This document shows, one piece after another, positions 1 through 54,909 of a stretch of DNA of 54,909 bases (positions within the stretch are counted from its first letter, which is position 1; each line of letters begins with the position of its first letter). The DNA lies in NCBI GenBank assembly GCA_024692715.1, contig JAILMH010000049.1:1-54909 (forward strand). The letters run 5' to 3'. This stretch comes from Lachnospiraceae bacterium (GTDB lineage: Bacteria; Bacillota; Clostridia; Lachnospirales; Lachnospiraceae). The position numbers and the translations under genes were made by a program. The notes under the pieces were generated by a model that saw only the letters and a list, made by a program, of their open reading frames with translations, was not told the origin of the DNA and made no database searches.

Positions 1-324
1 GATCTTTATAAAACTCTTGGAAATCGTAGAATTGCGTTGTGCAGAGAACTCACAAAGAAGTATGAGGATGTTCAAAGAACTACTCTGGCAGATGCAGTTG
101 ATTTTTATGATCAGAATGACCCACGTGGCGAATATGTTCTAGTGATTGAGGGTAAGAGCAGGGATGCTGTAAAAGAAGAAGAAAGACTTCAATTTGAAGA
201 TATGAGTATTGCAGATCATGTGGAGTTTTATATTCGTCAGGGGATGGAAAAAAAAGAAGCTATGAAGTGTGCAGCAAAAGATCGCGGAGTTTCTAAGCGT
301 GATATTTATAACGCGTTACTATAA
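1..324 (+). CDS. rsmI: 16S rRNA 2'-O-ribose C1402 methyltransferase RsmI (3' part)
   Basis: The reading frame is open from base 1 to the stop at 322-324, so this is the 3' end of a gene that begins outside the window. The visible 107 residues match the RsmI C-terminus: an RELTKKYE motif, then a stretch ending in the GEYVLVIEG strand that closes the tetrapyrrole-methylase fold, followed by the short helical C-terminal domain (KDRGVSKRDIYNAL). RsmI methylates the ribose of C1402 in 16S rRNA with SAM in the cytoplasm. The catalytic N-terminal domain is outside the window. The next gene starts 28 bases after the stop, so the two may share a transcript. Confidence 0.9.
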   Translation, partial: DLYKTLGNRRIALCRELTKKYEDVQRTTLADAVDFYDQNDPRGEYVLVIEGKSRDAVKEEERLQFEDMSIADHVEFYIRQGMEKKEAMKCAAKDRGVSKRDIYNALL

Positions 325-352
325 ATAAGTTAATGTGTGGAGGATGAATATT

Positions 353-1699
353 ATGAAAAAGGAATTAGCAAGACTTACTGCAATTTTTGTGACAGCTGCG
401 ATGTCTGTTTCGGGATGCGGCAGTACACCGCAGGAAAGTACGATAAGCAGTGAAACTGCGGCATCAGAAGAATCATCAAAAGATATTTCTTCAGATACAG
501 AGTCAACCGATACGGAATCCAGTACAGAAGTTTCAGAAGCAGGTACTGCGTCAGCAGATCTTGAAGAGGCAGAGACATTGGATGATACATTGAAAAATTC
601 AATTAATACATTTAACTGGAAACTTTTCGACAGTGCAGATGCAGAAAACAATTTATTTTATTCTCCATACAGTATAGCTTCAGCTATTGCGCTTGCTGAT
701 CTCGGTGCCAAAGGAACGACGAAAGAAGAAATTGAAGCAGTACTTGGGATAGATGATCTGGAAACGTTTGAACAGCAGATAAAGCTTTTTGCGGAGAATA
801 ATACAAGCGATACAGCAAAACTCACTACAGCTAATTCTGTATGGATCGATAAATCGCTTTCACTTTCAGATGAATATGAAGAGGTGTTTAAGAATCCTGC
901 AGAATTTTATTTTGATGGAGAATTAAAATCTGTAGATTTTAAGAATGATACTGAGAATGTTAAAAAAGAAATCAGTAGTTGGGTATCAGATAAAACAGAT
1001 AAACTGATAGACGATTATGAATCGGTAGCTGATGGAAATACTGTGGCAGATATTTTGAATGCGGTGTATTTCTATGGTGAATGGAGTAATAAATTCAGCG
1101 CAGAAGATACGGAATCTCAGAAGTTTAAGGGAACAGAGGGAGATTCTTTTGTGGATATGATGCACATGGAAGACAATAGTTTTTCGTATGTTGAAAATGT
1201 TGATGGCATAACTGCAGTAGCACTTCCCTATTCAAACAGTTCTATTGAAATGGATATTATGATGAGTGCTGATGAGAGTAAAGATCTAGATGATGTTTGG
1301 GATAGCAGTAACTCAGAAAAAATATTCAGTTCATTAGATGAAGCTGATACTTCGGAAATAAGTGAACTTGAATTACCTAAATTTGAAATGGATGTGACAT
1401 TTGATGGACTCAAAGATTCGCTTGAAAGTCTTGGAATTAACAGTGCATTCAGTAAAAATGCGGATTTCACAGGTATAGCGGAAAATCTTACTGTGAGTGA
1501 TATCAGCCATCGCGCCAAGGTGGAAGTAAATGAAGATGGAACAAAGGCGGCGGCCGTCACTGAGATGACTATGGAGCTTACAGCGATGAAGGATGAAGGC
1601 GAGAATATAAAATTCATAGTTGATCGTCCATTTATCTTTACAATAAGAGACAGAGAAAGTGGCATGATAATTTTCACAGGAAGGGTAAATAACCTGTAA
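353..1699 (+). CDS. Serpin-family protease inhibitor, predicted lipoprotein
   Basis: This 448-residue protein starts with a lipoprotein signal: a KK charge, a short hydrophobic stretch and the lipobox SVSGCG, with the cysteine near residue 22. About 45 Ser/Thr/Glu-rich linker residues follow, then a full serpin fold. The serpin hinge is intact (EDGTKAAAV near residues 393-402) and is followed by the reactive-centre stretch and the C-terminal signature VDRPFIFTIRD with GRV near the end. The small residues in the hinge fit an inhibitory serpin that traps serine or cysteine proteases at the cell surface. In-frame GTG 335 and ATG 344 lie in or next to the GGAGG at 339-343; ATG 353, nine bases after it, is the better start. 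The target protease is unknown. Confidence 0.93.
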   Translation: MKKELARLTAIFVTAAMSVSGCGSTPQESTISSETAASEESSKDISSDTESTDTESSTEVSEAGTASADLEEAETLDDTLKNSINTFNWKLFDSADAENNLFYSPYSIASAIALADLGAKGTTKEEIEAVLGIDDLETFEQQIKLFAENNTSDTAKLTTANSVWIDKSLSLSDEYEEVFKNPAEFYFDGELKSVDFKNDTENVKKEISSWVSDKTDKLIDDYESVADGNTVADILNAVYFYGEWSNKFSAEDTESQKFKGTEGDSFVDMMHMEDNSFSYVENVDGITAVALPYSNSSIEMDIMMSADESKDLDDVWDSSNSEKIFSSLDEADTSEISELELPKFEMDVTFDGLKDSLESLGINSAFSKNADFTGIAENLTVSDISHRAKVEVNEDGTKAAAVTEMTMELTAMKDEGENIKFIVDRPFIFTIRDRESGMIIFTGRVNNL

Positions 1700-1735
1700 A
1701 AAGTGCTGGAAATGCCCTAAAATAGCCGATTTTCC

Positions 1736-1764
1736 TTGACAAACCAGCCCGAAATGAGTATAAA
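1736..1764 (+). promoter_or_regulatory. Sigma-70-type promoter of hup
   Basis: A perfect -35 TTGACA at 1736-1741 and a TATAAA -10 at 1759-1764 are separated by 17 bases. Transcription would start near 1771, giving a leader of about 60 bases ending in the AGAGGAGGAG ribosome site before ATG 1832. This fits the high expression expected for HU. Confidence 0.8.
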
Positions 1765-1831
1765 TAGGATATAGCTTTTCAAACAATCGGAAAGCAATCC
1801 TAAATCTCATTTAAGAGGAGGAGTTTCAAGA

Positions 1832-2107
1832 ATGAACAAGACAGAATTAGTTGCAGCAATGGCTGAGAAGTCAGGACTGACAAAGAAGGATGCTGAGAGC
1901 GCACTCAAGGCTTTCACAGATGCAGTAGCAGCTGCACTTACAGAAGGTGACAAGGTTCAGCTTGTAGGCTTCGGTACATTCGAAGTTTCCGAGAGAGCAG
2001 CAAGAGAAGGTAGAAATCCTCAGACAGGTGATGTTATGAAGATTCCTGCATCTAAGGCTCCTAAGTTCAAGGCTGGTAAGGCTCTTAAGGACGCTGTAAA
2101 TAAGTAA
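1832..2107 (+). CDS. hup: Histone-like DNA-binding protein HU
   Basis: A 91-residue protein of standard HU length. It begins [21 protein letters not shown] and carries the HU signature [21 protein letters not shown], the beta-arm region that wraps into the DNA minor groove, including the intercalating proline after RN. HU compacts and bends DNA as a dimer. The gene has its own strong promoter and its own terminator, so it is probably a single-gene unit placed before the rqcP cluster. Codon use is strongly biased towards common codons, as in highly expressed genes. Confidence 0.98.
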
Positions 2108-2137
2108 TTAACACTTGTAAGTTACTTGAATTGTATG

Positions 2138-2170
2138 TGTACGCTGTCTCAATTGACAGCGTACATTTTT
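2138..2170 (+). terminator. Rho-independent terminator after hup
   Basis: A perfect 11-bp stem (2138-2148 with 2155-2165, arms TGTACGCTGTC and GACAGCGTACA) with a 6-base loop is followed by five T. Confidence 0.9.
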
Positions 2171-2191
2171 AATTTACAGGAAAGGTGAAAA

Positions 2192-2431
2192 ATGAGATTA
2201 GATAAGTATTTAAAGGTATCAAGACTAATAAAGCGAAGAAGTGTTGCAAATGAAGCATGCGACGCAGGAAGAGTCATGATAAACGGAAAACCTTCAAAAG
2301 CCGGAACTGAAGTAAAGATGGGTGATATCATAGAAATCAGTTTTGGTAATAAAACGGTAAAAGTAGAAGTTACGGGCATACAGGAAACAATACATAAAGA
2401 AGATGCCGAGACATTATTTAAATACATCTGA
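2192..2431 (+). CDS. rqcP: S4-domain RNA-binding protein RqcP (YabO/HslR type)
   Basis: A 79-residue protein made almost entirely of one S4 domain: MRLDKYLKVSRLIKRR at the start, then the GRVMINGKPSKAG turn. This is the YabO/RqcP family. In Bacillus, RqcP binds stalled 50S subunits and helps RqcH add alanine tails to blocked nascent chains. The position before divIC and tilS matches the Bacillus yabO neighbourhood, which separates it from the related heat-shock protein HslR. A GGAAAGG ribosome site precedes ATG 2192. Confidence 0.88.
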   Translation: MRLDKYLKVSRLIKRRSVANEACDAGRVMINGKPSKAGTEVKMGDIIEISFGNKTVKVEVTGIQETIHKEDAETLFKYI

Positions 2432-2487
2432 TGAAAAGAATATGATATGTGCACATTGTATACATGAGGCTTGACGCCTTTGGTTTT

Positions 2488-2512
2488 TTTGTATATTATT
2501 GATATATACAAA
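2488..2512. repeat. AT-rich perfect inverted repeat before divIC
   Basis: Nine-base arms TTTGTATAT (2488-2496) and ATATACAAA (2504-2512) flank seven bases. A TATTAT -10-like box follows at 2524-2529 and a second small palindrome, GGTATTATACC, lies at 2522-2532. This may be an operator at the divIC promoter or the base of a hairpin after rqcP. I cannot tell which. Confidence 0.45.
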
Positions 2513-2591
2513 ATAAATTGGGGTATTATACCTGAACAAAGCAAATCATTTTACATGAAAAGGATCAAGCCATTGTAAGGAGATGTTGTAT

Positions 2592-2906
2592 ATGCGCACA
2601 GTACCGGCTTTTCAAAGAAAAAAAAATCATAAGATGAGCTGCCTGTGTATCACTGTCGCAATGGCGTTCATACTTAGTGTAATTGCTATAGATGGTTTCA
2701 AGCTGAAAAGTAAATATACGCAGTATCAGAATAAAATTGCCGAATTGCAGGATAATATAGACAGTGAAACCAAAAGAACAGATGATTTGAAGCAATTCGA
2801 AAAATTTACAAAGACACGAAAATATGCAGAGCAGGTTGCAGAGGACAAACTTGGTCTGGTTCATGATGATGAGATAATATTTAAGCCAAGTGATGAAGAT
2901 CAGTGA
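2592..2906 (+). CDS. divIC: Septum formation initiator, DivIC/FtsL family
   Basis: About 104 residues: a short basic cytoplasmic tail, one membrane span (about residues 15-35), and a coiled coil (KSKYTQYQNKIAELQDNID) ending in the family's EDKLGLVHDDEIIF motif. DivIC works with FtsL and DivIB in the divisome. In-frame ATG 2583 lies directly against TAAGGAG (2576-2582), leaving no spacing, so ATG 2592 is chosen. The 3' end overlaps tilS by 17 bases, so the two are translationally coupled. The place between rqcP and tilS matches Bacillus divIC. Confidence 0.88.
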   Translation: MRTVPAFQRKKNHKMSCLCITVAMAFILSVIAIDGFKLKSKYTQYQNKIAELQDNIDSETKRTDDLKQFEKFTKTRKYAEQVAEDKLGLVHDDEIIFKPSDEDQ

Positions 2907-4269
2907 TCAGGTAAAAAGATATATAATTAATAATAGAATGATAATGCCCGGAGAGCGAGTTGCTGTTGGGGTTTCAGGAGGAGCAGACTCAATGTGCCTC
3001 CTTTTTTTGCTTAATTCTTTAAGTAAAGAACTTGGGTTTTCTATTATTGCGGTGCATGTAGAGCATGGGATCAGAGGACAGGAATCCCTGGATGATGCAA
3101 GCTATACTGAAGAGGAATGTAGAAAACTTGGTATAGAGTATCGAGTATTTCATATCGATGCGCCGAAATTGGCAGCGGAGAGAAGAGAGACTCTTGAAGA
3201 AGCTGCAAGAATTGAGAGATACAGGATTTTTGAAAGCGTAGGAGCGGATAAAATTGCGGTTGCACATCATGCGGGAGATGAAGCGGAAACACTTCTTTTT
3301 AATATATTCAGAGGCAGCGGGCTAAAGGGACTTGGCGCGATTGCTCCGATACGAGGAAAAGTAATAAGACCGTTGCTGGAACTGACAAAGAGTCAGATTA
3401 TAGATTTCTGCGATGAAAATGAAATAAAATTCAGGACAGATAAAACAAATTTTGATAACGATATAGCGAGAAATGCGATACGAAATCAGATAATCCCTAT
3501 CGCAGATAAAATAAACTCTGCATCGGTTGCACATATGGCAAAGATAGCTGCCAGTATGCGAGACTGGAATGATTATATTGAGTTTGAAGCAGACAAACTT
3601 GAAAAAAAATACATTTCAGAGGATAAAGCCGGAAGAGTGAGACTTGATACAGCAGTGTTTGAAAATACAAAAGCCATAATGGTTTCTGAGATAGTTAGAC
3701 GCTGTATTTTAAGGGCCTCCGGAAAGCTTAAGGATATTACAGCCGAGCATATAAATAATTGTATGGAACTCGGAAGAAATACAAGTGGTAAATCGTTGGA
3801 TATTCCTTACGGCATTTGTGTAAAAAACGAATTCGGAACTCTTATATTTGAGAAAAAAAGTCACAAATCTGTTAAAGATAGTGTTAATATTGAAGTACCA
3901 TTGAATGGTATAATAAATACAAAAGATGGAAAACGCTGGAAATTTGAATCACAGTCAGACTATGATGGTAGAATTATAAAGGATATCACGTATACTAAAT
4001 GGTTTGATTATGATAGAATAGTTGAAAAACCGATACTACGCACACGCAGAACAGGAGATTATGTTTCGATAAAAGGCGGACGCAAAAAGCTGAAGGATGT
4101 ATTTATTGAAGCGAAGATTCCCGCGTCTGAAAGGGATTCATTAATAATTTTAGCTGATGGAAGTCATATAATCTGGGTTCCGGGGATAAGAATGAGTGAA
4201 TGCTATAAAGTGAGTGAAAGTACCAAAAAAATCTGGAAAGTGGAAGTAGAAAATGGAACACAAGATTGA
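2890..4269 (+). CDS. tilS: tRNA(Ile)-lysidine synthetase
   Basis: This 459-residue enzyme uses ATP and lysine to convert C34 of the CAU tRNA(Ile) into lysidine, so that it reads AUA. The PP-loop SGGADS is near residue 30. The family signatures VEHGIRG and AHHAGDEAETLLFNIFRGSG follow, and a C-terminal TilS domain with TRRTGDYVSIKGGRKKLKDVFIEAKIP lies near residues 380-410. The start is GTG 2890 or ATG 2893, both inside the end of divIC. The 3' end overlaps hpt by 17 bases. Confidence 0.96.
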   Translation: MMKISDQVKRYIINNRMIMPGERVAVGVSGGADSMCLLFLLNSLSKELGFSIIAVHVEHGIRGQESLDDASYTEEECRKLGIEYRVFHIDAPKLAAERRETLEEAARIERYRIFESVGADKIAVAHHAGDEAETLLFNIFRGSGLKGLGAIAPIRGKVIRPLLELTKSQIIDFCDENEIKFRTDKTNFDNDIARNAIRNQIIPIADKINSASVAHMAKIAASMRDWNDYIEFEADKLEKKYISEDKAGRVRLDTAVFENTKAIMVSEIVRRCILRASGKLKDITAEHINNCMELGRNTSGKSLDIPYGICVKNEFGTLIFEKKSHKSVKDSVNIEVPLNGIINTKDGKRWKFESQSDYDGRIIKDITYTKWFDYDRIVEKPILRTRRTGDYVSIKGGRKKLKDVFIEAKIPASERDSLIILADGSHIIWVPGIRMSECYKVSESTKKIWKVEVENGTQD

Positions 4270-4780
4270 AGTAATGTTTCCCGAGGAACAGATTGTAGCT
4301 AAGATCAAGGAGCTTGGAGCTAAAATCAGCGAAGAATATGCAGGAAAAGAAGTAACACTTGTCTGCATACTTAAAGGTGCATCTTTTTTTACATGTGAAC
4401 TTGCAAAAAGAATCACAGTGCCGGTAAAACTTGAGTTTATGCAGGTTTCAAGCTATGGAAACGAGACAGAGTCAAGCGGAGTTGTTAAGATCATTCAGGA
4501 TCTTGACGAGCCGATAAGAGGAAAGAATGTTATCGTCTGCGAGGATATTATAGACAGCGGACGTACAATGCATTACCTTCTCGATGTTTTAAGGCACAGA
4601 GGACCAGAATCTGTAAAGCTTTGTACACTTTTGGACAAGCCGGATCGTCGTGTTGTAGATGTAAAGATTGATTATAACGGTTTCGTAATACCAGATAAAT
4701 TTATTGTGGGTTATGGACTTGATTATGCGCAGAGATACCGGAACCTGCCATATATAGGAGAGGTAATTCTTCCGGAATAA
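4253..4780 (+). CDS. hpt: Hypoxanthine phosphoribosyltransferase
   Basis: A 175-residue purine salvage enzyme that makes IMP or GMP from hypoxanthine or guanine and PRPP. The PRPP-binding motif VIVCEDIIDSGRTM is near residues 93-106, and the purine-binding end has the YNGFVIPDKFIVGYGLDYAQRYRNLPYI signature of bacterial HPRTs. The start lies inside tilS (17-base overlap) and ftsH follows 21 bases later. The hpt-ftsH pairing is conserved in Firmicutes. Confidence 0.97.
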   Translation: MEHKIEVMFPEEQIVAKIKELGAKISEEYAGKEVTLVCILKGASFFTCELAKRITVPVKLEFMQVSSYGNETESSGVVKIIQDLDEPIRGKNVIVCEDIIDSGRTMHYLLDVLRHRGPESVKLCTLLDKPDRRVVDVKIDYNGFVIPDKFIVGYGLDYAQRYRNLPYIGEVILPE

Positions 4781-4801
4781 AAAATTTCAGGAGGGGAAAG
4801 A

Positions 4802-6664
4802 TTGAATTCTAATGGGAGTAAGAATCTGATCGTTTATATTTTGATGGTTGCAGCGATTTTGCTGCTCATTGTAGCGATCAGCAGTAGGTGGCAGACGAGA
4901 GACACCTACAACTATTCACAATTCAAGCAGGACTTGAAAGAAGACACGGTTGATGCAATTGAAATTCAGCCGAATGCAGAAACGCCGACAGGCTCGGTTA
5001 TTGTAAAGCTCAAGAGCGGAGGAACAAGGACGCTCCATGTTTCAGATATTTCTGAAATCGAAGACGAGCTTAGGGTATTGTTCCCATCTTATACCGAGTT
5101 AGAGGTTTCAAGAGAGAACCGGGTAATTTCGTATGTCGTTCCGGTAATACTTGGAATCGTAGTCATCTTTATAGTGATGGCATTGATGAATTCGCAGGCT
5201 GCGAGCTCTTCAAGCGGCGGTAAGATGATGAATTTTGGTAAAAATCGTGCAACAAAGACGTTGGCAGGAGAGTCTAACGTTACATTTAAGGATGTTGCAG
5301 GACTTGAAGAAGAGAAAGAGGATCTGGAGGAAATTGTTGATTTCTTAAAAGATCCGAAAAAATACACTTCAGTGGGAGCGAGAATTCCTAAAGGTGTCCT
5401 CCTTGAGGGCCCTCCGGGAACAGGAAAAACTCTTCTTGCAAAGGCAATTGCCGGAGAAGCGGGAGTTCCGTTTTTCTCAATTTCAGGCTCAGATTTTGTA
5501 GAGATGTTCGTCGGAGTTGGTGCATCACGAGTAAGAGATCTCTTCTCAGATGCAAAGAAAAATGCTCCATGCATAGTCTTTATCGATGAGATAGATGCTG
5601 TTGCAAGACGAAGAGGTACAGGACTTGGCGGAAGCCACGACGAACGTGAGCAGACGCTGAATCAGCTCCTTGTGGAGATGGACGGTTTTGGCGTAAATGA
5701 AGGAATAATTGTCATGGCAGCTACAAACCGTGTTGATATCCTTGATCCTGCAATATTAAGACCGGGGCGTTTTGACCGTAAGATTGGGGTCGGAAGACCA
5801 GATGTTAAAGGCAGAGAGGATATCCTTAAAGTACATTCAAAGAATAAGCCGCTTGGCGATGATGTGGATCTTACACAGATAGCACAGACAACAATGGGAT
5901 TTACGGGAGCTGATCTTGAAAATCTTATGAATGAGGCGGCTATTACTGCAGCAAAATCAAATCGTAAATTTATAAAGATGGAGGATATCAGAAAGTCCTT
6001 CATTAAAGTGGGAATTGGTGCTGAGAAAAAGAGTCGTGTCGTAAGTGACAGAGATAAGAAGATCACGGCATTTCACGAGGCAGGGCATGCAATTCTCTTC
6101 CATGTTCTTCCGGATGTGGGCCCGGTTTACACTGTGTCGATCATTCCTACAGGACTTGGAGCAGCGGGTTATACTATGCCGTTACCGAGCAGAGATGATG
6201 AATTTGTGACAAAGGGACGTCTTATCAATGAGATAATAGTCGATATGGGCGGCCGTGTAGCAGAAGAGATCTTCTGTGATGATATAACGACAGGAGCCTC
6301 TCAGGATCTTAAGCAGGCAACGAAGGCTGCAAGAAGTATGGTAACACGTTACGGAATGAGCTCAAAGCTTGGCGTTGTCAGCTATGATGCAGATGATGAT
6401 GAGGTGTTTATAGGAAGAGATCTTGGGCATTCAAAGGCATATTCTGATAGGACAGAAGCTGAGATCGACTGTGAGGTTAAGAGTATTCTTGATAATTGCT
6501 ATGGTGAAGCTAAGAGAATCATTCTTGAGAATAAGAGTGTTCTTATTAGATGTGCTGAGGAATTGTTAAAGAAGGAAAAGCTTACAAGAGATGAATTTGA
6601 GGCATTATTTCAGGAAAAAGAAGTGGTAAATGACTTCACTGGAGTGCCTGAATTTTCAGTATAA
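4802..6664 (+). CDS. ftsH: ATP-dependent zinc metalloprotease FtsH
   Basis: A 620-residue membrane AAA protease. Two membrane spans (about residues 9-27 and 103-125) flank a short external domain. The AAA module has Walker A GPPGTGKT (near 203), Walker [11 protein letters not shown] and the second region of homology around ILRPGRFDR. The M41 protease has the zinc site HEAGH near residue 424. It degrades unassembled membrane proteins and short-lived regulators. The start codon is TTG 4802, after GAGGGG. It is the last gene of the divIC-tilS-hpt-ftsH run. Confidence 0.98.
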
Positions 6665-6730
6665 AAAGGCTTTTCGTCAACCTGCACAAAAAAATGAGGT
6701 AATTTTTGTAAACTTTGTGGAGTATAGGTC

Positions 6731-6759
6731 TTGTTCAAAATTTGGGTCAATGCTATATT
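6731..6759 (+). promoter_or_regulatory. Promoter inside the ftsH-pgeF gap (candidate sRNA promoter)
   Basis: A -35-like TTGTTC (6731-6736) and a -10 TATATT (6754-6759) are 17 bases apart. The -10 is extended by an upstream TGC, and the predicted start is near 6766. There is no ribosome site or reading frame between here and the terminator at 6835-6865, so the promoter would drive a short non-coding RNA. Confidence 0.6.
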
Positions 6760-6765
6760 ATTATG

Positions 6766-6865
6766 CGTACCCCCCAATACATGATATAGTTTAACAACTA
6801 TACCCCATAAGAAAGAAATACCTTCTCCGAAAAGCAGCCAACCCCTACCCGGTTGGCTGTTTTTC
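6766..6865 (+). ncRNA. Candidate C-rich small regulatory RNA
   Basis: The predicted transcript of about 100 bases runs from the promoter at 6731-6759 to the terminator at 6835-6865. It has a 7-bp hairpin (TATAGTT at 6785-6791 with AACTATA at 6796-6802, loop TAAC) and a 9-bp terminator stem. Its single-stranded parts are unusually C-rich in an AT-rich genome: CCCCCC at 6770-6775, CCCC at 6803-6806, CCTTCTCC at 6821-6828 and a CCTACCC terminator loop. Exposed C-rich segments that pair with Shine-Dalgarno sequences are known in Firmicute small RNAs such as RsaE and CsfG. I infer the same mode of action here. I do not recognise it as a named RNA family. Confidence 0.55.
6835..6865 (+). terminator. 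Rho-independent terminator
   Basis: A perfect 9-bp stem (CAGCCAACC 6835-6843 with GGTTGGCTG 6851-6859), a 7-base C-rich loop and a TTTTTCTTTT tail. Confidence 0.92.
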
Positions 6866-6904
6866 TTTTACCTAAAAGTATTTTTTAAGACAGGAGGGTT
6901 TTGC

Positions 6905-7762
6905 TTGAATCTTAATTACATTAAAAACCGTGAACGTATGACAGAAATGAAAAATGCGGACAACGGAGTAGCATATCTTACTTTTTCTCCCTTAAATAAA
7001 TTAAACTGTGTTGTAAATGCGTTTTCAACGAGAGTTGGAGGCTTTAGTGACGGAATATACAGTACATTAAATCTTAATTTCAATCAGGGCGATGATATTG
7101 AGAAAGTTAATAAAAATTTTGAAGCAATGGGTGAAGCTATAGGCGTTGCAGTTGAGAATATGGTAATGGCTCATCAGACACATACAGCAAATGTAATGCG
7201 TGTTACTAAAGATAATTCCGGTATGGGAATCATTCGTGAGAGAAATTATCATGATATAGACGGAATAGTTACAAATGAGCCGGGATTATGTCTTGTGACA
7301 AGTCATGCTGACTGTATACCGTTATATTTTGTAGATCCTGTGAGAAACGCGATTGGACTTTCCCACTCCGGATGGAAAGGAACAGCCGGAAATATCGCAA
7401 AGAATACGGTTGAATTAATGAAAAATGAATTTGGAACTGATCCAAAGGATGTTATTGGAATAATAGGCCCCGGAATCTGCGGCGAATGTTACGAGATAGG
7501 GCAGGATGTAGCAGACGTATTTACTGAAAAGTATAAAGGTGAAGAACAGCTAAAGGTTGTAAGGCCGGAGGTTGGCAAAGAGGGAAAATACCTTCTCGAC
7601 CTTCATGCTGCTAATTGCTATAATATGTTGGATGCAGGACTTACCGAAAAAAATATTTACGTAAGTGATGTATGTACAATGGAAAACTCAGAGCTGTTGT
7701 TTTCGCACCGGGCTTCAAAAGGAAAACGAGGAGGCTTATGTGCGTTCTTAATGCTTAAGTAA
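6905..7762 (+). CDS. pgeF: Peptidoglycan editing factor / purine nucleoside phosphorylase (laccase-domain, YfiH/YlmD)
   Basis: This 285-residue member of the multicopper-oxidase-like YfiH family has the metal ligands in family motifs: MAHQTHTANV (His), TSHADCIPLY (Cys in an ADC motif) and GLSHSGWKGTAGNI (His). GPGICGECYEIG is also diagnostic. Family members act as adenosine/purine nucleoside phosphorylases, and in E. coli as an editor of cell-wall precursors. The start is TTG 6905 after AGGAGG (6893-6898). It follows the sRNA terminator and lies 16 bases before greA. Confidence 0.92.
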   Translation: MNLNYIKNRERMTEMKNADNGVAYLTFSPLNKLNCVVNAFSTRVGGFSDGIYSTLNLNFNQGDDIEKVNKNFEAMGEAIGVAVENMVMAHQTHTANVMRVTKDNSGMGIIRERNYHDIDGIVTNEPGLCLVTSHADCIPLYFVDPVRNAIGLSHSGWKGTAGNIAKNTVELMKNEFGTDPKDVIGIIGPGICGECYEIGQDVADVFTEKYKGEEQLKVVRPEVGKEGKYLLDLHAANCYNMLDAGLTEKNIYVSDVCTMENSELLFSHRASKGKRGGLCAFLMLK

Positions 7763-7778
7763 ACAGAGGTGAATTAAA

Positions 7779-8291
7779 ATGCAGACAGGAAGAGCAGAGC
7801 TTACAGAGAGTGATGTAAAGAAAATTCAGGCTGAGATCGAAGACAGAAAGCTTAATCAGCGTCCTAAGCTTATAGAAGAGGTTAAAGAGGCGAGGGCTCA
7901 GGGAGATCTTTCTGAAAACTTTGAGTACTATGCAGCCAAGAGAGCAAAGAATCAGAATGAAAGCAGAATAGGTTATCTTGAGAGGATGCTTAAGACTGCA
8001 AAGATCGTATCCGATAAATCTGAAGAAGATGAAGTTGGAATGAATAACTTTGTAGAGGTAGAATTTTTAGACGATGGTTCAAAAGAGAGATACAAAATAG
8101 TTACAAGTATAAGAGGCAATTCCCTTAAGAACTATATAAGTATAGAGTCTCCGATAGGAAAGGCACTCCTTAAACATAAGGTTGGAGATGTATGTCATGT
8201 TCAGGTAAATGAAAACGTAGATTATGATGTAAAGATCATTGCTATTGATAAATCGAATGATGATTCTGAGGACACAATTAAATCATTCTAA
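7779..8291 (+). CDS. greA: Transcription elongation factor GreA/GreB family
   Basis: A 170-residue protein with the two Gre domains. The N-terminal coiled coil carries the acidic tip (GDLSENFEYYAAKRAKN near residues 43-60), whose acidic residues reach into the RNA polymerase secondary channel and stimulate cleavage of backtracked RNA. The C-terminal FKBP-like domain ends with SPIGKALLKHKVGDV. It is slightly longer than classic GreA (about 158 residues) because of an acidic tail. It follows pgeF closely and probably shares its transcript. Confidence 0.93.
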   Translation: MQTGRAELTESDVKKIQAEIEDRKLNQRPKLIEEVKEARAQGDLSENFEYYAAKRAKNQNESRIGYLERMLKTAKIVSDKSEEDEVGMNNFVEVEFLDDGSKERYKIVTSIRGNSLKNYISIESPIGKALLKHKVGDVCHVQVNENVDYDVKIIAIDKSNDDSEDTIKSF

Positions 8292-8312
8292 TCACTCAAC
8301 TGGAGGAAACTA

Positions 8313-9026
8313 ATGGGATCGTCAAGAAGCAGCTTCATGAGGGGAATGAAGGACGGAATTCCGATATGCCTGGGTTATTTCGCCGTATCGTTTGCATTTG
8401 GAATACAGGCCGTACAGAGCGGTCTGAGCGTGTTTCAGGCAACACTATTGTCTTTAACTAATGTAACATCGGCCGGGCAGTTTGCCGGAATAGGCATAAT
8501 ATCAGCATCCGGTTCACTTATGGAGATGGCGGGAGCGCAATTTGTCATTAATCTGCGTTACATGCTCATGTCCACAGCAATTTCTCAAAAGATAAGACCA
8601 AATGAAAAAATTCTTCATCGGATGGGAATTGCCTATGGAATGACAGATGAGATATTTGCTATAAGTGCAAGCCATCCCGGTATACTGTCACCGTTTTATT
8701 CTTATGGAGCTATTCTTGTATCTGTTTTTGGATGGACTTTTGGAACATTTATCGGAGCATATTCCGGAGAGATACTTCCGCAGCGCCTTATAAGCGCACT
8801 GGGAGTGGCACTCTACGGAATGTTCATTGCGATAGTTATTCCTCCGGCAAGAGATAATGTAAAGGTCAGGATCACGGTTATAGCGGCGATGCTGATGTCG
8901 ATGATATTTACATATGCACCACTGCTTAAAAACATTTCGTCAGGCTTCAGGATCATAATAGTCACGGTTGTGATAGCAGGAGCGGCAGCAGTGCTGTTTC
9001 CCAGAGATGAGGAGGCAATAGCATGA
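8313..9026 (+). CDS. azlC: AzlC-type branched-chain amino acid exporter, large subunit
   Basis: A 237-residue membrane protein with the AzlC start (GIPICLGYFAVSFAFGI), the NVTSAGQFAG and QFVINLRYMLMSTAIS motifs, and five or more hydrophobic segments. AzlC and AzlD together export branched-chain amino acids or their analogues. The stop overlaps the start of azlD (ATGA, 9023-9026), which is typical of the two-subunit exporter. A GGAGGA ribosome site precedes ATG 8313. Confidence 0.93.
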   Translation: MGSSRSSFMRGMKDGIPICLGYFAVSFAFGIQAVQSGLSVFQATLLSLTNVTSAGQFAGIGIISASGSLMEMAGAQFVINLRYMLMSTAISQKIRPNEKILHRMGIAYGMTDEIFAISASHPGILSPFYSYGAILVSVFGWTFGTFIGAYSGEILPQRLISALGVALYGMFIAIVIPPARDNVKVRITVIAAMLMSMIFTYAPLLKNISSGFRIIIVTVVIAGAAAVLFPRDEEAIA

Positions 9027-9325
9027 GAAATGTTTATATATACATATTGGTAATGGCGCTTGTAACGTATGCTATCAGGGTTCTGCCGCTCACGCTTATA
9101 AGAAAAGAAATTAAATCAAGAACGATTAAATCATTTTTATACTATGTACCTTATGCAACATTGTCTGCAATGACATTTCCTGCAATACTGACGGCCACTG
9201 AAAATATTTATTCTGCAGCGGCAGGTTTTGTTACAGCACTTATACTTGCTTTCTGCAGAAGGGGACTTCTTACGGTGGCAATAGGTGCATGTGCAGCAGT
9301 TTATATAGTGGAGCTGATTTTATGA
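9023..9325 (+). CDS. azlD: AzlD-type branched-chain amino acid exporter, small subunit
   Basis: A 100-residue membrane protein with four hydrophobic segments and the AzlD signature TYAIRVLPLTLIRKEIKSR. It overlaps azlC by four bases at the start, and its stop overlaps the next start (ATGA at 9322-9325). Both overlaps suggest translation of all three genes from one message. Confidence 0.92.
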   Translation: MRNVYIYILVMALVTYAIRVLPLTLIRKEIKSRTIKSFLYYVPYATLSAMTFPAILTATENIYSAAAGFVTALILAFCRRGLLTVAIGACAAVYIVELIL

Positions 9326-11412
9326 ATATAAGTCGGATGCTTTATCCTTTTCAGACAAGGCCTGTGCTGAATCATAAGGCTTTGTTCACAGATATGACGG
9401 AAAACTTTGTATCTCCTATGGAGCCTGAAGCGGATAGCGTTGTAACTATCCGTTTTCGCACTGCTGAAAAAAATGTGGATGGAGTACGCTGCATAAGCAG
9501 GGACTGGCAATCGGAAATGAAAGTGGTTGAGACTATAGAAGGCTTTGACTATTATGAAGCACAGCTATGGATCGGCCATGAGCCTCTGGAATATTATTTT
9601 GAAATACATTCAGGTAAGATAGAGGCTGTATATGATTCCAGAGGCCTTGCAAAAAAGAACGGTAAATACAGGCCGTTTGTCCTTAAGCCAGATTGTGTTA
9701 CACCGGAGTGGAGCAAAGGTGCGATAATGTATCAGATCTTCATTGATCGCTTTTGCAACGGCGATAAGACGAATGATGTCAGAGATGGAGAGTACTGTTA
9801 TCTTGGAGGAAAGAGTCGTCAGATAAAGGATTGGGATAAACCTCCGGAGCTTTTTGACGTGAATGAATTTTATGGAGGCGATCTGCAGGGGGTGATAAAT
9901 AAGCTCCCATATCTTAAAGAACTTGGGATAGAGGCTATTTACTTTAATCCGCTCTTTGTATCACCTTCCAGCCATAAATACGATATTCAGGATTATGATT
10001 ATATAGATCCTCATATTGGGATCATCGTTGTAGATGACAGAACGAAGCTTACAGAAAAAGATACTGATAATAAACATGCAGCGGGTTATATAAAGCGTGT
10101 AACGGATAAGCGTAATCTTGAAGCAGGCAATGCTCTTTTTATTGAGCTTGTGGAGAAAGCACATGCCGAGGGAATAAAAGTTATAATCGATGGTGTTTTT
10201 AATCACTGCGGTTCTTTTAATAAATGGCTTGACCGTGAATGTATATATGAGGATGCAGAAGGTTATGAAGATGGTGCCTTCATTTCAAAAGAAAGTCCAT
10301 ACAATAAATTTTTTGAATTTAAGGAAAATGATTGGCCATATAATGAAAGTTATGATGGCTGGTGGGGACATGATACCTTGCCTAAGCTTAATTATGAGGG
10401 ATCGAAGGCTCTTTATAATTACATTCTGCATGTGGCAGAAAAGTGGGTATCTCCGCCGTATAATGCGGATGGATGGCGACTTGATGTGGCGGCTGACTTA
10501 GGACATAGTCCGGAGTTTAACCACAGATTCTGGAAGGATTTCAGAAGTGTGGTAAAAAAAGCAAATCCTAATGCTGTTATAATTGCTGAGCATTATGGAA
10601 ATCCCGAATCATGGCTTAATGGCGATCAGTGGGATACCGTTATGAATTATGATGCGTTCATGGAGCCTGTAACGTGGTTTCTCACGGGGATGCAGAAGCA
10701 TAGTGATGAGTTCAGAGAAGATCTTCTTAATAATGCAGAAGCTTTCTGGAAGTCAATGAAAAAGAATTCAGCGCACTTTACAGCAGGAGAGCTGATGTGT
10801 GCGATGAATGAACTTTCGAATCATGATCATTCCAGGTTTATGACAAGAACCAACAGAAAGGTCGGGAGACTTGATACCCTTGGGAGTGATGCAGCATCTG
10901 AAGGTATTAATAAAGCAGTGATGCGAGAAGCTGTACTGATGCAGATGACCTGGATCGGAGCGCCAACGATCTATTACGGGGATGAGGCCGGAGTATGCGG
11001 GTTTACAGACCCGGATAACAGGCGTACATATCCTTGGGGTCATGAGGACAATGAACTTATTGATTTCCATAGAGCACTGATACGGATCCGTAAGGAAAAT
11101 GATGAGCTCAGACATGGAAGTCTGATACGTCTTTTAAGTAAACACGGTGTCATAGCATATGCGAGATTTATGAAACACGATGTCAGCATAATTGTTGTCA
11201 ACAATAATGAGCATGATGTGCAGATCTGTATAAAAGCTCAGATGGCAGGAGTTCCAAGGAAGTGCAGTATGAAAAGACTTATACTCACACATGATGTTAC
11301 TTTTACTACAGAGCCATATGATTATCAGGTGGAAGCGGGGATGATATCCTTGAGGATGGGCCGGACATCAGCAATGATATTGAAGAAGCGGAGTCGTGAA
11401 AATGAGAGATAA
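9322..11412 (+). CDS. Intracellular GH13 alpha-glycosidase (neopullulanase / maltogenic amylase-like)
   Basis: A 696-residue enzyme without a signal peptide. It has an N-terminal beta-sandwich region (about 1-125, CBM34-like) and a GH13 barrel beginning MYQIFIDRFCNGD. All four conserved regions are present: DGVFNH (near 290), GWRLDVAAD with the nucleophile Asp near 386, IAEHYG with the acid/base Glu near 422, and ELSNHDHSR near 497-504. The layout fits GH13 subfamily 20 (cyclomaltodextrinase, neopullulanase), which cuts maltodextrins in the cytoplasm. ATG 9322 overlaps the azlD stop and has a GGAG site at 9310-9313. The link to an amino acid exporter is unexplained. Confidence 0.88.
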   Translation: MNISRMLYPFQTRPVLNHKALFTDMTENFVSPMEPEADSVVTIRFRTAEKNVDGVRCISRDWQSEMKVVETIEGFDYYEAQLWIGHEPLEYYFEIHSGKIEAVYDSRGLAKKNGKYRPFVLKPDCVTPEWSKGAIMYQIFIDRFCNGDKTNDVRDGEYCYLGGKSRQIKDWDKPPELFDVNEFYGGDLQGVINKLPYLKELGIEAIYFNPLFVSPSSHKYDIQDYDYIDPHIGIIVVDDRTKLTEKDTDNKHAAGYIKRVTDKRNLEAGNALFIELVEKAHAEGIKVIIDGVFNHCGSFNKWLDRECIYEDAEGYEDGAFISKESPYNKFFEFKENDWPYNESYDGWWGHDTLPKLNYEGSKALYNYILHVAEKWVSPPYNADGWRLDVAADLGHSPEFNHRFWKDFRSVVKKANPNAVIIAEHYGNPESWLNGDQWDTVMNYDAFMEPVTWFLTGMQKHSDEFREDLLNNAEAFWKSMKKNSAHFTAGELMCAMNELSNHDHSRFMTRTNRKVGRLDTLGSDAASEGINKAVMREAVLMQMTWIGAPTIYYGDEAGVCGFTDPDNRRTYPWGHEDNELIDFHRALIRIRKENDELRHGSLIRLLSKHGVIAYARFMKHDVSIIVVNNNEHDVQICIKAQMAGVPRKCSMKRLILTHDVTFTTEPYDYQVEAGMISLRMGRTSAMILKKRSRENER

Positions 11413-11415
11413 AAA

Positions 11416-11443
11416 AAGAACCTCACTAAAAAGTGAGGTTCTT
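11416..11443 (-). terminator. Rho-independent terminator of tRNA-Leu (minus strand)
   Basis: A 12-bp stem (11416-11427 with 11432-11443, AAGAACCTCACT and its complement) with an AAAA loop. On the minus strand it is followed by seven T (11411-11417 region). It can also fold in the message of the GH13 gene, but there is no T run on the plus side. Confidence 0.85.
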
Positions 11444-11447
11444 GATC

Positions 11448-11533
11448 TGCCGGCAACCGGAATCGAACCGGTACGGGTATCACTACCCACGGGATTTTAA
11501 GTCCCGGGCGTCTACCAATTCCGCCATGCCGGC
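11448..11533 (-). tRNA. tRNA-Leu (TAA)
   Basis: An 86-base class II tRNA. The acceptor GCCGGCA pairs with TGCCGGC, the anticodon loop is ACTTAAAAT (anticodon TAA), there is a long variable arm, and the T-arm is ACCGG-TTCGATT-CCGGT. The 3' CCA is not encoded. Confidence 0.96.
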
Positions 11534-11560
11534 GGGTTCAGTTCGAGCTGAACATTCTAA

Positions 11561-11589
11561 ATTATATAGCAGAATGGGCTAAAAATCAA
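11561..11589 (-). promoter_or_regulatory. Promoter of tRNA-Leu
   Basis: On the minus strand, TTGATT (11584-11589) and TATAAT (11561-11566) are 17 bases apart. A hairpin, GTTCAG with CTGAAC and a six-base loop, lies between the likely start and the tRNA 5' end. Confidence 0.75.
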
Positions 11590-11607
11590 GCCTAAAAAGG
11601 AAGAGAA

Positions 11608-12411
11608 ATGAAATTAGTTAATGAAGATCTTGATCTGGAGAAAATTGCAGACAGTGGACAGAGCTTTAGATGGGAAAAAACCGGGAAGAACAGGTGGAGA
11701 GTAATCTCTGCGGATAAGGTTCTCTATGCGGTACAGGAGCCGGATTCGGATGAAGTTGAGCTGGAGTGCAGCGAGCAGGAATTTAATTCATATTGGAAAA
11801 ATTATCTTGATCTGGATACAGATTATAAAAAAATAAGAGAAATGATAGATTCTGAGGATAAATTTCTTGTGAAATCTGCAGTAATCGGAAGGGGAATCAG
11901 AATTTTAAGACAGGACCCATGGGAGATGCTCATTACTTTCCTTATATCCCAGAGAAAGAATATCCCGGCTATTAAATCCTGTGTTGAGAAAATATGTGAA
12001 CTGGCAGGTAAAAAGCTCCCGGGAGGGCTGTATGCGTTTCCTACAGCAGAGGAACTTGTTTCGCATAGTGAAGAGGAACTTCTTGGCTGCAGTTTAGGAT
12101 ATAGAGCAAAATATATTCATGAGACAGCGAAGAAGTTTGCATCTGGAGAATACAGTATTGAAATGCTGAGTAAACTAAATGATGAAGAATTGGAAAAGGC
12201 GCTTTTGGAGCTTTATGGAGTTGGAGTGAAGGTTGCTAACTGCACTATGCTTTTTGGTTTTTATAGAACAGATTCATTTCCGATAGATGTCTGGATGAAA
12301 CGAGTTTTAGAAGAACATTATTCAGAAGGATTTGAATTTGAAAGATATAGACCTTATAACGGAATAATGCAGCAGTATCTTTTTGCATATAGAAAATCGG
12401 TGAAGTCCTGA
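11608..12411 (+). CDS. ogg: 8-oxoguanine DNA glycosylase/AP lyase, OGG type
   Basis: A 267-residue base-excision repair enzyme of the OGG1 branch of the HhH-GPD superfamily. The N-terminal OGG domain has DSGQSFRWEK. The glycosylase core has the catalytic lysine in GYRAKYI (near 167), the helix-hairpin-helix LYGVGVKVANC, and the catalytic aspartate in FPIDVWMKR (near 226). It removes oxidised guanine opposite cytosine. The gene faces away from tRNA-Leu, with its AGGAAG ribosome site just inside the tRNA-Leu promoter region. Confidence 0.93.
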   Translation: MKLVNEDLDLEKIADSGQSFRWEKTGKNRWRVISADKVLYAVQEPDSDEVELECSEQEFNSYWKNYLDLDTDYKKIREMIDSEDKFLVKSAVIGRGIRILRQDPWEMLITFLISQRKNIPAIKSCVEKICELAGKKLPGGLYAFPTAEELVSHSEEELLGCSLGYRAKYIHETAKKFASGEYSIEMLSKLNDEELEKALLELYGVGVKVANCTMLFGFYRTDSFPIDVWMKRVLEEHYSEGFEFERYRPYNGIMQQYLFAYRKSVKS

Positions 12412-12467
12412 AAATCAGGGCTTCACGCTATTAGTAAAAAAAATATAAATTTTTTTTAAAAAAGCTC

Positions 12468-12496
12468 TTGCAATTTTTTGAAAGTAGTCATATAAT
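12468..12496 (+). promoter_or_regulatory. Promoter of the tRNA-Lys/tRNA-Pro unit
   Basis: TTGCAA (12468-12473) and a perfect TATAAT (12491-12496) are 17 bases apart, giving a start near 12503. An A/T-rich stretch directly upstream (12434-12463) could serve as an UP element. Confidence 0.88.
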
Positions 12497-12501
12497 AACA
12501 C

Positions 12502-12522
12502 TTGTCGTCGCGAGGGCGGCAA
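12502..12522 (+). promoter_or_regulatory. +1 hairpin shared with the rRNA operon leader
   Basis: TTGTCGTC (12502-12509) pairs with GGCGGCAA (12515-12522) around a GCGAG loop. The predicted transcript starts at or just inside the stem. Nearly the same sequence is found at the same place after the rRNA promoter (54712-54729). Confidence 0.7.
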
Positions 12523-12553
12523 CAAAGACTTCTTGAAAGAGGTTAGCAAGCAT

Positions 12554-12626
12554 GCGCTTCTAGCTCAGTTGGTAGAGCACCTGACTCTTAATCAGGGTGT
12601 CCAGGGTTCGAGTCCCTGGAGGCGCA
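12554..12626 (+). tRNA. tRNA-Lys (CTT)
   Basis: A 73-base cloverleaf. The acceptor GCGCTTC pairs with GAGGCGC, the D-arm is TAGCTCAGTTGGTAGAGC, the anticodon loop holds CTT between CTGA and TCAG, and the T-arm is CAGGG-TTCGAGT-CCCTG. CCA is not encoded. Confidence 0.96.
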
Positions 12627-12628
12627 CT

Positions 12629-12678
12629 AAAGCACTGGTTTTGTGGATTGTAAGCCATGGGGTCGGTGCTTTTATTTT
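12629..12678 (+). terminator. Terminator-like hairpin between tRNA-Lys and tRNA-Pro
   Basis: A stem of about 10 bp (12629-12638 with 12663-12672, two G-T pairs) is followed by TTTTATTTT. It could lower the output of tRNA-Pro relative to tRNA-Lys, because no separate promoter for tRNA-Pro is evident. Confidence 0.6.
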
Positions 12679-12680
12679 AG

Positions 12681-12754
12681 CGAAGCGTGGCTCAGTTTGG
12701 TAGAGCGCTGCGTTCGGGACGCAGAGGTCGCAGGTTCAAATCCTGTCGCTTCGA
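12681..12754 (+). tRNA. tRNA-Pro (CGG)
   Basis: A 74-base cloverleaf. The acceptor CGAAGCG pairs with CGCTTCG, the anticodon stem is CTGCG/CGCAG around TTCGGGA (anticodon CGG), and the T-arm is GCAGG-TTCAAAT-CCTGT. CCA is not encoded. Confidence 0.95.
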
Positions 12755-12766
12755 TTTATTGTTTAC

Positions 12767-12798
12767 AAGGGTTTGCAAGGTTTTGCGACCCTTTTTTT
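12767..12798 (+). terminator. Terminator after tRNA-Pro
   Basis: AAGGGT pairs with ACCCTT around an inner GCAA/TTGC stem, followed by a run of seven T. Confidence 0.8.
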
Positions 12799-12969
12799 AT
12801 GCCTGAAATTCATTTAACTTCTTTGAATTACACATTTTTATCAATATAGAATATCATCTGTTTTTTAATCATAGGTTTGTAAAAGTAAAAAAGTGCTTTT
12901 GGTTGATATAAAATAATTTTTTTTGTAATATCAATAAGGTGTTCAAAAATTATAGTAAAGAAGGTTATT

Positions 12970-13406
12970 ATGAAAATTAAACTTAGAAAAATGGTAGATT
13001 GGAAATACCAAAGGAATATGAAAAAATATATAAAACTATAATGCAGAATGCTCCAGAGATGATAGATCATTTTATTCCACAGATTTACTTTGAAGATATG
13101 TTAGATATGATCATGAATGTTTACTCATGGAAATCGATCATATACACATGGTATGGTTTTGATAATGATCCCGATTTTGATCCGTCAAAGGAAGCTGAAT
13201 TTGCCGAGGAACATGGAATTAAGGTGATAACACTCAATGAAGATCGAGAAGAAGAACTTTATAATGGAGGAAAGCTTAAAGAATTACTTTTGGATAAAGG
13301 GTTTGTGTGCTTTGTGCATACGATAAATGATGAATCTGTTGCGGATGAATATTTTAATCATGGAATATACGGACTTTACACAGATTCGTTGATCGACCAG
13401 AAATAA
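12970..13406 (+). pseudogene. Truncated glycerophosphodiester phosphodiesterase (GDPD) remnant
   Basis: Residues encoded from about 12999 to the stop at 13406 look like the C-terminal third of a bacterial GDPD (FIPQIYFEDMLDMIMNVYSWKSIIYTWY, a long KVITLNEDRE strand, FVHTINDES and a final GIYGLYTDSL). The first two thirds, with the catalytic HRG and Glu/Asp residues, are absent. The only good ribosome site (AGAAGG before ATG 12970) opens a different frame that stops after 23 codons, while the GDPD frame has only a TTG at 12999. I read this as a 5'-deleted, frameshifted relic. No upstream remains are recognisable in 12800-12969, which is A/T-rich and otherwise empty. Confidence 0.65.
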
Positions 13407-13470
13407 AAGATGAATTTCTAAATTTTTTATAATATATCCACTGTCAGAATTGTATAAATATAAGAATTAT

Positions 13471-13477
13471 CCGATAA
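13471..13477 (+). promoter_or_regulatory. Possible sigma-28 (sigma-D) -10 element
   Basis: CCGATAA fits the GCCGATAA -10 of flagellar sigma-28. The -35 is poor: a TAAA lies only 11-12 bases upstream instead of about 15, and TGTA is at the ideal spacing. It is suggestive only because the next gene looks FliD-like. Confidence 0.35.
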
Positions 13478-13517
13478 AAATATTACAGAAGTGCGTAATT
13501 CTGACGGAGGATCTGCT

Positions 13518-14033
13518 ATGAGTAGTTTTACGGTAACGAGTAATTATTATCTAAAAAGTTTATATAAAAATAATCAGGTGTATGCGACAGCATTGAATCG
13601 TGAAAATGTAAATAATGGGTTGTTGATGGCGGCTGATACTAAGGCATTAATGAATGGTACTGCAGTCATGAATTCAATTAATTATGGAGATGCAGAGGAT
13701 GATGAAGCTTTAGAGACAAAACGGTTTTATCTGAATCTTAAGGCATTTGCAGATACATATAATTACACGATGGAAAGTGCGTCAAAGTCCAGTACGGCAG
13801 TATCTAAGAGTGTAGTTAAAAAAATAAAGAAATTGTACGCTAAGTACGAAAGTAAGCTTGAAAGCCTTGGAATAGAGTTTGATACTGATGGTTATATGGA
13901 GTTGGATAAATCATCGATTGATGATATTGATAAAAGCAAGTATGAAAAGCTTTTTGGAAAAGACTCTGAATTTATGAGCGAATTAAAGAGTCTGGCGAAA
14001 AAGCTTTCAAAACATATTGATTATACGGTATAA
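13518..14033 (+). CDS. Small protein of unknown function, C-terminus FliD-like
   Basis: A 171-residue soluble protein without signal peptide or membrane span. I do not recognise the family with certainty. The second half (KKLYAKYESKLESLGIEFDTDGYMELDKS, then a Ser/Asp-rich segment and KLFGKDSEFMSELKSLAKK) resembles the last part of flagellar cap proteins, where a 'LGI..d.dG.l.ld' stretch precedes the C-terminal coiled coil. The N-terminal half has no obvious counterpart. ATG 13518 follows ACGGAGG, whereas the in-frame GTG 13491 has no site. A sigma-28-like -10 lies 40 bases upstream, which would make it a motility-regulated gene, but that is inference. The gene ends at its own terminator. Confidence 0.6.
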   Translation: MSSFTVTSNYYLKSLYKNNQVYATALNRENVNNGLLMAADTKALMNGTAVMNSINYGDAEDDEALETKRFYLNLKAFADTYNYTMESASKSSTAVSKSVVKKIKKLYAKYESKLESLGIEFDTDGYMELDKSSIDDIDKSKYEKLFGKDSEFMSELKSLAKKLSKHIDYTV

Positions 14034-14036
14034 AGA

Positions 14037-14066
14037 TGCTCCCTGTCAGATGGCAGGGAGTGTTTT
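14037..14066 (+). terminator. Terminator after the FliD-like gene
   Basis: CTCCCTG (about 14039-14045) pairs with CAGGGAG around TCAGATGG and is followed by TGTTTTTG. The hairpin lies where an over-long start of the next gene would fall. Confidence 0.8.
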
Positions 14067-14107
14067 TGTATAGAAATATTGAGGATGGTGTATTAAAATA
14101 TTGTTCT

Positions 14108-14911
14108 ATGAAAAAGATTAACTCAATAAAAGAAATAAAAGAAAATTATTTTAGCGGCTTGAATGAATCGCAGCTTTATCATTATTTTGAGCCAGAGCCT
14201 GGTGTATTCATAGCAGAAAGCCCGAATGTTATAGAAAGAGCACTTAATGCCGGATATGAGCCTTTAGTTCTCCTGATAAGTGAAGGAATTGTCGGTGCGC
14301 AGGAACGACTTATTGAAAAATGCAGTGAAGTTTACATAATGTCAAAGGAGATAGAAGCAGAAATAGCTGGTTTTTCTATGACACGAGGTGCGCTTTGTGC
14401 GATGCGGAGAAAAAAATTACCGGAATTTTCGGATATTTATAAAAATAATTCGAGGATCGCAGTGCTTGAAAACATCATGAATCCAACGAATGTTGGGGCG
14501 GTGTTCAGATCTGCTGCGGCACTTGGAATGGATGCGGTAATTCTCACAAAAGCATCGACAGATCCGCTTTATAGGAGGTCAGCTCGCGTAAGCATGGGGA
14601 CAGTTTTTCAGATTCCGTGGACGGTAGTTGATAGTCTTGATGAAGATTTTTTTAGGGAGCTTAAAGATCAGTCTTTTGTAACAGCAGCAATGGCATTAAG
14701 GCAAAATTCAGTTAACATAAATGATGAACAGTTATTATCAAATGATAAGATTGCAATAATTCTTGGAACAGAAAGTGAAGGACTTACGGAGCAGACAATA
14801 GAGTATTCAGATTATACGGTATGTATTCCTATGATGCATGGTGTGGATTCACTGAATGTGGCGGCAGCGGGTGCAGTTGCATTTTGGAATGTGGGTCATA
14901 TGAATAAGTGA
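14108..14911 (+). CDS. TrmH/SpoU-family RNA 2'-O-methyltransferase
   Basis: A 267-residue SPOUT methyltransferase. The three SpoU motifs are visible: motif 1 ENIMNPTNVGAVFRSAAALG, motif 2 IAIILGTESEGL and motif 3 CIPMMHGVDSLNVAAAGAVAFW. These form the trefoil knot that binds SAM. The family methylates riboses in tRNA or rRNA, and the exact target cannot be read from sequence. The frame is open back to ATG 14036, but that codon lies in the upstream terminator, so ATG 14108 (MKKINSIKEIKEN) is preferred even though its ribosome site is weak. The gene ends 15 bases before ATG 14926. Confidence 0.88.
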   Translation: MKKINSIKEIKENYFSGLNESQLYHYFEPEPGVFIAESPNVIERALNAGYEPLVLLISEGIVGAQERLIEKCSEVYIMSKEIEAEIAGFSMTRGALCAMRRKKLPEFSDIYKNNSRIAVLENIMNPTNVGAVFRSAAALGMDAVILTKASTDPLYRRSARVSMGTVFQIPWTVVDSLDEDFFRELKDQSFVTAAMALRQNSVNINDEQLLSNDKIAIILGTESEGLTEQTIEYSDYTVCIPMMHGVDSLNVAAAGAVAFWNVGHMNK

Positions 14912-14925
14912 GAAGAGGTGCAGAT

Positions 14926-15129
14926 ATGAAAATAGTTCAAATCCATGAAGCTGATTTTGGATGTGAGGAACGTCCGGATGGGGAGGAGAAGCTTGTAGTA
15001 GTCAGATTAAAGCTTGATGATGGCAGGATGATGACCGTAGAAGAGCCTGACAGTTATCTGTATAAAGCAGGTATAGATGAAGGAAGTATCGTCGGGTTTA
15101 ATGGAGATCATCTTGTAAAAATACATTGA
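14926..15129 (+). CDS. Small protein of unknown function (67 residues)
   Basis: The protein starts MKIVQIHEADFGCEERPDG and ends VGFNGDHLVKIH. It is acidic, with alternating hydrophobic residues that suggest a small beta-barrel or beta-sandwich, and there is no signal or membrane segment. I do not recognise the family. ATG 14926 is preceded by AGAAGAGG at suitable distance; in-frame GTG 14908 overlaps the upstream stop and lacks a site. It is probably co-transcribed with the SpoU gene. The stop overlaps a TTGACT promoter element for the next transcript. Confidence 0.6.
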   Translation: MKIVQIHEADFGCEERPDGEEKLVVVRLKLDDGRMMTVEEPDSYLYKAGIDEGSIVGFNGDHLVKIH

Positions 15130-15152
15130 CTTTGAAGAATTATTTATATAAA
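15126..15152 (+). promoter_or_regulatory. Promoter of the manganese riboswitch/CaCA transcript
   Basis: TTGACT (15126-15131) overlaps the stop of the previous gene. TATAAA at 15147-15152 gives a short 15-base spacer. The position, just before the aptamer at 15165, supports it although the spacing is not ideal. Confidence 0.5.
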
Positions 15153-15164
15153 CTGAATGTAAAT

Positions 15165-15261
15165 TAAAAGGGAGTAGCTTGCATCGAAAACGATGTTATA
15201 CGATGACGTCATCACGATTTTTTAAGTAAAATCCGGAGCGTATTTAAAAAGCGAGACTTTT
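15165..15261 (+). ncRNA. yybP-ykoY manganese riboswitch aptamer (CaCA exchanger)
   Basis: The conserved yybP-ykoY core is present: GGGAGTAGC near 15170-15178 at the 5' side, GACGTCATCACG (15205-15216 region) as the second half of the first junction, then a short hairpin leading to ATCCGGAGCG, and a closing GCGAGACTTTT (15251-15261) that pairs with AAAAG at 15166-15170 to form P1. The class binds Mn2+ between its two docked loops. The P1 3' strand is also the 5' arm of the terminator that follows, so ligand-stabilised P1 should prevent termination (an ON switch). Confidence 0.88.
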
Positions 15262-15305
15262 ATCACATGTTTTTGTTAACGATGTGGTAGAAGTCCCGCT
15301 TTTTC
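15248..15305 (+). terminator. Riboswitch-controlled terminator
   Basis: AAAGCG plus GACTTTTATCACAT (15248-15268) pairs with ATGTGGTAGAAGTC plus CGCTTT (15282-15302), with only wobble pairs and one mismatch, followed by TTTTTC. The 5' arm includes the ACTTTT strand needed for aptamer P1, so the two structures exclude each other. Confidence 0.88.
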
Positions 15306-15339
15306 TGGCTTTACCCATCGTATAAGGAAAGGAAAAGAA

Positions 15340-16356
15340 ATGGATCTGTTATTAAAGGTTGTGCTTCTGTTGGTTGGTTTTGTGTTATTGGTAAAGGGAG
15401 CAGATATTTTCGTCGAAGGAAGCTCAGGAATTGCAAAAATACTTCGTGTGCCTTCAATAATTGTCGGATGTACGGTGGTTTCGATGGGAACTTCACTTCC
15501 GGAGCTGGCTGTAAGTACTACTGCGGCAATCAGTGGAGCAAACGAAATAGCACTCAGTAATGTAATAGGTTCAAATATATTTAACTTTCTGATGGTGCTC
15601 GGATTTACGGCATTGCTTGCAAAAGAGGCAGTTCCGGTTAAAGATTCAGTGTTGAAAGTTGAATTTCCGCTGAATCTGATCGTTACAGCAATACTCGGAG
15701 TCATGGCAGTCGATCTTCTGATCGCCGGAAACAGTATTTATGAGACAGGAAATTTATTTACTCCGGCTAATGGAAATGTTATTACCGGATCTATCGGAAG
15801 AGTTAATGGTATCATTCTTCTTATCATTTTCATCGGATATATGATATATACGGTAAAAGCAGCGCTTAAAGCCAGACATGAAGTGACAGAAGAAGCTGAA
15901 GAGCCGGCATTACCGGTGTGGAAAGCTATTATTTTTATTATTGTTGGAATCGTAGCGATAAAGTTTGGCGGAGATTTTGTGGTAACAGGTGCAAAGGCAA
16001 TAGCTGCTGCTCTCGGAATGAGCCAGACGCTTATAGGTCTTACGATCGTTGCCTGTGGAACTTCACTTCCGGAGCTCGTAACAAGTGTTGTCGCTGCAAG
16101 AAAAGGCGAGACAGATCTGGCAGTAGGAAATGTTATCGGTTCGGATCTTTTTAATCTGCTATTTATACTTGGAGTGTCTACAACAATTCATCCGATAGCT
16201 GTTATTTCAAGCTCTGTTGTCGATCTGCTTGTGGCACTTGGAGTTTCGATAATTGGACTTATATTCTGCAGAACCAAGAAATGTGTAAATAGAGCAGAGG
16301 GTATTGTGATGATCCTCTTGTATGCTGCATATCTGGTTTACATAATTTTAAGGTAA
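15340..16356 (+). CDS. CaCA-family cation exchanger (YrbG type), probable manganese exporter
   Basis: A 338-residue membrane protein with two inverted repeats of five helices. Each repeat carries the family's ion-binding alpha motif: GTSLPELAVS (near residues 49-58) and GTSLPELVTS (near 240-249), each followed by NVIGSNIFN or NVIGSDLFN. CaCA exchangers move Ca2+ or related divalent cations out of the cell against Na+ or H+. The gene is directly under a yybP-ykoY manganese riboswitch, so I infer that Mn2+ is at least one substrate. A TAAGGAAAGG ribosome site lies before ATG 15340. A terminator follows at once, so the gene is a single-gene unit. Confidence 0.9.
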   Translation: MDLLLKVVLLLVGFVLLVKGADIFVEGSSGIAKILRVPSIIVGCTVVSMGTSLPELAVSTTAAISGANEIALSNVIGSNIFNFLMVLGFTALLAKEAVPVKDSVLKVEFPLNLIVTAILGVMAVDLLIAGNSIYETGNLFTPANGNVITGSIGRVNGIILLIIFIGYMIYTVKAALKARHEVTEEAEEPALPVWKAIIFIIVGIVAIKFGGDFVVTGAKAIAAALGMSQTLIGLTIVACGTSLPELVTSVVAARKGETDLAVGNVIGSDLFNLLFILGVSTTIHPIAVISSSVVDLLVALGVSIIGLIFCRTKKCVNRAEGIVMILLYAAYLVYIILR

Positions 16357-16361
16357 AAAGG

Positions 16362-16402
16362 AAGCGTGTAAAGATGAGTAATTCATTTTTACACGCTTTA
16401 TT
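16362..16402. terminator. Terminator between the CaCA gene and pepV (convergent genes)
   Basis: An 11-bp stem (AAGCGTGTAAA 16362-16372 with TTTACACGCTT 16388-16398) is followed by TATTATT on the plus strand and CCTTTTT on the minus strand. It probably serves both converging genes. Confidence 0.8.
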
Positions 16403-16420
16403 ATTGGTATATTAATTTAA

Positions 16421-17794
16421 TTAAACCTCAACCAGCTTCATGATGGCATGAACATAGATTTCAGCCTGGAGAAGGAGTTCATCCACAGGGCACCATTCGT
16501 TTGTGTTGTGGATACGGTAATCCTTGCCCGGGAAGGCACATCCGAATGCCATTGTATTGTTGATCTCCTTGGCGTAAGTGCCGCCGCCGATAACCATAGG
16601 CTTATTTGTTGTATCACCTGTAATCTCTTCGTATGCAGATGCAAGAGAAGTTACAAGCGGAGACTTTGGATCAATGAAAAGAGGATCTACTGCTGTAGAA
16701 ACTTCGAATGAACCATTTGACTCTTCGAGCTTGATCTTTGCAATGACATCTTCTTTCTTGAGAGTTACAGGGAAGCGGATATCGATGATTCCGTTTACGA
16801 TACCGTTTTCCATTGAAATCACACCGCTGTTGAGTGTAAGAGCACCGTATTCATCTGTAACAGCTTCATTGAAGAATGAAGCTCCGTTGGTATCAAGACC
16901 GATACGTGAGCAGTAAAAATCAACAAAAGGATCATCCATTCCAGCACTCTTAAGACCTGCGAAAAGGTGGCTGATAGCGTTGATTCCGAGGTCAGGTGTT
17001 GAAGCATGTGCGGCTTTACCGAATACGGTAAGAACTACCGCGTCGCCATCTTTTGAAGATTCAAAGGTGAGTCCATTTTCTTTGATATATGAAGCAAACC
17101 TGGTTTCATCAAAGCTTCCTGCCTTGATTTTGGCATTTACCTTATCACATACGATATTTACAGCATTGCCGCCCTTAACGTCAAGGATATTGTTGCTCTT
17201 TGAGTGATAATCAACTCTCATGATACCCTTTTCGCCGTAGATACCGGGGAAATCTCCATCAGGTGTGAAACCGAGATCAACATGACCTTCTTTTTCAACA
17301 TAGTGCTCAAGACACTTTGAACCTGTTTCCTCGTTTGTTCCCATGATAAGGCGAACTCTCTTGTTTACCGGAAGTCCCATATCTTTAATGACTTTAAGAG
17401 AGATCATTGAGGCAACTACGGCACCTTTATCATCAGAAACACCGCGGCCATAAACGATACCGTCTTTTTCGACCATTTCGTATGGTTCAGAATCCCATCC
17501 GTCAGATTTCTTTGCCGGAACGACGTCGAGGTGACCGATAACGCCTATAACTTTATCGCCTTCGCCCATTTCTGCGTAACCGGCATAGTTATCTACGTTT
17601 ACTGTCTTAAAGCCATCCTTGTCAAGCATATCAAGTGCGGTGTGAAGGGCTTTTGCCGGGCCTTCGCCAAAAGGCATATCTGCAGTTGGTGTTCCTTCTT
17701 CACTATTAATAGCAATGAGTTTTCCGAGACGGTCAAGCAGTTCGTCACGGTATGCTGCTACACGCTCTTTAACTTCTTTTTTATTAAGTTCCAT
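16421..17794 (-). CDS. pepV: M20-family dipeptidase PepV
   Basis: A 457-residue zinc dipeptidase. The N-terminal half of the catalytic domain has GHLDVVP (first metal His), GRGVSDDKGAVVAS (bridging Asp) and GTNEETGSKC (catalytic Glu pair). The lid domain is in the middle, and GGGTYAKEINNTMAFG with a late His provide the last ligands. PepV cuts a wide range of unbranched dipeptides in the cytoplasm. The frame is open much further upstream, but ATG 17794 (MELNKKEV) has AAAGGA at good distance and that site sits between this ATG and the next one upstream, so this start is clear. Confidence 0.95.
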   Translation of the reverse strand: MELNKKEVKERVAAYRDELLDRLGKLIAINSEEGTPTADMPFGEGPAKALHTALDMLDKDGFKTVNVDNYAGYAEMGEGDKVIGVIGHLDVVPAKKSDGWDSEPYEMVEKDGIVYGRGVSDDKGAVVASMISLKVIKDMGLPVNKRVRLIMGTNEETGSKCLEHYVEKEGHVDLGFTPDGDFPGIYGEKGIMRVDYHSKSNNILDVKGGNAVNIVCDKVNAKIKAGSFDETRFASYIKENGLTFESSKDGDAVVLTVFGKAAHASTPDLGINAISHLFAGLKSAGMDDPFVDFYCSRIGLDTNGASFFNEAVTDEYGALTLNSGVISMENGIVNGIIDIRFPVTLKKEDVIAKIKLEESNGSFEVSTAVDPLFIDPKSPLVTSLASAYEEITGDTTNKPMVIGGGTYAKEINNTMAFGCAFPGKDYRIHNTNEWCPVDELLLQAEIYVHAIMKLVEV

Positions 17795-17918
17795 AAGTCT
17801 GTTCCTTTCCATAAAAAATACATAAGCATATACTAACATGTTAATCAATCGAAAGCAAAGATACCTGTATAATGATATAATTAAATAAATGATATATGAG
17901 AAAAAAGGAGGTTTTGGT

Positions 17919-18689
17919 ATGGATAAAGCTGAATTAGCAAAACTTGAAGGCGAAGCAAAGTATGAGGCACTTAACAGTATTATCAATGAGTGCAGTCATA
18001 TTGTATTTTTTGGAGGAGCAGGAGTTTCTACTGAAAGTGGAATCCCGGATTTTAGAAGTAAAGACGGTCTTTATAATCAGCATGACGTTCAATTTGATAT
18101 GTTTGAGCCGGAGTATCTGCTTAGCCATGATTGTCTTATGCGGCAATCTGAGGTTTTCTATGAGTTTTATCGCCAAAAAATGGATGCGAGGCAGTGTGAG
18201 CCAAATTCTGCACACCTTAAACTTGCAGAGATGGAAGAAAAGGGTAAACTGGATGGAATCATAACTCAGAATATCGACGGACTTCATCAGAAGGCAGGTT
18301 CCAAGGTGGTCTATGAAATTCATGGTACGACTATGATGAGTTACTGTCTGGAATGTGGAAAAGAATTCGATGAAGATTTTCTCTTTGAAGCTAAGGAGGC
18401 AGTACCTAAATGTCCGAAGTGCGGCGGTATGGTAAGACCTGACGTTACACTCTATGGTGAAATGCTTCCTGAAAGTGCATGGAGAGGCGCTGAAAAGCTG
18501 GTAAGGAATGCCGATTGTCTGATAATAGGCGGGACATCGCTGGCAGTCTATCCGGCAGCATCTTTAATAGATTATTTCAGAGGGAAATATCTTATCATAG
18601 TAAATAAACAGCCGACAGATAGGGATCGCGATGCGGATCTTTGCTTCCCTGAGTCCATCGGCCATGTATTCAGTAAGATAAAATTATGA
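17919..18689 (+). CDS. cobB: NAD-dependent protein deacylase, sirtuin (Sir2/CobB)
   Basis: A 256-residue sirtuin. It has the NAD site GGAGVSTESGIPDFRS, the QNIDGLH catalytic motif with the active His in YEIHGT, and the zinc ribbon CLECG...CPKCGG (near residues 144-170), followed by RPDVTLYGEMLPE and GGTSLAVYPA. It removes acetyl or other acyl groups from lysines using NAD. ATG 17919 follows AAAGGAGG, and the open frame upstream lacks a site. Its 3' end abuts the end of bioB on the other strand, with three or fewer bases between the stops. Confidence 0.96.
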   Translation: MDKAELAKLEGEAKYEALNSIINECSHIVFFGGAGVSTESGIPDFRSKDGLYNQHDVQFDMFEPEYLLSHDCLMRQSEVFYEFYRQKMDARQCEPNSAHLKLAEMEEKGKLDGIITQNIDGLHQKAGSKVVYEIHGTTMMSYCLECGKEFDEDFLFEAKEAVPKCPKCGGMVRPDVTLYGEMLPESAWRGAEKLVRNADCLIIGGTSLAVYPAASLIDYFRGKYLIIVNKQPTDRDRDADLCFPESIGHVFSKIKL

Positions 18690-19733
18690 TGCAGAGCTGC
18701 GCATTTTGTCAGCTACGTCATCAATTCTGTAATTCATATCCCAACGCTGGTTTACCGGATTCATCCAATCAGGTGTGCTGTCCAATCCCATATCAGAGAG
18801 CATTTGTTTGTCACTTTTTATGGTTGAACCGCAGGTTGTAAGCATGTTTCCGGTGATGCTGGCGTTGGCTCCTGAAAGGAAGGTCTCACGACCGTTATCA
18901 GCCATTAGAGCACGGCCGCCTGCAAGGCGTATCTCAGCTTCCGGGTTGATATAACGGAAAATAGCTATGGTTCTTAAAATATCATCAGATGTAAGACGTT
19001 CTGTATTTTCGAGTGGGGTTCCCTTTATCGGCATAAGTGAATTGATAGGGATGGACATAATGTGCAGCTCGGAAAGCGTGAAGGCCATGTCTACTCTGTC
19101 TTCCCAGGTCTCACCGAGACCTATGATACCTCCGGAGCATACATTAAGACCTTCAGCCTGAGCTCTTTTTATATTGCTGATCTTATCCTTAAAGCTGTGT
19201 GTTGTGCAGATATTAGGGAAATTGCGCTCTGAGGTTTCGATGTTGCAATGAATACTGCTCACACCGGCCATGTGAAGTCTGTGGAACTGTTCGGAATTCA
19301 TGAATCCGAGAGAGCAGCAAAGCTCGATTTTCAGCTCGTGATTCATTTTTTCAAGTACATTGATTATTTTTTCAAAATCAGAGGGTTTCGGGCCATAACC
19401 GGAATCTACTATCGAGAATCTGCAGACTTCTTCATCTTCGTTTGCTTTAGCATGTGCGATTATTTCATCGGCATCCATAAAATCATATTCTTCACATTCT
19501 GTGTGATGATGTCCTGATTGTGCACAGAATTTGCAGTTTTCGCTGCAGCGTCCGCTTTTGCCGCTTATAATTGTGCACAGATCGATCTTGTTTCCGCATA
19601 GTTCTTCTCTTATATGATTAGCTCCGGCCTTGAGAGTATTTAGCTCTGCGGTCAGAAGCAGAGTTACTTCCGGATCATCCTTTTTGAGCCGTCTTCCGGA
19701 AATTATTTCGTCAGCAAGTTTTGTAACGTCCAT
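18684..19733 (-). CDS. bioB: Biotin synthase (radical SAM)
   Basis: A 349-residue radical SAM enzyme that inserts sulfur into dethiobiotin. The cluster motif CSENCKFCAQ (CxxxCxxC) is near residues 58-65. The family's second cluster ligands and substrate residues lie around CCSLGFMN, NIETS, CSGGIIGLGETWEDRV, and LAGGRALM with a conserved Arg. It lies 23 bases downstream of bioY on the same strand, and the two form an operon. No bioA, bioD or bioF is present in the window. It ends against the sirtuin gene. Confidence 0.96.
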   Translation of the reverse strand: MDVTKLADEIISGRRLKKDDPEVTLLLTAELNTLKAGANHIREELCGNKIDLCTIISGKSGRCSENCKFCAQSGHHHTECEEYDFMDADEIIAHAKANEDEEVCRFSIVDSGYGPKPSDFEKIINVLEKMNHELKIELCCSLGFMNSEQFHRLHMAGVSSIHCNIETSERNFPNICTTHSFKDKISNIKRAQAEGLNVCSGGIIGLGETWEDRVDMAFTLSELHIMSIPINSLMPIKGTPLENTERLTSDDILRTIAIFRYINPEAEIRLAGGRALMADNGRETFLSGANASITGNMLTTCGSTIKSDKQMLSDMGLDSTPDWMNPVNQRWDMNYRIDDVADKMRSSAS

Positions 19734-19756
19734 ATTATTCTCCCATTTAAAAAATT

Positions 19757-20311
19757 TTATATAGCTTCAAGAGCTGTGAAAGGTCTAAGACGATCGCGAA
19801 GTGTCGGACCGATGATGGCTGAAATTATCATTTTTACTAAATCTAAAACTATGAAAGGCGCTACACCGGCTGCAAAAGCTGCACCAAAGCTCATATGGGC
19901 GGAAAATGAAAGCCAGAGCGTACCTAGAATATAAGCAACCCATGTAGAAGCCTCCATGGCCACGATACTAAGTAGGACATTTCTATAACATTTTTTTATA
20001 AAAAATCCGATAAGTATAGCCATAGGGATGAATCCGATCAGGTATCCTCCGGTCGGACCGACTATTTTGGCTACACCTCCTGTATAGCCTGCAAGTACGG
20101 GAAGGCCGCAGAGCCCAAGGATAAGGTAAAGCATATATGCGATAGTTCCGCGTTTTGTACCGAGTACATATATAGTTATGTAGATCGCAAAGTTCTGAAG
20201 CGAGATCGGGACAGGCCCGATCGGGATCGATATTGGGCCGAGAATACATATAAGAGCGGTCATCAACGCTGTTGTTGTAATAAATTGAGTATTGTTTTTA
20301 CTTGTAGTCAT
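19757..20311 (-). CDS. bioY: Biotin transporter BioY (ECF S-component)
   Basis: A 184-residue membrane protein with six hydrophobic segments. It has the BioY motifs GPISIPIGPVPISLQNFAIY near residues 21-40, LGLCGLPVLAG and GPTGGYLIGF. BioY binds biotin and works alone or with the shared ECF energising module, which is not encoded here. It is the first gene of bioY-bioB, and a strong promoter precedes it. No clear BirA operator is visible. Confidence 0.95.
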   Translation of the reverse strand: MTTSKNNTQFITTTALMTALICILGPISIPIGPVPISLQNFAIYITIYVLGTKRGTIAYMLYLILGLCGLPVLAGYTGGVAKIVGPTGGYLIGFIPMAILIGFFIKKCYRNVLLSIVAMEASTWVAYILGTLWLSFSAHMSFGAAFAAGVAPFIVLDLVKMIISAIIGPTLRDRLRPFTALEAI

Positions 20312-20370
20312 TGCTGCATCTCCGTGTATATTAAATTAAAATGTGATGTTGAAAATGTGTGTCAAGTTGG

Positions 20371-20399
20371 ATTATAGGAAGAAAAGGGTGTAATGTCAA
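20371..20399 (-). promoter_or_regulatory. Promoter of bioY-bioB
   Basis: On the minus strand, TTGACA (20394-20399) and TATAAT (20371-20376) are 17 bases apart, a consensus match. A second TTGACA lies 33 bases downstream in the leader. Confidence 0.85.
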
Positions 20400-20425
20400 C
20401 TTTAAAATGATTTATCTGGGTGACA

Positions 20426-20439
20426 TTCTGAAAACAGAA
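20426..20439. promoter_or_regulatory. Possible operator upstream of the ZIP transporter
   Basis: The inverted repeat TTCTG-AAAA-CAGAA lies where the -35 of the downstream extended -10 promoter would be. It could be a metalloregulator site, but the arms are only five bases. Confidence 0.3.
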
Positions 20440-20456
20440 CATTTTACATTTTAATT

Positions 20457-20465
20457 TGCTATAAT
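20457..20465 (+). promoter_or_regulatory. Extended -10 promoter of the ZIP transporter gene
   Basis: TGCTATAAT is a complete extended -10 element. No recognisable -35 is found at 16-18 bases. Confidence 0.6.
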
Positions 20466-20487
20466 CATGGAGAGAAAGGAAGAACAT

Positions 20488-21267
20488 ATGAATAAAGACG
20501 TTATTATTGGATTACTTATTCCTTTTATCGGGACCAGCCTTGGCTCGGCTATGGTCTTCCTTCTTAAGGATAAGATATCGGACATGGTACAGCGTGTATT
20601 GACTGGTTTTGCAGCCGGAGTGATGGTTGCTGCGAGCTTTTGGAGCCTGCTTCAGCCATCTATTGAAGATGCATCTGAGATGGGAAAATTTGCATTTGTT
20701 CCTGCTGCAGTCGGATTTGCTGTGGGAATCGGATTTTTACTGTTCCTCGATGATGTCACTCCGCACATGCATATGGATAATATGAGTGATGGTCCGGAGT
20801 CGCAGCTGAAAAGAACGACTAAGCTTATTTTAGCAGTTACGCTCCATAACATTCCAGAGGGAATGGCAGTCGGCGTAGTATATGCGGGATGGATAACAGG
20901 GCAGGCGAGTGTTTCTGCGGCTGGCGCTCTGGCTTTATCACTTGGTATAGCGATTCAGAACTTTCCGGAAGGTGCGATAGTTTCGATGCCGCTTAGAGCA
21001 GAAGGAATGTCGAAGCCTAAAACGTTTATTTATGGCGTTTTATCCGGGATAGTTGAGCCTATCGCCGGACTTGTAACTATAGCTGCAGCGAGTATGGTAA
21101 TTCCGGTCCTTCCGTATTTTCTGGCGTTTGCAGCGGGAGCAATGATGTATGTTGTAGTAGAGGAGCTTATACCGGAAATGTCAGAAGGTAAGCACTCAAA
21201 TGTAGGAACAATAGCGTTTTCTGCAGGATTTATAGTCATGATGATCCTGGATGTGGCGCTTGGCTAA
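20488..21267 (+). CDS. zupT: ZIP-family metal transporter (ZupT-like)
   Basis: A 259-residue membrane protein of about eight spans. The two ZIP metal-site motifs are HNIPEGMAVGV (near residues 121-131) and QNFPEGAIVSMPLRAEG (near 157-173). A His-rich loop, TPHMHMDN, lies before them, as in many ZIP proteins. The family brings Zn2+ or related divalent cations into the cytoplasm. In-frame ATG 20467 has its ribosome site inside the frame: AAAGGAAG serves ATG 20488. The gene ends at a bidirectional terminator shared with rubrerythrin. Confidence 0.93.
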   Translation: MNKDVIIGLLIPFIGTSLGSAMVFLLKDKISDMVQRVLTGFAAGVMVAASFWSLLQPSIEDASEMGKFAFVPAAVGFAVGIGFLLFLDDVTPHMHMDNMSDGPESQLKRTTKLILAVTLHNIPEGMAVGVVYAGWITGQASVSAAGALALSLGIAIQNFPEGAIVSMPLRAEGMSKPKTFIYGVLSGIVEPIAGLVTIAAASMVIPVLPYFLAFAAGAMMYVVVEELIPEMSEGKHSNVGTIAFSAGFIVMMILDVALG

Positions 21268-21271
21268 AAAA

Positions 21272-21305
21272 ATCTCCGAAGCTTTCGGGCTTCGGAGATA
21301 TTTTT
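21272..21305. terminator. Bidirectional terminator (zupT / rubrerythrin)
   Basis: A perfect 11-bp stem (ATCTCCGAAGC 21272-21282 with its complement 21289-21299) and a six-base loop, followed by ATTTTT on the plus strand and preceded by a run of A that reads as T on the minus strand. Confidence 0.92.
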
Positions 21306-21309
21306 ATTA

Positions 21310-21846
21310 TTAATAGTTTTCTGCATGAATTTCAAAGAAACTCTTTGGATGATAACATACAGGGCAAACGTCAGGAGCCTTTGTGCCAACGATGATATGT
21401 CCGCAGTTACGGCATTCCCAAACCTTGACTTCGCTCTTTTCAAATACCTGTGCAGTCTCTACATTTTTAAGGAGAGCACGATAACGCTCTTCATGATGCT
21501 TCTCGATCTCAGCTACTGCACGGAATTTAGCGGCGAGTTCAGGGAAACCTTCTTCATCAGCCGTTTTTGCGAATCCGTCGTACATGTCGGTCCACTCATA
21601 GTTTTCACCTTCTGCTGCATCTTTAAGATTGGCGTCGGTTTTTCCGATACCTCCGAGCTCTCTAAACCATAATTTAGCGTGCTCTTTTTCATTGTCTGCT
21701 GTCTTAAGGAACAGCGCTGCTATCTGCTCATAGCCTTCCTTCTTTGCAACAGATGCAAAATAGGTGTACTTGTTTCTTGCTTGAGATTCTCCAGAAAATG
21801 CTGTCTGAAGATTTTTCTCAGTTTGTGTTCCTGCGTATTTACTCAT
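21310..21846 (-). CDS. rbr: Rubrerythrin
   Basis: A 178-residue peroxide-reducing protein of anaerobes. The N-terminal four-helix ferritin-like domain carries the diiron ligands (Glu in [18 protein letters not shown], and [10 protein letters not shown]). The C-terminal rubredoxin domain has CRNCG and CPVCYHPK, the four Cys that hold the second iron. It uses electrons from rubredoxin or NADH systems to remove H2O2. It is a single-gene unit with AGGAATA before its ATG. Confidence 0.97.
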
Positions 21847-21935
21847 AGTATTCCTCCATTCAAAGGTGCAATAAAACTACACTACACACAACTGTAATTT
21901 TTTTATCGACTAAAAAATAAAATATGTTAGAGTAA

Positions 21936-21944
21936 TGGTATAAT
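21936..21944 (+). promoter_or_regulatory. Extended -10 promoter of the DNA methyltransferase gene
   Basis: TGGTATAAT fits TGnTATAAT. There is no good -35. The predicted start is about 30 bases before TTG 21982. Confidence 0.5.
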
Positions 21945-21981
21945 ATGTTGACGAAAATTTTGAATTTGGGAGATAAAGCTT

Positions 21982-22947
21982 TTGAAATCGGCAAAGAACC
22001 GTACAATTGATATCACGGTAGATGAGGGAAAAATATATCTGGAAAGATGTATTACGTTAAAAGAAAAAGCTGAAATATCGGCTATTACTGATAAAACAAT
22101 ATGTGGTGACACTTTTGAGACTATAAAACTATTGCCTGAAAAGTTTGCAGATCTTATTATTGTAGATCCGCCATACAATCTTGATAAAGATTTTCATGGA
22201 AACAAGTTTAAGAAAACTACGGATGATTTTTATGGAGAGTATACTGAGCAGTGGGTACAGGCGGTAAAACCCTGTATGAAAGATAATGCGACGATATATG
22301 TATGCTGCGACTGGCAGTCAAGTTCAGCAATATATGAAGTTTTGAGAAAATATTTTAAGGTTCAGAATCGTATCACATGGCAGAGAGAGAAAGGCCGCGG
22401 AGCACTGTCTAACTGGAAAAATGGTATGGAGGATATCTGGTTTGCGACTAATTCTAATGAATATACCTTTAATGTTGAAGATGTAAAGATGCGAAGAAGA
22501 GTAGTTGCCCCGTATAAGGTTAACGGCAAGCCGAAAGATTGGGAAGAGACAGCTTCCGGGAATTTCAGAAATACTTATCCTTCAAATTTTTGGGATGACA
22601 TTTCGATTCCGTACTGGTCTATGCCGGAAAATACTGCGCATCCAACGCAAAAACCGGAAAAGCTTTTGGCAAAACTGATCCTTGCCAGTTCAAATGCGGG
22701 AGAAATGGTTTTTGACCCGTTTGCCGGTTCTGGTTCTACTGCTGTCACAGCGAAGAAACTCGGAAGAAATTATGTCGGGATAGAGCAAAATGAACAATAC
22801 TGTGTCTGGGCTGAAAAGAGGCTTGAAATGGCTGAAAAAGATAAATCGATACAGGGATATGCAGATGGTGTTTTCTGGGAGAGGAATACGGCCTCTCTCC
22901 AGAAAAGCGTGCGTGAGAGCAGTATTAAAGAAAAACGTTCTGAATAA
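21982..22947 (+). CDS. DNA adenine-N6 (or cytosine-N4) methyltransferase, beta class, orphan
   Basis: A 321-residue amino-methyltransferase. The catalytic motif IV IIVDPPYN (near residues 57-64) comes first, followed by a middle target-recognition region (WQREKGRGALSNWKNGMEDIWFATNS) and then the SAM motifs HPTQKPEKLLAKLI and DPFAGSGSTAVTAKKLGRNYVGIE (near 247-270). This order is class beta, as in MboII- and HinfI-type enzymes. The start is TTG 21982 after GGGAG. No restriction endonuclease, specificity subunit or phage gene is adjacent, so it is an orphan methylase. The recognition site cannot be read from the sequence. Its 3' end overlaps mntP by 23 bases, tail to tail. Confidence 0.9.
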   Translation: MKSAKNRTIDITVDEGKIYLERCITLKEKAEISAITDKTICGDTFETIKLLPEKFADLIIVDPPYNLDKDFHGNKFKKTTDDFYGEYTEQWVQAVKPCMKDNATIYVCCDWQSSSAIYEVLRKYFKVQNRITWQREKGRGALSNWKNGMEDIWFATNSNEYTFNVEDVKMRRRVVAPYKVNGKPKDWEETASGNFRNTYPSNFWDDISIPYWSMPENTAHPTQKPEKLLAKLILASSNAGEMVFDPFAGSGSTAVTAKKLGRNYVGIEQNEQYCVWAEKRLEMAEKDKSIQGYADGVFWERNTASLQKSVRESSIKEKRSE

Positions 22948-23512
22948 AGATCTCCAGGCCGATGATTATCAATATGATTCCGCCGATTATTTCGGCTTTA
23001 CCGGAAAGCTTTTCACCGATGGTTTTTCCGAGATGAAGACCTGTCATACATATAAAAAAGGTTACAACGGCGATAATGACAGCGCTTATACATGCTTTAA
23101 TAATGTCGTATCCGGCAATTGTGAAACCGACAGAAAGAGCGTCTATTGAAGTGGCGATTCCCTGTGCGATAAGTGTCGCAAAGGTAAGGCGGGAAGGCAC
23201 ATACTCATCCTCGCCTTCGTGTTTAAGTGATTCATAGATCATCTTTCCGCCGATCCATCCGAGCAGGATCAGAGCAATCCAGGGGATAAGCTTTTCAAAT
23301 GATGCAAAATAAGTAACTATTGTGTGAACGCAGAGCCAGCCTACCATGGGCATGAACCATTGAAAAAAACCATATGTTCCAGCAATACAGATTGTCTTTT
23401 TGGCGCGCATATGAGGCTCGTTAAGGCCATTTGCGATCGATACTGTGAAAGCGTCCATTGCAAGCCCTACGCCAAGTAAGACATTATTAAAGATGAATAA
23501 AAAATTCCACAT
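22925..23512 (-). CDS. mntP: Manganese efflux pump MntP
   Basis: A 195-residue membrane protein with six spans. The two MntP half-repeats each have the acidic motif: GLAMDAFTVSIANG (near residues 16-29) and GIATSIDALSVGFTIAG (near 115-131). It exports Mn2+. The gene lies behind a yybP-ykoY riboswitch (23654-23737), the normal control for mntP. AGGAGGAATTTAGTT precedes the start on the minus strand. Its last bases overlap the methyltransferase gene. Confidence 0.95.
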   Translation of the reverse strand: MWNFLFIFNNVLLGVGLAMDAFTVSIANGLNEPHMRAKKTICIAGTYGFFQWFMPMVGWLCVHTIVTYFASFEKLIPWIALILLGWIGGKMIYESLKHEGEDEYVPSRLTFATLIAQGIATSIDALSVGFTIAGYDIIKACISAVIIAVVTFFICMTGLHLGKTIGEKLSGKAEIIGGIILIIIGLEIFIQNVFL

Positions 23513-23577
23513 ACAACTAAATTCCTCCTAAGATACATCCTGTACGCCCGAGCCAGGGGATTATTTGGGAAGTCAGA

Positions 23578-23610
23578 CAATAAAACGGTGCAGCAGAAAT
23601 GCTGCACCGT
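23578..23610 (-). terminator. Terminator in the mntP leader (riboswitch expression platform)
   Basis: On the minus strand, ACGGTGCAGCA and its exact complement (23585-23595 with 23600-23610) close a four-base loop and are followed by TTTTATT. It lies between the aptamer and mntP. A second hairpin (about 23634-23660, loop of T) sits between them and may be the switching strand. Confidence 0.82.
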
Positions 23611-23653
23611 TAGTATTTTTAGAGAAAGTCCATGCACAGCAAAAAAGCTACAC

Positions 23654-23737
23654 ATGAGTCTCGCAATTTAATTCAAGCCAGGTCAATGACCAGTATGTTG
23701 ACTTGCTGCGCCATAGGCGTCTGCTACTCCCTCACAG
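23654..23737 (-). ncRNA. yybP-ykoY manganese riboswitch aptamer (mntP)
   Basis: Read on the minus strand, the core is GTGAGGGAGTAGC (complement of 23723-23735), then AAGTCAACATACTGG and CCTGGCTTG, and finally GCGAGACTCAT, which pairs with ATGTGAGG-side bases to close P1. The arrangement matches the copy at 15165-15261. It is preceded by its own promoter and followed by a terminator and mntP. Confidence 0.88.
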
Positions 23738-23759
23738 GTATTCATAAATTATGTATCTT

Positions 23760-23788
23760 AAAATATCATAAGAGAAAATTTGTGTCAA
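23760..23788 (-). promoter_or_regulatory. Promoter of the mntP riboswitch transcript
   Basis: On the minus strand, TTGACA (23783-23788) and TATTTT (23760-23765) are 17 bases apart. The -35 lies inside the 3' end of the preceding small gene. Confidence 0.75.
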
Positions 23789-24101
23789 TAACACTGTTTT
23801 CGGATTGTTCTTTGGCTTTTTCAAGGGCAAGTTTTTCGGAACGTTCTTTGATCTCAGCGTGTATTGTCTCTTCGGCTTTATCGAAGGCAGTCATGAGTTT
23901 CTGCCATTCTTTGACCGACATAGATGAAGCTCCTATTGGGATCTTTTCCTCGATATCGTTATTTGCGATCTTTTCGCGCATTTCTTCCATATGGTCTTTT
24001 AATAATTGTGTATAATCGACTTCTTTTCTAAAAATCTTTTCTGTCATACTTGTGCCGGTACTACTGGCTGTGTCCGGAATTGAACCTATATTGTTGATCA
24101 T
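23766..24101 (-). CDS. Protein of unknown function (111 residues)
   Basis: A soluble, highly charged protein with no signal or membrane span. The middle has IPIGASSMSVKEWQKLM followed by a long Lys/Glu/Ala-rich helix (DKAEETIHAEIKERSEKLALEKAKEQ), likely a coiled coil. I do not recognise a named family. Similar 'IGASSMSVKEW' proteins seem to occur in Lachnospiraceae, but I cannot verify this. The chosen start (minus-strand ATG at 24099-24101) has GTGAGGTG upstream, and the open frame further upstream has no site. Its 3' end holds the promoter of the mntP transcript. Confidence 0.6.
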   Translation of the reverse strand: MINNIGSIPDTASSTGTSMTEKIFRKEVDYTQLLKDHMEEMREKIANNDIEEKIPIGASSMSVKEWQKLMTAFDKAEETIHAEIKERSEKLALEKAKEQSENSVIDTNFLL

Positions 24102-24268
24102 AAAACACCTCACAAATAAAAGAACTGCATTACAATACATTAATCGGCTCATTGGCGGGATTAGGCAACCCTTTGAAAGGATATGTTTTGATCAGTTCAT
24201 TTAAGATTATTGAATAAAAGGCATATACAGTTTAGTTGTTTAAAGTTGTGCATAATGAATGCACATAT
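24102..24268. other. Gene-free A/T-rich stretch beside the DnaA boxes
   Basis: No gene is visible. Bases 24180-24262 are strongly A/T-rich (runs such as TTTAAGATTATTGAATAAAA) and could serve as the easily melted part of an origin-like site, or as the promoter region of the small minus-strand gene. Confidence 0.4.
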
Positions 24269-24344
24269 TGTGGATAACTTGGGGATAAGTGTGTAGAAAA
24301 CCTGTGAATTAGCGGGCGGATTGGTGTGGATAAGTTGTGGAAAC
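24269..24344 (-). other. Cluster of five DnaA-box-like 9-mers
   Basis: Two exact boxes read TGTGGATAA on the plus strand (24269-24277 and 24325-24333; TTATCCACA on the minus strand). A one-mismatch box TGGGGATAA lies at 24280-24288, and weaker boxes lie at 24303-24311 (TGTGAATTA) and 24336-24344 (TGTGGAAAC). All point the same way, and the starts are 11, 23, 22 and 11 bases apart, close to whole helical turns. No dnaA or dnaN gene is in the window. Confidence 0.65.
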
Positions 24345-24421
24345 ACACGATATTGTACAAACATATGTACATGAAACAGAAGGATTTGTGGAGAGATTAG
24401 AAAGAAATTGTATAGTAAATT

Positions 24422-24444
24422 CGGAAGGCATTTGCTGCCTTCCG
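24422..24444 (-). terminator. Hairpin at the end of gltA
   Basis: A perfect 9-bp stem (CGGAAGGCA 24422-24430 with TGCCTTCCG 24436-24444). The T run on the minus strand is weak (AATTTAC). Confidence 0.65.
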
Positions 24445-24450
24445 AGTTGT

Positions 24451-25815
24451 TTATCGTTTATCAATTGGAGTATAGTCCTGCTTTGGCTCGATGGTTTTAT
24501 AGGCCGGACGTATGATCTTTCCTCTGTTGGAAAGTTCTTCTATACGGTGTGCGCTCCATCCGGAGATTCTTGCACAGGCAAAAAGAGGGGTGAAAAGCTC
24601 CTCAGGAAGCCCGAGCATCTTATATACAAAGCCTGAGTAGAAATCGACATTACAACAGACACCCTTGTAGATAGGGCGTTCGGAAGCGATTACCTTTGGG
24701 CCGAGTTCGGCTACCTTTGCGTAAAGATCAAAAATATCAGAGAGACCCTTTTCCACAGCAAGTTTTTCGACGAAAGAGCGGAAAATAACCTCACGCGGGT
24801 CAGAAAGTGAATAAACAGCATGACCCATACCATAAATAAGACCGCTTTTATCAAAGGCCTGTTTGTTCAGGAGTTTTCCCAAATAGGCAGAGATCTCTTC
24901 ATCATCTTTGTAGTCCTTTACGTTCTGCATGATGTTATCCATCATTTTAACAACTTTTATATTAGCACCGCCATGACGAGGACCCTTTAGGGAACCGAGT
25001 GAAGCTGCGATGGCTGAGTATGTATCAGTTCCGGTAGAAGATACAACGTGCGTGGTAAAAGTTGAGTTATTACCGCCGCCGTGGTCCATATGGAGAACAA
25101 GTGCTATGTCGAGAATCTTTGCTTCCAGATCAGTATATTTACTGTCGGGTCTTAAAAGATGTAGCAGATTCTCTGCCGCGGAAAGTTCTTTTTGCGGGTG
25201 GTGAATAAAAAGACTGTCACCTTCATGGTAGTGGCGGTAAGCTTGATAGCCGTAAACAGAAAGCATAGGAAAAATGGCTATCAGCTGAAGACATTGGCGA
25301 AGAACATTTGGAACAGATATGTCATCGGCCTTATCGTCGTATGCGTAAAGTGTGAGTACGCTTCGAGCTAATACATTCATCATATCGCGGCTCGGCGCCT
25401 TCATGATGGAATCCCGGACAAAGTCGGTAGGTAAAGATCTGTAATAGGCTAAAAGATCGCGGAATTCTTTTAACTCTTTGTGCGTTGGAAGCTTATCAAA
25501 TAGTAAGAGGTATGTTATTTCTTCAAATCCGAAGTTATTGTCAAGAGTGAAGCCTTTTACAAGGTCTTTAATGTTGTATCCCCTGTAGTAAAGATTGCCT
25601 TCTGCAGGAACTTCTTTTCCATCAACTATCTTTTTTGCGTTTACATCAGAGATATGTGTGAGACCTGCCAGAACACCTTTTCCGTTCAGGTCACGAAGTC
25701 CTCTTTTTACATCATATTTTACATAGAGTGAGGAATCGATAATCGTTGAATCCTCAGCATGATGCGCAAGGCGAAGTATTTCGGGGGTGATCTCATTGAT
25801 TTTTTTATTGGCCAA
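24451..25815 (-). CDS. gltA: Citrate synthase
   Basis: A 454-residue protein of the citrate synthase superfamily with a longer N-terminus than the E. coli type. Active-site regions are HMDHGGGNNSTFTTHVVSSTGTD (first catalytic His), GPRHGGANIKV (second), and MGHAVYSLSDPRE with the aspartate of the triad further on. The ending, ARISGWSAHRIEEL, is typical. It condenses oxaloacetate with acetyl-CoA. The start is TTG on the minus strand with AGGAGGG eight bases before it. No other TCA gene is nearby, so it probably serves glutamate synthesis. Confidence 0.94.
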   Translation of the reverse strand: MANKKINEITPEILRLAHHAEDSTIIDSSLYVKYDVKRGLRDLNGKGVLAGLTHISDVNAKKIVDGKEVPAEGNLYYRGYNIKDLVKGFTLDNNFGFEEITYLLLFDKLPTHKELKEFRDLLAYYRSLPTDFVRDSIMKAPSRDMMNVLARSVLTLYAYDDKADDISVPNVLRQCLQLIAIFPMLSVYGYQAYRHYHEGDSLFIHHPQKELSAAENLLHLLRPDSKYTDLEAKILDIALVLHMDHGGGNNSTFTTHVVSSTGTDTYSAIAASLGSLKGPRHGGANIKVVKMMDNIMQNVKDYKDDEEISAYLGKLLNKQAFDKSGLIYGMGHAVYSLSDPREVIFRSFVEKLAVEKGLSDIFDLYAKVAELGPKVIASERPIYKGVCCNVDFYSGFVYKMLGLPEELFTPLFACARISGWSAHRIEELSNRGKIIRPAYKTIEPKQDYTPIDKR

Positions 25816-25924
25816 AAGTAAATCCCTCCTATTATATATTTAATGTCGCTGATGACTTTAGCGTCACAAATGCGATTGTATATATCAATAATAACACTTT
25901 TGTTATTAGAGGATATGTATTTTT

Positions 25925-25954
25925 ATTATACTACACTACTTTAAAGTGTTGCAA
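25925..25954 (-). promoter_or_regulatory. Promoter of gltA with palindromic spacer
   Basis: On the minus strand, TTGCAA (25949-25954) and TATAAT (25925-25930) are 18 bases apart. The spacer contains the perfect palindrome ACTTTAAAGT, a possible operator. The leader to the start codon is about 105 bases and contains a small AATAACA/TGTTATT hairpin. Confidence 0.7.
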
Positions 25955-26055
25955 TATAACCATAGATATATGTATCGGGTGAATTGTTGTCTTTCGTGGA
26001 ATATAGTGCAGAGATGCTGCAGATGCATAATCTGAATAGATACATATTATCTTTA

Positions 26056-26064
26056 TGCTATAAT
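26056..26064 (+). promoter_or_regulatory. Extended -10 promoter of the cardiolipin synthase gene
   Basis: TGCTATAAT is complete, with no -35 match at 16-18 bases. Together with the gltA promoter it accounts for the 308-base gap at 25816-26123, where I see no gene. Confidence 0.6.
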
Positions 26065-26123
26065 AAAATTATTATTAGAATGTGTTCAGGGAGATACAAA
26101 AAATCAGCTAAGGGTGGAAAAGT

Positions 26124-27677
26124 ATGGAAAAAATGAGGATTGAGAAGAAATCCGAAACAAAAAGCAGTGTGCTTCGTCTGATAGTTGTACTGCTCTCATT
26201 GATAGTTCACATAATATGGGGCGGATGGCTTTTGCGTTTCCTTGAAATGAATCGCCCCTGGGTGGATGTCCTTTATGCGATACTTACCGTTGTTCTGGCA
26301 CTTTTAGTATATGGAAGACATATGAATGCTTCGTATAAACTTCCATGGATCATTTTAATATTAGGGCTTCCTCCGATGGGAATGATGCTGTATCTGTTTT
26401 TTGGCAGAAAGGGAGCTCTTTCTAAGCAGAAAAGTGAGTACAGAGGGCTGGATGAAGCTCTTGCCCAGATATATCCGCCAAATAAAAATATTGTAGAAGA
26501 AATAGAAAATGATGACCCGCATGTGGCATCATCGATTAACTATATAATAAATCAGGGTGGTTTTTCTATATGGAAACATACAAGAACTGAATTTTATAAC
26601 GATGGTGCAGTAGGAGCTGCAGCACAGATAGAGGCGCTAAAAAAAGCCGAGAAATATATTTTTATGGAATATCATGCTGTGGAAGACAGCATAGGATTTG
26701 AGCCTTTCAAGAAAGTGCTGATGGAGAAAGCCCGGGCGGGTGTAGAGGTCAGACTTATTTTTGATGATATTGGCTCGATAATGTTTATTGATAAAAGTTT
26801 CAGCCGGGAATTAGAATCGGCCGGTGTTCAGGTACGTGATTTTAATCCTGTTTCACCTATAATTCATGTATTTATGAATTATAGAGATCATAGGAAAATA
26901 ACAGTGATCGATGGAAAAGTGGGCTTTGTCGGAGGATATAATCTTGCGGATGAGTATTTTCATATAACAGAGCCATATGGATTCTGGAAGGACACAGGGG
27001 TAAAGATCACCGGAGATGCAGTAAAAAGTCTTGTGCTGATATTTATCGGTATGTGGAATTACATTAAACTCACTGATTCAGGCGAGGATGGTGAGAAATA
27101 TACGACAGTTCCGTGTGAAGACATAGAAGATGACGGATATGTTCTTCCATATGCAGACAGTCCCATGTTACAGGAGCCGTTAGCAGAAACAGTGTATATG
27201 AATATGCTCAGAACGGCGAAAAAATACTGCTGGTTCTGTACACCGTATCTTATAATTACAGATGAAATGTCACGAGAGCTTGTTGATGCGGCAAAACGCG
27301 GAGTGGACGTAAGAATAATAACTCCGGGCATACCTGATAAGAAACTTGTTTATTCTGAAACGAGATCATATTATGCACAGCTGGCAAGAGATGGAATCAG
27401 GATATATGAATACACTCCGGGATTTTGTCATGCCAAGATGTGTGTTTCAGATGATGTTTCAGCGATAGTAGGGACTATAAATCTTGATTTCAGAAGTCTC
27501 TATCTTCATTTTGAAAATGGAATCTATTTTTATAAATCAAATGTCGTAGGGGATATTAAAGCGGACTTTCAGGAGATGTTTGAGGTGAGCCGCGAGGTTA
27601 CTGATAAATATGATCATCGTAATCTGTCACTTCGAATAAGACAGTGTCTGCTTAGATTAGTATCGCCCCTTATGTGA
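26124..27677 (+). CDS. cls: Cardiolipin synthase
   Basis: A 517-residue membrane-bound phospholipase D-family enzyme. Two N-terminal spans (about residues 17-40 and 47-90) contain the usual LPWIILILGLPPMG stretch. Two HKD catalytic motifs follow: RDHRKITVIDG with GFVGGYN (near residues 256-275), and FCHAKMCVSDDVSAIVGTIN (near 434-453), the second with Ser-Asp after the Lys. It joins two phosphatidylglycerols into cardiolipin. A GGTGG-type site precedes ATG 26124. The dinB promoter begins at its stop codon. Confidence 0.95.
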   Translation: MEKMRIEKKSETKSSVLRLIVVLLSLIVHIIWGGWLLRFLEMNRPWVDVLYAILTVVLALLVYGRHMNASYKLPWIILILGLPPMGMMLYLFFGRKGALSKQKSEYRGLDEALAQIYPPNKNIVEEIENDDPHVASSINYIINQGGFSIWKHTRTEFYNDGAVGAAAQIEALKKAEKYIFMEYHAVEDSIGFEPFKKVLMEKARAGVEVRLIFDDIGSIMFIDKSFSRELESAGVQVRDFNPVSPIIHVFMNYRDHRKITVIDGKVGFVGGYNLADEYFHITEPYGFWKDTGVKITGDAVKSLVLIFIGMWNYIKLTDSGEDGEKYTTVPCEDIEDDGYVLPYADSPMLQEPLAETVYMNMLRTAKKYCWFCTPYLIITDEMSRELVDAAKRGVDVRIITPGIPDKKLVYSETRSYYAQLARDGIRIYEYTPGFCHAKMCVSDDVSAIVGTINLDFRSLYLHFENGIYFYKSNVVGDIKADFQEMFEVSREVTDKYDHRNLSLRIRQCLLRLVSPLM

Positions 27678-27685
27678 TCAAATTG

Positions 27686-27694
27686 TGCTATACT
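27686..27694 (+). promoter_or_regulatory. Extended -10 promoter of dinB
   Basis: TGCTATACT fits the extended -10. The predicted start, 7-8 bases downstream (27701-27702), falls on the ATG at 27702. No LexA-type box is visible. Confidence 0.5.
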
Positions 27695-27701
27695 GATGAA
27701 A

Positions 27702-28967
27702 ATGAGTGAAAGATGTATATTTCATGTAGATGTTAATAGTGCATTCCTTTCGTGGTCTGCGGTGAAAAGACTTAAAGATGATCCGGATTCGGTCGATCTT
27801 AGAACTATTCCCTCGGCAGTTGGAGGAGATGTGGAGACAAGGCATGGTATAATAACTGCGAGATCCATACCTGCAAAAAAATTTGGAATTAAAACAGCAG
27901 AACCGGTGGTGAAGGCGCTTCAAAAGTGTCCGGAGCTGGTTTTGATCAAATCTGATTTTAAGACCTATAGGGAATATTCACATGAATTTATAAAGATATT
28001 GAGGAAGCATGCGCCGGTAGTGCAGCAGGCTTCTATAGATGAAGCATATCTTGATTTCACCGGGACTAAAGCGGCTTCAGATCCATTGAAGAAAGCTGAG
28101 GCTATAAGGGATGAGATACGCGATTCGTTGGGATTTACAGTCAATGTAGGTATATCAGTCAACAAACTTCTTGCGAAAATGGCAAGTGATTTTGAAAAGC
28201 CTGATAAAATACATACATTATATCCTTATGAAATAGAGAAAAAAATGTGGCCGCTTCCCATCGGAGACCTCTATGGATGCGGAAAGAGAACAGCTTCAAA
28301 GCTTGAAAATTACGGTATAAGGACAATAGGGGATGCTGCAGTTACGCCGCTTGAGGTACTTGTTTCGATCTTAGGCGAGAGTGCAGGAGCTTATATATAT
28401 GAAAGCTCGAATGGAGTAAGTGATTCACAGGTCAGCGAGGAAGAGAGGGACGCAAAGAGTTATTCAAATGAGTCCACGACCTCTATAGATATAGATGAAA
28501 ACAATTTTGAAGCAGTTGGACTGCCGATAGTACATGGACTTGCTGCGAGCGTTGCCGGAAGGCTTAAGAGGGATGGTGTATATGCCGGAACTATCGAGGC
28601 AAGTGTAAAGACGGACGATTTTAAAAGGCGTTCGCATCAAAGGAGACTTGTCAATTCAACAAATGATGAAAACTTAATAGAAAAGACAGCGATTGGATTA
28701 TTAGAAGAGATGCTGAAAGGTAATGAAGGGTTATTTTCCAAAGGTTATAAGGTTCGGCTGATTGGAGTAGGCGGAACAAACCTTGACCGACAGGAATATC
28801 AGCAAATGAGCCTTTTTGATCTCATGAAGGGGAATTCCATTTCTCTGGGCGAAGAAAAAGTTGAGCCTGATGAAGGCGAGATCAGAAGGGAAAAGCTCAG
28901 AAAAATGATGAATGATATAAAAACACGTTATGGTGAAGATGCGGTTTTTAAAGGCCGCAAAAAGTAA
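27702..28967 (+). CDS. dinB: DNA polymerase IV (Y family)
   Basis: A 421-residue translesion polymerase. The palm starts with IFHVDVNSAFLSW (first catalytic Asp), and the second site is QQASIDEAYLDFTG (Asp-Glu, near residues 108-121). Helix-hairpin-helix DLYGCGKRTASKLENYGI and the little-finger domain follow. The C-terminus has the LLEEM and QMSLFDL segment, where QMSLFDL is a likely beta-clamp-binding motif. In-frame ATG 27696 is also possible. Neither start has a ribosome site, and the promoter position suggests a leaderless message from 27702. Confidence 0.92.
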   Translation: MSERCIFHVDVNSAFLSWSAVKRLKDDPDSVDLRTIPSAVGGDVETRHGIITARSIPAKKFGIKTAEPVVKALQKCPELVLIKSDFKTYREYSHEFIKILRKHAPVVQQASIDEAYLDFTGTKAASDPLKKAEAIRDEIRDSLGFTVNVGISVNKLLAKMASDFEKPDKIHTLYPYEIEKKMWPLPIGDLYGCGKRTASKLENYGIRTIGDAAVTPLEVLVSILGESAGAYIYESSNGVSDSQVSEEERDAKSYSNESTTSIDIDENNFEAVGLPIVHGLAASVAGRLKRDGVYAGTIEASVKTDDFKRRSHQRRLVNSTNDENLIEKTAIGLLEEMLKGNEGLFSKGYKVRLIGVGGTNLDRQEYQQMSLFDLMKGNSISLGEEKVEPDEGEIRREKLRKMMNDIKTRYGEDAVFKGRKK

Positions 28968-28995
28968 CTATACCTGGGAGGAGAGTATAAATATA

Positions 28996-31900
28996 ATGGA
29001 TGCCGCAAAGACAAAAACAATCAGAGACCTTGTAAAAAATGCAGCAGCAGAGTATGGAAACCGTGTATTTTTAAGATTTGAGGACAATGATAATATCTAC
29101 GATGTCAAGTACAGTGATTTTGAAAAAGACTGTGAAGCAGTAGCTGCGTGGGCTTCTGCGAAAGAGAGAAAAGCGGGGCACCCGCTTCATATAGGATTTT
29201 TCGGAATCAGTTCAAAGGAGTATCTGACAGCACTCTTTGGTGTATTGATGAGTGGAAATGTAGCAGTTCCGCTGGATGTTCAGATAGGTGTCGACACCAT
29301 GAACGACAACATGACCAGAGCAGCTGTGGATGTTTTGTTCTATGACTGGGAGTATAAAGAGAGAGCGGAGCTGATGATCGGAACCTGCTCAAGCCTTGGA
29401 GAAATATACTCTCTTAATTCGGGACGTAATGCAGCTTCACTAAAGGATATACTGACAGAGTATAACGGGAAAAATTTTGATGAGGATTTCAGCACAAATC
29501 GTTGTGCAATGATACTATACACATCTGGAACTACAGGCAGATCTAAGGGCGTAATGCTGTCACAGGGAAATTTAATAGATAATTGCTTTGCTTCTGATCT
29601 TCCCGGAAGGCAGGACAGCGAAGTTTATCTTTCAGTTCTTCCGATTCACCATGTTTTTTGCTTTGATGATGATATGCTGATGGGAATGAGATATGGAAGT
29701 ACTATATGTCTAAACCAGGATCTCAAAAAAATGGTTGATCATCTTCAACTTTTTAAGCCTACAAGTATGCGCCTTGTACCTATGATGGCCAAGGCATTGA
29801 TGAACCGTATGAAGCTTCTTGAGATGAGAGCACCGGATAGAGAAAAAAAGGATATTGCGGCTGAAGTACTTGGAGAAAATATGCATAGGATAACTTCCGG
29901 AGGAGGATATTTATCTCCTGAACTCGCAGAGGACTTCAGAAGGTTCGGTATAGAGATCGGACAGGGCTATGGAATGAGTGAGTGCTCGCCTAAGATAGCT
30001 GTTCCGGATTGGGACAGGCCGGAAAAGGTTGCATCACTTGGACGTCCGGTAAAGGGATGTCAGGTGAAGATCGAGGATGGAGAAATAATTGTAAAGAGTC
30101 CGTCTGTCATGATGGGATATTATAAAGAACCGGAAAACACAGCAGAGACACTTGATGCAGAAGGATGGCTTCATACAGGCGATCTTGGATATATAGATGA
30201 AGATGGCTTTATCTTTATGACCGGAAGGAAAAAGAATCTCATCATATTAAGTAATGGTGAAAATGTTTCTCCGGAGCAGATAGAGAAATATTTTGATGAA
30301 GAAGAACTTGTAGCAGATATCATTGTATTTGACAGTGATGACAGGATAGCTGCAGAGATATATCCTAACTTTGCATATGCTGATGCGAAGGGAATAAATG
30401 ACATTGAAACAGCGATCAATAATATTGTTAGAAATGTAAATGAGGAACTTCCTTCATATCAGAAGATCGTAAGAGTCAAAATCCGTAAGAAGCCGTTCGA
30501 GAAAACTTCATCAAGAAAGATAATCAGATCTAAATTTTTTACGAATCGTGAAAAGGACAAAGAGACCAGAAAAGAAATGGAACTGCCTGAAACAGATATT
30601 CAGCATAAGATATATGATCTGGCAGTTGCAGCTATCGGGCACAGCACCTTTGGTATTCACATGGATCTTTATGATGTAGGCATGGATTCAATGGGAAGTG
30701 TAATGTTTCTTTCTGAATTATATAAGGAACTGAAATTCTCTGTTACGCTGGAAGAGCTTATGGCTAATCCGACGGTTGAATTGCTTGAAAAGCTATACTG
30801 GGAGAAGAATTCTGCAGATAAAGTCGACTATACTAAAAGGGATGTGTATCCGCTTACTTCACTGCAGATGTATTTTGCATATGTTATGAGAGGAAATACA
30901 ACTGCAAATCTGCCGTTTCTCTTTAAGCTGAGCCCAAATGTGGATCTTAGGAGATTGAAGAAGGCTGTAGAAGCTGTATTTGAAGTACATCCTGAGTTAA
31001 AGGATATCATACAGCCGTCAGAGGACGGAAAAGGACTTTTGAATTATAGAAATGATGACAGGCATATTGAGATACCTATCATGATCATTTCAAACAGGGG
31101 ATGGGAAGATGAGAAAAAGAAGCTTCTAAGACCGTATACTTACGCCAAGGGAGAAAATCTCTTCCATGTATGTATTTATTCTACAGATTCCGCTAACTAC
31201 CTTTTCTTTGATATAGCTCATATCATCGGCGATGGAATGACCATGAACATTCTTTTTGATGATCTGAACCGTCTGTATAAGGGAGAAGAGCTCAAGAGAG
31301 AGAGTTATACCTATTATGAATATATCCTTGATTCGATCGAACGCGAGAAAAAGGGACTTAAAGCTAAGGATCAGGAGTATTTTGAAAAACTTCTGAAGGG
31401 AAAGAAGATCGACAGAAATATTTTAGTTCGCAGAGATTATCACGATCTTGATAAAGGTCAGAGCAGCAGGTGTGAAGGAATGTTTGATGAGCTCAATAGA
31501 AATGAGCTTGTTGGTTTCTGTAAAAAGTATGGTGTCTCTGAAAATGTGGTATTTCTTACAGCATTTAACTATGCAATAAGCATTTTTATGGATGAAAGTG
31601 ATACTGTAAGCACAAGTATTCACAGTGGAAGAACAGACAGTCGCTGGAATCGTCTTTCAGGACCGCTTTTCCTCACTTACTTTTTCAGATATACAAATAT
31701 TCCGCATGAAACAGTGCCTAAGCTCTTAAAACGAATGGCAGGACAGATAATGGAGACAATGAGATGTCATATGTCTACTCTCCACGCAGATGATATGTTT
31801 TTCCAGTATCAGGGAGATATTCTGAATATCGATAATATAGGGGATGAACCGGCAGAAAGACAAAGGATCATACTTTCAAGTCTTCCATTCCATATGATGG

Positions 31901-32637
31901 TATATGCTGAAAATAAAGGCTACAGATATGAAGTACGTTACTGGGAGAATCGCTTTGACAGGACTCTTATAGAGATTTTTGTAAGGGTGATGAATTATGT
32001 GATCATTGCCATGTACACGGAGCCTTCAGTACGCAGGCTAAAGAAACATCTTCCGCAGGATCTGATTCCAAAGCATTTTTATATCGAAGCCGGAAGGCTC
32101 AATGAGGCAGCGGGAGAGGAAATTATCTCTGATGTTGGAGAAAAGGAGCTTGTAAAGCCATACATATTTGATGACAGATATCAGAAAAAGCCTTATGGAG
32201 CATGGGGTGAACTGTATATTCTCAATCATGAAGTGAAGAATTGTAAAGGCGCAGTGGAATATCCATACGGAGGCGGATTGTTATATAATACCGGACGCAT
32301 AGCCCGTATAACACCTGACGGATATGTGGATTTCCTCGAGAATGTAGGACGTTGTGTTTTACATGAGACAGTTACCGGAAGAAGTTTCCCGGAGCTTAAA
32401 AAAATTGAAAATACTATTAAAGATTTTCCGTCAGTAGTTACAGAGTCCGCATATGTGGTATACTCAGCTGATGACAATAAATTGCATGTAACAGCTGAGC
32501 TTACGTCAACCAATGAAATAAATGCAGAAGATCTGGATAAATATATGGTTGAGCAGTTGGGCCAGGGAAATACACCGGTTGATTATATTATTAACGGTGA
32601 ATTTTTTACAGTAACAAAGGAAGGCACTGGGAATTAA
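28996..32637 (+). CDS. NRPS-like protein: adenylation, carrier, condensation, vestigial second adenylation domain
   Basis: A 1213-residue single-module enzyme. The adenylation domain (about 1-510) has YTSGTTGRSKG (near 174), GYGMSEC and HTGDLGYIDEDGF (near 392), and looks most like acyl-CoA ligases. A carrier domain has the phosphopantetheine serine in VGMDSMGS (near 564). A condensation domain (about 610-1020) has YPLTSLQ, the active-site AHIIGDG (near 741; second His kept, first replaced by Ala) and SIHSGRTDSRW. The last 170 residues look like the C-terminal part of another adenylation domain (GELYILN, TGRIARITPDGYVDFLENVGR) without its ATP-binding core. I infer that an acyl or aminoacyl group is loaded and condensed with an amine. 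There is no thioesterase or transporter nearby. The stop overlaps tatD (TAATG). Confidence 0.88.
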   Translation: MDAAKTKTIRDLVKNAAAEYGNRVFLRFEDNDNIYDVKYSDFEKDCEAVAAWASAKERKAGHPLHIGFFGISSKEYLTALFGVLMSGNVAVPLDVQIGVDTMNDNMTRAAVDVLFYDWEYKERAELMIGTCSSLGEIYSLNSGRNAASLKDILTEYNGKNFDEDFSTNRCAMILYTSGTTGRSKGVMLSQGNLIDNCFASDLPGRQDSEVYLSVLPIHHVFCFDDDMLMGMRYGSTICLNQDLKKMVDHLQLFKPTSMRLVPMMAKALMNRMKLLEMRAPDREKKDIAAEVLGENMHRITSGGGYLSPELAEDFRRFGIEIGQGYGMSECSPKIAVPDWDRPEKVASLGRPVKGCQVKIEDGEIIVKSPSVMMGYYKEPENTAETLDAEGWLHTGDLGYIDEDGFIFMTGRKKNLIILSNGENVSPEQIEKYFDEEELVADIIVFDSDDRIAAEIYPNFAYADAKGINDIETAINNIVRNVNEELPSYQKIVRVKIRKKPFEKTSSRKIIRSKFFTNREKDKETRKEMELPETDIQHKIYDLAVAAIGHSTFGIHMDLYDVGMDSMGSVMFLSELYKELKFSVTLEELMANPTVELLEKLYWEKNSADKVDYTKRDVYPLTSLQMYFAYVMRGNTTANLPFLFKLSPNVDLRRLKKAVEAVFEVHPELKDIIQPSEDGKGLLNYRNDDRHIEIPIMIISNRGWEDEKKKLLRPYTYAKGENLFHVCIYSTDSANYLFFDIAHIIGDGMTMNILFDDLNRLYKGEELKRESYTYYEYILDSIEREKKGLKAKDQEYFEKLLKGKKIDRNILVRRDYHDLDKGQSSRCEGMFDELNRNELVGFCKKYGVSENVVFLTAFNYAISIFMDESDTVSTSIHSGRTDSRWNRLSGPLFLTYFFRYTNIPHETVPKLLKRMAGQIMETMRCHMSTLHADDMFFQYQGDILNIDNIGDEPAERQRIILSSLPFHMMVYAENKGYRYEVRYWENRFDRTLIEIFVRVMNYVIIAMYTEPSVRRLKKHLPQDLIPKHFYIEAGRLNEAAGEEIISDVGEKELVKPYIFDDRYQKKPYGAWGELYILNHEVKNCKGAVEYPYGGGLLYNTGRIARITPDGYVDFLENVGRCVLHETVTGRSFPELKKIENTIKDFPSVVTESAYVVYSADDNKLHVTAELTSTNEINAEDLDKYMVEQLGQGNTPVDYIINGEFFTVTKEGTGN

Positions 32638-33410
32638 TGATTTTTGATACACATGCTCATTACGATGATGCGGCATTTGATGATGACAGGGAAGAACTTC
32701 TGAGTCAGTTTAAGGCAGCGGGGGTCAGACATTTCGTAAATATAGGAAATGATCTGGCTTCCCTGGATACGACACTTGAGCTTTGTAAAAAGTATCCGGA
32801 GAGCTTTGCGGCATTCGGTATTCATCCGGCAGAAATAGCAGAACTCACAGAAAAAGACATAGAAGGAATAAAAAGCAAGCTTGAAAATTTTGACAGAGCA
32901 GTAGCTGTCGGAGAGATTGGTCTTGATTACTGGGAAGAAGGTCCGGATAAAGAGCTTCAGAAAAAATGGTTTATAAGGCAGTTGGAGCTTGCAAGAGAGC
33001 TTAAACTTCCTGTTGTCATTCATTCAAGGGATGCGGCAGAGGATACATACAATATTCTCGAAGAGCAGCATGCGGAAGAGATAGGTGGAGTTATCCATTG
33101 CTTCTCCTATTCGCCGGAGATGGCACAAAGATATGTAAAAATGGGATTTTATATTGGTATTGGCGGTGTAGTAACATTTAAGAATGCCAAAAAAGCAGTA
33201 GAGGTAGTGAAAACTATTCCGCTTGAAAGGATAGTTTTAGAAACGGATTCACCATATCTTGCACCTACACCATATAGAGGAAAGAGAAATTCTTCGATCA
33301 ACCTCACATTGGTGGCAGAAAAGATCGCCGAGATAAAAGGAATAACGGCAGAAGAAGTATATGACCGGACCTACCGGAATGCATTGGATTTATACAGAAT
33401 AAAGGAGTAA
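32637..33410 (+). CDS. tatD: TatD-family metal-dependent hydrolase / DNase
   Basis: A 257-residue TIM-barrel hydrolase. The first metal motif is DTHAHYDD. Then come AFGIHPAE, VAVGEIGLDYW (metal-bridging Glu), LPVVIHSRDA, GGVIHCFSYSPE and LETDSPYLAPTPYRGKRN (final Asp). TatD enzymes are 3'-5' exonucleases or D-aminoacyl-ester hydrolases. ATG 32637 shares its A with the stop of the NRPS-like gene (TAATG), so it is translated by coupling. It precedes rsmA, as in many Firmicutes, though the usual rnmV gene between them is missing. Confidence 0.95.
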   Translation: MIFDTHAHYDDAAFDDDREELLSQFKAAGVRHFVNIGNDLASLDTTLELCKKYPESFAAFGIHPAEIAELTEKDIEGIKSKLENFDRAVAVGEIGLDYWEEGPDKELQKKWFIRQLELARELKLPVVIHSRDAAEDTYNILEEQHAEEIGGVIHCFSYSPEMAQRYVKMGFYIGIGGVVTFKNAKKAVEVVKTIPLERIVLETDSPYLAPTPYRGKRNSSINLTLVAEKIAEIKGITAEEVYDRTYRNALDLYRIKE

Positions 33411-33417
33411 AAGCAGG

Positions 33418-34290
33418 ATGGCAGATCTTGGAAACCCAAGCAGAACACGCGAAGTAATGCGTGAACATGATTTTGAAGTAAAGAAGAAGTTTGGTCAGAA
33501 CTTTCTTATTGATGACAATATTCTAAAAAGGATAGTTTCAGCATCCGGAACGACAAAGGACGATTTCGTATTAGAGATCGGTCCGGGAATCGGTACGATG
33601 ACACAGTATTTATGCGAAGCGGCAAGAGAAGTCGTTGCTGTAGAAGTGGACAGGAAACTTATCCCTGTGCTGGAAGACACACTTTCAGCATATGATAACG
33701 TGACTGTTATCAATAATGATATTTTGAAAATGGATATCGCAGCATTGGCAGAAGAAAAAAATGGCGGAAAGCCGATAAGGGTTGTTGCAAATTTACCTTA
33801 TTACATAACAACACCTATCATAATGGGTCTTTTTGAAAGCCATGCACCTATCGCGAGTATTACGATAATGATCCAAAAGGAAGTGGCAGACAGAATGAAG
33901 GCAGGCCCGGGAAGTAAGATGTATGGAGCATTGTCTTTGGCTGTTCAGTACTATTCAGATATTGAAATAGTAGCAGAGGTTCCTCCGTCATGCTTCATGC
34001 CGGCACCAAAGGTTGGATCCAGCGTTGTTCATCTTGTAAGAAATGCTGAACCTAATATAAAGGTAAAAAATGAAAAGCTTCTCTTTTCGTTAATAAGAGC
34101 CTCATTTAATCAGAGAAGAAAAACTCTGGCAAATGGACTTAAAAATTCTCCTGAATTAAAGATGACGAGAGAACAGGTTTTGGAAGGAATAGAATTTCTT
34201 GGAAAGAAACCTACAGTAAGAGGCGAGGAATTAAGCCTGGAAGAGTTTGGTAAATTGGCGGACTTCTTTGACAGTGCCAATGTGCTGTGA
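33418..34290 (+). CDS. rsmA: 16S rRNA dimethyladenosine transferase RsmA (KsgA)
   Basis: A 290-residue SAM enzyme that dimethylates A1518 and A1519 of 16S rRNA. It has KKFGQNFLIDDNIL at the N-terminus, SAM motif VLEIGPGIGTMTQYL, VVAVEVDRKL, and the catalytic NLPYYITTPII (near residues 125-135), followed by MIQKEVADRM and SFNQRRKTL in the small C-terminal domain. It lies seven bases after tatD. A promoter for the next transcript (TTGACA at 34268) sits in its last codons. Confidence 0.97.
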   Translation: MADLGNPSRTREVMREHDFEVKKKFGQNFLIDDNILKRIVSASGTTKDDFVLEIGPGIGTMTQYLCEAAREVVAVEVDRKLIPVLEDTLSAYDNVTVINNDILKMDIAALAEEKNGGKPIRVVANLPYYITTPIIMGLFESHAPIASITIMIQKEVADRMKAGPGSKMYGALSLAVQYYSDIEIVAEVPPSCFMPAPKVGSSVVHLVRNAEPNIKVKNEKLLFSLIRASFNQRRKTLANGLKNSPELKMTREQVLEGIEFLGKKPTVRGEELSLEEFGKLADFFDSANVL

Positions 34291-34296
34291 TAAACT
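34268..34296 (+). promoter_or_regulatory. Promoter of the structured leader / TPR gene
   Basis: TTGACA (34268-34273) and TAAACT (34291-34296) are 17 bases apart. The start would be near 34303, giving a leader of about 150 bases. Confidence 0.6.
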
Positions 34297-34302
34297 CAAA
34301 AC

Positions 34303-34456
34303 ATATATTCTAGGATGCCGCGAGTATGCGCATAGATTCGGTGTGGAAGGACCGATTTAGATGGTCGGAATCAGTTGCGTGGTAATTGTGAGCGGGTCTT
34401 TATCACTTTTTAATACTATAAAATAATAACTTAAAATATGCAGGGGTATCAAAGAG
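34303..34456 (+). ncRNA. Structured 5' leader of unknown class
   Basis: The segment 34312-34405 is richer in G and C than other gaps here and folds into a long hairpin: GCGCA (34328-34332) with TGCGT (34376-34380), GATTC (34335-34339) with GAATC (34368-34372), and GACC (34350-34353) with GGTC (34363-34366). A smaller ATGC-GC hairpin lies before it and a CAGTT/AATTG pairing after it. Near the 3' end, GTGA and TCAC pair before TTTTT, possibly a weak terminator. I do not recognise a known riboswitch class. Confidence 0.45.
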
Positions 34457-36790
34457 TTGGATCGTTATGAATACAAAGTGCGTGTGGCACAGATTAAATC
34501 ACTGATCTCGAATCGTGATTTTTATGAGGCAATGGATATTGCCGACACGATCGACTGGCGTAGAGTCAGAAGTATATCAATGCTTTGCACAGTCAGCGAG
34601 ATTTATAAGGTTAACCGAAGATACGAGGATGCTAGAGGAATCTTGCAGATGGCGTATGGACGATATCCGGAAGGGCGGACTATTGTTTATGCGCTTTGTG
34701 AGCTTTCTATAAAACTCGGAGAGCTTCCGGAGGCTGTAAAATATTTAAAGGAGTATATGCGTCTTGCACCGGGTGATCCCGGAATTTATATACTTCAGTA
34801 TAAGCTTTACCAGTCTCAGGGAGTTGGTCTTGAAGAGTGCATTCAGGTATTGGTGAAGCTTAAAGAAGCAGAGTATCAGGAACGCTGGGCGTATGAGCTT
34901 GCGCTTCTTTATCACAAGAACGGGCAGATAAGAGAGTGTGTTGATGAGTGTGATGAGCTTATCGTATGGTTTGGAAGGGGCAAATACGTTACGAAAGCTA
35001 TGGAACTTAAGATGCAGCATACTGATCTTACAGAAGATCAGAAGAGAAAATATGCCCTGAGAAATGAACCGGATAAAACACCGTCTGAGCTCCTTGAAGA
35101 GGATGATGACCTTGAAGAGGAGGAAGCTGCCGAAGAGGAACAGGAAGAACAGGCAGAAGAGGAAGAGGTTGAAGAAGAACCGGTTCGGGAGGAATACAAT
35201 TCTCAAATTGAGGCTGAAGAAACCGTTTCCGAAGACAGATACGACGTTGATGAATCCGATGCCGGTCCTGTTGAAGAGGAGATGGTAAAAACTGCTTCTA
35301 CCGGTCCGATTTCTATTCAGATCAAGCAGATAGATCCGTCTAATCAGCCTACAAAACGAATTCCACAGAAGGAAATCAATCAGGCAATAAATGCTGAGGA
35401 TATTGAGATCAAGCCTGTTAATATGAGCAAGTACAGCACGATGAATCTTCAGGCAGAGATCAAGAAGAATCTTGCTGAATTTGCAAAGAGAACAGGACAG
35501 CCGCTCAGAGAAAAGGAAGAGAAGATAGTACCTTCAGTTCCTTACGAAAAGCCTTCAGAGGAAATCTATCCGGAAGATACAGAGGAAACGGCTGGATATG
35601 ATTATACCGAGGAAGCAGCAGAAGAAGAGGAAGATATAACAACAGAACTTCCTACAGATGAAGTAGAGGAAAGTTTGCAGGAAACTGAGGAAGAGTCTTT
35701 TGAAGATGCTGAAAGCGAATCCGAAGAGGATGAGGAGCCTGTTGAAGAACAGGATGAAGCAGAAGAGGAAGATGAGGCAGACGAAGAATCAGAAGAAGAG
35801 ACTGAGAATACTTCAGATGAAGTTCCTTATGAAGAAGAATATGAGACCTCTTACAGACGTCATTATGAAGTAGAAGATGATGAAGAGGCTGAGGAAGAGC
35901 CGGAAGAAGAGGAATCTGAAGAGGAACCGGAGGAGGAAGATGATGAGGAGGAGATCACAGAAGATGATCCGCCTCAGGAAATCGAGCATCCGGTAATTCG
36001 TACAGGTGCCCGGAAGAAGTATGCGGTGCCTAAACCTCGTGAAGTAGAAGGGTTCAGCGATGAAGAAAAAGAAATATTTGCTGATTTTCTTCAGATGCAT
36101 AAGCTTCCGGAAATTATTCGTGAAGCACTTAATGAAATTACTATGGAAGGCAAGATTGGAAATGTTATCATCACCGGAAATGAGGAAAAAGCAAGAATTA
36201 ATCTTGCGGCAGCACTTTCGGCTGATCTAAGACTTAACAATCCAGACTTCTTAGGAAAAATTGCAAGAATCAAAGCAGATCTTTTTAACACGAAGGATAT
36301 AGAGAAAGCGCTTAAAGCGCTTGATGGAGGAGCTCTTGTCATAGAACGTGCCGGAGATCTTTCTGATGAGTCATTAGACAAGATACATAATCAGCTGCTG
36401 AAGCAGGATACGAGCATAGTAGTATTTATGGAGGATGCGCGTCTTGCTATGAAACGTACAGAAGCAGATCACATGTGGATCGATGATATCTTTAATGTAA
36501 AGATAAATATTCCGACTTATACCAATGATGATCTTGTTTTCCATGCAAAAGAGTATGCGAAGGAAAATGAATGTACGATCGATGCAATGGGAATTCTTGC
36601 TCTTTATACAAGGATCGATGAACTTCAGACAGCAGAGCATTACGTTACGATCAATGAGGTGGAGAAGATTGTTGACGAGGCTATAAAACATTCAGAGAAG
36701 CGTTCGATAAAGCATGTATTCGAAATGATCGTCGGAAAACGTTACGATCAGGATGACATGATAATTCTTAAGGAAAGAGATTTTATTTAA
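34457..36790 (+). CDS. TPR protein with acidic linker and degenerate AAA+ domain
   Basis: A 777-residue protein of unknown role. Residues about 1-200 form TPR-like helical repeats (RRYEDARGILQMAYGRYP, GELPEAVKYLKEYMRLAPGDP). Residues about 205-520 are dominated by Glu and Asp and are probably disordered. The last 260 residues have the layout of a CbxX/CfxQ-type AAA+ ATPase, but the ATP site is broken: where Walker A GxxGxGKT is expected the sequence is GNEEKARIN, and Walker B is VIERAGD rather than a hhhDEA. It is likely a scaffold rather than an enzyme. The start is TTG 34457, with AGGGG upstream. It may be co-transcribed with glgB. Confidence 0.75.
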   Translation: MDRYEYKVRVAQIKSLISNRDFYEAMDIADTIDWRRVRSISMLCTVSEIYKVNRRYEDARGILQMAYGRYPEGRTIVYALCELSIKLGELPEAVKYLKEYMRLAPGDPGIYILQYKLYQSQGVGLEECIQVLVKLKEAEYQERWAYELALLYHKNGQIRECVDECDELIVWFGRGKYVTKAMELKMQHTDLTEDQKRKYALRNEPDKTPSELLEEDDDLEEEEAAEEEQEEQAEEEEVEEEPVREEYNSQIEAEETVSEDRYDVDESDAGPVEEEMVKTASTGPISIQIKQIDPSNQPTKRIPQKEINQAINAEDIEIKPVNMSKYSTMNLQAEIKKNLAEFAKRTGQPLREKEEKIVPSVPYEKPSEEIYPEDTEETAGYDYTEEAAEEEEDITTELPTDEVEESLQETEEESFEDAESESEEDEEPVEEQDEAEEEDEADEESEEETENTSDEVPYEEEYETSYRRHYEVEDDEEAEEEPEEEESEEEPEEEDDEEEITEDDPPQEIEHPVIRTGARKKYAVPKPREVEGFSDEEKEIFADFLQMHKLPEIIREALNEITMEGKIGNVIITGNEEKARINLAAALSADLRLNNPDFLGKIARIKADLFNTKDIEKALKALDGGALVIERAGDLSDESLDKIHNQLLKQDTSIVVFMEDARLAMKRTEADHMWIDDIFNVKINIPTYTNDDLVFHAKEYAKENECTIDAMGILALYTRIDELQTAEHYVTINEVEKIVDEAIKHSEKRSIKHVFEMIVGKRYDQDDMIILKERDFI

Positions 36791-36824
36791 AATTATAAAT
36801 ATTATATCGGGGGAAAATTGAATT

Positions 36825-38807
36825 ATGAGCAAGCGTAAGGCAAAAGCAGTAGTTACGACAGACAAGGAAAGCGTTGCTGTTAAAAAGCAGACAATAAAAC
36901 CTGCTGTTCCGGAAAAAGTGTTTATTTCTAAGGATGACCAGTATTATTTTGGCCAGGGGACACACTACGAGATATATAAGAAGCTCGGTGCGCATCTGTC
37001 TGTTGAAAATGGTCAGGTCGGTGTGTTCTTTGCAGTATGGGCACCTCATGCAAGAAGTGTAAGGCTTGTAGGTGACTTCAATGGCTGGGACCCGGAAGCA
37101 AATTACATGGAGAGACTTGATGAGATCGGGATCTGGCAGATCTTCATGCCGGGGATCAAATCCGGTGCCATGTATAAATTCTGTATTGAAAAATCCATGG
37201 GCGGATTTGTTTATAAAGCAGATCCATTTGCGGCATATGCAGAAGAACGTCCGGGAACTGCATCCAGGGTATTTATTTCTGAAGGGTTTACCTGGGATGA
37301 TGCTAAATGGATTGCAGAGCGTGAAAAGAAGGACATGAATCATGAGCCTTTGGCAATCTATGAATGTCATCTCGGTTCATGGATGAGACATCCGCGGCCG
37401 GACAATGAGGGCTTTTATTCCTATAGAGAGTTTGCTGATAAAATTGTTGAGTATCTGCAGGAGATGCAGTATACCCATATTGAGCTTATGGGTATTGCCG
37501 AGTATCCTTTTGATGGTTCATGGGGCTATCAGGTAACAGGTTATTATGCACCTACATCAAGGTATGGTGATCCTGATGATTTCAGATATCTTGTAAACAA
37601 GCTTCATGAGAATAATATAGGAGTGATCCTTGACTGGGTTCCGGCACATTTCCCAAGAGATGAACATGGCCTTGCTGATTTCGATGGTGAAGCACTCTAC
37701 GAGTATGCTGATCCTAGAAAGGGTGAGCATCCGGACTGGGGCACAAAGATATTTGACTATGGAAAGAATGAAGTGCGTAATTTCCTCATTGCAAATGCAA
37801 TTTATTGGATGAGGGAGTTTCACATTGACGGACTGCGTGTAGACGCTGTAGCTTCAATGCTCTATCTGGATTACGGGAAACAGTCTGGTCAGTGGGTTCC
37901 TAATAAATACGGCAATAACAAGAATCTTGAAGCGATAGAATTCTTCAAGCATTTGAATTCAGTTGTTCTTGGTATGTTCCATGGAACAATGATGATAGCA
38001 GAGGAGTCTACTGCATGGCCTAAGGTTACAGCAAAACCGGAAGAAGATGGACTTGGCTTTTCATTTAAGTGGAATATGGGATGGATGCATGATTTCTGTG
38101 ATTATATGAAGCTGGATCCATACTTCCGTAAGGACAATCATTATAAAATGACGTTTGCCATGAGTTATAACAGTGCTGAGAATTATATTCTGGTACTTTC
38201 ACATGATGAGGTAGTACATCTTAAGTGTTCTATGTTCAATAAAATGCCGGGGCTTCGTGGAGAGAAATTCGCCAACCTGAGAGCTGCTTATGGTTTCATG
38301 CTCACACATTCGGGTAAAAAGCTGTTGTTCATGGGTCAGGAATTTGCACAGGAAAGAGAATGGTCAGAGGCCAGAGAGATCGACTGGTTCCTGCTTCAAG
38401 AGCCTGAGCATGCAAAGATGAAAGATTACGTAGCAGAGCTTTTGAGGATTTATCGCAAATATCCATCGCTTTGGGAGCTTGATAATACAAATGAAGGCTT
38501 TGAATGGATAAATGCAGATGATACAGAGAAGAGCCTTTATTCATATGTCAGAAAGAATTCAACAGGTAAGAAAAATCTTGCAATAGTGGTTAATTTTACT
38601 CCTGTGGAGAGAGACGACTACAGAATGGGTGTATTAAAGCCCGGAACATATAAGCTTGTTCTCAATAGTGATGATAAAAAATTTGGCGGCGATGGTTGTA
38701 CTGTTCCAAAGGTCAACAAGGCAGAGCCGATACCGTGGGATGGAAAAGATTATTCAATAGGTTTTAAGCTTCCGTCATTTGGTGTTGTCATTTACGAATT
38801 TAATTAA
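36825..38807 (+). CDS. glgB: 1,4-alpha-glucan branching enzyme
   Basis: A 660-residue GH13 enzyme that makes alpha-1,6 branches in glycogen. An N-terminal extension of about 45 Lys-rich residues precedes the CBM48 domain (VRLVGDFNGWDPEA). The catalytic barrel has ILDWVPAHF, DGLRVDAVASMLYLDYG (nucleophile Asp near 344), MIAEESTAWP (acid Glu) and LSHDEVVH. The GYQVTGYYAPTSRYG signature is specific for branching enzymes. GGGGG lies before ATG 36825, and the gene ends in its own terminator. The other glycogen genes are not in the window. Confidence 0.96.
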   Translation: MSKRKAKAVVTTDKESVAVKKQTIKPAVPEKVFISKDDQYYFGQGTHYEIYKKLGAHLSVENGQVGVFFAVWAPHARSVRLVGDFNGWDPEANYMERLDEIGIWQIFMPGIKSGAMYKFCIEKSMGGFVYKADPFAAYAEERPGTASRVFISEGFTWDDAKWIAEREKKDMNHEPLAIYECHLGSWMRHPRPDNEGFYSYREFADKIVEYLQEMQYTHIELMGIAEYPFDGSWGYQVTGYYAPTSRYGDPDDFRYLVNKLHENNIGVILDWVPAHFPRDEHGLADFDGEALYEYADPRKGEHPDWGTKIFDYGKNEVRNFLIANAIYWMREFHIDGLRVDAVASMLYLDYGKQSGQWVPNKYGNNKNLEAIEFFKHLNSVVLGMFHGTMMIAEESTAWPKVTAKPEEDGLGFSFKWNMGWMHDFCDYMKLDPYFRKDNHYKMTFAMSYNSAENYILVLSHDEVVHLKCSMFNKMPGLRGEKFANLRAAYGFMLTHSGKKLLFMGQEFAQEREWSEAREIDWFLLQEPEHAKMKDYVAELLRIYRKYPSLWELDNTNEGFEWINADDTEKSLYSYVRKNSTGKKNLAIVVNFTPVERDDYRMGVLKPGTYKLVLNSDDKKFGGDGCTVPKVNKAEPIPWDGKDYSIGFKLPSFGVVIYEFN

Positions 38808-38818
38808 AAATTTATATG

Positions 38819-38850
38819 AACCGATGCTTCAGTTAGGAGCATCGGTTTTT
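38819..38850 (+). terminator. Terminator after glgB
   Basis: A 10-bp stem (AACCGATGCT 38819-38828 with AGCATCGGTT 38838-38847) followed by five T. Confidence 0.9.
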
Positions 38851-38897
38851 GTTATATTCCGGGAAAATACCGGCTCTATCAGTAAAAACATAAAGGT

Positions 38898-38924
38898 TAA
38901 GAATTTATACATGAGCGCCGAAAT
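38898..38924 (+). promoter_or_regulatory. Sigma-28 (sigma-D) promoter of the flagellin operon
   Basis: TAAG (38898-38901), 15 bases, then GCCGAAAT (38917-38924). The consensus is TAAA-N15-GCCGATAT, so there is one mismatch in each half. It lies between the glgB terminator and the first gene of the operon, which fits late flagellar expression. Confidence 0.75.
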
Positions 38925-38989
38925 AATAGTCAGAAGCGGATTTTGGTTTGAAAGAAGTGCGAAAAACAGCCTTCTGAAAGAGGATATTT

Positions 38990-41965
38990 ATGAAAATTAC
39001 CTTTGCTGAGATAGAGAATATAGAGCAGAATAAGACTTTTAATGAAAAAAAACGTCTTGAAGATAAAAACTCTAAAAATGTCGCTGTGTCAAATAAAATA
39101 GGAGCATTTTTTTCTGAGGGTTCTGCAACAGAAATAAGCTCGGGATTTATGGGAACGGCATTTAAGAGCAGAGAAAAAAGCAAAAATCTGGCAGAAAGCT
39201 TGAAAAATGTGGAAAATTACGATGCTGAAACCGCACATAATTATATGGCTGTTATGGCAAATACTCTGTCGGGTGAAGATTTTAATGAACTTGTCAGCGA
39301 AGGCTGTAATCCGGCAAAGATGCCGGTGGGTGAGGCAATAACCAATTTAGACAGGATAAAAGTGACGCTTGCAAAGTCAGGAACCAATATAGTCGGATTT
39401 ACAGATCAGATAGATTCATCAAAAGTTGCGCAAATTACGGGAAGTGTTGCGCAGGCAAATGATCTTTCGAAAAATTCCGGAGAGTCGGCTATTGAAGAAG
39501 CACTTGGCAATGCGGATCTTCCGGTTACAGATGACAATATTAAAGAGATAAAGATGGCCCTCGAACAGGCATCGAGGCTTGAACCAATGTCGGATTCAGC
39601 AAAACTTTATATGACAGAAAATAATCTTGAACCGACAATAGAAAATGTGTATGCGGCTCAGTTTTCTGCAGGAGGTGCAGAAGTTAAGGTTCCCAATTCA
39701 CAGTTTACAAAGGGAGACAATGGATATGTTTTTAGTGGTGGAGCACCGACAGATCTTGGAGAATTGTCTGAGCAGATAAATACCATAATTGAAAATGCAG
39801 GTTATGAGGTTACAGAAGTACTTCAGGAAGATGCAGGCTGGCTTATAAAAAATAATGTTCCACTGACGACTCAGACACTGCAGTTATTTGAAGACTTAAA
39901 AAATATAGAATTGCCGGTTGATGAAGGAACTGCTTTGACTGAAATAACTCAGGCGATGTCTGAAGGACAGAGGGCAGTAGAGGCGTATCTTATCCGAGGA
40001 TACAGAGAAACTAAAAACGAGCGATATATGGAAGAGACTCGCCTTGCAATGACACATGATGCAAATCGTGCGATGGCAGAAAGTGATTACGCTGTTGAGA
40101 CAGGAGAGCTTACAGATAAAGTAGAGCATCTTAAAGAAAAAGAACAGAATTATTATCGTGCAGCTTTTGGAAGAGATGCGGCATCGGCAGAAGATATAGA
40201 GAATTGTGCTGAAATTTTTGAGGAGACCATCAGAAAAACTGATGCAATCAAAAAGATGCCGGCTGATGTATTGGCATTATTTGAGTCTGCTGAGGAATAT
40301 ACACTTAACGATGTTTATGAAGCAGGCGAGCCGATACAGCAGCGTTATGATAATGCTATACAGACATATGAAGCGGTTGGAACTGAGGTAAGAAAGGATC
40401 TCGGTGATAGTATAAAACAGGCGTTCAGGAATGTTGACGATCTGCTTAAGGAAATCGGGATGGAAGCTACAGCTGATAATGAAAGAGCTGTGAGAATCCT
40501 TGGCTACAACAGTATGGAAATCACACAGGAAAGTGTTGAAAATGTCAAAGCAGTAGATGAAAACGTCCGTACACTGCTGAATAAAATGACACCGGCTGCT
40601 GTGGTAAAGCTCATACAGCAGCGTATAGATCCTATGGAAATAGATGTAAGTACACTTTCAACGGTGATCGATGGTCTTGATAGCGAAGAAGAACTTACCT
40701 CTGCCGAGGATTATGCAAAATTTCTTTTAAGGCTCGAACACAATAACCAGATCACAGAGGAAGAGGCACAGTCATATATTGGATTGTATCGCCTGTTCTA
40801 TAATCTCGAAAAAGATGATGGTGCGGCAATAGGCGGAATCATTGGTTCTGGCAAAGAGTTAACGCTTAAGAATCTGCTTACAGAAACGAGAGCACTTAGA
40901 AAAAAGGGACGCGTAGAATATAAAGTTGATGATAGTTTTGGAGGAACAGCAGTAAAGGAGTCTGAATATTTAAAAATAGATACTCAGATACGATCAGCCT
41001 TTGAAGCAAATGATTATATTAAGAATACGGTACATGAAGTATTCGAAAAGCTTGACCCACAGAAATTACATGAAGCAGGGGTCAGTGAAAATACAATGCT
41101 GAATGAATTACTGGAAACGCTTAGAGGAGATACACAATCTGCAGAAGCTGAAAATCTGTCAAAGCAGGATGAATATAATTATGCCTTTGAGGAAATAGTA
41201 AGATCCGCAAAGGCGGATAGTGAGATATATAGGATCCTAAAAAATTTTGATACAAATATTTCAGCTGAGAATATTAATGCGGCAGTAAATCTTCTAACTG
41301 AGAGGGGAGCTGCGTTTGCAAGGCTATTCAACCTTGCAGACAACGAAGATAAAAAGAAACTTAATGACAGAATTTCTAAACTTCATGCTGCATTTGAGAA
41401 TAGCGAAGAAGCAGAAGAAGGATATGAGGAATTTTCAGATACTGCAATAGAAGTGCTAAGTAAACAGGAGATATCTGCCGATAATTCAATTGATCTTAGA
41501 ATGCTTCAAAATGTTCATAAGCAGATATCCATTGCGAGAAGATTTTCTGAAAATGAAGATTATGAAGTACCTGTATGGATAGACGGAAAACTTACATCCA
41601 TTAACCTGAAGATAATGCATGGAGACGGAGAACAGCGCGTAGATGTAATTATGGAGAATGGCGCATCTGAATCCGTTGCTGCAAGCTTCACACTTGACGG
41701 AGATGTGGTAAGTGGAAGTGTTGAAAGTGATATACCGCAGGATTTGGAGAAATTTGCAGCAGGATTTGAAAAGGCTCTTCGATCGGAAGGACTTCAAATT
41801 GGAAGCCTGCAGATGATAATTCAGGGCAATGTAAAACAAGGATGTTTGAAGAAATTGAGCAATGGGGAAAGAAAGGAATCTGCATCTCCAGCTCTCTACC
41901 GAACGGCCAAAGCTTTTATTTCAGCTGTTAACAGCGGAGCACTAGTAAGTCAGGCTGTGGTTTAG
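38990..41965 (+). CDS. Large FliK-like flagellar protein (DUF6240-type)
   Basis: A 991-residue soluble protein without signal peptide or membrane spans, mostly helical, with repeated units of the form 'LPVTDDNIKEIKMAL', 'LEPTIENVYAAQFSA', 'VPLTTQTLQLFEDL', 'YTLNDVYEA' and 'EITQESVENVKAV' that suggest a helical-repeat rod. The last about 110 residues (VPVWIDGKLTSINLKIMHGD, then VSGSVESDIPQDLEKFAAGF and ALRSEGLQIGSLQMII) resemble the C-terminal hook-length domain of FliK. I believe it is a member of the Lachnospiraceae DUF6240 group, but cannot confirm. It is first in the flagellin operon, behind a sigma-28 promoter. I infer a role in hook or filament length, or in export switching. Confidence 0.7.
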   Translation: MKITFAEIENIEQNKTFNEKKRLEDKNSKNVAVSNKIGAFFSEGSATEISSGFMGTAFKSREKSKNLAESLKNVENYDAETAHNYMAVMANTLSGEDFNELVSEGCNPAKMPVGEAITNLDRIKVTLAKSGTNIVGFTDQIDSSKVAQITGSVAQANDLSKNSGESAIEEALGNADLPVTDDNIKEIKMALEQASRLEPMSDSAKLYMTENNLEPTIENVYAAQFSAGGAEVKVPNSQFTKGDNGYVFSGGAPTDLGELSEQINTIIENAGYEVTEVLQEDAGWLIKNNVPLTTQTLQLFEDLKNIELPVDEGTALTEITQAMSEGQRAVEAYLIRGYRETKNERYMEETRLAMTHDANRAMAESDYAVETGELTDKVEHLKEKEQNYYRAAFGRDAASAEDIENCAEIFEETIRKTDAIKKMPADVLALFESAEEYTLNDVYEAGEPIQQRYDNAIQTYEAVGTEVRKDLGDSIKQAFRNVDDLLKEIGMEATADNERAVRILGYNSMEITQESVENVKAVDENVRTLLNKMTPAAVVKLIQQRIDPMEIDVSTLSTVIDGLDSEEELTSAEDYAKFLLRLEHNNQITEEEAQSYIGLYRLFYNLEKDDGAAIGGIIGSGKELTLKNLLTETRALRKKGRVEYKVDDSFGGTAVKESEYLKIDTQIRSAFEANDYIKNTVHEVFEKLDPQKLHEAGVSENTMLNELLETLRGDTQSAEAENLSKQDEYNYAFEEIVRSAKADSEIYRILKNFDTNISAENINAAVNLLTERGAAFARLFNLADNEDKKKLNDRISKLHAAFENSEEAEEGYEEFSDTAIEVLSKQEISADNSIDLRMLQNVHKQISIARRFSENEDYEVPVWIDGKLTSINLKIMHGDGEQRVDVIMENGASESVAASFTLDGDVVSGSVESDIPQDLEKFAAGFEKALRSEGLQIGSLQMIIQGNVKQGCLKKLSNGERKESASPALYRTAKAFISAVNSGALVSQAVV

Positions 41966-41979
41966 AATGGAGGAGTTTA

Positions 41980-43272
41980 ATGAGAATTAACAGCAATATT
42001 ACGGCGTACATTACAAATAATGCGCTGCACAATAATGAAAATATGTTTTCTGCATCCAGCAGAAAGCTTTCGTCAGGATTTAAGATCAATGTGGCGGGAG
42101 ATGACCCGACAGGTTATGCGATCTCAGGAAGAATGAGGCAGCTGATAGGGGCACTTGATCGCTGTGATACCAATGCGACGAATGGAAAATCTGTATGTGA
42201 AACAGCGGATGCGGCGCTTTCTGAAGTTACAAGTATGGTTCAAAGACTCAATGAGCTTGCCGTGAAATCAGCTAACGGAGTACTGTCATCATCAGACAGA
42301 GAAATGATCCAGTCGGAAGCAGAACAGCTTACAAATGAGATCCAGAGAATTGCCGATACAACAGAATATAATGGGCAGAAACTTTTTGATGGAACGTTTG
42401 TAGATACCGGATATACAACAGATAAGGATATAAAGGTAGTTCATTATAGTGATGATCTTAATGCTGATACATATGAGGATGTCAATATCACAGAGACAAC
42501 AACGGCCGGCTCTCCTCCGTATATCACTGTAACATGCTCAGGAATTCCGGGTAGAGAAGACGATGTTGAAATGACTGTTCCTGTAACATACGTGGATCCG
42601 GAAGTTTTAACAGACGGAAATGCTACAGCATTTTTTACAGGAGTATATATGGATGATCTAAACCGTGGATCCGTTAATTTCTGTGCAGATGGTTCGCAGA
42701 TCATAACAATTAACGGTGATAATGGTGAGGAGATCACATATAAGATAAATTCAAAATTCAATGACACTGAGGTTGTGTCAGATACAGCATCTACTTATAC
42801 AGATTCAGATGGAAATACCATTTCGTATTTCCCGGTTACATTGTCGACAGGTAACTTTGATACAACGCTTACAGGCAATGGAGCGATGAGGGTACAGGTT
42901 GGAGCCAATGAGGATGAGGCAATAAATATGACATTGCCGTCAATATCATTGGAAATGCTTGATCTGGATGATCTTGATCTGAGTACTGAAGCTGGTGCTG
43001 AGGTTGGTATAGGAAAGATAAAATATGCTCTTCAGTATCTGAATAAAGCAAGATCTACCATCGGCGCTTATCAGAATAGAATTGAGCAATCCATTAACTA
43101 TCTTGCAGCTTCATCTGAAAACCTGAATACGTCAGTTTCCAGAATAGCTGATACAGATATGGCAGAGGAAATGATCAGCTACACGAATGCTCAGGTACTT
43201 GTGCAGGCTTCAACTTCCATGCTTGCTCAGGCCAATCAGGCTCCGCAGCAGGCACTGCAGCTACTTCAATAA
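41980..43272 (+). CDS. hag: Flagellin
   Basis: A 430-residue filament protein. The N-terminal D0/D1 part has MRINSNITAYITNNALHNNE, SSRKLSSGFKINVAGDDPTGYAIS and QRLNELAVKSANGVLSSSDR. The C-terminal part has ARSTIGAYQNRIEQSINYL, NLNTSVSRIADTDMAEEM and the ending QASTSMLAQANQAPQQALQLLQ. About 170 central residues form a variable surface domain of beta type. Unusually for a flagellin it has four cysteines, two of them in the normally Cys-free N-terminal core (RCDTNATNGKSVCETAD). The gene lies 14 bases after the FliK-like gene and before fliS. Confidence 0.96.
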   Translation: MRINSNITAYITNNALHNNENMFSASSRKLSSGFKINVAGDDPTGYAISGRMRQLIGALDRCDTNATNGKSVCETADAALSEVTSMVQRLNELAVKSANGVLSSSDREMIQSEAEQLTNEIQRIADTTEYNGQKLFDGTFVDTGYTTDKDIKVVHYSDDLNADTYEDVNITETTTAGSPPYITVTCSGIPGREDDVEMTVPVTYVDPEVLTDGNATAFFTGVYMDDLNRGSVNFCADGSQIITINGDNGEEITYKINSKFNDTEVVSDTASTYTDSDGNTISYFPVTLSTGNFDTTLTGNGAMRVQVGANEDEAINMTLPSISLEMLDLDDLDLSTEAGAEVGIGKIKYALQYLNKARSTIGAYQNRIEQSINYLAASSENLNTSVSRIADTDMAEEMISYTNAQVLVQASTSMLAQANQAPQQALQLLQ

Positions 43273-43288
43273 TAAGGGGGATATGTAA

Positions 43289-43756
43289 ATGACACCGGAG
43301 AAAAAACAGGATTATACACGAAGAATTTCACAGGCAAACAAAACAGAGATCAGTGTTATCACATATGAGATAGCACTTGACTACCTTGCGGATGCGCGGG
43401 GAGCAAAAACAAATGAAGAATTTGAGGATGGAATCAAGCATTCAAAAAGATGTGTAGAGCAGTTGAGAGATGCATTAAATATGGATTATGCAGAGATCTC
43501 ACTGCCGTTGGCAAGATTGTATAATTATGTGACACTTGAGTTTGATAAAGCTGTTATGAAGAGAGACAGCTCAAAGCTTGAAGAGTGTGAGATGATACTT
43601 ACTAATCTGCATGATTCTTTCGTAGAAGTGGCAAAGCAGGATGAATCCGGCGCTGTTATGAAGAATACTGAACAGGTATTCAGCGGCCTTACATATGGCC
43701 CTGCTGGAGCAAATGAAATTGTAAATCAGGAAAGTAACCGTGGATTTTCGGTATAA
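43289..43756 (+). CDS. fliS: Flagellar export chaperone FliS-like protein
   Basis: A 155-residue helical protein. The N-terminal part (YTRRISQANKTEISVITYEIALDYLADARGA) fits the FliS pattern of a short tail followed by helix 1 with the 'LI.MLYD.AI..L..A' spacing. Helices with RLYNYVTLEFDKAVMKRD correspond to the YEYMIRRLIEANI-type helix. It keeps flagellin unfolded until export. Sequence identity to model FliS proteins is low, so the call leans on position directly after flagellin. The C-terminal extension (NEIVNQESNRGFSV) is not usual. Confidence 0.78.
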   Translation: MTPEKKQDYTRRISQANKTEISVITYEIALDYLADARGAKTNEEFEDGIKHSKRCVEQLRDALNMDYAEISLPLARLYNYVTLEFDKAVMKRDSSKLEECEMILTNLHDSFVEVAKQDESGAVMKNTEQVFSGLTYGPAGANEIVNQESNRGFSV

Positions 43757-43760
43757 AAAA

Positions 43761-43786
43761 CAGGTGCCGGATAAAACCGGCACCTG
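43761..43786. terminator. Bidirectional terminator between fliS and upp
   Basis: A perfect 10-bp GC-rich stem (CAGGTGCCGG with CCGGCACCTG, loop ATAAAA). On the minus strand six T follow; the plus side has a weaker CTTAAAT. Confidence 0.88.
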
Positions 43787-43800
43787 CTTAAATGGAACAA

Positions 43801-44448
43801 TTACTTTGTTCCGAAAATTCTGTCACCTGCGTCACCGAGACCAGGGCAGATATAAGCGTTTTCATTAAGCTGACGATCAACATGACCAACGTAGATCTGA
43901 ATATCAGGATGAGCTTCGCAAAGTGCTTTAAGTCCTTCCGGAGCGGCGATGATACACATAAATTTGATCTTCTTTCCGCCTTTCTCCTTGATGAAGTTAA
44001 TAGCATCGATAGCGGAACCGCCTGTTGCAAGCATCGGATCGGTAACGATGATCGTACGAAGACTGATTGGTTCAGGAAGCTTACAGTAATAAGCATGAGG
44101 CTTGTGAGTCTCTTCATCACGATAGAGACCTATGTGACCGACCTTGGCAGCGGGCAGGAGTGAAAGGATACCATCTGTCATTCCGAGGCCTGCTCGAAGG
44201 ATAGGTACAACAGCCTGCTTCTTTCCTGCAAGGACGGGAGCCATAGTTTTTTCGATAGGGGTTTCGATCTCAACATTTTCTGTTTCGAGATCACGGAGTG
44301 CTTCGTAACCCATCAGCATAGCAATTTCATTTACCAGCTTTCTGAATTCTGCAGTACCGGTACTCTTATCGCGAAGACGTGAGATTTTGTGCTGAATCAG
44401 CGGGTGATCCAGTATAGTTACGTTTTCAAGTTTAGATAAGTCTTCCAT
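43801..44448 (-). CDS. upp: Uracil phosphoribosyltransferase
   Basis: A 215-residue pyrimidine salvage enzyme that makes UMP from uracil and PRPP. It has [19 protein letters not shown] at the N-terminus, PILRAGLGM, the PRPP loop [18 protein letters not shown] (near residues 135-152), and the uracil-binding end [16 protein letters not shown]. It is a single gene, convergent with the flagellin operon. Confidence 0.98.
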
Positions 44449-44492
44449 TATATTTCCTTTCCGTAAATTAAAGTCCTTATAAAATCTTATCT

Positions 44493-44521
44493 ATTTTAGC
44501 CTTATTGGACGGTATGGTCAA
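44493..44521 (-). promoter_or_regulatory. Promoter of upp
   Basis: On the minus strand, TTGACC (44516-44521) and TAAAAT (44493-44498) are 17 bases apart. The leader is about 40 bases, with GGAAAGGAAA before the start. Confidence 0.75.
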
Positions 44522-44561
44522 CCAGAATGTAATTTTCTCTTCCATTTCGTGGATTTCCTGT

Positions 44562-44567
44562 TATAAT
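44562..44567 (+). promoter_or_regulatory. -10 element of the ptsH promoter
   Basis: A perfect TATAAT. The hexamer 17 bases upstream (CTTCCA) matches the -35 consensus at only three positions. Confidence 0.5.
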
Positions 44568-44643
44568 GCTTATGATGAGCAAAGTGTTTTAAATTATAAC
44601 TTTGTGTGTTTATTTTGTGTATTTAAATTAAAGGAGAAAAATT

Positions 44644-44901
44644 ATGCAGACATTTGAGTACAAGATCACTGATGAAGTAGGACTTCACGCACGTCCGGCA
44701 GGACTGCTTGTAAAGGCAGCTAAGCAGTATAAGAGCGACATCAAGATTGAGTACAACGGTAAGTCTTCAAGCGCTAAGGCACTTATGGCTATCATGGCTA
44801 TGGGTATCATGAAGGATGCTGTTGTTAAGGTTTCTGTTGATGGTGAGGATGAAGCAGAAGCATTCGAAGGAATCAAAAAGTTCATGGAAGAAAATCTGTA
44901 A
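44644..44901 (+). CDS. ptsH: Phosphocarrier protein HPr
   Basis: An 85-residue PTS protein. The active histidine is in GLHARPAGLLVKAA (His near 15), and the regulatory serine site SSAKALMAIMAMGI (Ser near 46) is the target of HPr kinase in Firmicutes. So it can both carry phosphate from enzyme I and act in CcpA-type repression. Codons are strongly biased, as in abundant proteins. AAAGGAG precedes ATG 44644. A hairpin before ptsI suggests that more HPr than enzyme I is made. Confidence 0.97.
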   Translation: MQTFEYKITDEVGLHARPAGLLVKAAKQYKSDIKIEYNGKSSSAKALMAIMAMGIMKDAVVKVSVDGEDEAEAFEGIKKFMEENL

Positions 44902-44928
44902 TCAGCAGATTCTAATATGCTTTTGTAT

Positions 44929-44957
44929 AAACCCATCGGATTCGGTGGGTTTATTTA
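44929..44957 (+). terminator. Hairpin between ptsH and ptsI, partial terminator
   Basis: A 7-bp stem (AAACCCA 44929-44935 with TGGGTTT 44946-44952), a ten-base loop, and TTTATTT at its base. ptsI has no visible promoter of its own, so readthrough must supply it. Confidence 0.65.
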
Positions 44958-44990
44958 AAATTCCTTAAGGGATAAAATAAGGAGATATTG

Positions 44991-46604
44991 ATGGAACGCT
45001 ATACGGGTAAAAAAATATACGAGGGTATTGCGGTAGGTCGAATTGCCTGGCTTGGAAAAAAGGAGCAGGTAGTAGAAAGAAAGCATACCGAAGATACAGA
45101 AGCAGAGAAGAAGCGTTATGAGGATGCCAGAAACGAGGCAATCGCTCAGCTTCGGGCATTATATGAGAAGACAAAGAACGAGATCGGTGAAGCCGATGCT
45201 GAAATCTTTGATGTACATGCAATGATGCTTGAAGATGATGGATATAATGATTCTGTAAACAATATCATCGAGTCACAGCAGATGAATGCAGAGTATGCTG
45301 TCGCCGTAACAGGTGATAATTTTGCTGAAACATTCGCATCTATGGATGATGAGTATTTCAAGGCTCGTTCAGTAGATGTTAAGGATATATCAGAGCGTGT
45401 GATCAGAATTCTTTCAGGTGAGTCAGAAGCTTCGGTTGATGCATCAGAGCCTTCAATTCTTGTTGCAGATGATCTTACACCTAGTGAAACAGTTCAGCTT
45501 GATAAATCAAAGATCCTTGCATTTGTAACTCGCAAGGGCTCTTCAAATTCACATACAGCAATTCTTGCAAGAACAATGAACATTCCTGCTATCATCAATG
45601 TAGATGTTCAGGAGTCATGGAATGGCAAGACAGGTATTCTTGATTCTGATAAGGGTATTTTCATCGTAGATCCTGATGAAGCTACATCAAAGGAATACAA
45701 TGATCGCCTCGAGGCACAGAATCAGGCTAAGAAGCTTCTTCTTGAGCTTAAGGGTAAGCCAAATGAGACAAAGTCAGGTCAGAAGGTAATGCTTTTTGCA
45801 AATGTTGGAAACCTTTCTGATATCGGATCTGCTATTCAGTATGATGCAGGTGGAATCGGACTTTTCAGAAGTGAGTTCATCTATCTTGGAAAGGATACAT
45901 ATCCTACAGAAGAAGAGCAGTTCACTATCTACCGTAAAGCCGCAGAGCTTATGGCAGGTAAAAAGGTAATTATCCGTACACTTGATATTGGTGCAGATAA
46001 GCAGTGTGATTACTTCGAACTTGGACATGAAGATAATCCGGCTATGGGATTCCGTGCTATCCGTATCTGTCTTAAGAGACCTGAAGTATTTAAGACACAG
46101 CTTCGTGCATTATTCCGTGCAGCTGCATATGGAAATATCCATATCATGTATCCTATGATCACATCTATGTCTGAGATCGAGCAGATCAAGAAGATCGTAG
46201 CTGAGGTAAAGGCAGAACTTAAGGAACAGGGTGTCCCTTACAAAGATGCACCTCAGGGTATCATGATAGAGACTCCTGCAGCAGCTGTTATAACAGATAG
46301 ACTTGCTAAAGAAGTTGACTTCTTCAGTATCGGTACAAACGATCTTACCCAGTATACACTTGCTATCGACCGTCAGAATGCGGCTCTTGAGGATTTCTGC
46401 GATGTTCACCATGAGGCAGTTCTCAGACTTATCGAGATGACAGTTGAAAATGCTCATAAGAACGGTATTTGGGCTGGTATCTGTGGAGAACTTGCTGCTG
46501 ATACATCACTTACAGAAACATTCCTTAAGATGGGTGTAGATGAGCTTTCAGTTGCACCACCTTCAGTACTTAAAGTGCGTAAGGTAGTTCGTGAGTGCGA
46601 TTAA
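44991..46604 (+). CDS. ptsI: PTS enzyme I (phosphoenolpyruvate-protein phosphotransferase)
   Basis: A 537-residue enzyme that passes phosphate from PEP to HPr. The N-terminal HPr-binding and swivel domain carries the active His in RKGSSNSHTAILARTMNIPAI (near residue 185). The PEP-binding barrel has GGIGLFRSEFIYL, LDIGADK, AMGFRAIRICL and FFSIGTNDLTQYTLAIDR, and the active Cys is in GICGELAAD near residue 500. It follows ptsH on the same strand. ATG 44991 is six bases after AAGGAG, while TTG 44988 is too close. Confidence 0.97.
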   Translation: MERYTGKKIYEGIAVGRIAWLGKKEQVVERKHTEDTEAEKKRYEDARNEAIAQLRALYEKTKNEIGEADAEIFDVHAMMLEDDGYNDSVNNIIESQQMNAEYAVAVTGDNFAETFASMDDEYFKARSVDVKDISERVIRILSGESEASVDASEPSILVADDLTPSETVQLDKSKILAFVTRKGSSNSHTAILARTMNIPAIINVDVQESWNGKTGILDSDKGIFIVDPDEATSKEYNDRLEAQNQAKKLLLELKGKPNETKSGQKVMLFANVGNLSDIGSAIQYDAGGIGLFRSEFIYLGKDTYPTEEEQFTIYRKAAELMAGKKVIIRTLDIGADKQCDYFELGHEDNPAMGFRAIRICLKRPEVFKTQLRALFRAAAYGNIHIMYPMITSMSEIEQIKKIVAEVKAELKEQGVPYKDAPQGIMIETPAAAVITDRLAKEVDFFSIGTNDLTQYTLAIDRQNAALEDFCDVHHEAVLRLIEMTVENAHKNGIWAGICGELAADTSLTETFLKMGVDELSVAPPSVLKVRKVVRECD

Positions 46605-46621
46605 TTAAATAATAAAAATCA

Positions 46622-46655
46622 GAGGCATGCCTATGTGGCGTGCCTCTTGTTGTTT
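46622..46655 (+). terminator. Terminator after ptsI
   Basis: A 10-bp stem (GAGGCATGCC 46622-46631 with GGCGTGCCTC 46637-46646, one G-T pair) followed by TTGTTGTTT. Confidence 0.88.
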
Positions 46656-46709
46656 CAACTCAGTCGTAGAAATCCGGGTTTTCATAATTGCCTTTATTGC
46701 GTTAAAGCG

Positions 46710-46738
46710 TTGCAATGAAAAAATATGTTTGATAAAAT
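46710..46738 (+). promoter_or_regulatory. Promoter of argC
   Basis: TTGCAA (46710-46715) and TAAAAT (46733-46738) are 17 bases apart. The leader before ATG 46763 is only about 18 bases and holds a GGAGG site. Confidence 0.75.
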
Positions 46739-46762
46739 AATTTTTATGGAGGCATTTGGCTT

Positions 46763-47698
46763 ATGAAGACAAAAGTATATATTGATGGACAGAGTGGAAC
46801 AACCGGATTACAGATATATGACAGGATAGGATCAAGGGACGATCTAGAACTTTTGAGGATAGATGAAGACAAAAGACATGATATTGCAGAAAGAAAAAAA
46901 TTTCTAAACACTGCTGATATCGTGTTTTTGTGCTTACCGGATGATGGGGCAAGAGAAGCTGTTTCTTTGATAGACAATCCTGATGTCAGAGTAATTGATG
47001 CATCGACAGCGCATAGAACAAGCGATGATTGGGTATATGGATATCCTGAGCTTTCGCAGGAACAGCGTGAAAAAATCCGTACAGGAAAGAGAATTGCAAA
47101 TCCCGGATGTCATGCAACAGGTTTTATTTCGACGACAGCTCCGTTGGTTAATATGGAAATATTGCCAAAAGATTACCCGCTTACCTGCTATTCGCTTACA
47201 GGGTATTCGGGCGGCGGAAAGAAAATGATAGCAGCTTATGAAACAGAAGAGAGAGAGGAAAAACTTTCTTCGCCTGGAATCTATGGGCTTACGCTAAAGC
47301 ATAAACATATCCCTGAAATGCAGAAGGTAACAGGTGTTGAATACGCTCCTGTATTTATGCCTGTGGTGGACGATTATTATAAAGGGATGGCTACTACCAT
47401 AATGCTTCATAACAGATACCTTGAGGGAAAACCTTCTGCTGAATACATATGTGAAAAGCTGATGGAATATTATAAGGCAGAACATTTTGTGAGTGTACTT
47501 CCGTTTGGAGAAAATCCCGGAACTCTTTATGCAAATACCTTGGCAGGTACAAACAAGCTGGAAATAGTAGTATGTGGAAACTCAGAGCAGACAACAATTA
47601 CGGCAATGTTTGACAACCTTGGAAAAGGTGCGTCTGGTGCTGCTGTACAAAATATGAATATAATGCTTGGACTTGATGAAACGATCGGACTTGAATGA
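46763..47698 (+). CDS. argC: N-acetyl-gamma-glutamyl-phosphate reductase, type 2
   Basis: A 311-residue NADPH-dependent enzyme of arginine synthesis. The nucleotide-binding start IDGQSGTTGLQIYDRI, the VFLCLPDDGA strand, the catalytic cysteine in NPGCHATGFI (near residue 115), and the TGYSGGGKKMIAAYE segment identify the short 'type 2' form. No other arginine gene is adjacent, and it has its own promoter and terminator, so the pathway is split in this genome. Confidence 0.95.
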   Translation: MKTKVYIDGQSGTTGLQIYDRIGSRDDLELLRIDEDKRHDIAERKKFLNTADIVFLCLPDDGAREAVSLIDNPDVRVIDASTAHRTSDDWVYGYPELSQEQREKIRTGKRIANPGCHATGFISTTAPLVNMEILPKDYPLTCYSLTGYSGGGKKMIAAYETEEREEKLSSPGIYGLTLKHKHIPEMQKVTGVEYAPVFMPVVDDYYKGMATTIMLHNRYLEGKPSAEYICEKLMEYYKAEHFVSVLPFGENPGTLYANTLAGTNKLEIVVCGNSEQTTITAMFDNLGKGASGAAVQNMNIMLGLDETIGLE

Positions 47699-47700
47699 GA

Positions 47701-47735
47701 AAACCTGCCGGACTTTATGTCTGGCAGGTTTTTTG
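47701..47735. terminator. Terminator between argC and tRNA-Ser
   Basis: A 13-bp stem with one G-T pair (47701-47713 with 47719-47731), loop TTTAT, followed by TTT on the plus strand. On the minus strand it serves tRNA-Ser, followed by TTTCTC. Confidence 0.88.
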
Positions 47736-47737
47736 CG

Positions 47738-47825
47738 CGGAGACGGAGGGATTTGAACCCTCGTGCCCTGTTAAGGGCAAACGCATTTCGAGTGCGCCCC
47801 GTTATGACCACTTCGATACGTCTCC
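47738..47825 (-). tRNA. tRNA-Ser (CGA)
   Basis: An 88-base class II tRNA. The acceptor GGAGACG pairs with CGTCTCC plus G, the anticodon loop is CTCGAAA (anticodon CGA), the variable arm is long, and the T-arm is GAGGG-TTCAAAT-CCCTC. CCA is not encoded. Confidence 0.95.
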
Positions 47826-47846
47826 ATTAATTGAAAATCCTCATAA

Positions 47847-47878
47847 ATTATAGTTCAATAGCCGGACAGCAGTCAATA
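47847..47878 (-). promoter_or_regulatory. Promoter of tRNA-Ser
   Basis: On the minus strand, TTGACT and TATAAT are 18 bases apart (-10 near 47848-47853, -35 near 47872-47877). The -35 lies in one arm of a 10-base inverted repeat with pfkA-side sequence (47929-47938). Confidence 0.7.
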
Positions 47879-47938
47879 AAAAATTAGCCGAACTAAAGTT
47901 TACGAGGACATTAAAATGAATTATAATATTATTGACTG
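47870..47938. repeat. Inverted repeat TTATTGACTG between divergent tRNA-Ser and pfkA
   Basis: CAGTCAATAA (47870-47879) and TTATTGACTG (47929-47938) are exact complements 49 bases apart. Each contains a TTGACT that could be the -35 of a diverging promoter. The pfkA -10 is not clear (TGTAAA about 19 bases downstream). Confidence 0.55.
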
Positions 47939-48016
47939 TTTTTTGTAATGTTGAGATGTAAAAATTGCATGTTAACAGGGTGTTATATACAGTTTAATAT
48001 GTTATAAGGAGGCAAT

Positions 48017-49096
48017 ATGTCCATGAAACGAATTGGAATGCTTACGAGCGGCGGTGACTGTCAGGCCTTAAACGCAGCAATGCGTGGTGTTGTGAAATCA
48101 CTTATATTCAGCGGAGAGCAAATAGAGATCTATGGATTCTTAAATGGTTATCAGGGATTAATTTATGGTAATTATAGAATGTTGGATGTATCTGATTTTT
48201 CTGGCATTCTTACAAGAGGCGGAACAATACTTGGTTCATCAAGAACGCCTTTTAAGACAATTCGTCAGCCGGATGAGAATGGTCTTGATAAAGTAGAGTC
48301 AATGAAGCATAACTACTTTAAGCTGAATCTGGACTGTCTTGTTATCCTTGGCGGAAATGGAACACATAAAACAGCCAATCTTTTAAGAGAAGAAGGACTC
48401 AATGTCATCACCCTGCCAAAGACAATTGACAATGACCTTTGGGGAACTGATATGACATTTGGATTCCAAAGCGCTGTCGATATTGCTACAAATGCAATAG
48501 ACTGCATACACACGACGGCAGACTCTCACAGCAGAGTTTTTATCGTCGAGGTTATGGGACATAAGGTTGGATTTCTTACGCTGAATGCAGGCGTTGCAAG
48601 CGGTGCTGATATAATACTTCTTCCGGAGATTCCTTATGACATTGACAAAGTTGTCGAAGCTATTGACGCAAGGAAGAAGAGAGGTTCACGCTTCACGATC
48701 ATCGCAGTTGCTGAGGGTGCTATAAGTAAAGAGGATGCCAAGCTTTCGAAGAAGGAATATAAGAAAAAGCTCAAGGAGGCAACACATCCTTCTGTTTCAT
48801 ATAGACTTGCAGATGAAATCTATAAGAAAACAGGACAGGAAGTTCGTGTGACGGTACCTGGGCACATGCAGAGAGGCGGCGGTCCGTGTGCATACGACAG
48901 AGTTTTTGCTTCCAGACTTGGAGCTGAAGCAGGAAAGCTCATACTTCAGGGTAAATATGGATTTATGGTAGGATATAAAAACCGTGAAGTAGTAAAGGTT
49001 CCTTTGGAAGAAGTAGCAGGTAAATTAAAGATGGTAGATCCTAATTCGTCTATCATAAAAGAAGCTAAAATGCTTGGAATAAGTTTTGGAGATTAA
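48017..49096 (+). CDS. pfkA: 6-phosphofructokinase (PfkA family)
   Basis: A 359-residue glycolytic kinase. It has RIGMLTSGGDCQALNAAMRG, TRGGTILGSSR, the phosphoryl-donor site GGNGTHKTA (near residues 110-118), the catalytic PKTIDND (near 136-142), VEVMGHKVGFLTL and PGHMQRGGGPCAYDR. At the two donor-deciding positions it has Gly in GGNG, as in ATP enzymes, and Lys in PKTIDND, as in pyrophosphate enzymes and some ATP ones. ATP use is more likely. The start is ATG 48017 or ATG 48023, where AAGGAGG at 48006-48012 gives 4 or 10 bases. Confidence 0.93.
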   Translation: MSMKRIGMLTSGGDCQALNAAMRGVVKSLIFSGEQIEIYGFLNGYQGLIYGNYRMLDVSDFSGILTRGGTILGSSRTPFKTIRQPDENGLDKVESMKHNYFKLNLDCLVILGGNGTHKTANLLREEGLNVITLPKTIDNDLWGTDMTFGFQSAVDIATNAIDCIHTTADSHSRVFIVEVMGHKVGFLTLNAGVASGADIILLPEIPYDIDKVVEAIDARKKRGSRFTIIAVAEGAISKEDAKLSKKEYKKKLKEATHPSVSYRLADEIYKKTGQEVRVTVPGHMQRGGGPCAYDRVFASRLGAEAGKLILQGKYGFMVGYKNREVVKVPLEEVAGKLKMVDPNSSIIKEAKMLGISFGD

Positions 49097-49105
49097 ATTG
49101 GTTTA

Positions 49106-50683
49106 ATGGCATATCAGGCATTATATAGAAAATTCCGTCCGGATCGCTTTGAAGATGTCAAAGGACAGGATGCGATAGTTACAACATTAAAAAATCAAAT
49201 AACTGCAGACAGGGTAGGTCATGCCTACCTTTTCTGCGGGACAAGAGGTACCGGTAAGACTACTGTGGCGAAGCTTTTTGCCAAGGCGGTTAACTGCGAG
49301 AACAGACGGGAGGATGGAAGTCCATGTGGAGAATGTCCTACCTGCAAAAGCATCGCTGCCGGTACCTCAATGAATGTAATTGAGATTGATGCGGCATCTA
49401 ATAACGGCGTAGATAATATCCGTGAAATCAGGGATGAAGTAGCATATCGTCCTACAGAAGGCAAATACAAGGTTTACATAATTGATGAGGTGCATATGCT
49501 TTCTATCGGAGCATTTAATGCTCTGTTAAAAACCCTTGAAGAACCGCCTGCGTATGTTATATTCATCTTAGCTACGACAGAAGTGAATAAAATTCCAATC
49601 ACCATTCTTTCAAGATGTCAAAGATATGATTTCCATAGAATGACTATTGATACGATGGTCAATAGGATGAGAGAACTTGCTGACACTGAAGAGATGCAGG
49701 TAGATGATAAAGCACTTCGCTTCGTGGCAAAATGTGCCGATGGATCAATGCGAGACGCGCTTAGTCTTTTGGATCAGTGCATGGCATTTAATTATGGTCA
49801 GACGCTGACATATGATAAAGCACTGGATGTGCTTGGTGCAGTTGATAATTCGGTATATGGAAGATTCCTTGATCAAATAATTGATCGTAATGTAACAGGT
49901 GCTATTTCAATCCTTGAAGAAGTAATAATGCAGGGAAGAGAAATAACGGCATTCGTATCAGATTTTACATGGTATTTGAGAAATCTTCTTCTTGTCAGTA
50001 CTTCCGATGAAAATATGGAAGACGTTATTGACGTTTCCAGTGAGACGCTTGGGGTATTGAAGGAAGAGGCGAAATTAATAGATGCAGAAACGCTTATGCG
50101 TTTTATAAGAATTTTTTCTGAACTTTCAGGAACGATAAGATATTCGACGCAAAAACGTGTTCTGACAGAAATAGCTGTTATAAAGCTTATGAAACCGGAG
50201 ATGGAGACAGATATTTCCTCGATGCGACAAAGATTGGATAATCTTGAAAAGGATGTGTCAAAAGGAGTAAAAATAGCAGCGGTTCAAATGCCTGCGGTGG
50301 AAGCAGAAAAAAAGCCTGTAAAGAAGGTTCCTCTTCCGGAGGCGCTCCCTGAGGATGTTGAAAAGGTAATAAAAAATTGGGGAAAAATGTTAAAAAGGCT
50401 TGATGGAATGACCGCAACAGCGATAAAATTTGCACATCCGACTGTAAAAGACGATATGTTAATGATCATATTCGACAGTACAGAGGATAGAAATGTTTTA
50501 AACTTAGAAATTGCAAATGAAAATAGAGAGCAGATACAGTCTGCACTTAATGAGGTGACAGGCAAAGAAGTTAAGTTTAAAATGGTGATGTCTGGCGAAG
50601 GTAAAAACTTCGATGAAGAGTATCCTAACTATGACAATATGATAGTATGGGATGACATTGAAATAACAGATGAAAAGGAGTAA
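49106..50683 (+). CDS. dnaX: DNA polymerase III subunits gamma/tau
   Basis: A 525-residue clamp-loader ATPase. It has [15 protein letters not shown], Walker [11 protein letters not shown] (near residue 45), the zinc motif with Cys in [44 protein letters not shown] and sensor residues. Domain III ends near 370, and a shorter tau-like tail with a basic/proline-rich linker follows. It loads the sliding clamp. It starts nine bases after pfkA but belongs to the conserved dnaX-ybaB-recR group. Whether a short gamma form is made is not evident. Confidence 0.96.
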
Positions 50684-50688
50684 TTAAA

Positions 50689-51030
50689 ATGGCAAAAAGA
50701 GGTGGATTTCCTGGAGGCATGATGCCGGGAGGAATGAATAATTTAATGAAACAGGCTCAGCGTATGCAGCGTCAGATGGAAGAGAATGCAAAAGAGCTTG
50801 AGACGAAAGAGTTCACAGCGGCTGCAGGCGGCGGAGCCGTTGAAGCTGTGGTAAGTGGTAAAAAAGAGCTTAAGAGTATTAAGATCAGCCCTGAGGCTGT
50901 AGATCCGGATGATGTAGAGACTCTTCAGGATCTTGTTATTGCTGCTGTAAATGAAGCAATGAAGCAGGCTGATGAAGCATCAAGTGCTGCAATGGGTAAA
51001 CTTACAGGCGGCCTTGGCGGATTAATGTAA
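50689..51030 (+). CDS. ebfC: Nucleoid-associated protein YbaB/EbfC
   Basis: A 113-residue dimeric DNA-binding protein. It has a Gly/Met-rich start ([26 protein letters not shown]), the [25 protein letters not shown] core, and the [18 protein letters not shown] helix. It lies between dnaX and recR, its usual place. Confidence 0.96.
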
Positions 51031-51031
51031 T

Positions 51032-51628
51032 ATGGAGCTTTATTCAGACAAGATCAATAAATTGATCGAAGAGCTTTCAGCATTGCCGGGAATTGGAGCA
51101 AAATCTGCAGCCCGGTTGGCATTTTATCTTATAAATGAGCCGGAAGAACATGTAAAACGGCTTACAGATACGCTTTTAGATGCGAAGCAGAGCATACATT
51201 ACTGCAAAGAATGTTATACCCTCACAGATCAGGAATTGTGCCCGATATGTGCAAGTGAAAAACGTGATCATTCGACAATAATGGTCGTTGAAACCACACG
51301 TGATCTTGCTGCATATGAAAGAACGGGAAAGTTCGAGGGTGTTTATCATGTGCTGCATGGTGCAATATCACCTATGCTTGGAATAGGTCCTTCTGATATA
51401 AAATTAAAAGAACTCATGCGTCGCCTTGAAGGTGATGTAAATGAGGTTATCATTGCGACCAATTCAAGCCTGGAAGGTGAAACAACAGCAATGTACATCA
51501 GTAAACTGATAAAACCTACAGGTATAAAATGTAGTAGAATAGCCAGTGGAGTTCCTGTTGGCGGAGATTTGGAAAATGTCGACGAAGTCACATTGCTTCG
51601 TGCATTGGAGGGTAGGACAGAACTTTAA
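51032..51628 (+). CDS. recR: Recombination mediator RecR
   Basis: A 198-residue ring-forming protein that works with RecO and RecF in gap repair. It has the helix-hairpin-helix LPGIGAKSAARLAFYL, the zinc finger CKECYTLTDQELCPIC (near residues 56-71), a Toprim domain (MVVETTRDLAAYE, with the acidic pair), and IASGVPVGGDLENVDEVTL. The ribosome site lies in the last codons of ybaB, and the genes are two bases apart. Confidence 0.98.
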   Translation: MELYSDKINKLIEELSALPGIGAKSAARLAFYLINEPEEHVKRLTDTLLDAKQSIHYCKECYTLTDQELCPICASEKRDHSTIMVVETTRDLAAYERTGKFEGVYHVLHGAISPMLGIGPSDIKLKELMRRLEGDVNEVIIATNSSLEGETTAMYISKLIKPTGIKCSRIASGVPVGGDLENVDEVTLLRALEGRTEL

Positions 51629-51676
51629 CGTAGAGTATTTTACACTAGTTAAAAATTTTAAGGAGAGGTATTAAAA

Positions 51677-52720
51677 ATGGAGATTAAAAAAGAGCTTTTT
51701 GGCCAGACCGTAGATGGAAGAGATGTATTTCTCTATACTTTACAGAATAAAAATGGTGTGAAAGTAAGTGTTTCTGAATTTGGAGCAATTATTACATCAG
51801 TAATTGTTCCGGATAAAGATGGGATAATGGAAGATGTTGCACTTGGTTACGATACGCTTGAGCCATATTTTACAAATGATGAGTCATTTGGAGCGACTAT
51901 TGGGCGTAATGCAAATCGTATAGCAGGAGCAACATTTGAAATTGATGGAACCAGATATAAGCTTCCGGAAAATGAAGGAAACAATAATCTTCATAGCTCT
52001 ATTGAAAATGGATTTCATAAAAAATTGTGGGTAGCATCTCCGGATGAAGCCAGAAATGCAGTGGCTTTCAGCTACATAAGCCCTGATGGGGAAAATGGGT
52101 TCCCTGGAAACCTTGATATGAAGGTTATATTTACACTTACAGATGAAGATGCGCTTGATATTCACTATGAGGGAATTTCAGATAAGAAAACTGTGATCAA
52201 TTGCACAAACCATTCATATTGGAATCTTGCGGGCCATGGAAAAGGAACAATTCTCAATCACTACATCAGAATCGACGCTTCCAGGTACAATCCGGTAAAA
52301 GAAGGCTCAATACCAACAGGGGAAAATGCAGCTGTCGAAGGAACACCTTTCGATTTCAGAGAATTCAGAAAAATCGGTGACCGTATCGATGAAGAAAATG
52401 AGCAGTTGGCTATAACAGGTGGATATGATCATAACTATGTGGTCGATAAACCGGGTCTTATTGCTGTTGTAGAGGAGAGAGACTGCGGTAGGCGGATGGA
52501 GGTCTATTCAACACTTCCGGGTGTTCAGTTCTATGCCGGAAATTATATTCGGGATGGTATTGCGGGAAAAGACGGAGCAACATACAGAAAGCGCAGCGGA
52601 CTGGCGCTTGAAACACAGTTTTTCCCTAATTCAGTAAATCAGGATGGTTTTGATAAACCAATATTCAGTGCGGGAAAGAAGTACGATTATACAACAACGT
52701 ATAAGTTTACAACAATATAA
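51677..52720 (+). CDS. galM: Aldose 1-epimerase (galactose mutarotase)
   Basis: A 347-residue beta-sandwich enzyme that interconverts alpha and beta sugar anomers. It has GRNANRIAGATFEIDG (Arg), NLHSSIENGFHKKLW, the catalytic His in CTNHSYWNLAG (near residue 178), GGYDHNYVV and the catalytic Glu in GLALETQFFPNS (near 316). The gene has AAGGAGAGG before ATG 51677, 48 bases after recR. Confidence 0.96.
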   Translation: MEIKKELFGQTVDGRDVFLYTLQNKNGVKVSVSEFGAIITSVIVPDKDGIMEDVALGYDTLEPYFTNDESFGATIGRNANRIAGATFEIDGTRYKLPENEGNNNLHSSIENGFHKKLWVASPDEARNAVAFSYISPDGENGFPGNLDMKVIFTLTDEDALDIHYEGISDKKTVINCTNHSYWNLAGHGKGTILNHYIRIDASRYNPVKEGSIPTGENAAVEGTPFDFREFRKIGDRIDEENEQLAITGGYDHNYVVDKPGLIAVVEERDCGRRMEVYSTLPGVQFYAGNYIRDGIAGKDGATYRKRSGLALETQFFPNSVNQDGFDKPIFSAGKKYDYTTTYKFTTI

Positions 52721-52723
52721 TTT

Positions 52724-53905
52724 ATGCCGAATCTTAAAGTAGTTGATAATACAGAAAAACAAGAAAATTTTGATGCGAAAGTAACTAAGCACAAGCTGTT
52801 TAGAACAATTCGAATTGTAATTATAGTGGCTGTTATCATAGCGGGTTATTTATTTGTTACAAACTATTTAGATCGAAAGGTTTACACTGATTATACAGTT
52901 ACTGCGAGATCAGTGAGATCAGACTCAGATACGGCAAAATACATGGCTTATAATGGGCATGTCCTTAAATATAGTCAGGATGGAGTTGAAGCCTTTGACG
53001 GTTTAAATAAAACTATCTGGAATATAACGTATGAAATGCAGACACCTCACATAGCAACGTGCGAGAATTATGTCGCTATGGGAGATGAGGGTGCGACAAG
53101 CATTCTTGTGGTAGATGGAAGTGGAAATCAGACAACGATCGATACCAGATTACCGATAAAAGATTTCTGTGTTGCTTCACAGGGAGTTGTGGCAGCAGTT
53201 TTGGAAGACGGCAATGCTACAAGAATAAACGTATATGACAAAGATGGTAATCAGCTTGCGGGATTAAAATGTACAATGACTCAAAGCGGTTATCCTGTTG
53301 CAATAGCTCTTTCGCCAAGTGGCCTTATACTTGGAGTTTCATATATCAGAATGGATCAGGGAGAGCTGACTTCATCAATAGCCTTTTATAATTTTGGAGA
53401 CGTTGGTCAGAACGAAACCGATAATTATGTTAGCGGCTATGATTACGGAGGTTCAATATATCCGGAGCTGAAATTTCTAAATGATGAAGCCATAGTGGCT
53501 ATAGGTGATGACAGTCTTGTAACTTTTAGAGGAAGTCAGAAACCTGAAATGGTGTCGAACAATTCGATAGATAGCGAAATACAGTCGGTATTTTACGGTG
53601 ATGATGAAATAGCACTGGTTTTTAGGGATGATAAAAGCAATGATTCCTATAAGCTAAATTTATATGATTCCAGGGGAAAACTTAAACTGGAAAAAGAATT
53701 TGAGCTTGCATATACAGATATTCAAATATCATCGAGACAGATCATCATTTATAATGAGTCAGAGTGTCTGATCTTCAATAAGCGAGGCTTGCAGAAGTAT
53801 AAAGGCGATTTTGATGATACAGTTCTGTTGATGACGCCCACCAGTACACCGGCAAGATATTACCTTATAAACAGAGAAATAACGCAAATGATAAGGCTGA
53901 ATTAA
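52724..53905 (+). CDS. Membrane-anchored beta-propeller-like protein (DUF5711 type)
   Basis: A 393-residue protein with one membrane span (about residues 26-48, IRIVIIVAVIIAGYLFV) after a charged cytoplasmic tail. The rest, about 340 residues, is outside the membrane and consists of repeated beta strands with 'YDKDGNQL', 'LYDSRGKLKLEKEF' and similar turns, as in beta-propellers. I believe it belongs to DUF5711. Its function is unknown. It starts three bases after galM, and cvpA starts one base after its stop, so it is likely co-transcribed and may act with CvpA at the membrane. Confidence 0.72.
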   Translation: MPNLKVVDNTEKQENFDAKVTKHKLFRTIRIVIIVAVIIAGYLFVTNYLDRKVYTDYTVTARSVRSDSDTAKYMAYNGHVLKYSQDGVEAFDGLNKTIWNITYEMQTPHIATCENYVAMGDEGATSILVVDGSGNQTTIDTRLPIKDFCVASQGVVAAVLEDGNATRINVYDKDGNQLAGLKCTMTQSGYPVAIALSPSGLILGVSYIRMDQGELTSSIAFYNFGDVGQNETDNYVSGYDYGGSIYPELKFLNDEAIVAIGDDSLVTFRGSQKPEMVSNNSIDSEIQSVFYGDDEIALVFRDDKSNDSYKLNLYDSRGKLKLEKEFELAYTDIQISSRQIIIYNESECLIFNKRGLQKYKGDFDDTVLLMTPTSTPARYYLINREITQMIRLN

Positions 53906-53906
53906 A

Positions 53907-54581
53907 ATGACAGCAGAGTATATTTTGATCGCAATGTTCATAGTCATGATGTATTTTCTGATAAACGGTGTCAGACAGGGATTTTTGAGGGTGATATTTA
54001 CCCTCATATCCTCTGCTCTGGCACTTTTTATTGTTGCGTATATGACACCGACAATTGCAGAATTTATAAAAGAACACACGGGGATATATGCTTTGGTTTA
54101 TGAAAATGTCATAGAAGCGATAAGCAAGCTTTCAATGGGGCAGATATCAGAAACAGAAGCGATAAATTCGTTTAATATTCCACAGGTAATAAAAATGCTG
54201 CTGATATCAAATAATACGTCAGAAACATATACGACACTTTTAATTGATGCTTTTCAGGATTATATAGCTGCGTTTATGGCAAGGATGGTCGTAAGAATAA
54301 TTGCGCTTCTTATAATTTTTATCTTTACAAAGTTCTTATTGCGCTCTATAGGAATAATGCTTGACTTTATAGATAAAATTCCGGTTCTGCATGGATTAAA
54401 CAGATTGGCTGGCGGAGCCGTAGGATTGATAGAAGGGACATTGATAATATGGCTGTTTATGCTTTTTATGACTATTTTCGTTGGCGGAGAGCTTGGAAAT
54501 ACATTTTTTGAAATTGTGGAATCAGATAAAATATTATCACTAATATACAATAGTAATTTGTTGTTGAAATTTGTGGCGTGA
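53907..54581 (+). CDS. cvpA: CvpA-family membrane protein
   Basis: A 224-residue protein with four membrane spans. The first two flank FLINGVRQGFLRVIFTLISS, and the C-terminal ones include LNRLAGGAVGLIEGTLIIWLF, the CvpA signature (GxxxGxxxG in the third or fourth helix). CvpA proteins are linked to colicin V production, cell-envelope and biofilm phenotypes, and their biochemical role is not settled. It is last in the galM-DUF5711-cvpA run. Confidence 0.88.
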   Translation: MTAEYILIAMFIVMMYFLINGVRQGFLRVIFTLISSALALFIVAYMTPTIAEFIKEHTGIYALVYENVIEAISKLSMGQISETEAINSFNIPQVIKMLLISNNTSETYTTLLIDAFQDYIAAFMARMVVRIIALLIIFIFTKFLLRSIGIMLDFIDKIPVLHGLNRLAGGAVGLIEGTLIIWLFMLFMTIFVGGELGNTFFEIVESDKILSLIYNSNLLLKFVA

Positions 54582-54676
54582 GCCGTAAGGAGCTGTTAAA
54601 GGAGCAGATTTTCTGTTGTACAGGTTCATGAATGTATAAAACTTAAGACAATTTTATAAAAAAATAAAAATAATTG

Positions 54677-54705
54677 TTGACACCTGTGTTTTGTAGTGGT
54701 ATTAT
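54677..54705 (+). promoter_or_regulatory. Promoter of a ribosomal RNA operon
   Basis: TTGACA (54677-54682) and TATTAT (54700-54705) are 17 bases apart. An A/T-rich block of about 35 bases precedes the -35 (54640-54676), as with UP elements. The start is near 54712. Confidence 0.85.
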
Positions 54706-54909
54706 TACACATGTCGTCGCGAGACGGCAATTAAAAACTCAAAGAAAGCAAGTAAATAAAGGCTTTTTGAGAGAAGAACATTGACAAATAAACAGCAATG
54801 CAACCCTGAAAATTCAGAAGCGTCGAAGAGACGTGAAGAGTTATTCAGAAATGAATGAAACCAAACAGTAAAAAAGGTTTAAGAAAGCGCAAAGCGAAAA
54901 GCTAGTGTT
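54706..54909 (+). other. rRNA operon leader (16S lies beyond the window)
   Basis: The leader begins with a GCGA-capped hairpin (54712-54729). It then has CTCAAA-AAGC (54739 region) pairing with GCTTTTTGAG (54763 region), a GAGAAGAACATTGACAAATAAACAG segment typical of Firmicute rRNA leaders, CGTC-GAAGA-GACG, and ATTCA-GAAA-TGAAT near 54843-54856. The end of the window is near where the mature 16S 5' end would be expected, but the 16S sequence itself is not reached. This accounts for most of the gene-free stretch 54582-54909. Confidence 0.75.
54712..54729 (+). promoter_or_regulatory. +1 hairpin of the rRNA leader
   Basis: TGTCGTC (54712-54718), loop GCGA, GACGGCA (54723-54729): seven pairs including one U-G. 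The partner in front of tRNA-Lys is at 12502-12522. Confidence 0.7.

Follow-up and report, generated by a model that had tools for sequence, protein, structure and literature searches.

Introduction

In E. coli, a hairpin designated boxB lies a few bases past the last promoter of the rrn operons and is followed by boxA, an order of elements that is given in PMC10250234. Stem-loops at the beginning of a transcript were also described as stabilisers of mRNAs, like that of papA, the hairpin added to bla, or the 5' stabilisers of B. subtilis, and both pairing of the extreme 5' end and protection at a distance are treated in PMC3997798. In Bacillota, the rRNA promoters were reported to start with GTP (PMC9304144), and the leader hairpin of the LoaP/dfn system was shown to act in antitermination (PMC12691694).

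This paper deals with the hairpins found at two predicted transcript starts in a window of 54,909 nucleotides (the whole stretch of DNA that was analysed) from a Lachnospiraceae bacterium, one belonging to an rRNA leader and one to a tRNA-Lys/Pro unit. The order of hairpin and boxA-like site in the rRNA leader resembles that of E. coli rrn. However, the stem begins here at the inferred +1 or one to two bases from it, whereas in E. coli the stem behind P2 begins about 3-5 bases in, given the start base that we take P2 to have, and the hairpin also heads tRNA units in which no boxA match is present. With the mRNA stem-loops it shares the paired extreme 5' end; those were described for mRNAs, whereas here the hairpin is a systematic feature of rRNA and of longer tRNA precursors, and mRNA controls remain at chance. 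Like the GTP-initiating promoters of Bacillota, strong promoters of stable RNAs have a G near the predicted start here, but this property is also present in short-leader units without the paired arm and leaves the pairing unexplained. LoaP, in turn, needs a hairpin of the UNCG type, and the two hairpins of the window, which were the ones screened, have no UNCG loop. By computation on these and related sequences, the position of the hairpin, its pairing, the retention of pairing under sequence change and the link to stable RNA, not to mRNA, were established. In searches of the open-licence PubMed Central literature, none of the titles and abstract openings listed described such an element, which is not proof of its being unpublished.

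The Two Predicted Transcript Starts of the Window

Both units lie on the forward strand. The promoter of the tRNA-Lys/Pro unit (12468-12496) consists of TTGCAA at 12468 and TATAAT at 12491-12496, and is followed by the hairpin at 12502-12522, by tRNA-Lys(CTT) at 12554-12627 and by tRNA-Pro(CGG) at 12681-12754. The rRNA promoter (54677-54705) consists of TTGACA at 54677 and TATTAT at 54700-54705, and the hairpin UGUCGUC-GCGA-GACGGCA follows at 54712-54729. The 17-base spacers claimed for both promoters were found. The two hairpins share the 12-mer TGTCGTCGCGAG, located at 12503-12514 and 54712-54723 on the forward strand; in each case six bases separate it from the -10 box, so that both copies start seven bases past this box, in agreement with the placement at +1 by promoter geometry in the original prediction, the +1 being inferred. 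The six bases between the -10 box and the motif have ACAC in common, being TACACA in the rRNA unit (54706-54711) and AACACT in the tRNA unit (12497-12502), and a number of further rRNA leaders from the genus have AACAC or ATCAC between -10 and +1.

Folding of the rRNA copy as a 21-mer gave the seven pairs and the GCGA loop that had been predicted, with -10.1 kcal/mol, and 2 of 200 shuffles were equally good. For the tRNA copy, where eight pairs around GCGAG had been claimed, the 21-mer folds with seven pairs, an eighth, terminal U-A pair being possible (-9.7; none of 200 shuffles was equal). This hairpin can be written as UUGUCGUC-GCGAG-GGCGGCAA or in a second, displaced register that is about as strong. 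In longer context the latter, with UGU/ACA around GUCGC-GAGG-GCGGC, is slightly better (-10.0 versus -9.5), which qualifies the claim. All these energies ignore proteins. The sixth pair is U-A in one copy and U-G in the other, as had been noted.

The contig ends within the rRNA leader, at 54909, and its own 16S gene would lie beyond the contig end. In the homologous leader of a relative (G024, locus L298), 16S motifs are located 588 and 737 nt past the start of the hairpin. A search with the covariance models of Rfam 15 gave no match at E<=1 in 54640-54909 or in 12440-12560, and at gathering scores only tRNAs were matched across the window.

Further downstream, the rRNA leader contains the sequence GAACATTGACAAATA at 54776-54790 on the forward strand, which resembles boxA and to which further leaders from the genus have counterparts in the equivalent position; the assignment is by resemblance only. 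In the tRNA-Lys/Pro leader a second small hairpin is located at 12524-12545 on the same strand; CTTCTTGAAAG inside it narrowly misses the boxA-like pattern seen in rRNA leaders, and TCTTGAAAG of this leader is one letter off that pattern. Between tRNA-Lys and tRNA-Pro, at 12629-12672 (forward strand), a terminator-like hairpin of 18 pairs with a T-rich tail was identified (one found, 0.7 expected in shuffles), for which a role in attenuation or processing is possible.

Occurrence and Position of the 12-mer

The occurrence of the 12-mer is not rare, since with up to two mismatches the window holds 2 matches against 1.55 expected. In the genome of 2.09 Mb, its core GTCGTCGCGAG has 3 matches (reversed control 1), and the overlapping 11-mer TGTCGTCGCGA also has 3 (reversed control 6). 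What is not due to chance is where the copies lie: each of the three in the genome stands at the start of a stable-RNA transcript, and in this genome the motif is thus not placed at random. The third copy, on another contig, starts an rRNA leader with UGUCGUC-GCGA-GGCGACA, in which pair 3 is now U-A and pair 6 is U-G. The 3' arm is altered at both pairs, and pairing stayed despite the change.

Across the remaining genus members (47 genomes), TGTCGTCGCGA was found five times, twice at rRNA starts (L010, L012) and three times elsewhere (L007, L008, L009). When 84,980 species genomes were scanned for TGTCGTCGCGA behind a loosely defined promoter, 54 loci were obtained, among them loci from Lachnospiraceae, Clostridium, Anaerosolibacter, Halanaerobium, Fictibacillus, Paenibacillus and Rothia. 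ARAGORN placed a tRNA directly downstream in 35 of them, and a 16S motif follows in 3. By eye, two more cut-off tRNA-Gly genes, one match to an Anaerosolibacter rRNA leader and two to rRNA leaders of the genus were recognised. By our reading, seven loci show no stable-RNA gene, two have hardly any sequence past the match (L110, L113), and L111 and L150 were left unassigned. Even this one spelling recurs at the starts of stable-RNA units, although its recurrence abroad is conditioned, since the query asked for that sequence.

Another explanation is that a protein recognises a specific site in DNA or RNA that marks the genes of stable RNAs and of which TGTCGTCGCGAG is the best version; the predominance of stable-RNA genes behind the promoter-plus-11-mer matches in distant taxa speaks for it. 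However, the majority of units in these genomes are spelled differently, and 11 of the 54 loci are copies of one Fictibacillus-type locus, which makes such a site very improbable. The 12-mer itself was rejected as the element, since other units spell the hairpin differently. A fixed tetraloop was likewise rejected: GCGA is present in the window, and the loops vary elsewhere.

Hairpins at the Start of rRNA Leaders

Among the rRNA units of the genus, 53 loci were scanned, of which 47 entries had both an anchor and a promoter (the leader of the window being counted twice); 38 of these are distinct. With the start taken seven bases past the -10 box, the first paired base is at +1 or +2 in 35 of the 38, while 17.0 (sd 2.9) would be expected within +1 to +3. 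The mean stem score is 16.3, versus 10.9 (sd 3.6) for shuffles. By hand count, 22 of the 38 start with TGTCG and 8 with YGCGCC. Stem and loop vary, and a boxA-like site comes after the hairpin. Pair +3 is C-G in 12 leaders, U-A in 16 and U-G in 9, and pair +5 is C-G in 14 and G-C in 21, counts that lean towards pairing because the helices are the best for each sequence. Pairing is thus retained under sequence change, as the original prediction had required of relatives. In the genome of the window itself, two more rRNA leaders carry other hairpins in the same position (CGUCGC..GCGACA and UGCGCCGC..). Together, four rRNA leaders of this genome (G000; that at 54712 of the window, L004, L354 and L355) present differing spellings at one place, of the UGUCG, CGUCGC and UGCGCCGC types.

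Outside the genus, 16 16S loci were inspected; a promoter was called by script for 6, and for L414-L416 none was found. In hand-picked rows from other genera of the family, from Clostridium and from Anaerosolibacter, the promoter nearest to 16S starts a blunt hairpin, for example, GUCGC-UUGAGU-GCGAC or GCUGUC-GCUUGA-GGCAGC, which is followed by a boxA-like site. All 12 of the hand-picked leaders, some of them nearly identical, are paired at the start (shuffles 6.1). They were selected as those of the promoters nearest to 16S or boxA; the distal promoters of L066, L125, L162, L180 and L411 and the duplicates L178 and L179 were left out. In the genus leaders and in these rows, the hairpin thus lies downstream of the last rRNA promoter. 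The distal Anaerosolibacter promoter of L125 starts with TGTCGTCGCGAG, yet its transcript is unpaired at +1. Distal rRNA promoters carrying TGTCGTCGCGAG without a local hairpin are present in L125, L156 and L162 (L125 was folded); judged by eye, their start could instead pair with a more distant stretch, ACTTGTTGACA, that overlaps the -35 box of the next promoter. For E. coli rrnB, using what we take to be the start bases of P1 and P2 and the letters of boxB, both transcripts start with stems.

Hairpins at the Start of tRNA Leaders

For the tRNA units, all listed tRNA matches of the genome of the window (48) and of a second genome from another genus of the family (G067; 54) were covered, irrespective of the motif. 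Five genomes from outside the family (G106-G110) contributed some of their units, from hand-picked regions among the tRNA matches listed. A gap rule gave 115 units, which include some tRNAs located within rRNA operons; for 23 of the units no promoter reached a score of 15, and 92 were left. Their leaders, each defined by the best-scoring promoter, are shorter than 15 nt in 28 cases, of 15-17 nt in 6, of 18-130 nt in 52 and longer than 130 nt in 6. Wrong promoters add noise here, and the inferred +1 may be at least one base off. It appears as if two solutions existed, the tRNA leaders being either very short (the 28 of 92) or hairpin-bearing.

In 43 of the 52 leaders of 18-130 nt, from seven genomes, the first paired base of the minimum-energy fold lies at +1 to +3, while 400 dinucleotide shuffles gave a mean of 20.3 (sd 3.3, maximum 31); the sequences are related to different degrees, and shuffle counts are therefore not strict probabilities. 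The other nine leaders are unpaired at the start. After removal of the genome of the window and of the rows with the queried motif, 27 of 35 pair at the start (13.9, sd 2.7, maximum 22). All 14 promoter-called units of the window's genome with such a leader pair at +1 to +3 (shuffles 5.3), mostly with other sequences than the 12-mer, and 12 of 16 do so in G067 (7.0). In both genomes, most units with longer leaders start a hairpin about seven bases past the -10 box. In Rothia 7 of 7 leaders (3.2) and in Clostridium paraputrificum 5 of 5 (1.9) are paired at the start. For Halanaerobium the count is 3 of 5 (1.6), with a mean pairing of +1 to +4 equal to that of shuffles (0.25), and for Fictibacillus 2 of 4 (1.4); the single Paenibacillus leader is unpaired, and the effect is absent from the two Paenibacillus units in the mean-pairing test. 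Of the five genomes outside the family, Rothia and C. paraputrificum therefore show the effect clearly, and in the other three it is weak or absent.

Protein-gene promoters from 400 kb of G067 and from the window, called with the identical scorer, served as controls from these two genomes. Their transcripts show no excess of pairing at the start, neither at full length (24 of 69; shuffles 24.9) nor trimmed to the lengths of tRNA leaders (19 of 69; 20.9). The mean pairing probability of +1 to +4 is 0.61 in 58 tRNA leaders (shuffles 0.32), versus 0.26 in 43 mRNA leaders (0.26). When a 40-nt window was shifted along 37 leaders, the number paired was 11 at -4, 21 at -2, 31 at 0, 29 at +2, 25 at +4, 19 at +8 and 12 at +12, so that the effect peaks at the inferred start.

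The units orthologous to tRNA-Lys in the genus pair at the start in 10 of 13 cases (5.3, sd 1.8; 3 of 200 shuffles reach 10), or in 8 of 10 when only distinct leaders of at least 18 nt are counted (4.5; 6 of 200 reach 8), and a strong uninterrupted start stem (score of at least 12) is present in 6 of the 13. The spellings differ widely. In the genome of the window, tRNA hairpins read TGTCGC..GCGACA, TGCGTC..GACGCA, GTTGCGTC-GGT-GATGCAAC or GTGTTCAC-GTTC-GTGAACGC, and unit starts unlike the 12-mer include TGCGTC.., CGTTGC.. and TGCGCCGC... Fictibacillus tRNA-Lys starts with UGUCGU-GAAAAA-ACGACA and C. paraputrificum tRNA-Leu with UGUCGUU-GAGA-ACGGCA. Among 12 fetched regions of E. coli, a part of its units, all 7 leaders of at least 24 nt pair at the start (shuffles 3.1), a result that is weak alone; a count of 7 was also attained by one or more of the 40 shuffles. 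In Verrucomicrobiae, with a laxer promoter score, 8 of 12 do so (4.5, sd 1.4, maximum 7).

The identity of the two window copies over 12 letters could stem from duplication of a promoter region or from gene conversion, by which an rRNA promoter was copied to a tRNA gene, and a few leaders might then resemble each other by chance or shared ancestry without any function. However, pairing is retained under differing spellings in unrelated units and genera, and the counts from shuffles, shifts and mRNA promoters disfavour this explanation, which is the least probable of those considered here.

A further explanation is that the hairpin serves antitermination or the modification of RNA polymerase, as a boxB-like part of the rrn site or as a put-like RNA with a direct action on the polymerase that is also used in tRNA operons. 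It draws on the order of hairpin and boxA-like site in the rRNA leaders, like that of P2, boxB and boxA in E. coli, on the near miss to the boxA-like pattern in the tRNA-Lys/Pro leader, and on the precedent of LoaP in Bacillota. None of the 52 tRNA leaders matches the boxA-like pattern, however (shuffles 0.6); this pattern is our own and matches 18 of 50 rRNA leaders within the first 45-48 nt, boxA often being located further on. In addition, stems and loops vary, and in its treatment of rrn, PMC10250234 names boxA as necessary and sufficient for factor recruitment and calls boxB puzzling. Antitermination by boxB and boxA as the role common to both kinds of units is held to be unlikely on the basis of the tRNA leaders. 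For rRNA alone, with the hairpin in the place of boxB, it may still apply.

Start Letters and Pairing

The long-leader tRNA units (n=52) have G at the eighth base past the -10 box in 77% and are poor in A (2-6%) from the seventh to the eleventh base, versus 16% G and 35-51% A at mRNA promoters. This composition, together with the excess of YGTYG starts (18 of 58 tRNA versus 2 of 43 mRNA units), which pairing alone does not predict, and with the GTP start described for rRNA promoters of Bacillota (PMC9304144), could mean that the start sequence itself (Y, G, then A-poor) sets the initiation rate, promoter escape or growth-rate control, pairing being secondary. However, in units with leaders shorter than 15 nt the G is retained (59% of 27), but the scarcity of A in the arm is lost (23-40% A at the ninth to eleventh base), and the arm changes while pairing stays. 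The GTP start and the paired 5' end are for this reason separate things, which argues against the arm as an initiation or growth-rate signal and makes this explanation doubtful. We read the G as belonging to the GTP start of the promoter, the start base being inferred, and the arm as belonging to the hairpin. This division fits a need for 5' closure only where no tRNA fold adjoins the 5' end.

A Proposed Closing Hairpin at the 5' End of Stable RNAs

The explanation preferred here, with a probability of about 0.5, is that the element is a 5'-terminal closing hairpin which protects or insulates untranslated transcripts. The first 5-8 nt of rRNA and longer-leader tRNA transcripts would pair with a stretch about 10-25 nt downstream, leaving 0-2 unpaired nt at the 5' end, and the hairpin could form once the RNA exits the polymerase. 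It would most probably hide the 5'-triphosphate end from enzymes requiring a single-stranded 5' end, for which RppH, RNase J in Bacillota and RNase E in E. coli are candidates, and keep the leader from pairing with the structured RNA downstream or with its DNA template. This closure would last until RNase P or rRNA processing removes the leader, and the G near the start would be a separate feature of the promoter, for GTP-dependent initiation. Plain 5' closure is suited by the variation of loops and stem lengths, and pairing was found to begin at nt 1-3 of the primary transcript, as for 5'-terminal stabilising stem-loops, with start sites predicted from the promoters.

Of the roles originally proposed for a shared start element of stable RNAs, a 5'-end stabiliser is hence the best fit, whereas antitermination as the common role was weakened by the lack of boxA-like matches in tRNA leaders, and a growth-rate discriminator or a signal in the start sequence by the composition of the short-leader units. 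The shared element itself proved to be real and wider than two copies; its common feature is a hairpin at the inferred +1 and not the 12-mer.

Protection would bring no obvious benefit, given that rRNA and tRNA are stable in any case and lose their leaders. In the account of PMC10250234, removing boxB from the rrn leader of E. coli made little or no difference; the hairpin is therefore dispensable under the conditions tested there, which counts against any strong role. More tentatively than for the closing hairpin itself, it is suggested that such a hairpin is general to bacterial stable-RNA transcripts and maintained by selection in Bacillota, Actinomycetota and Gammaproteobacteria even as its sequence changes, with rrn boxB as the rRNA version and not a part of the antitermination signal. 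E. coli rrn boxB may then be the local form of the closing hairpin.

If true, this would give a common structural rule for the starts of rRNA and tRNA transcripts, would link tRNA and rRNA leaders through access to the 5' end, and would assign to boxB, which a 2023 paper (PMC10250234) finds puzzling in rrn leaders, a role that can be tested. It would also make the promoters and start sites of stable-RNA genes easier to annotate and help in designing stable untranslated RNAs for laboratory strains. The hairpins of this Lachnospiraceae bacterium, and the similar arrangement in several other bacterial groups, suggest that RNAs which are never translated have a general means of sealing their 5' end.
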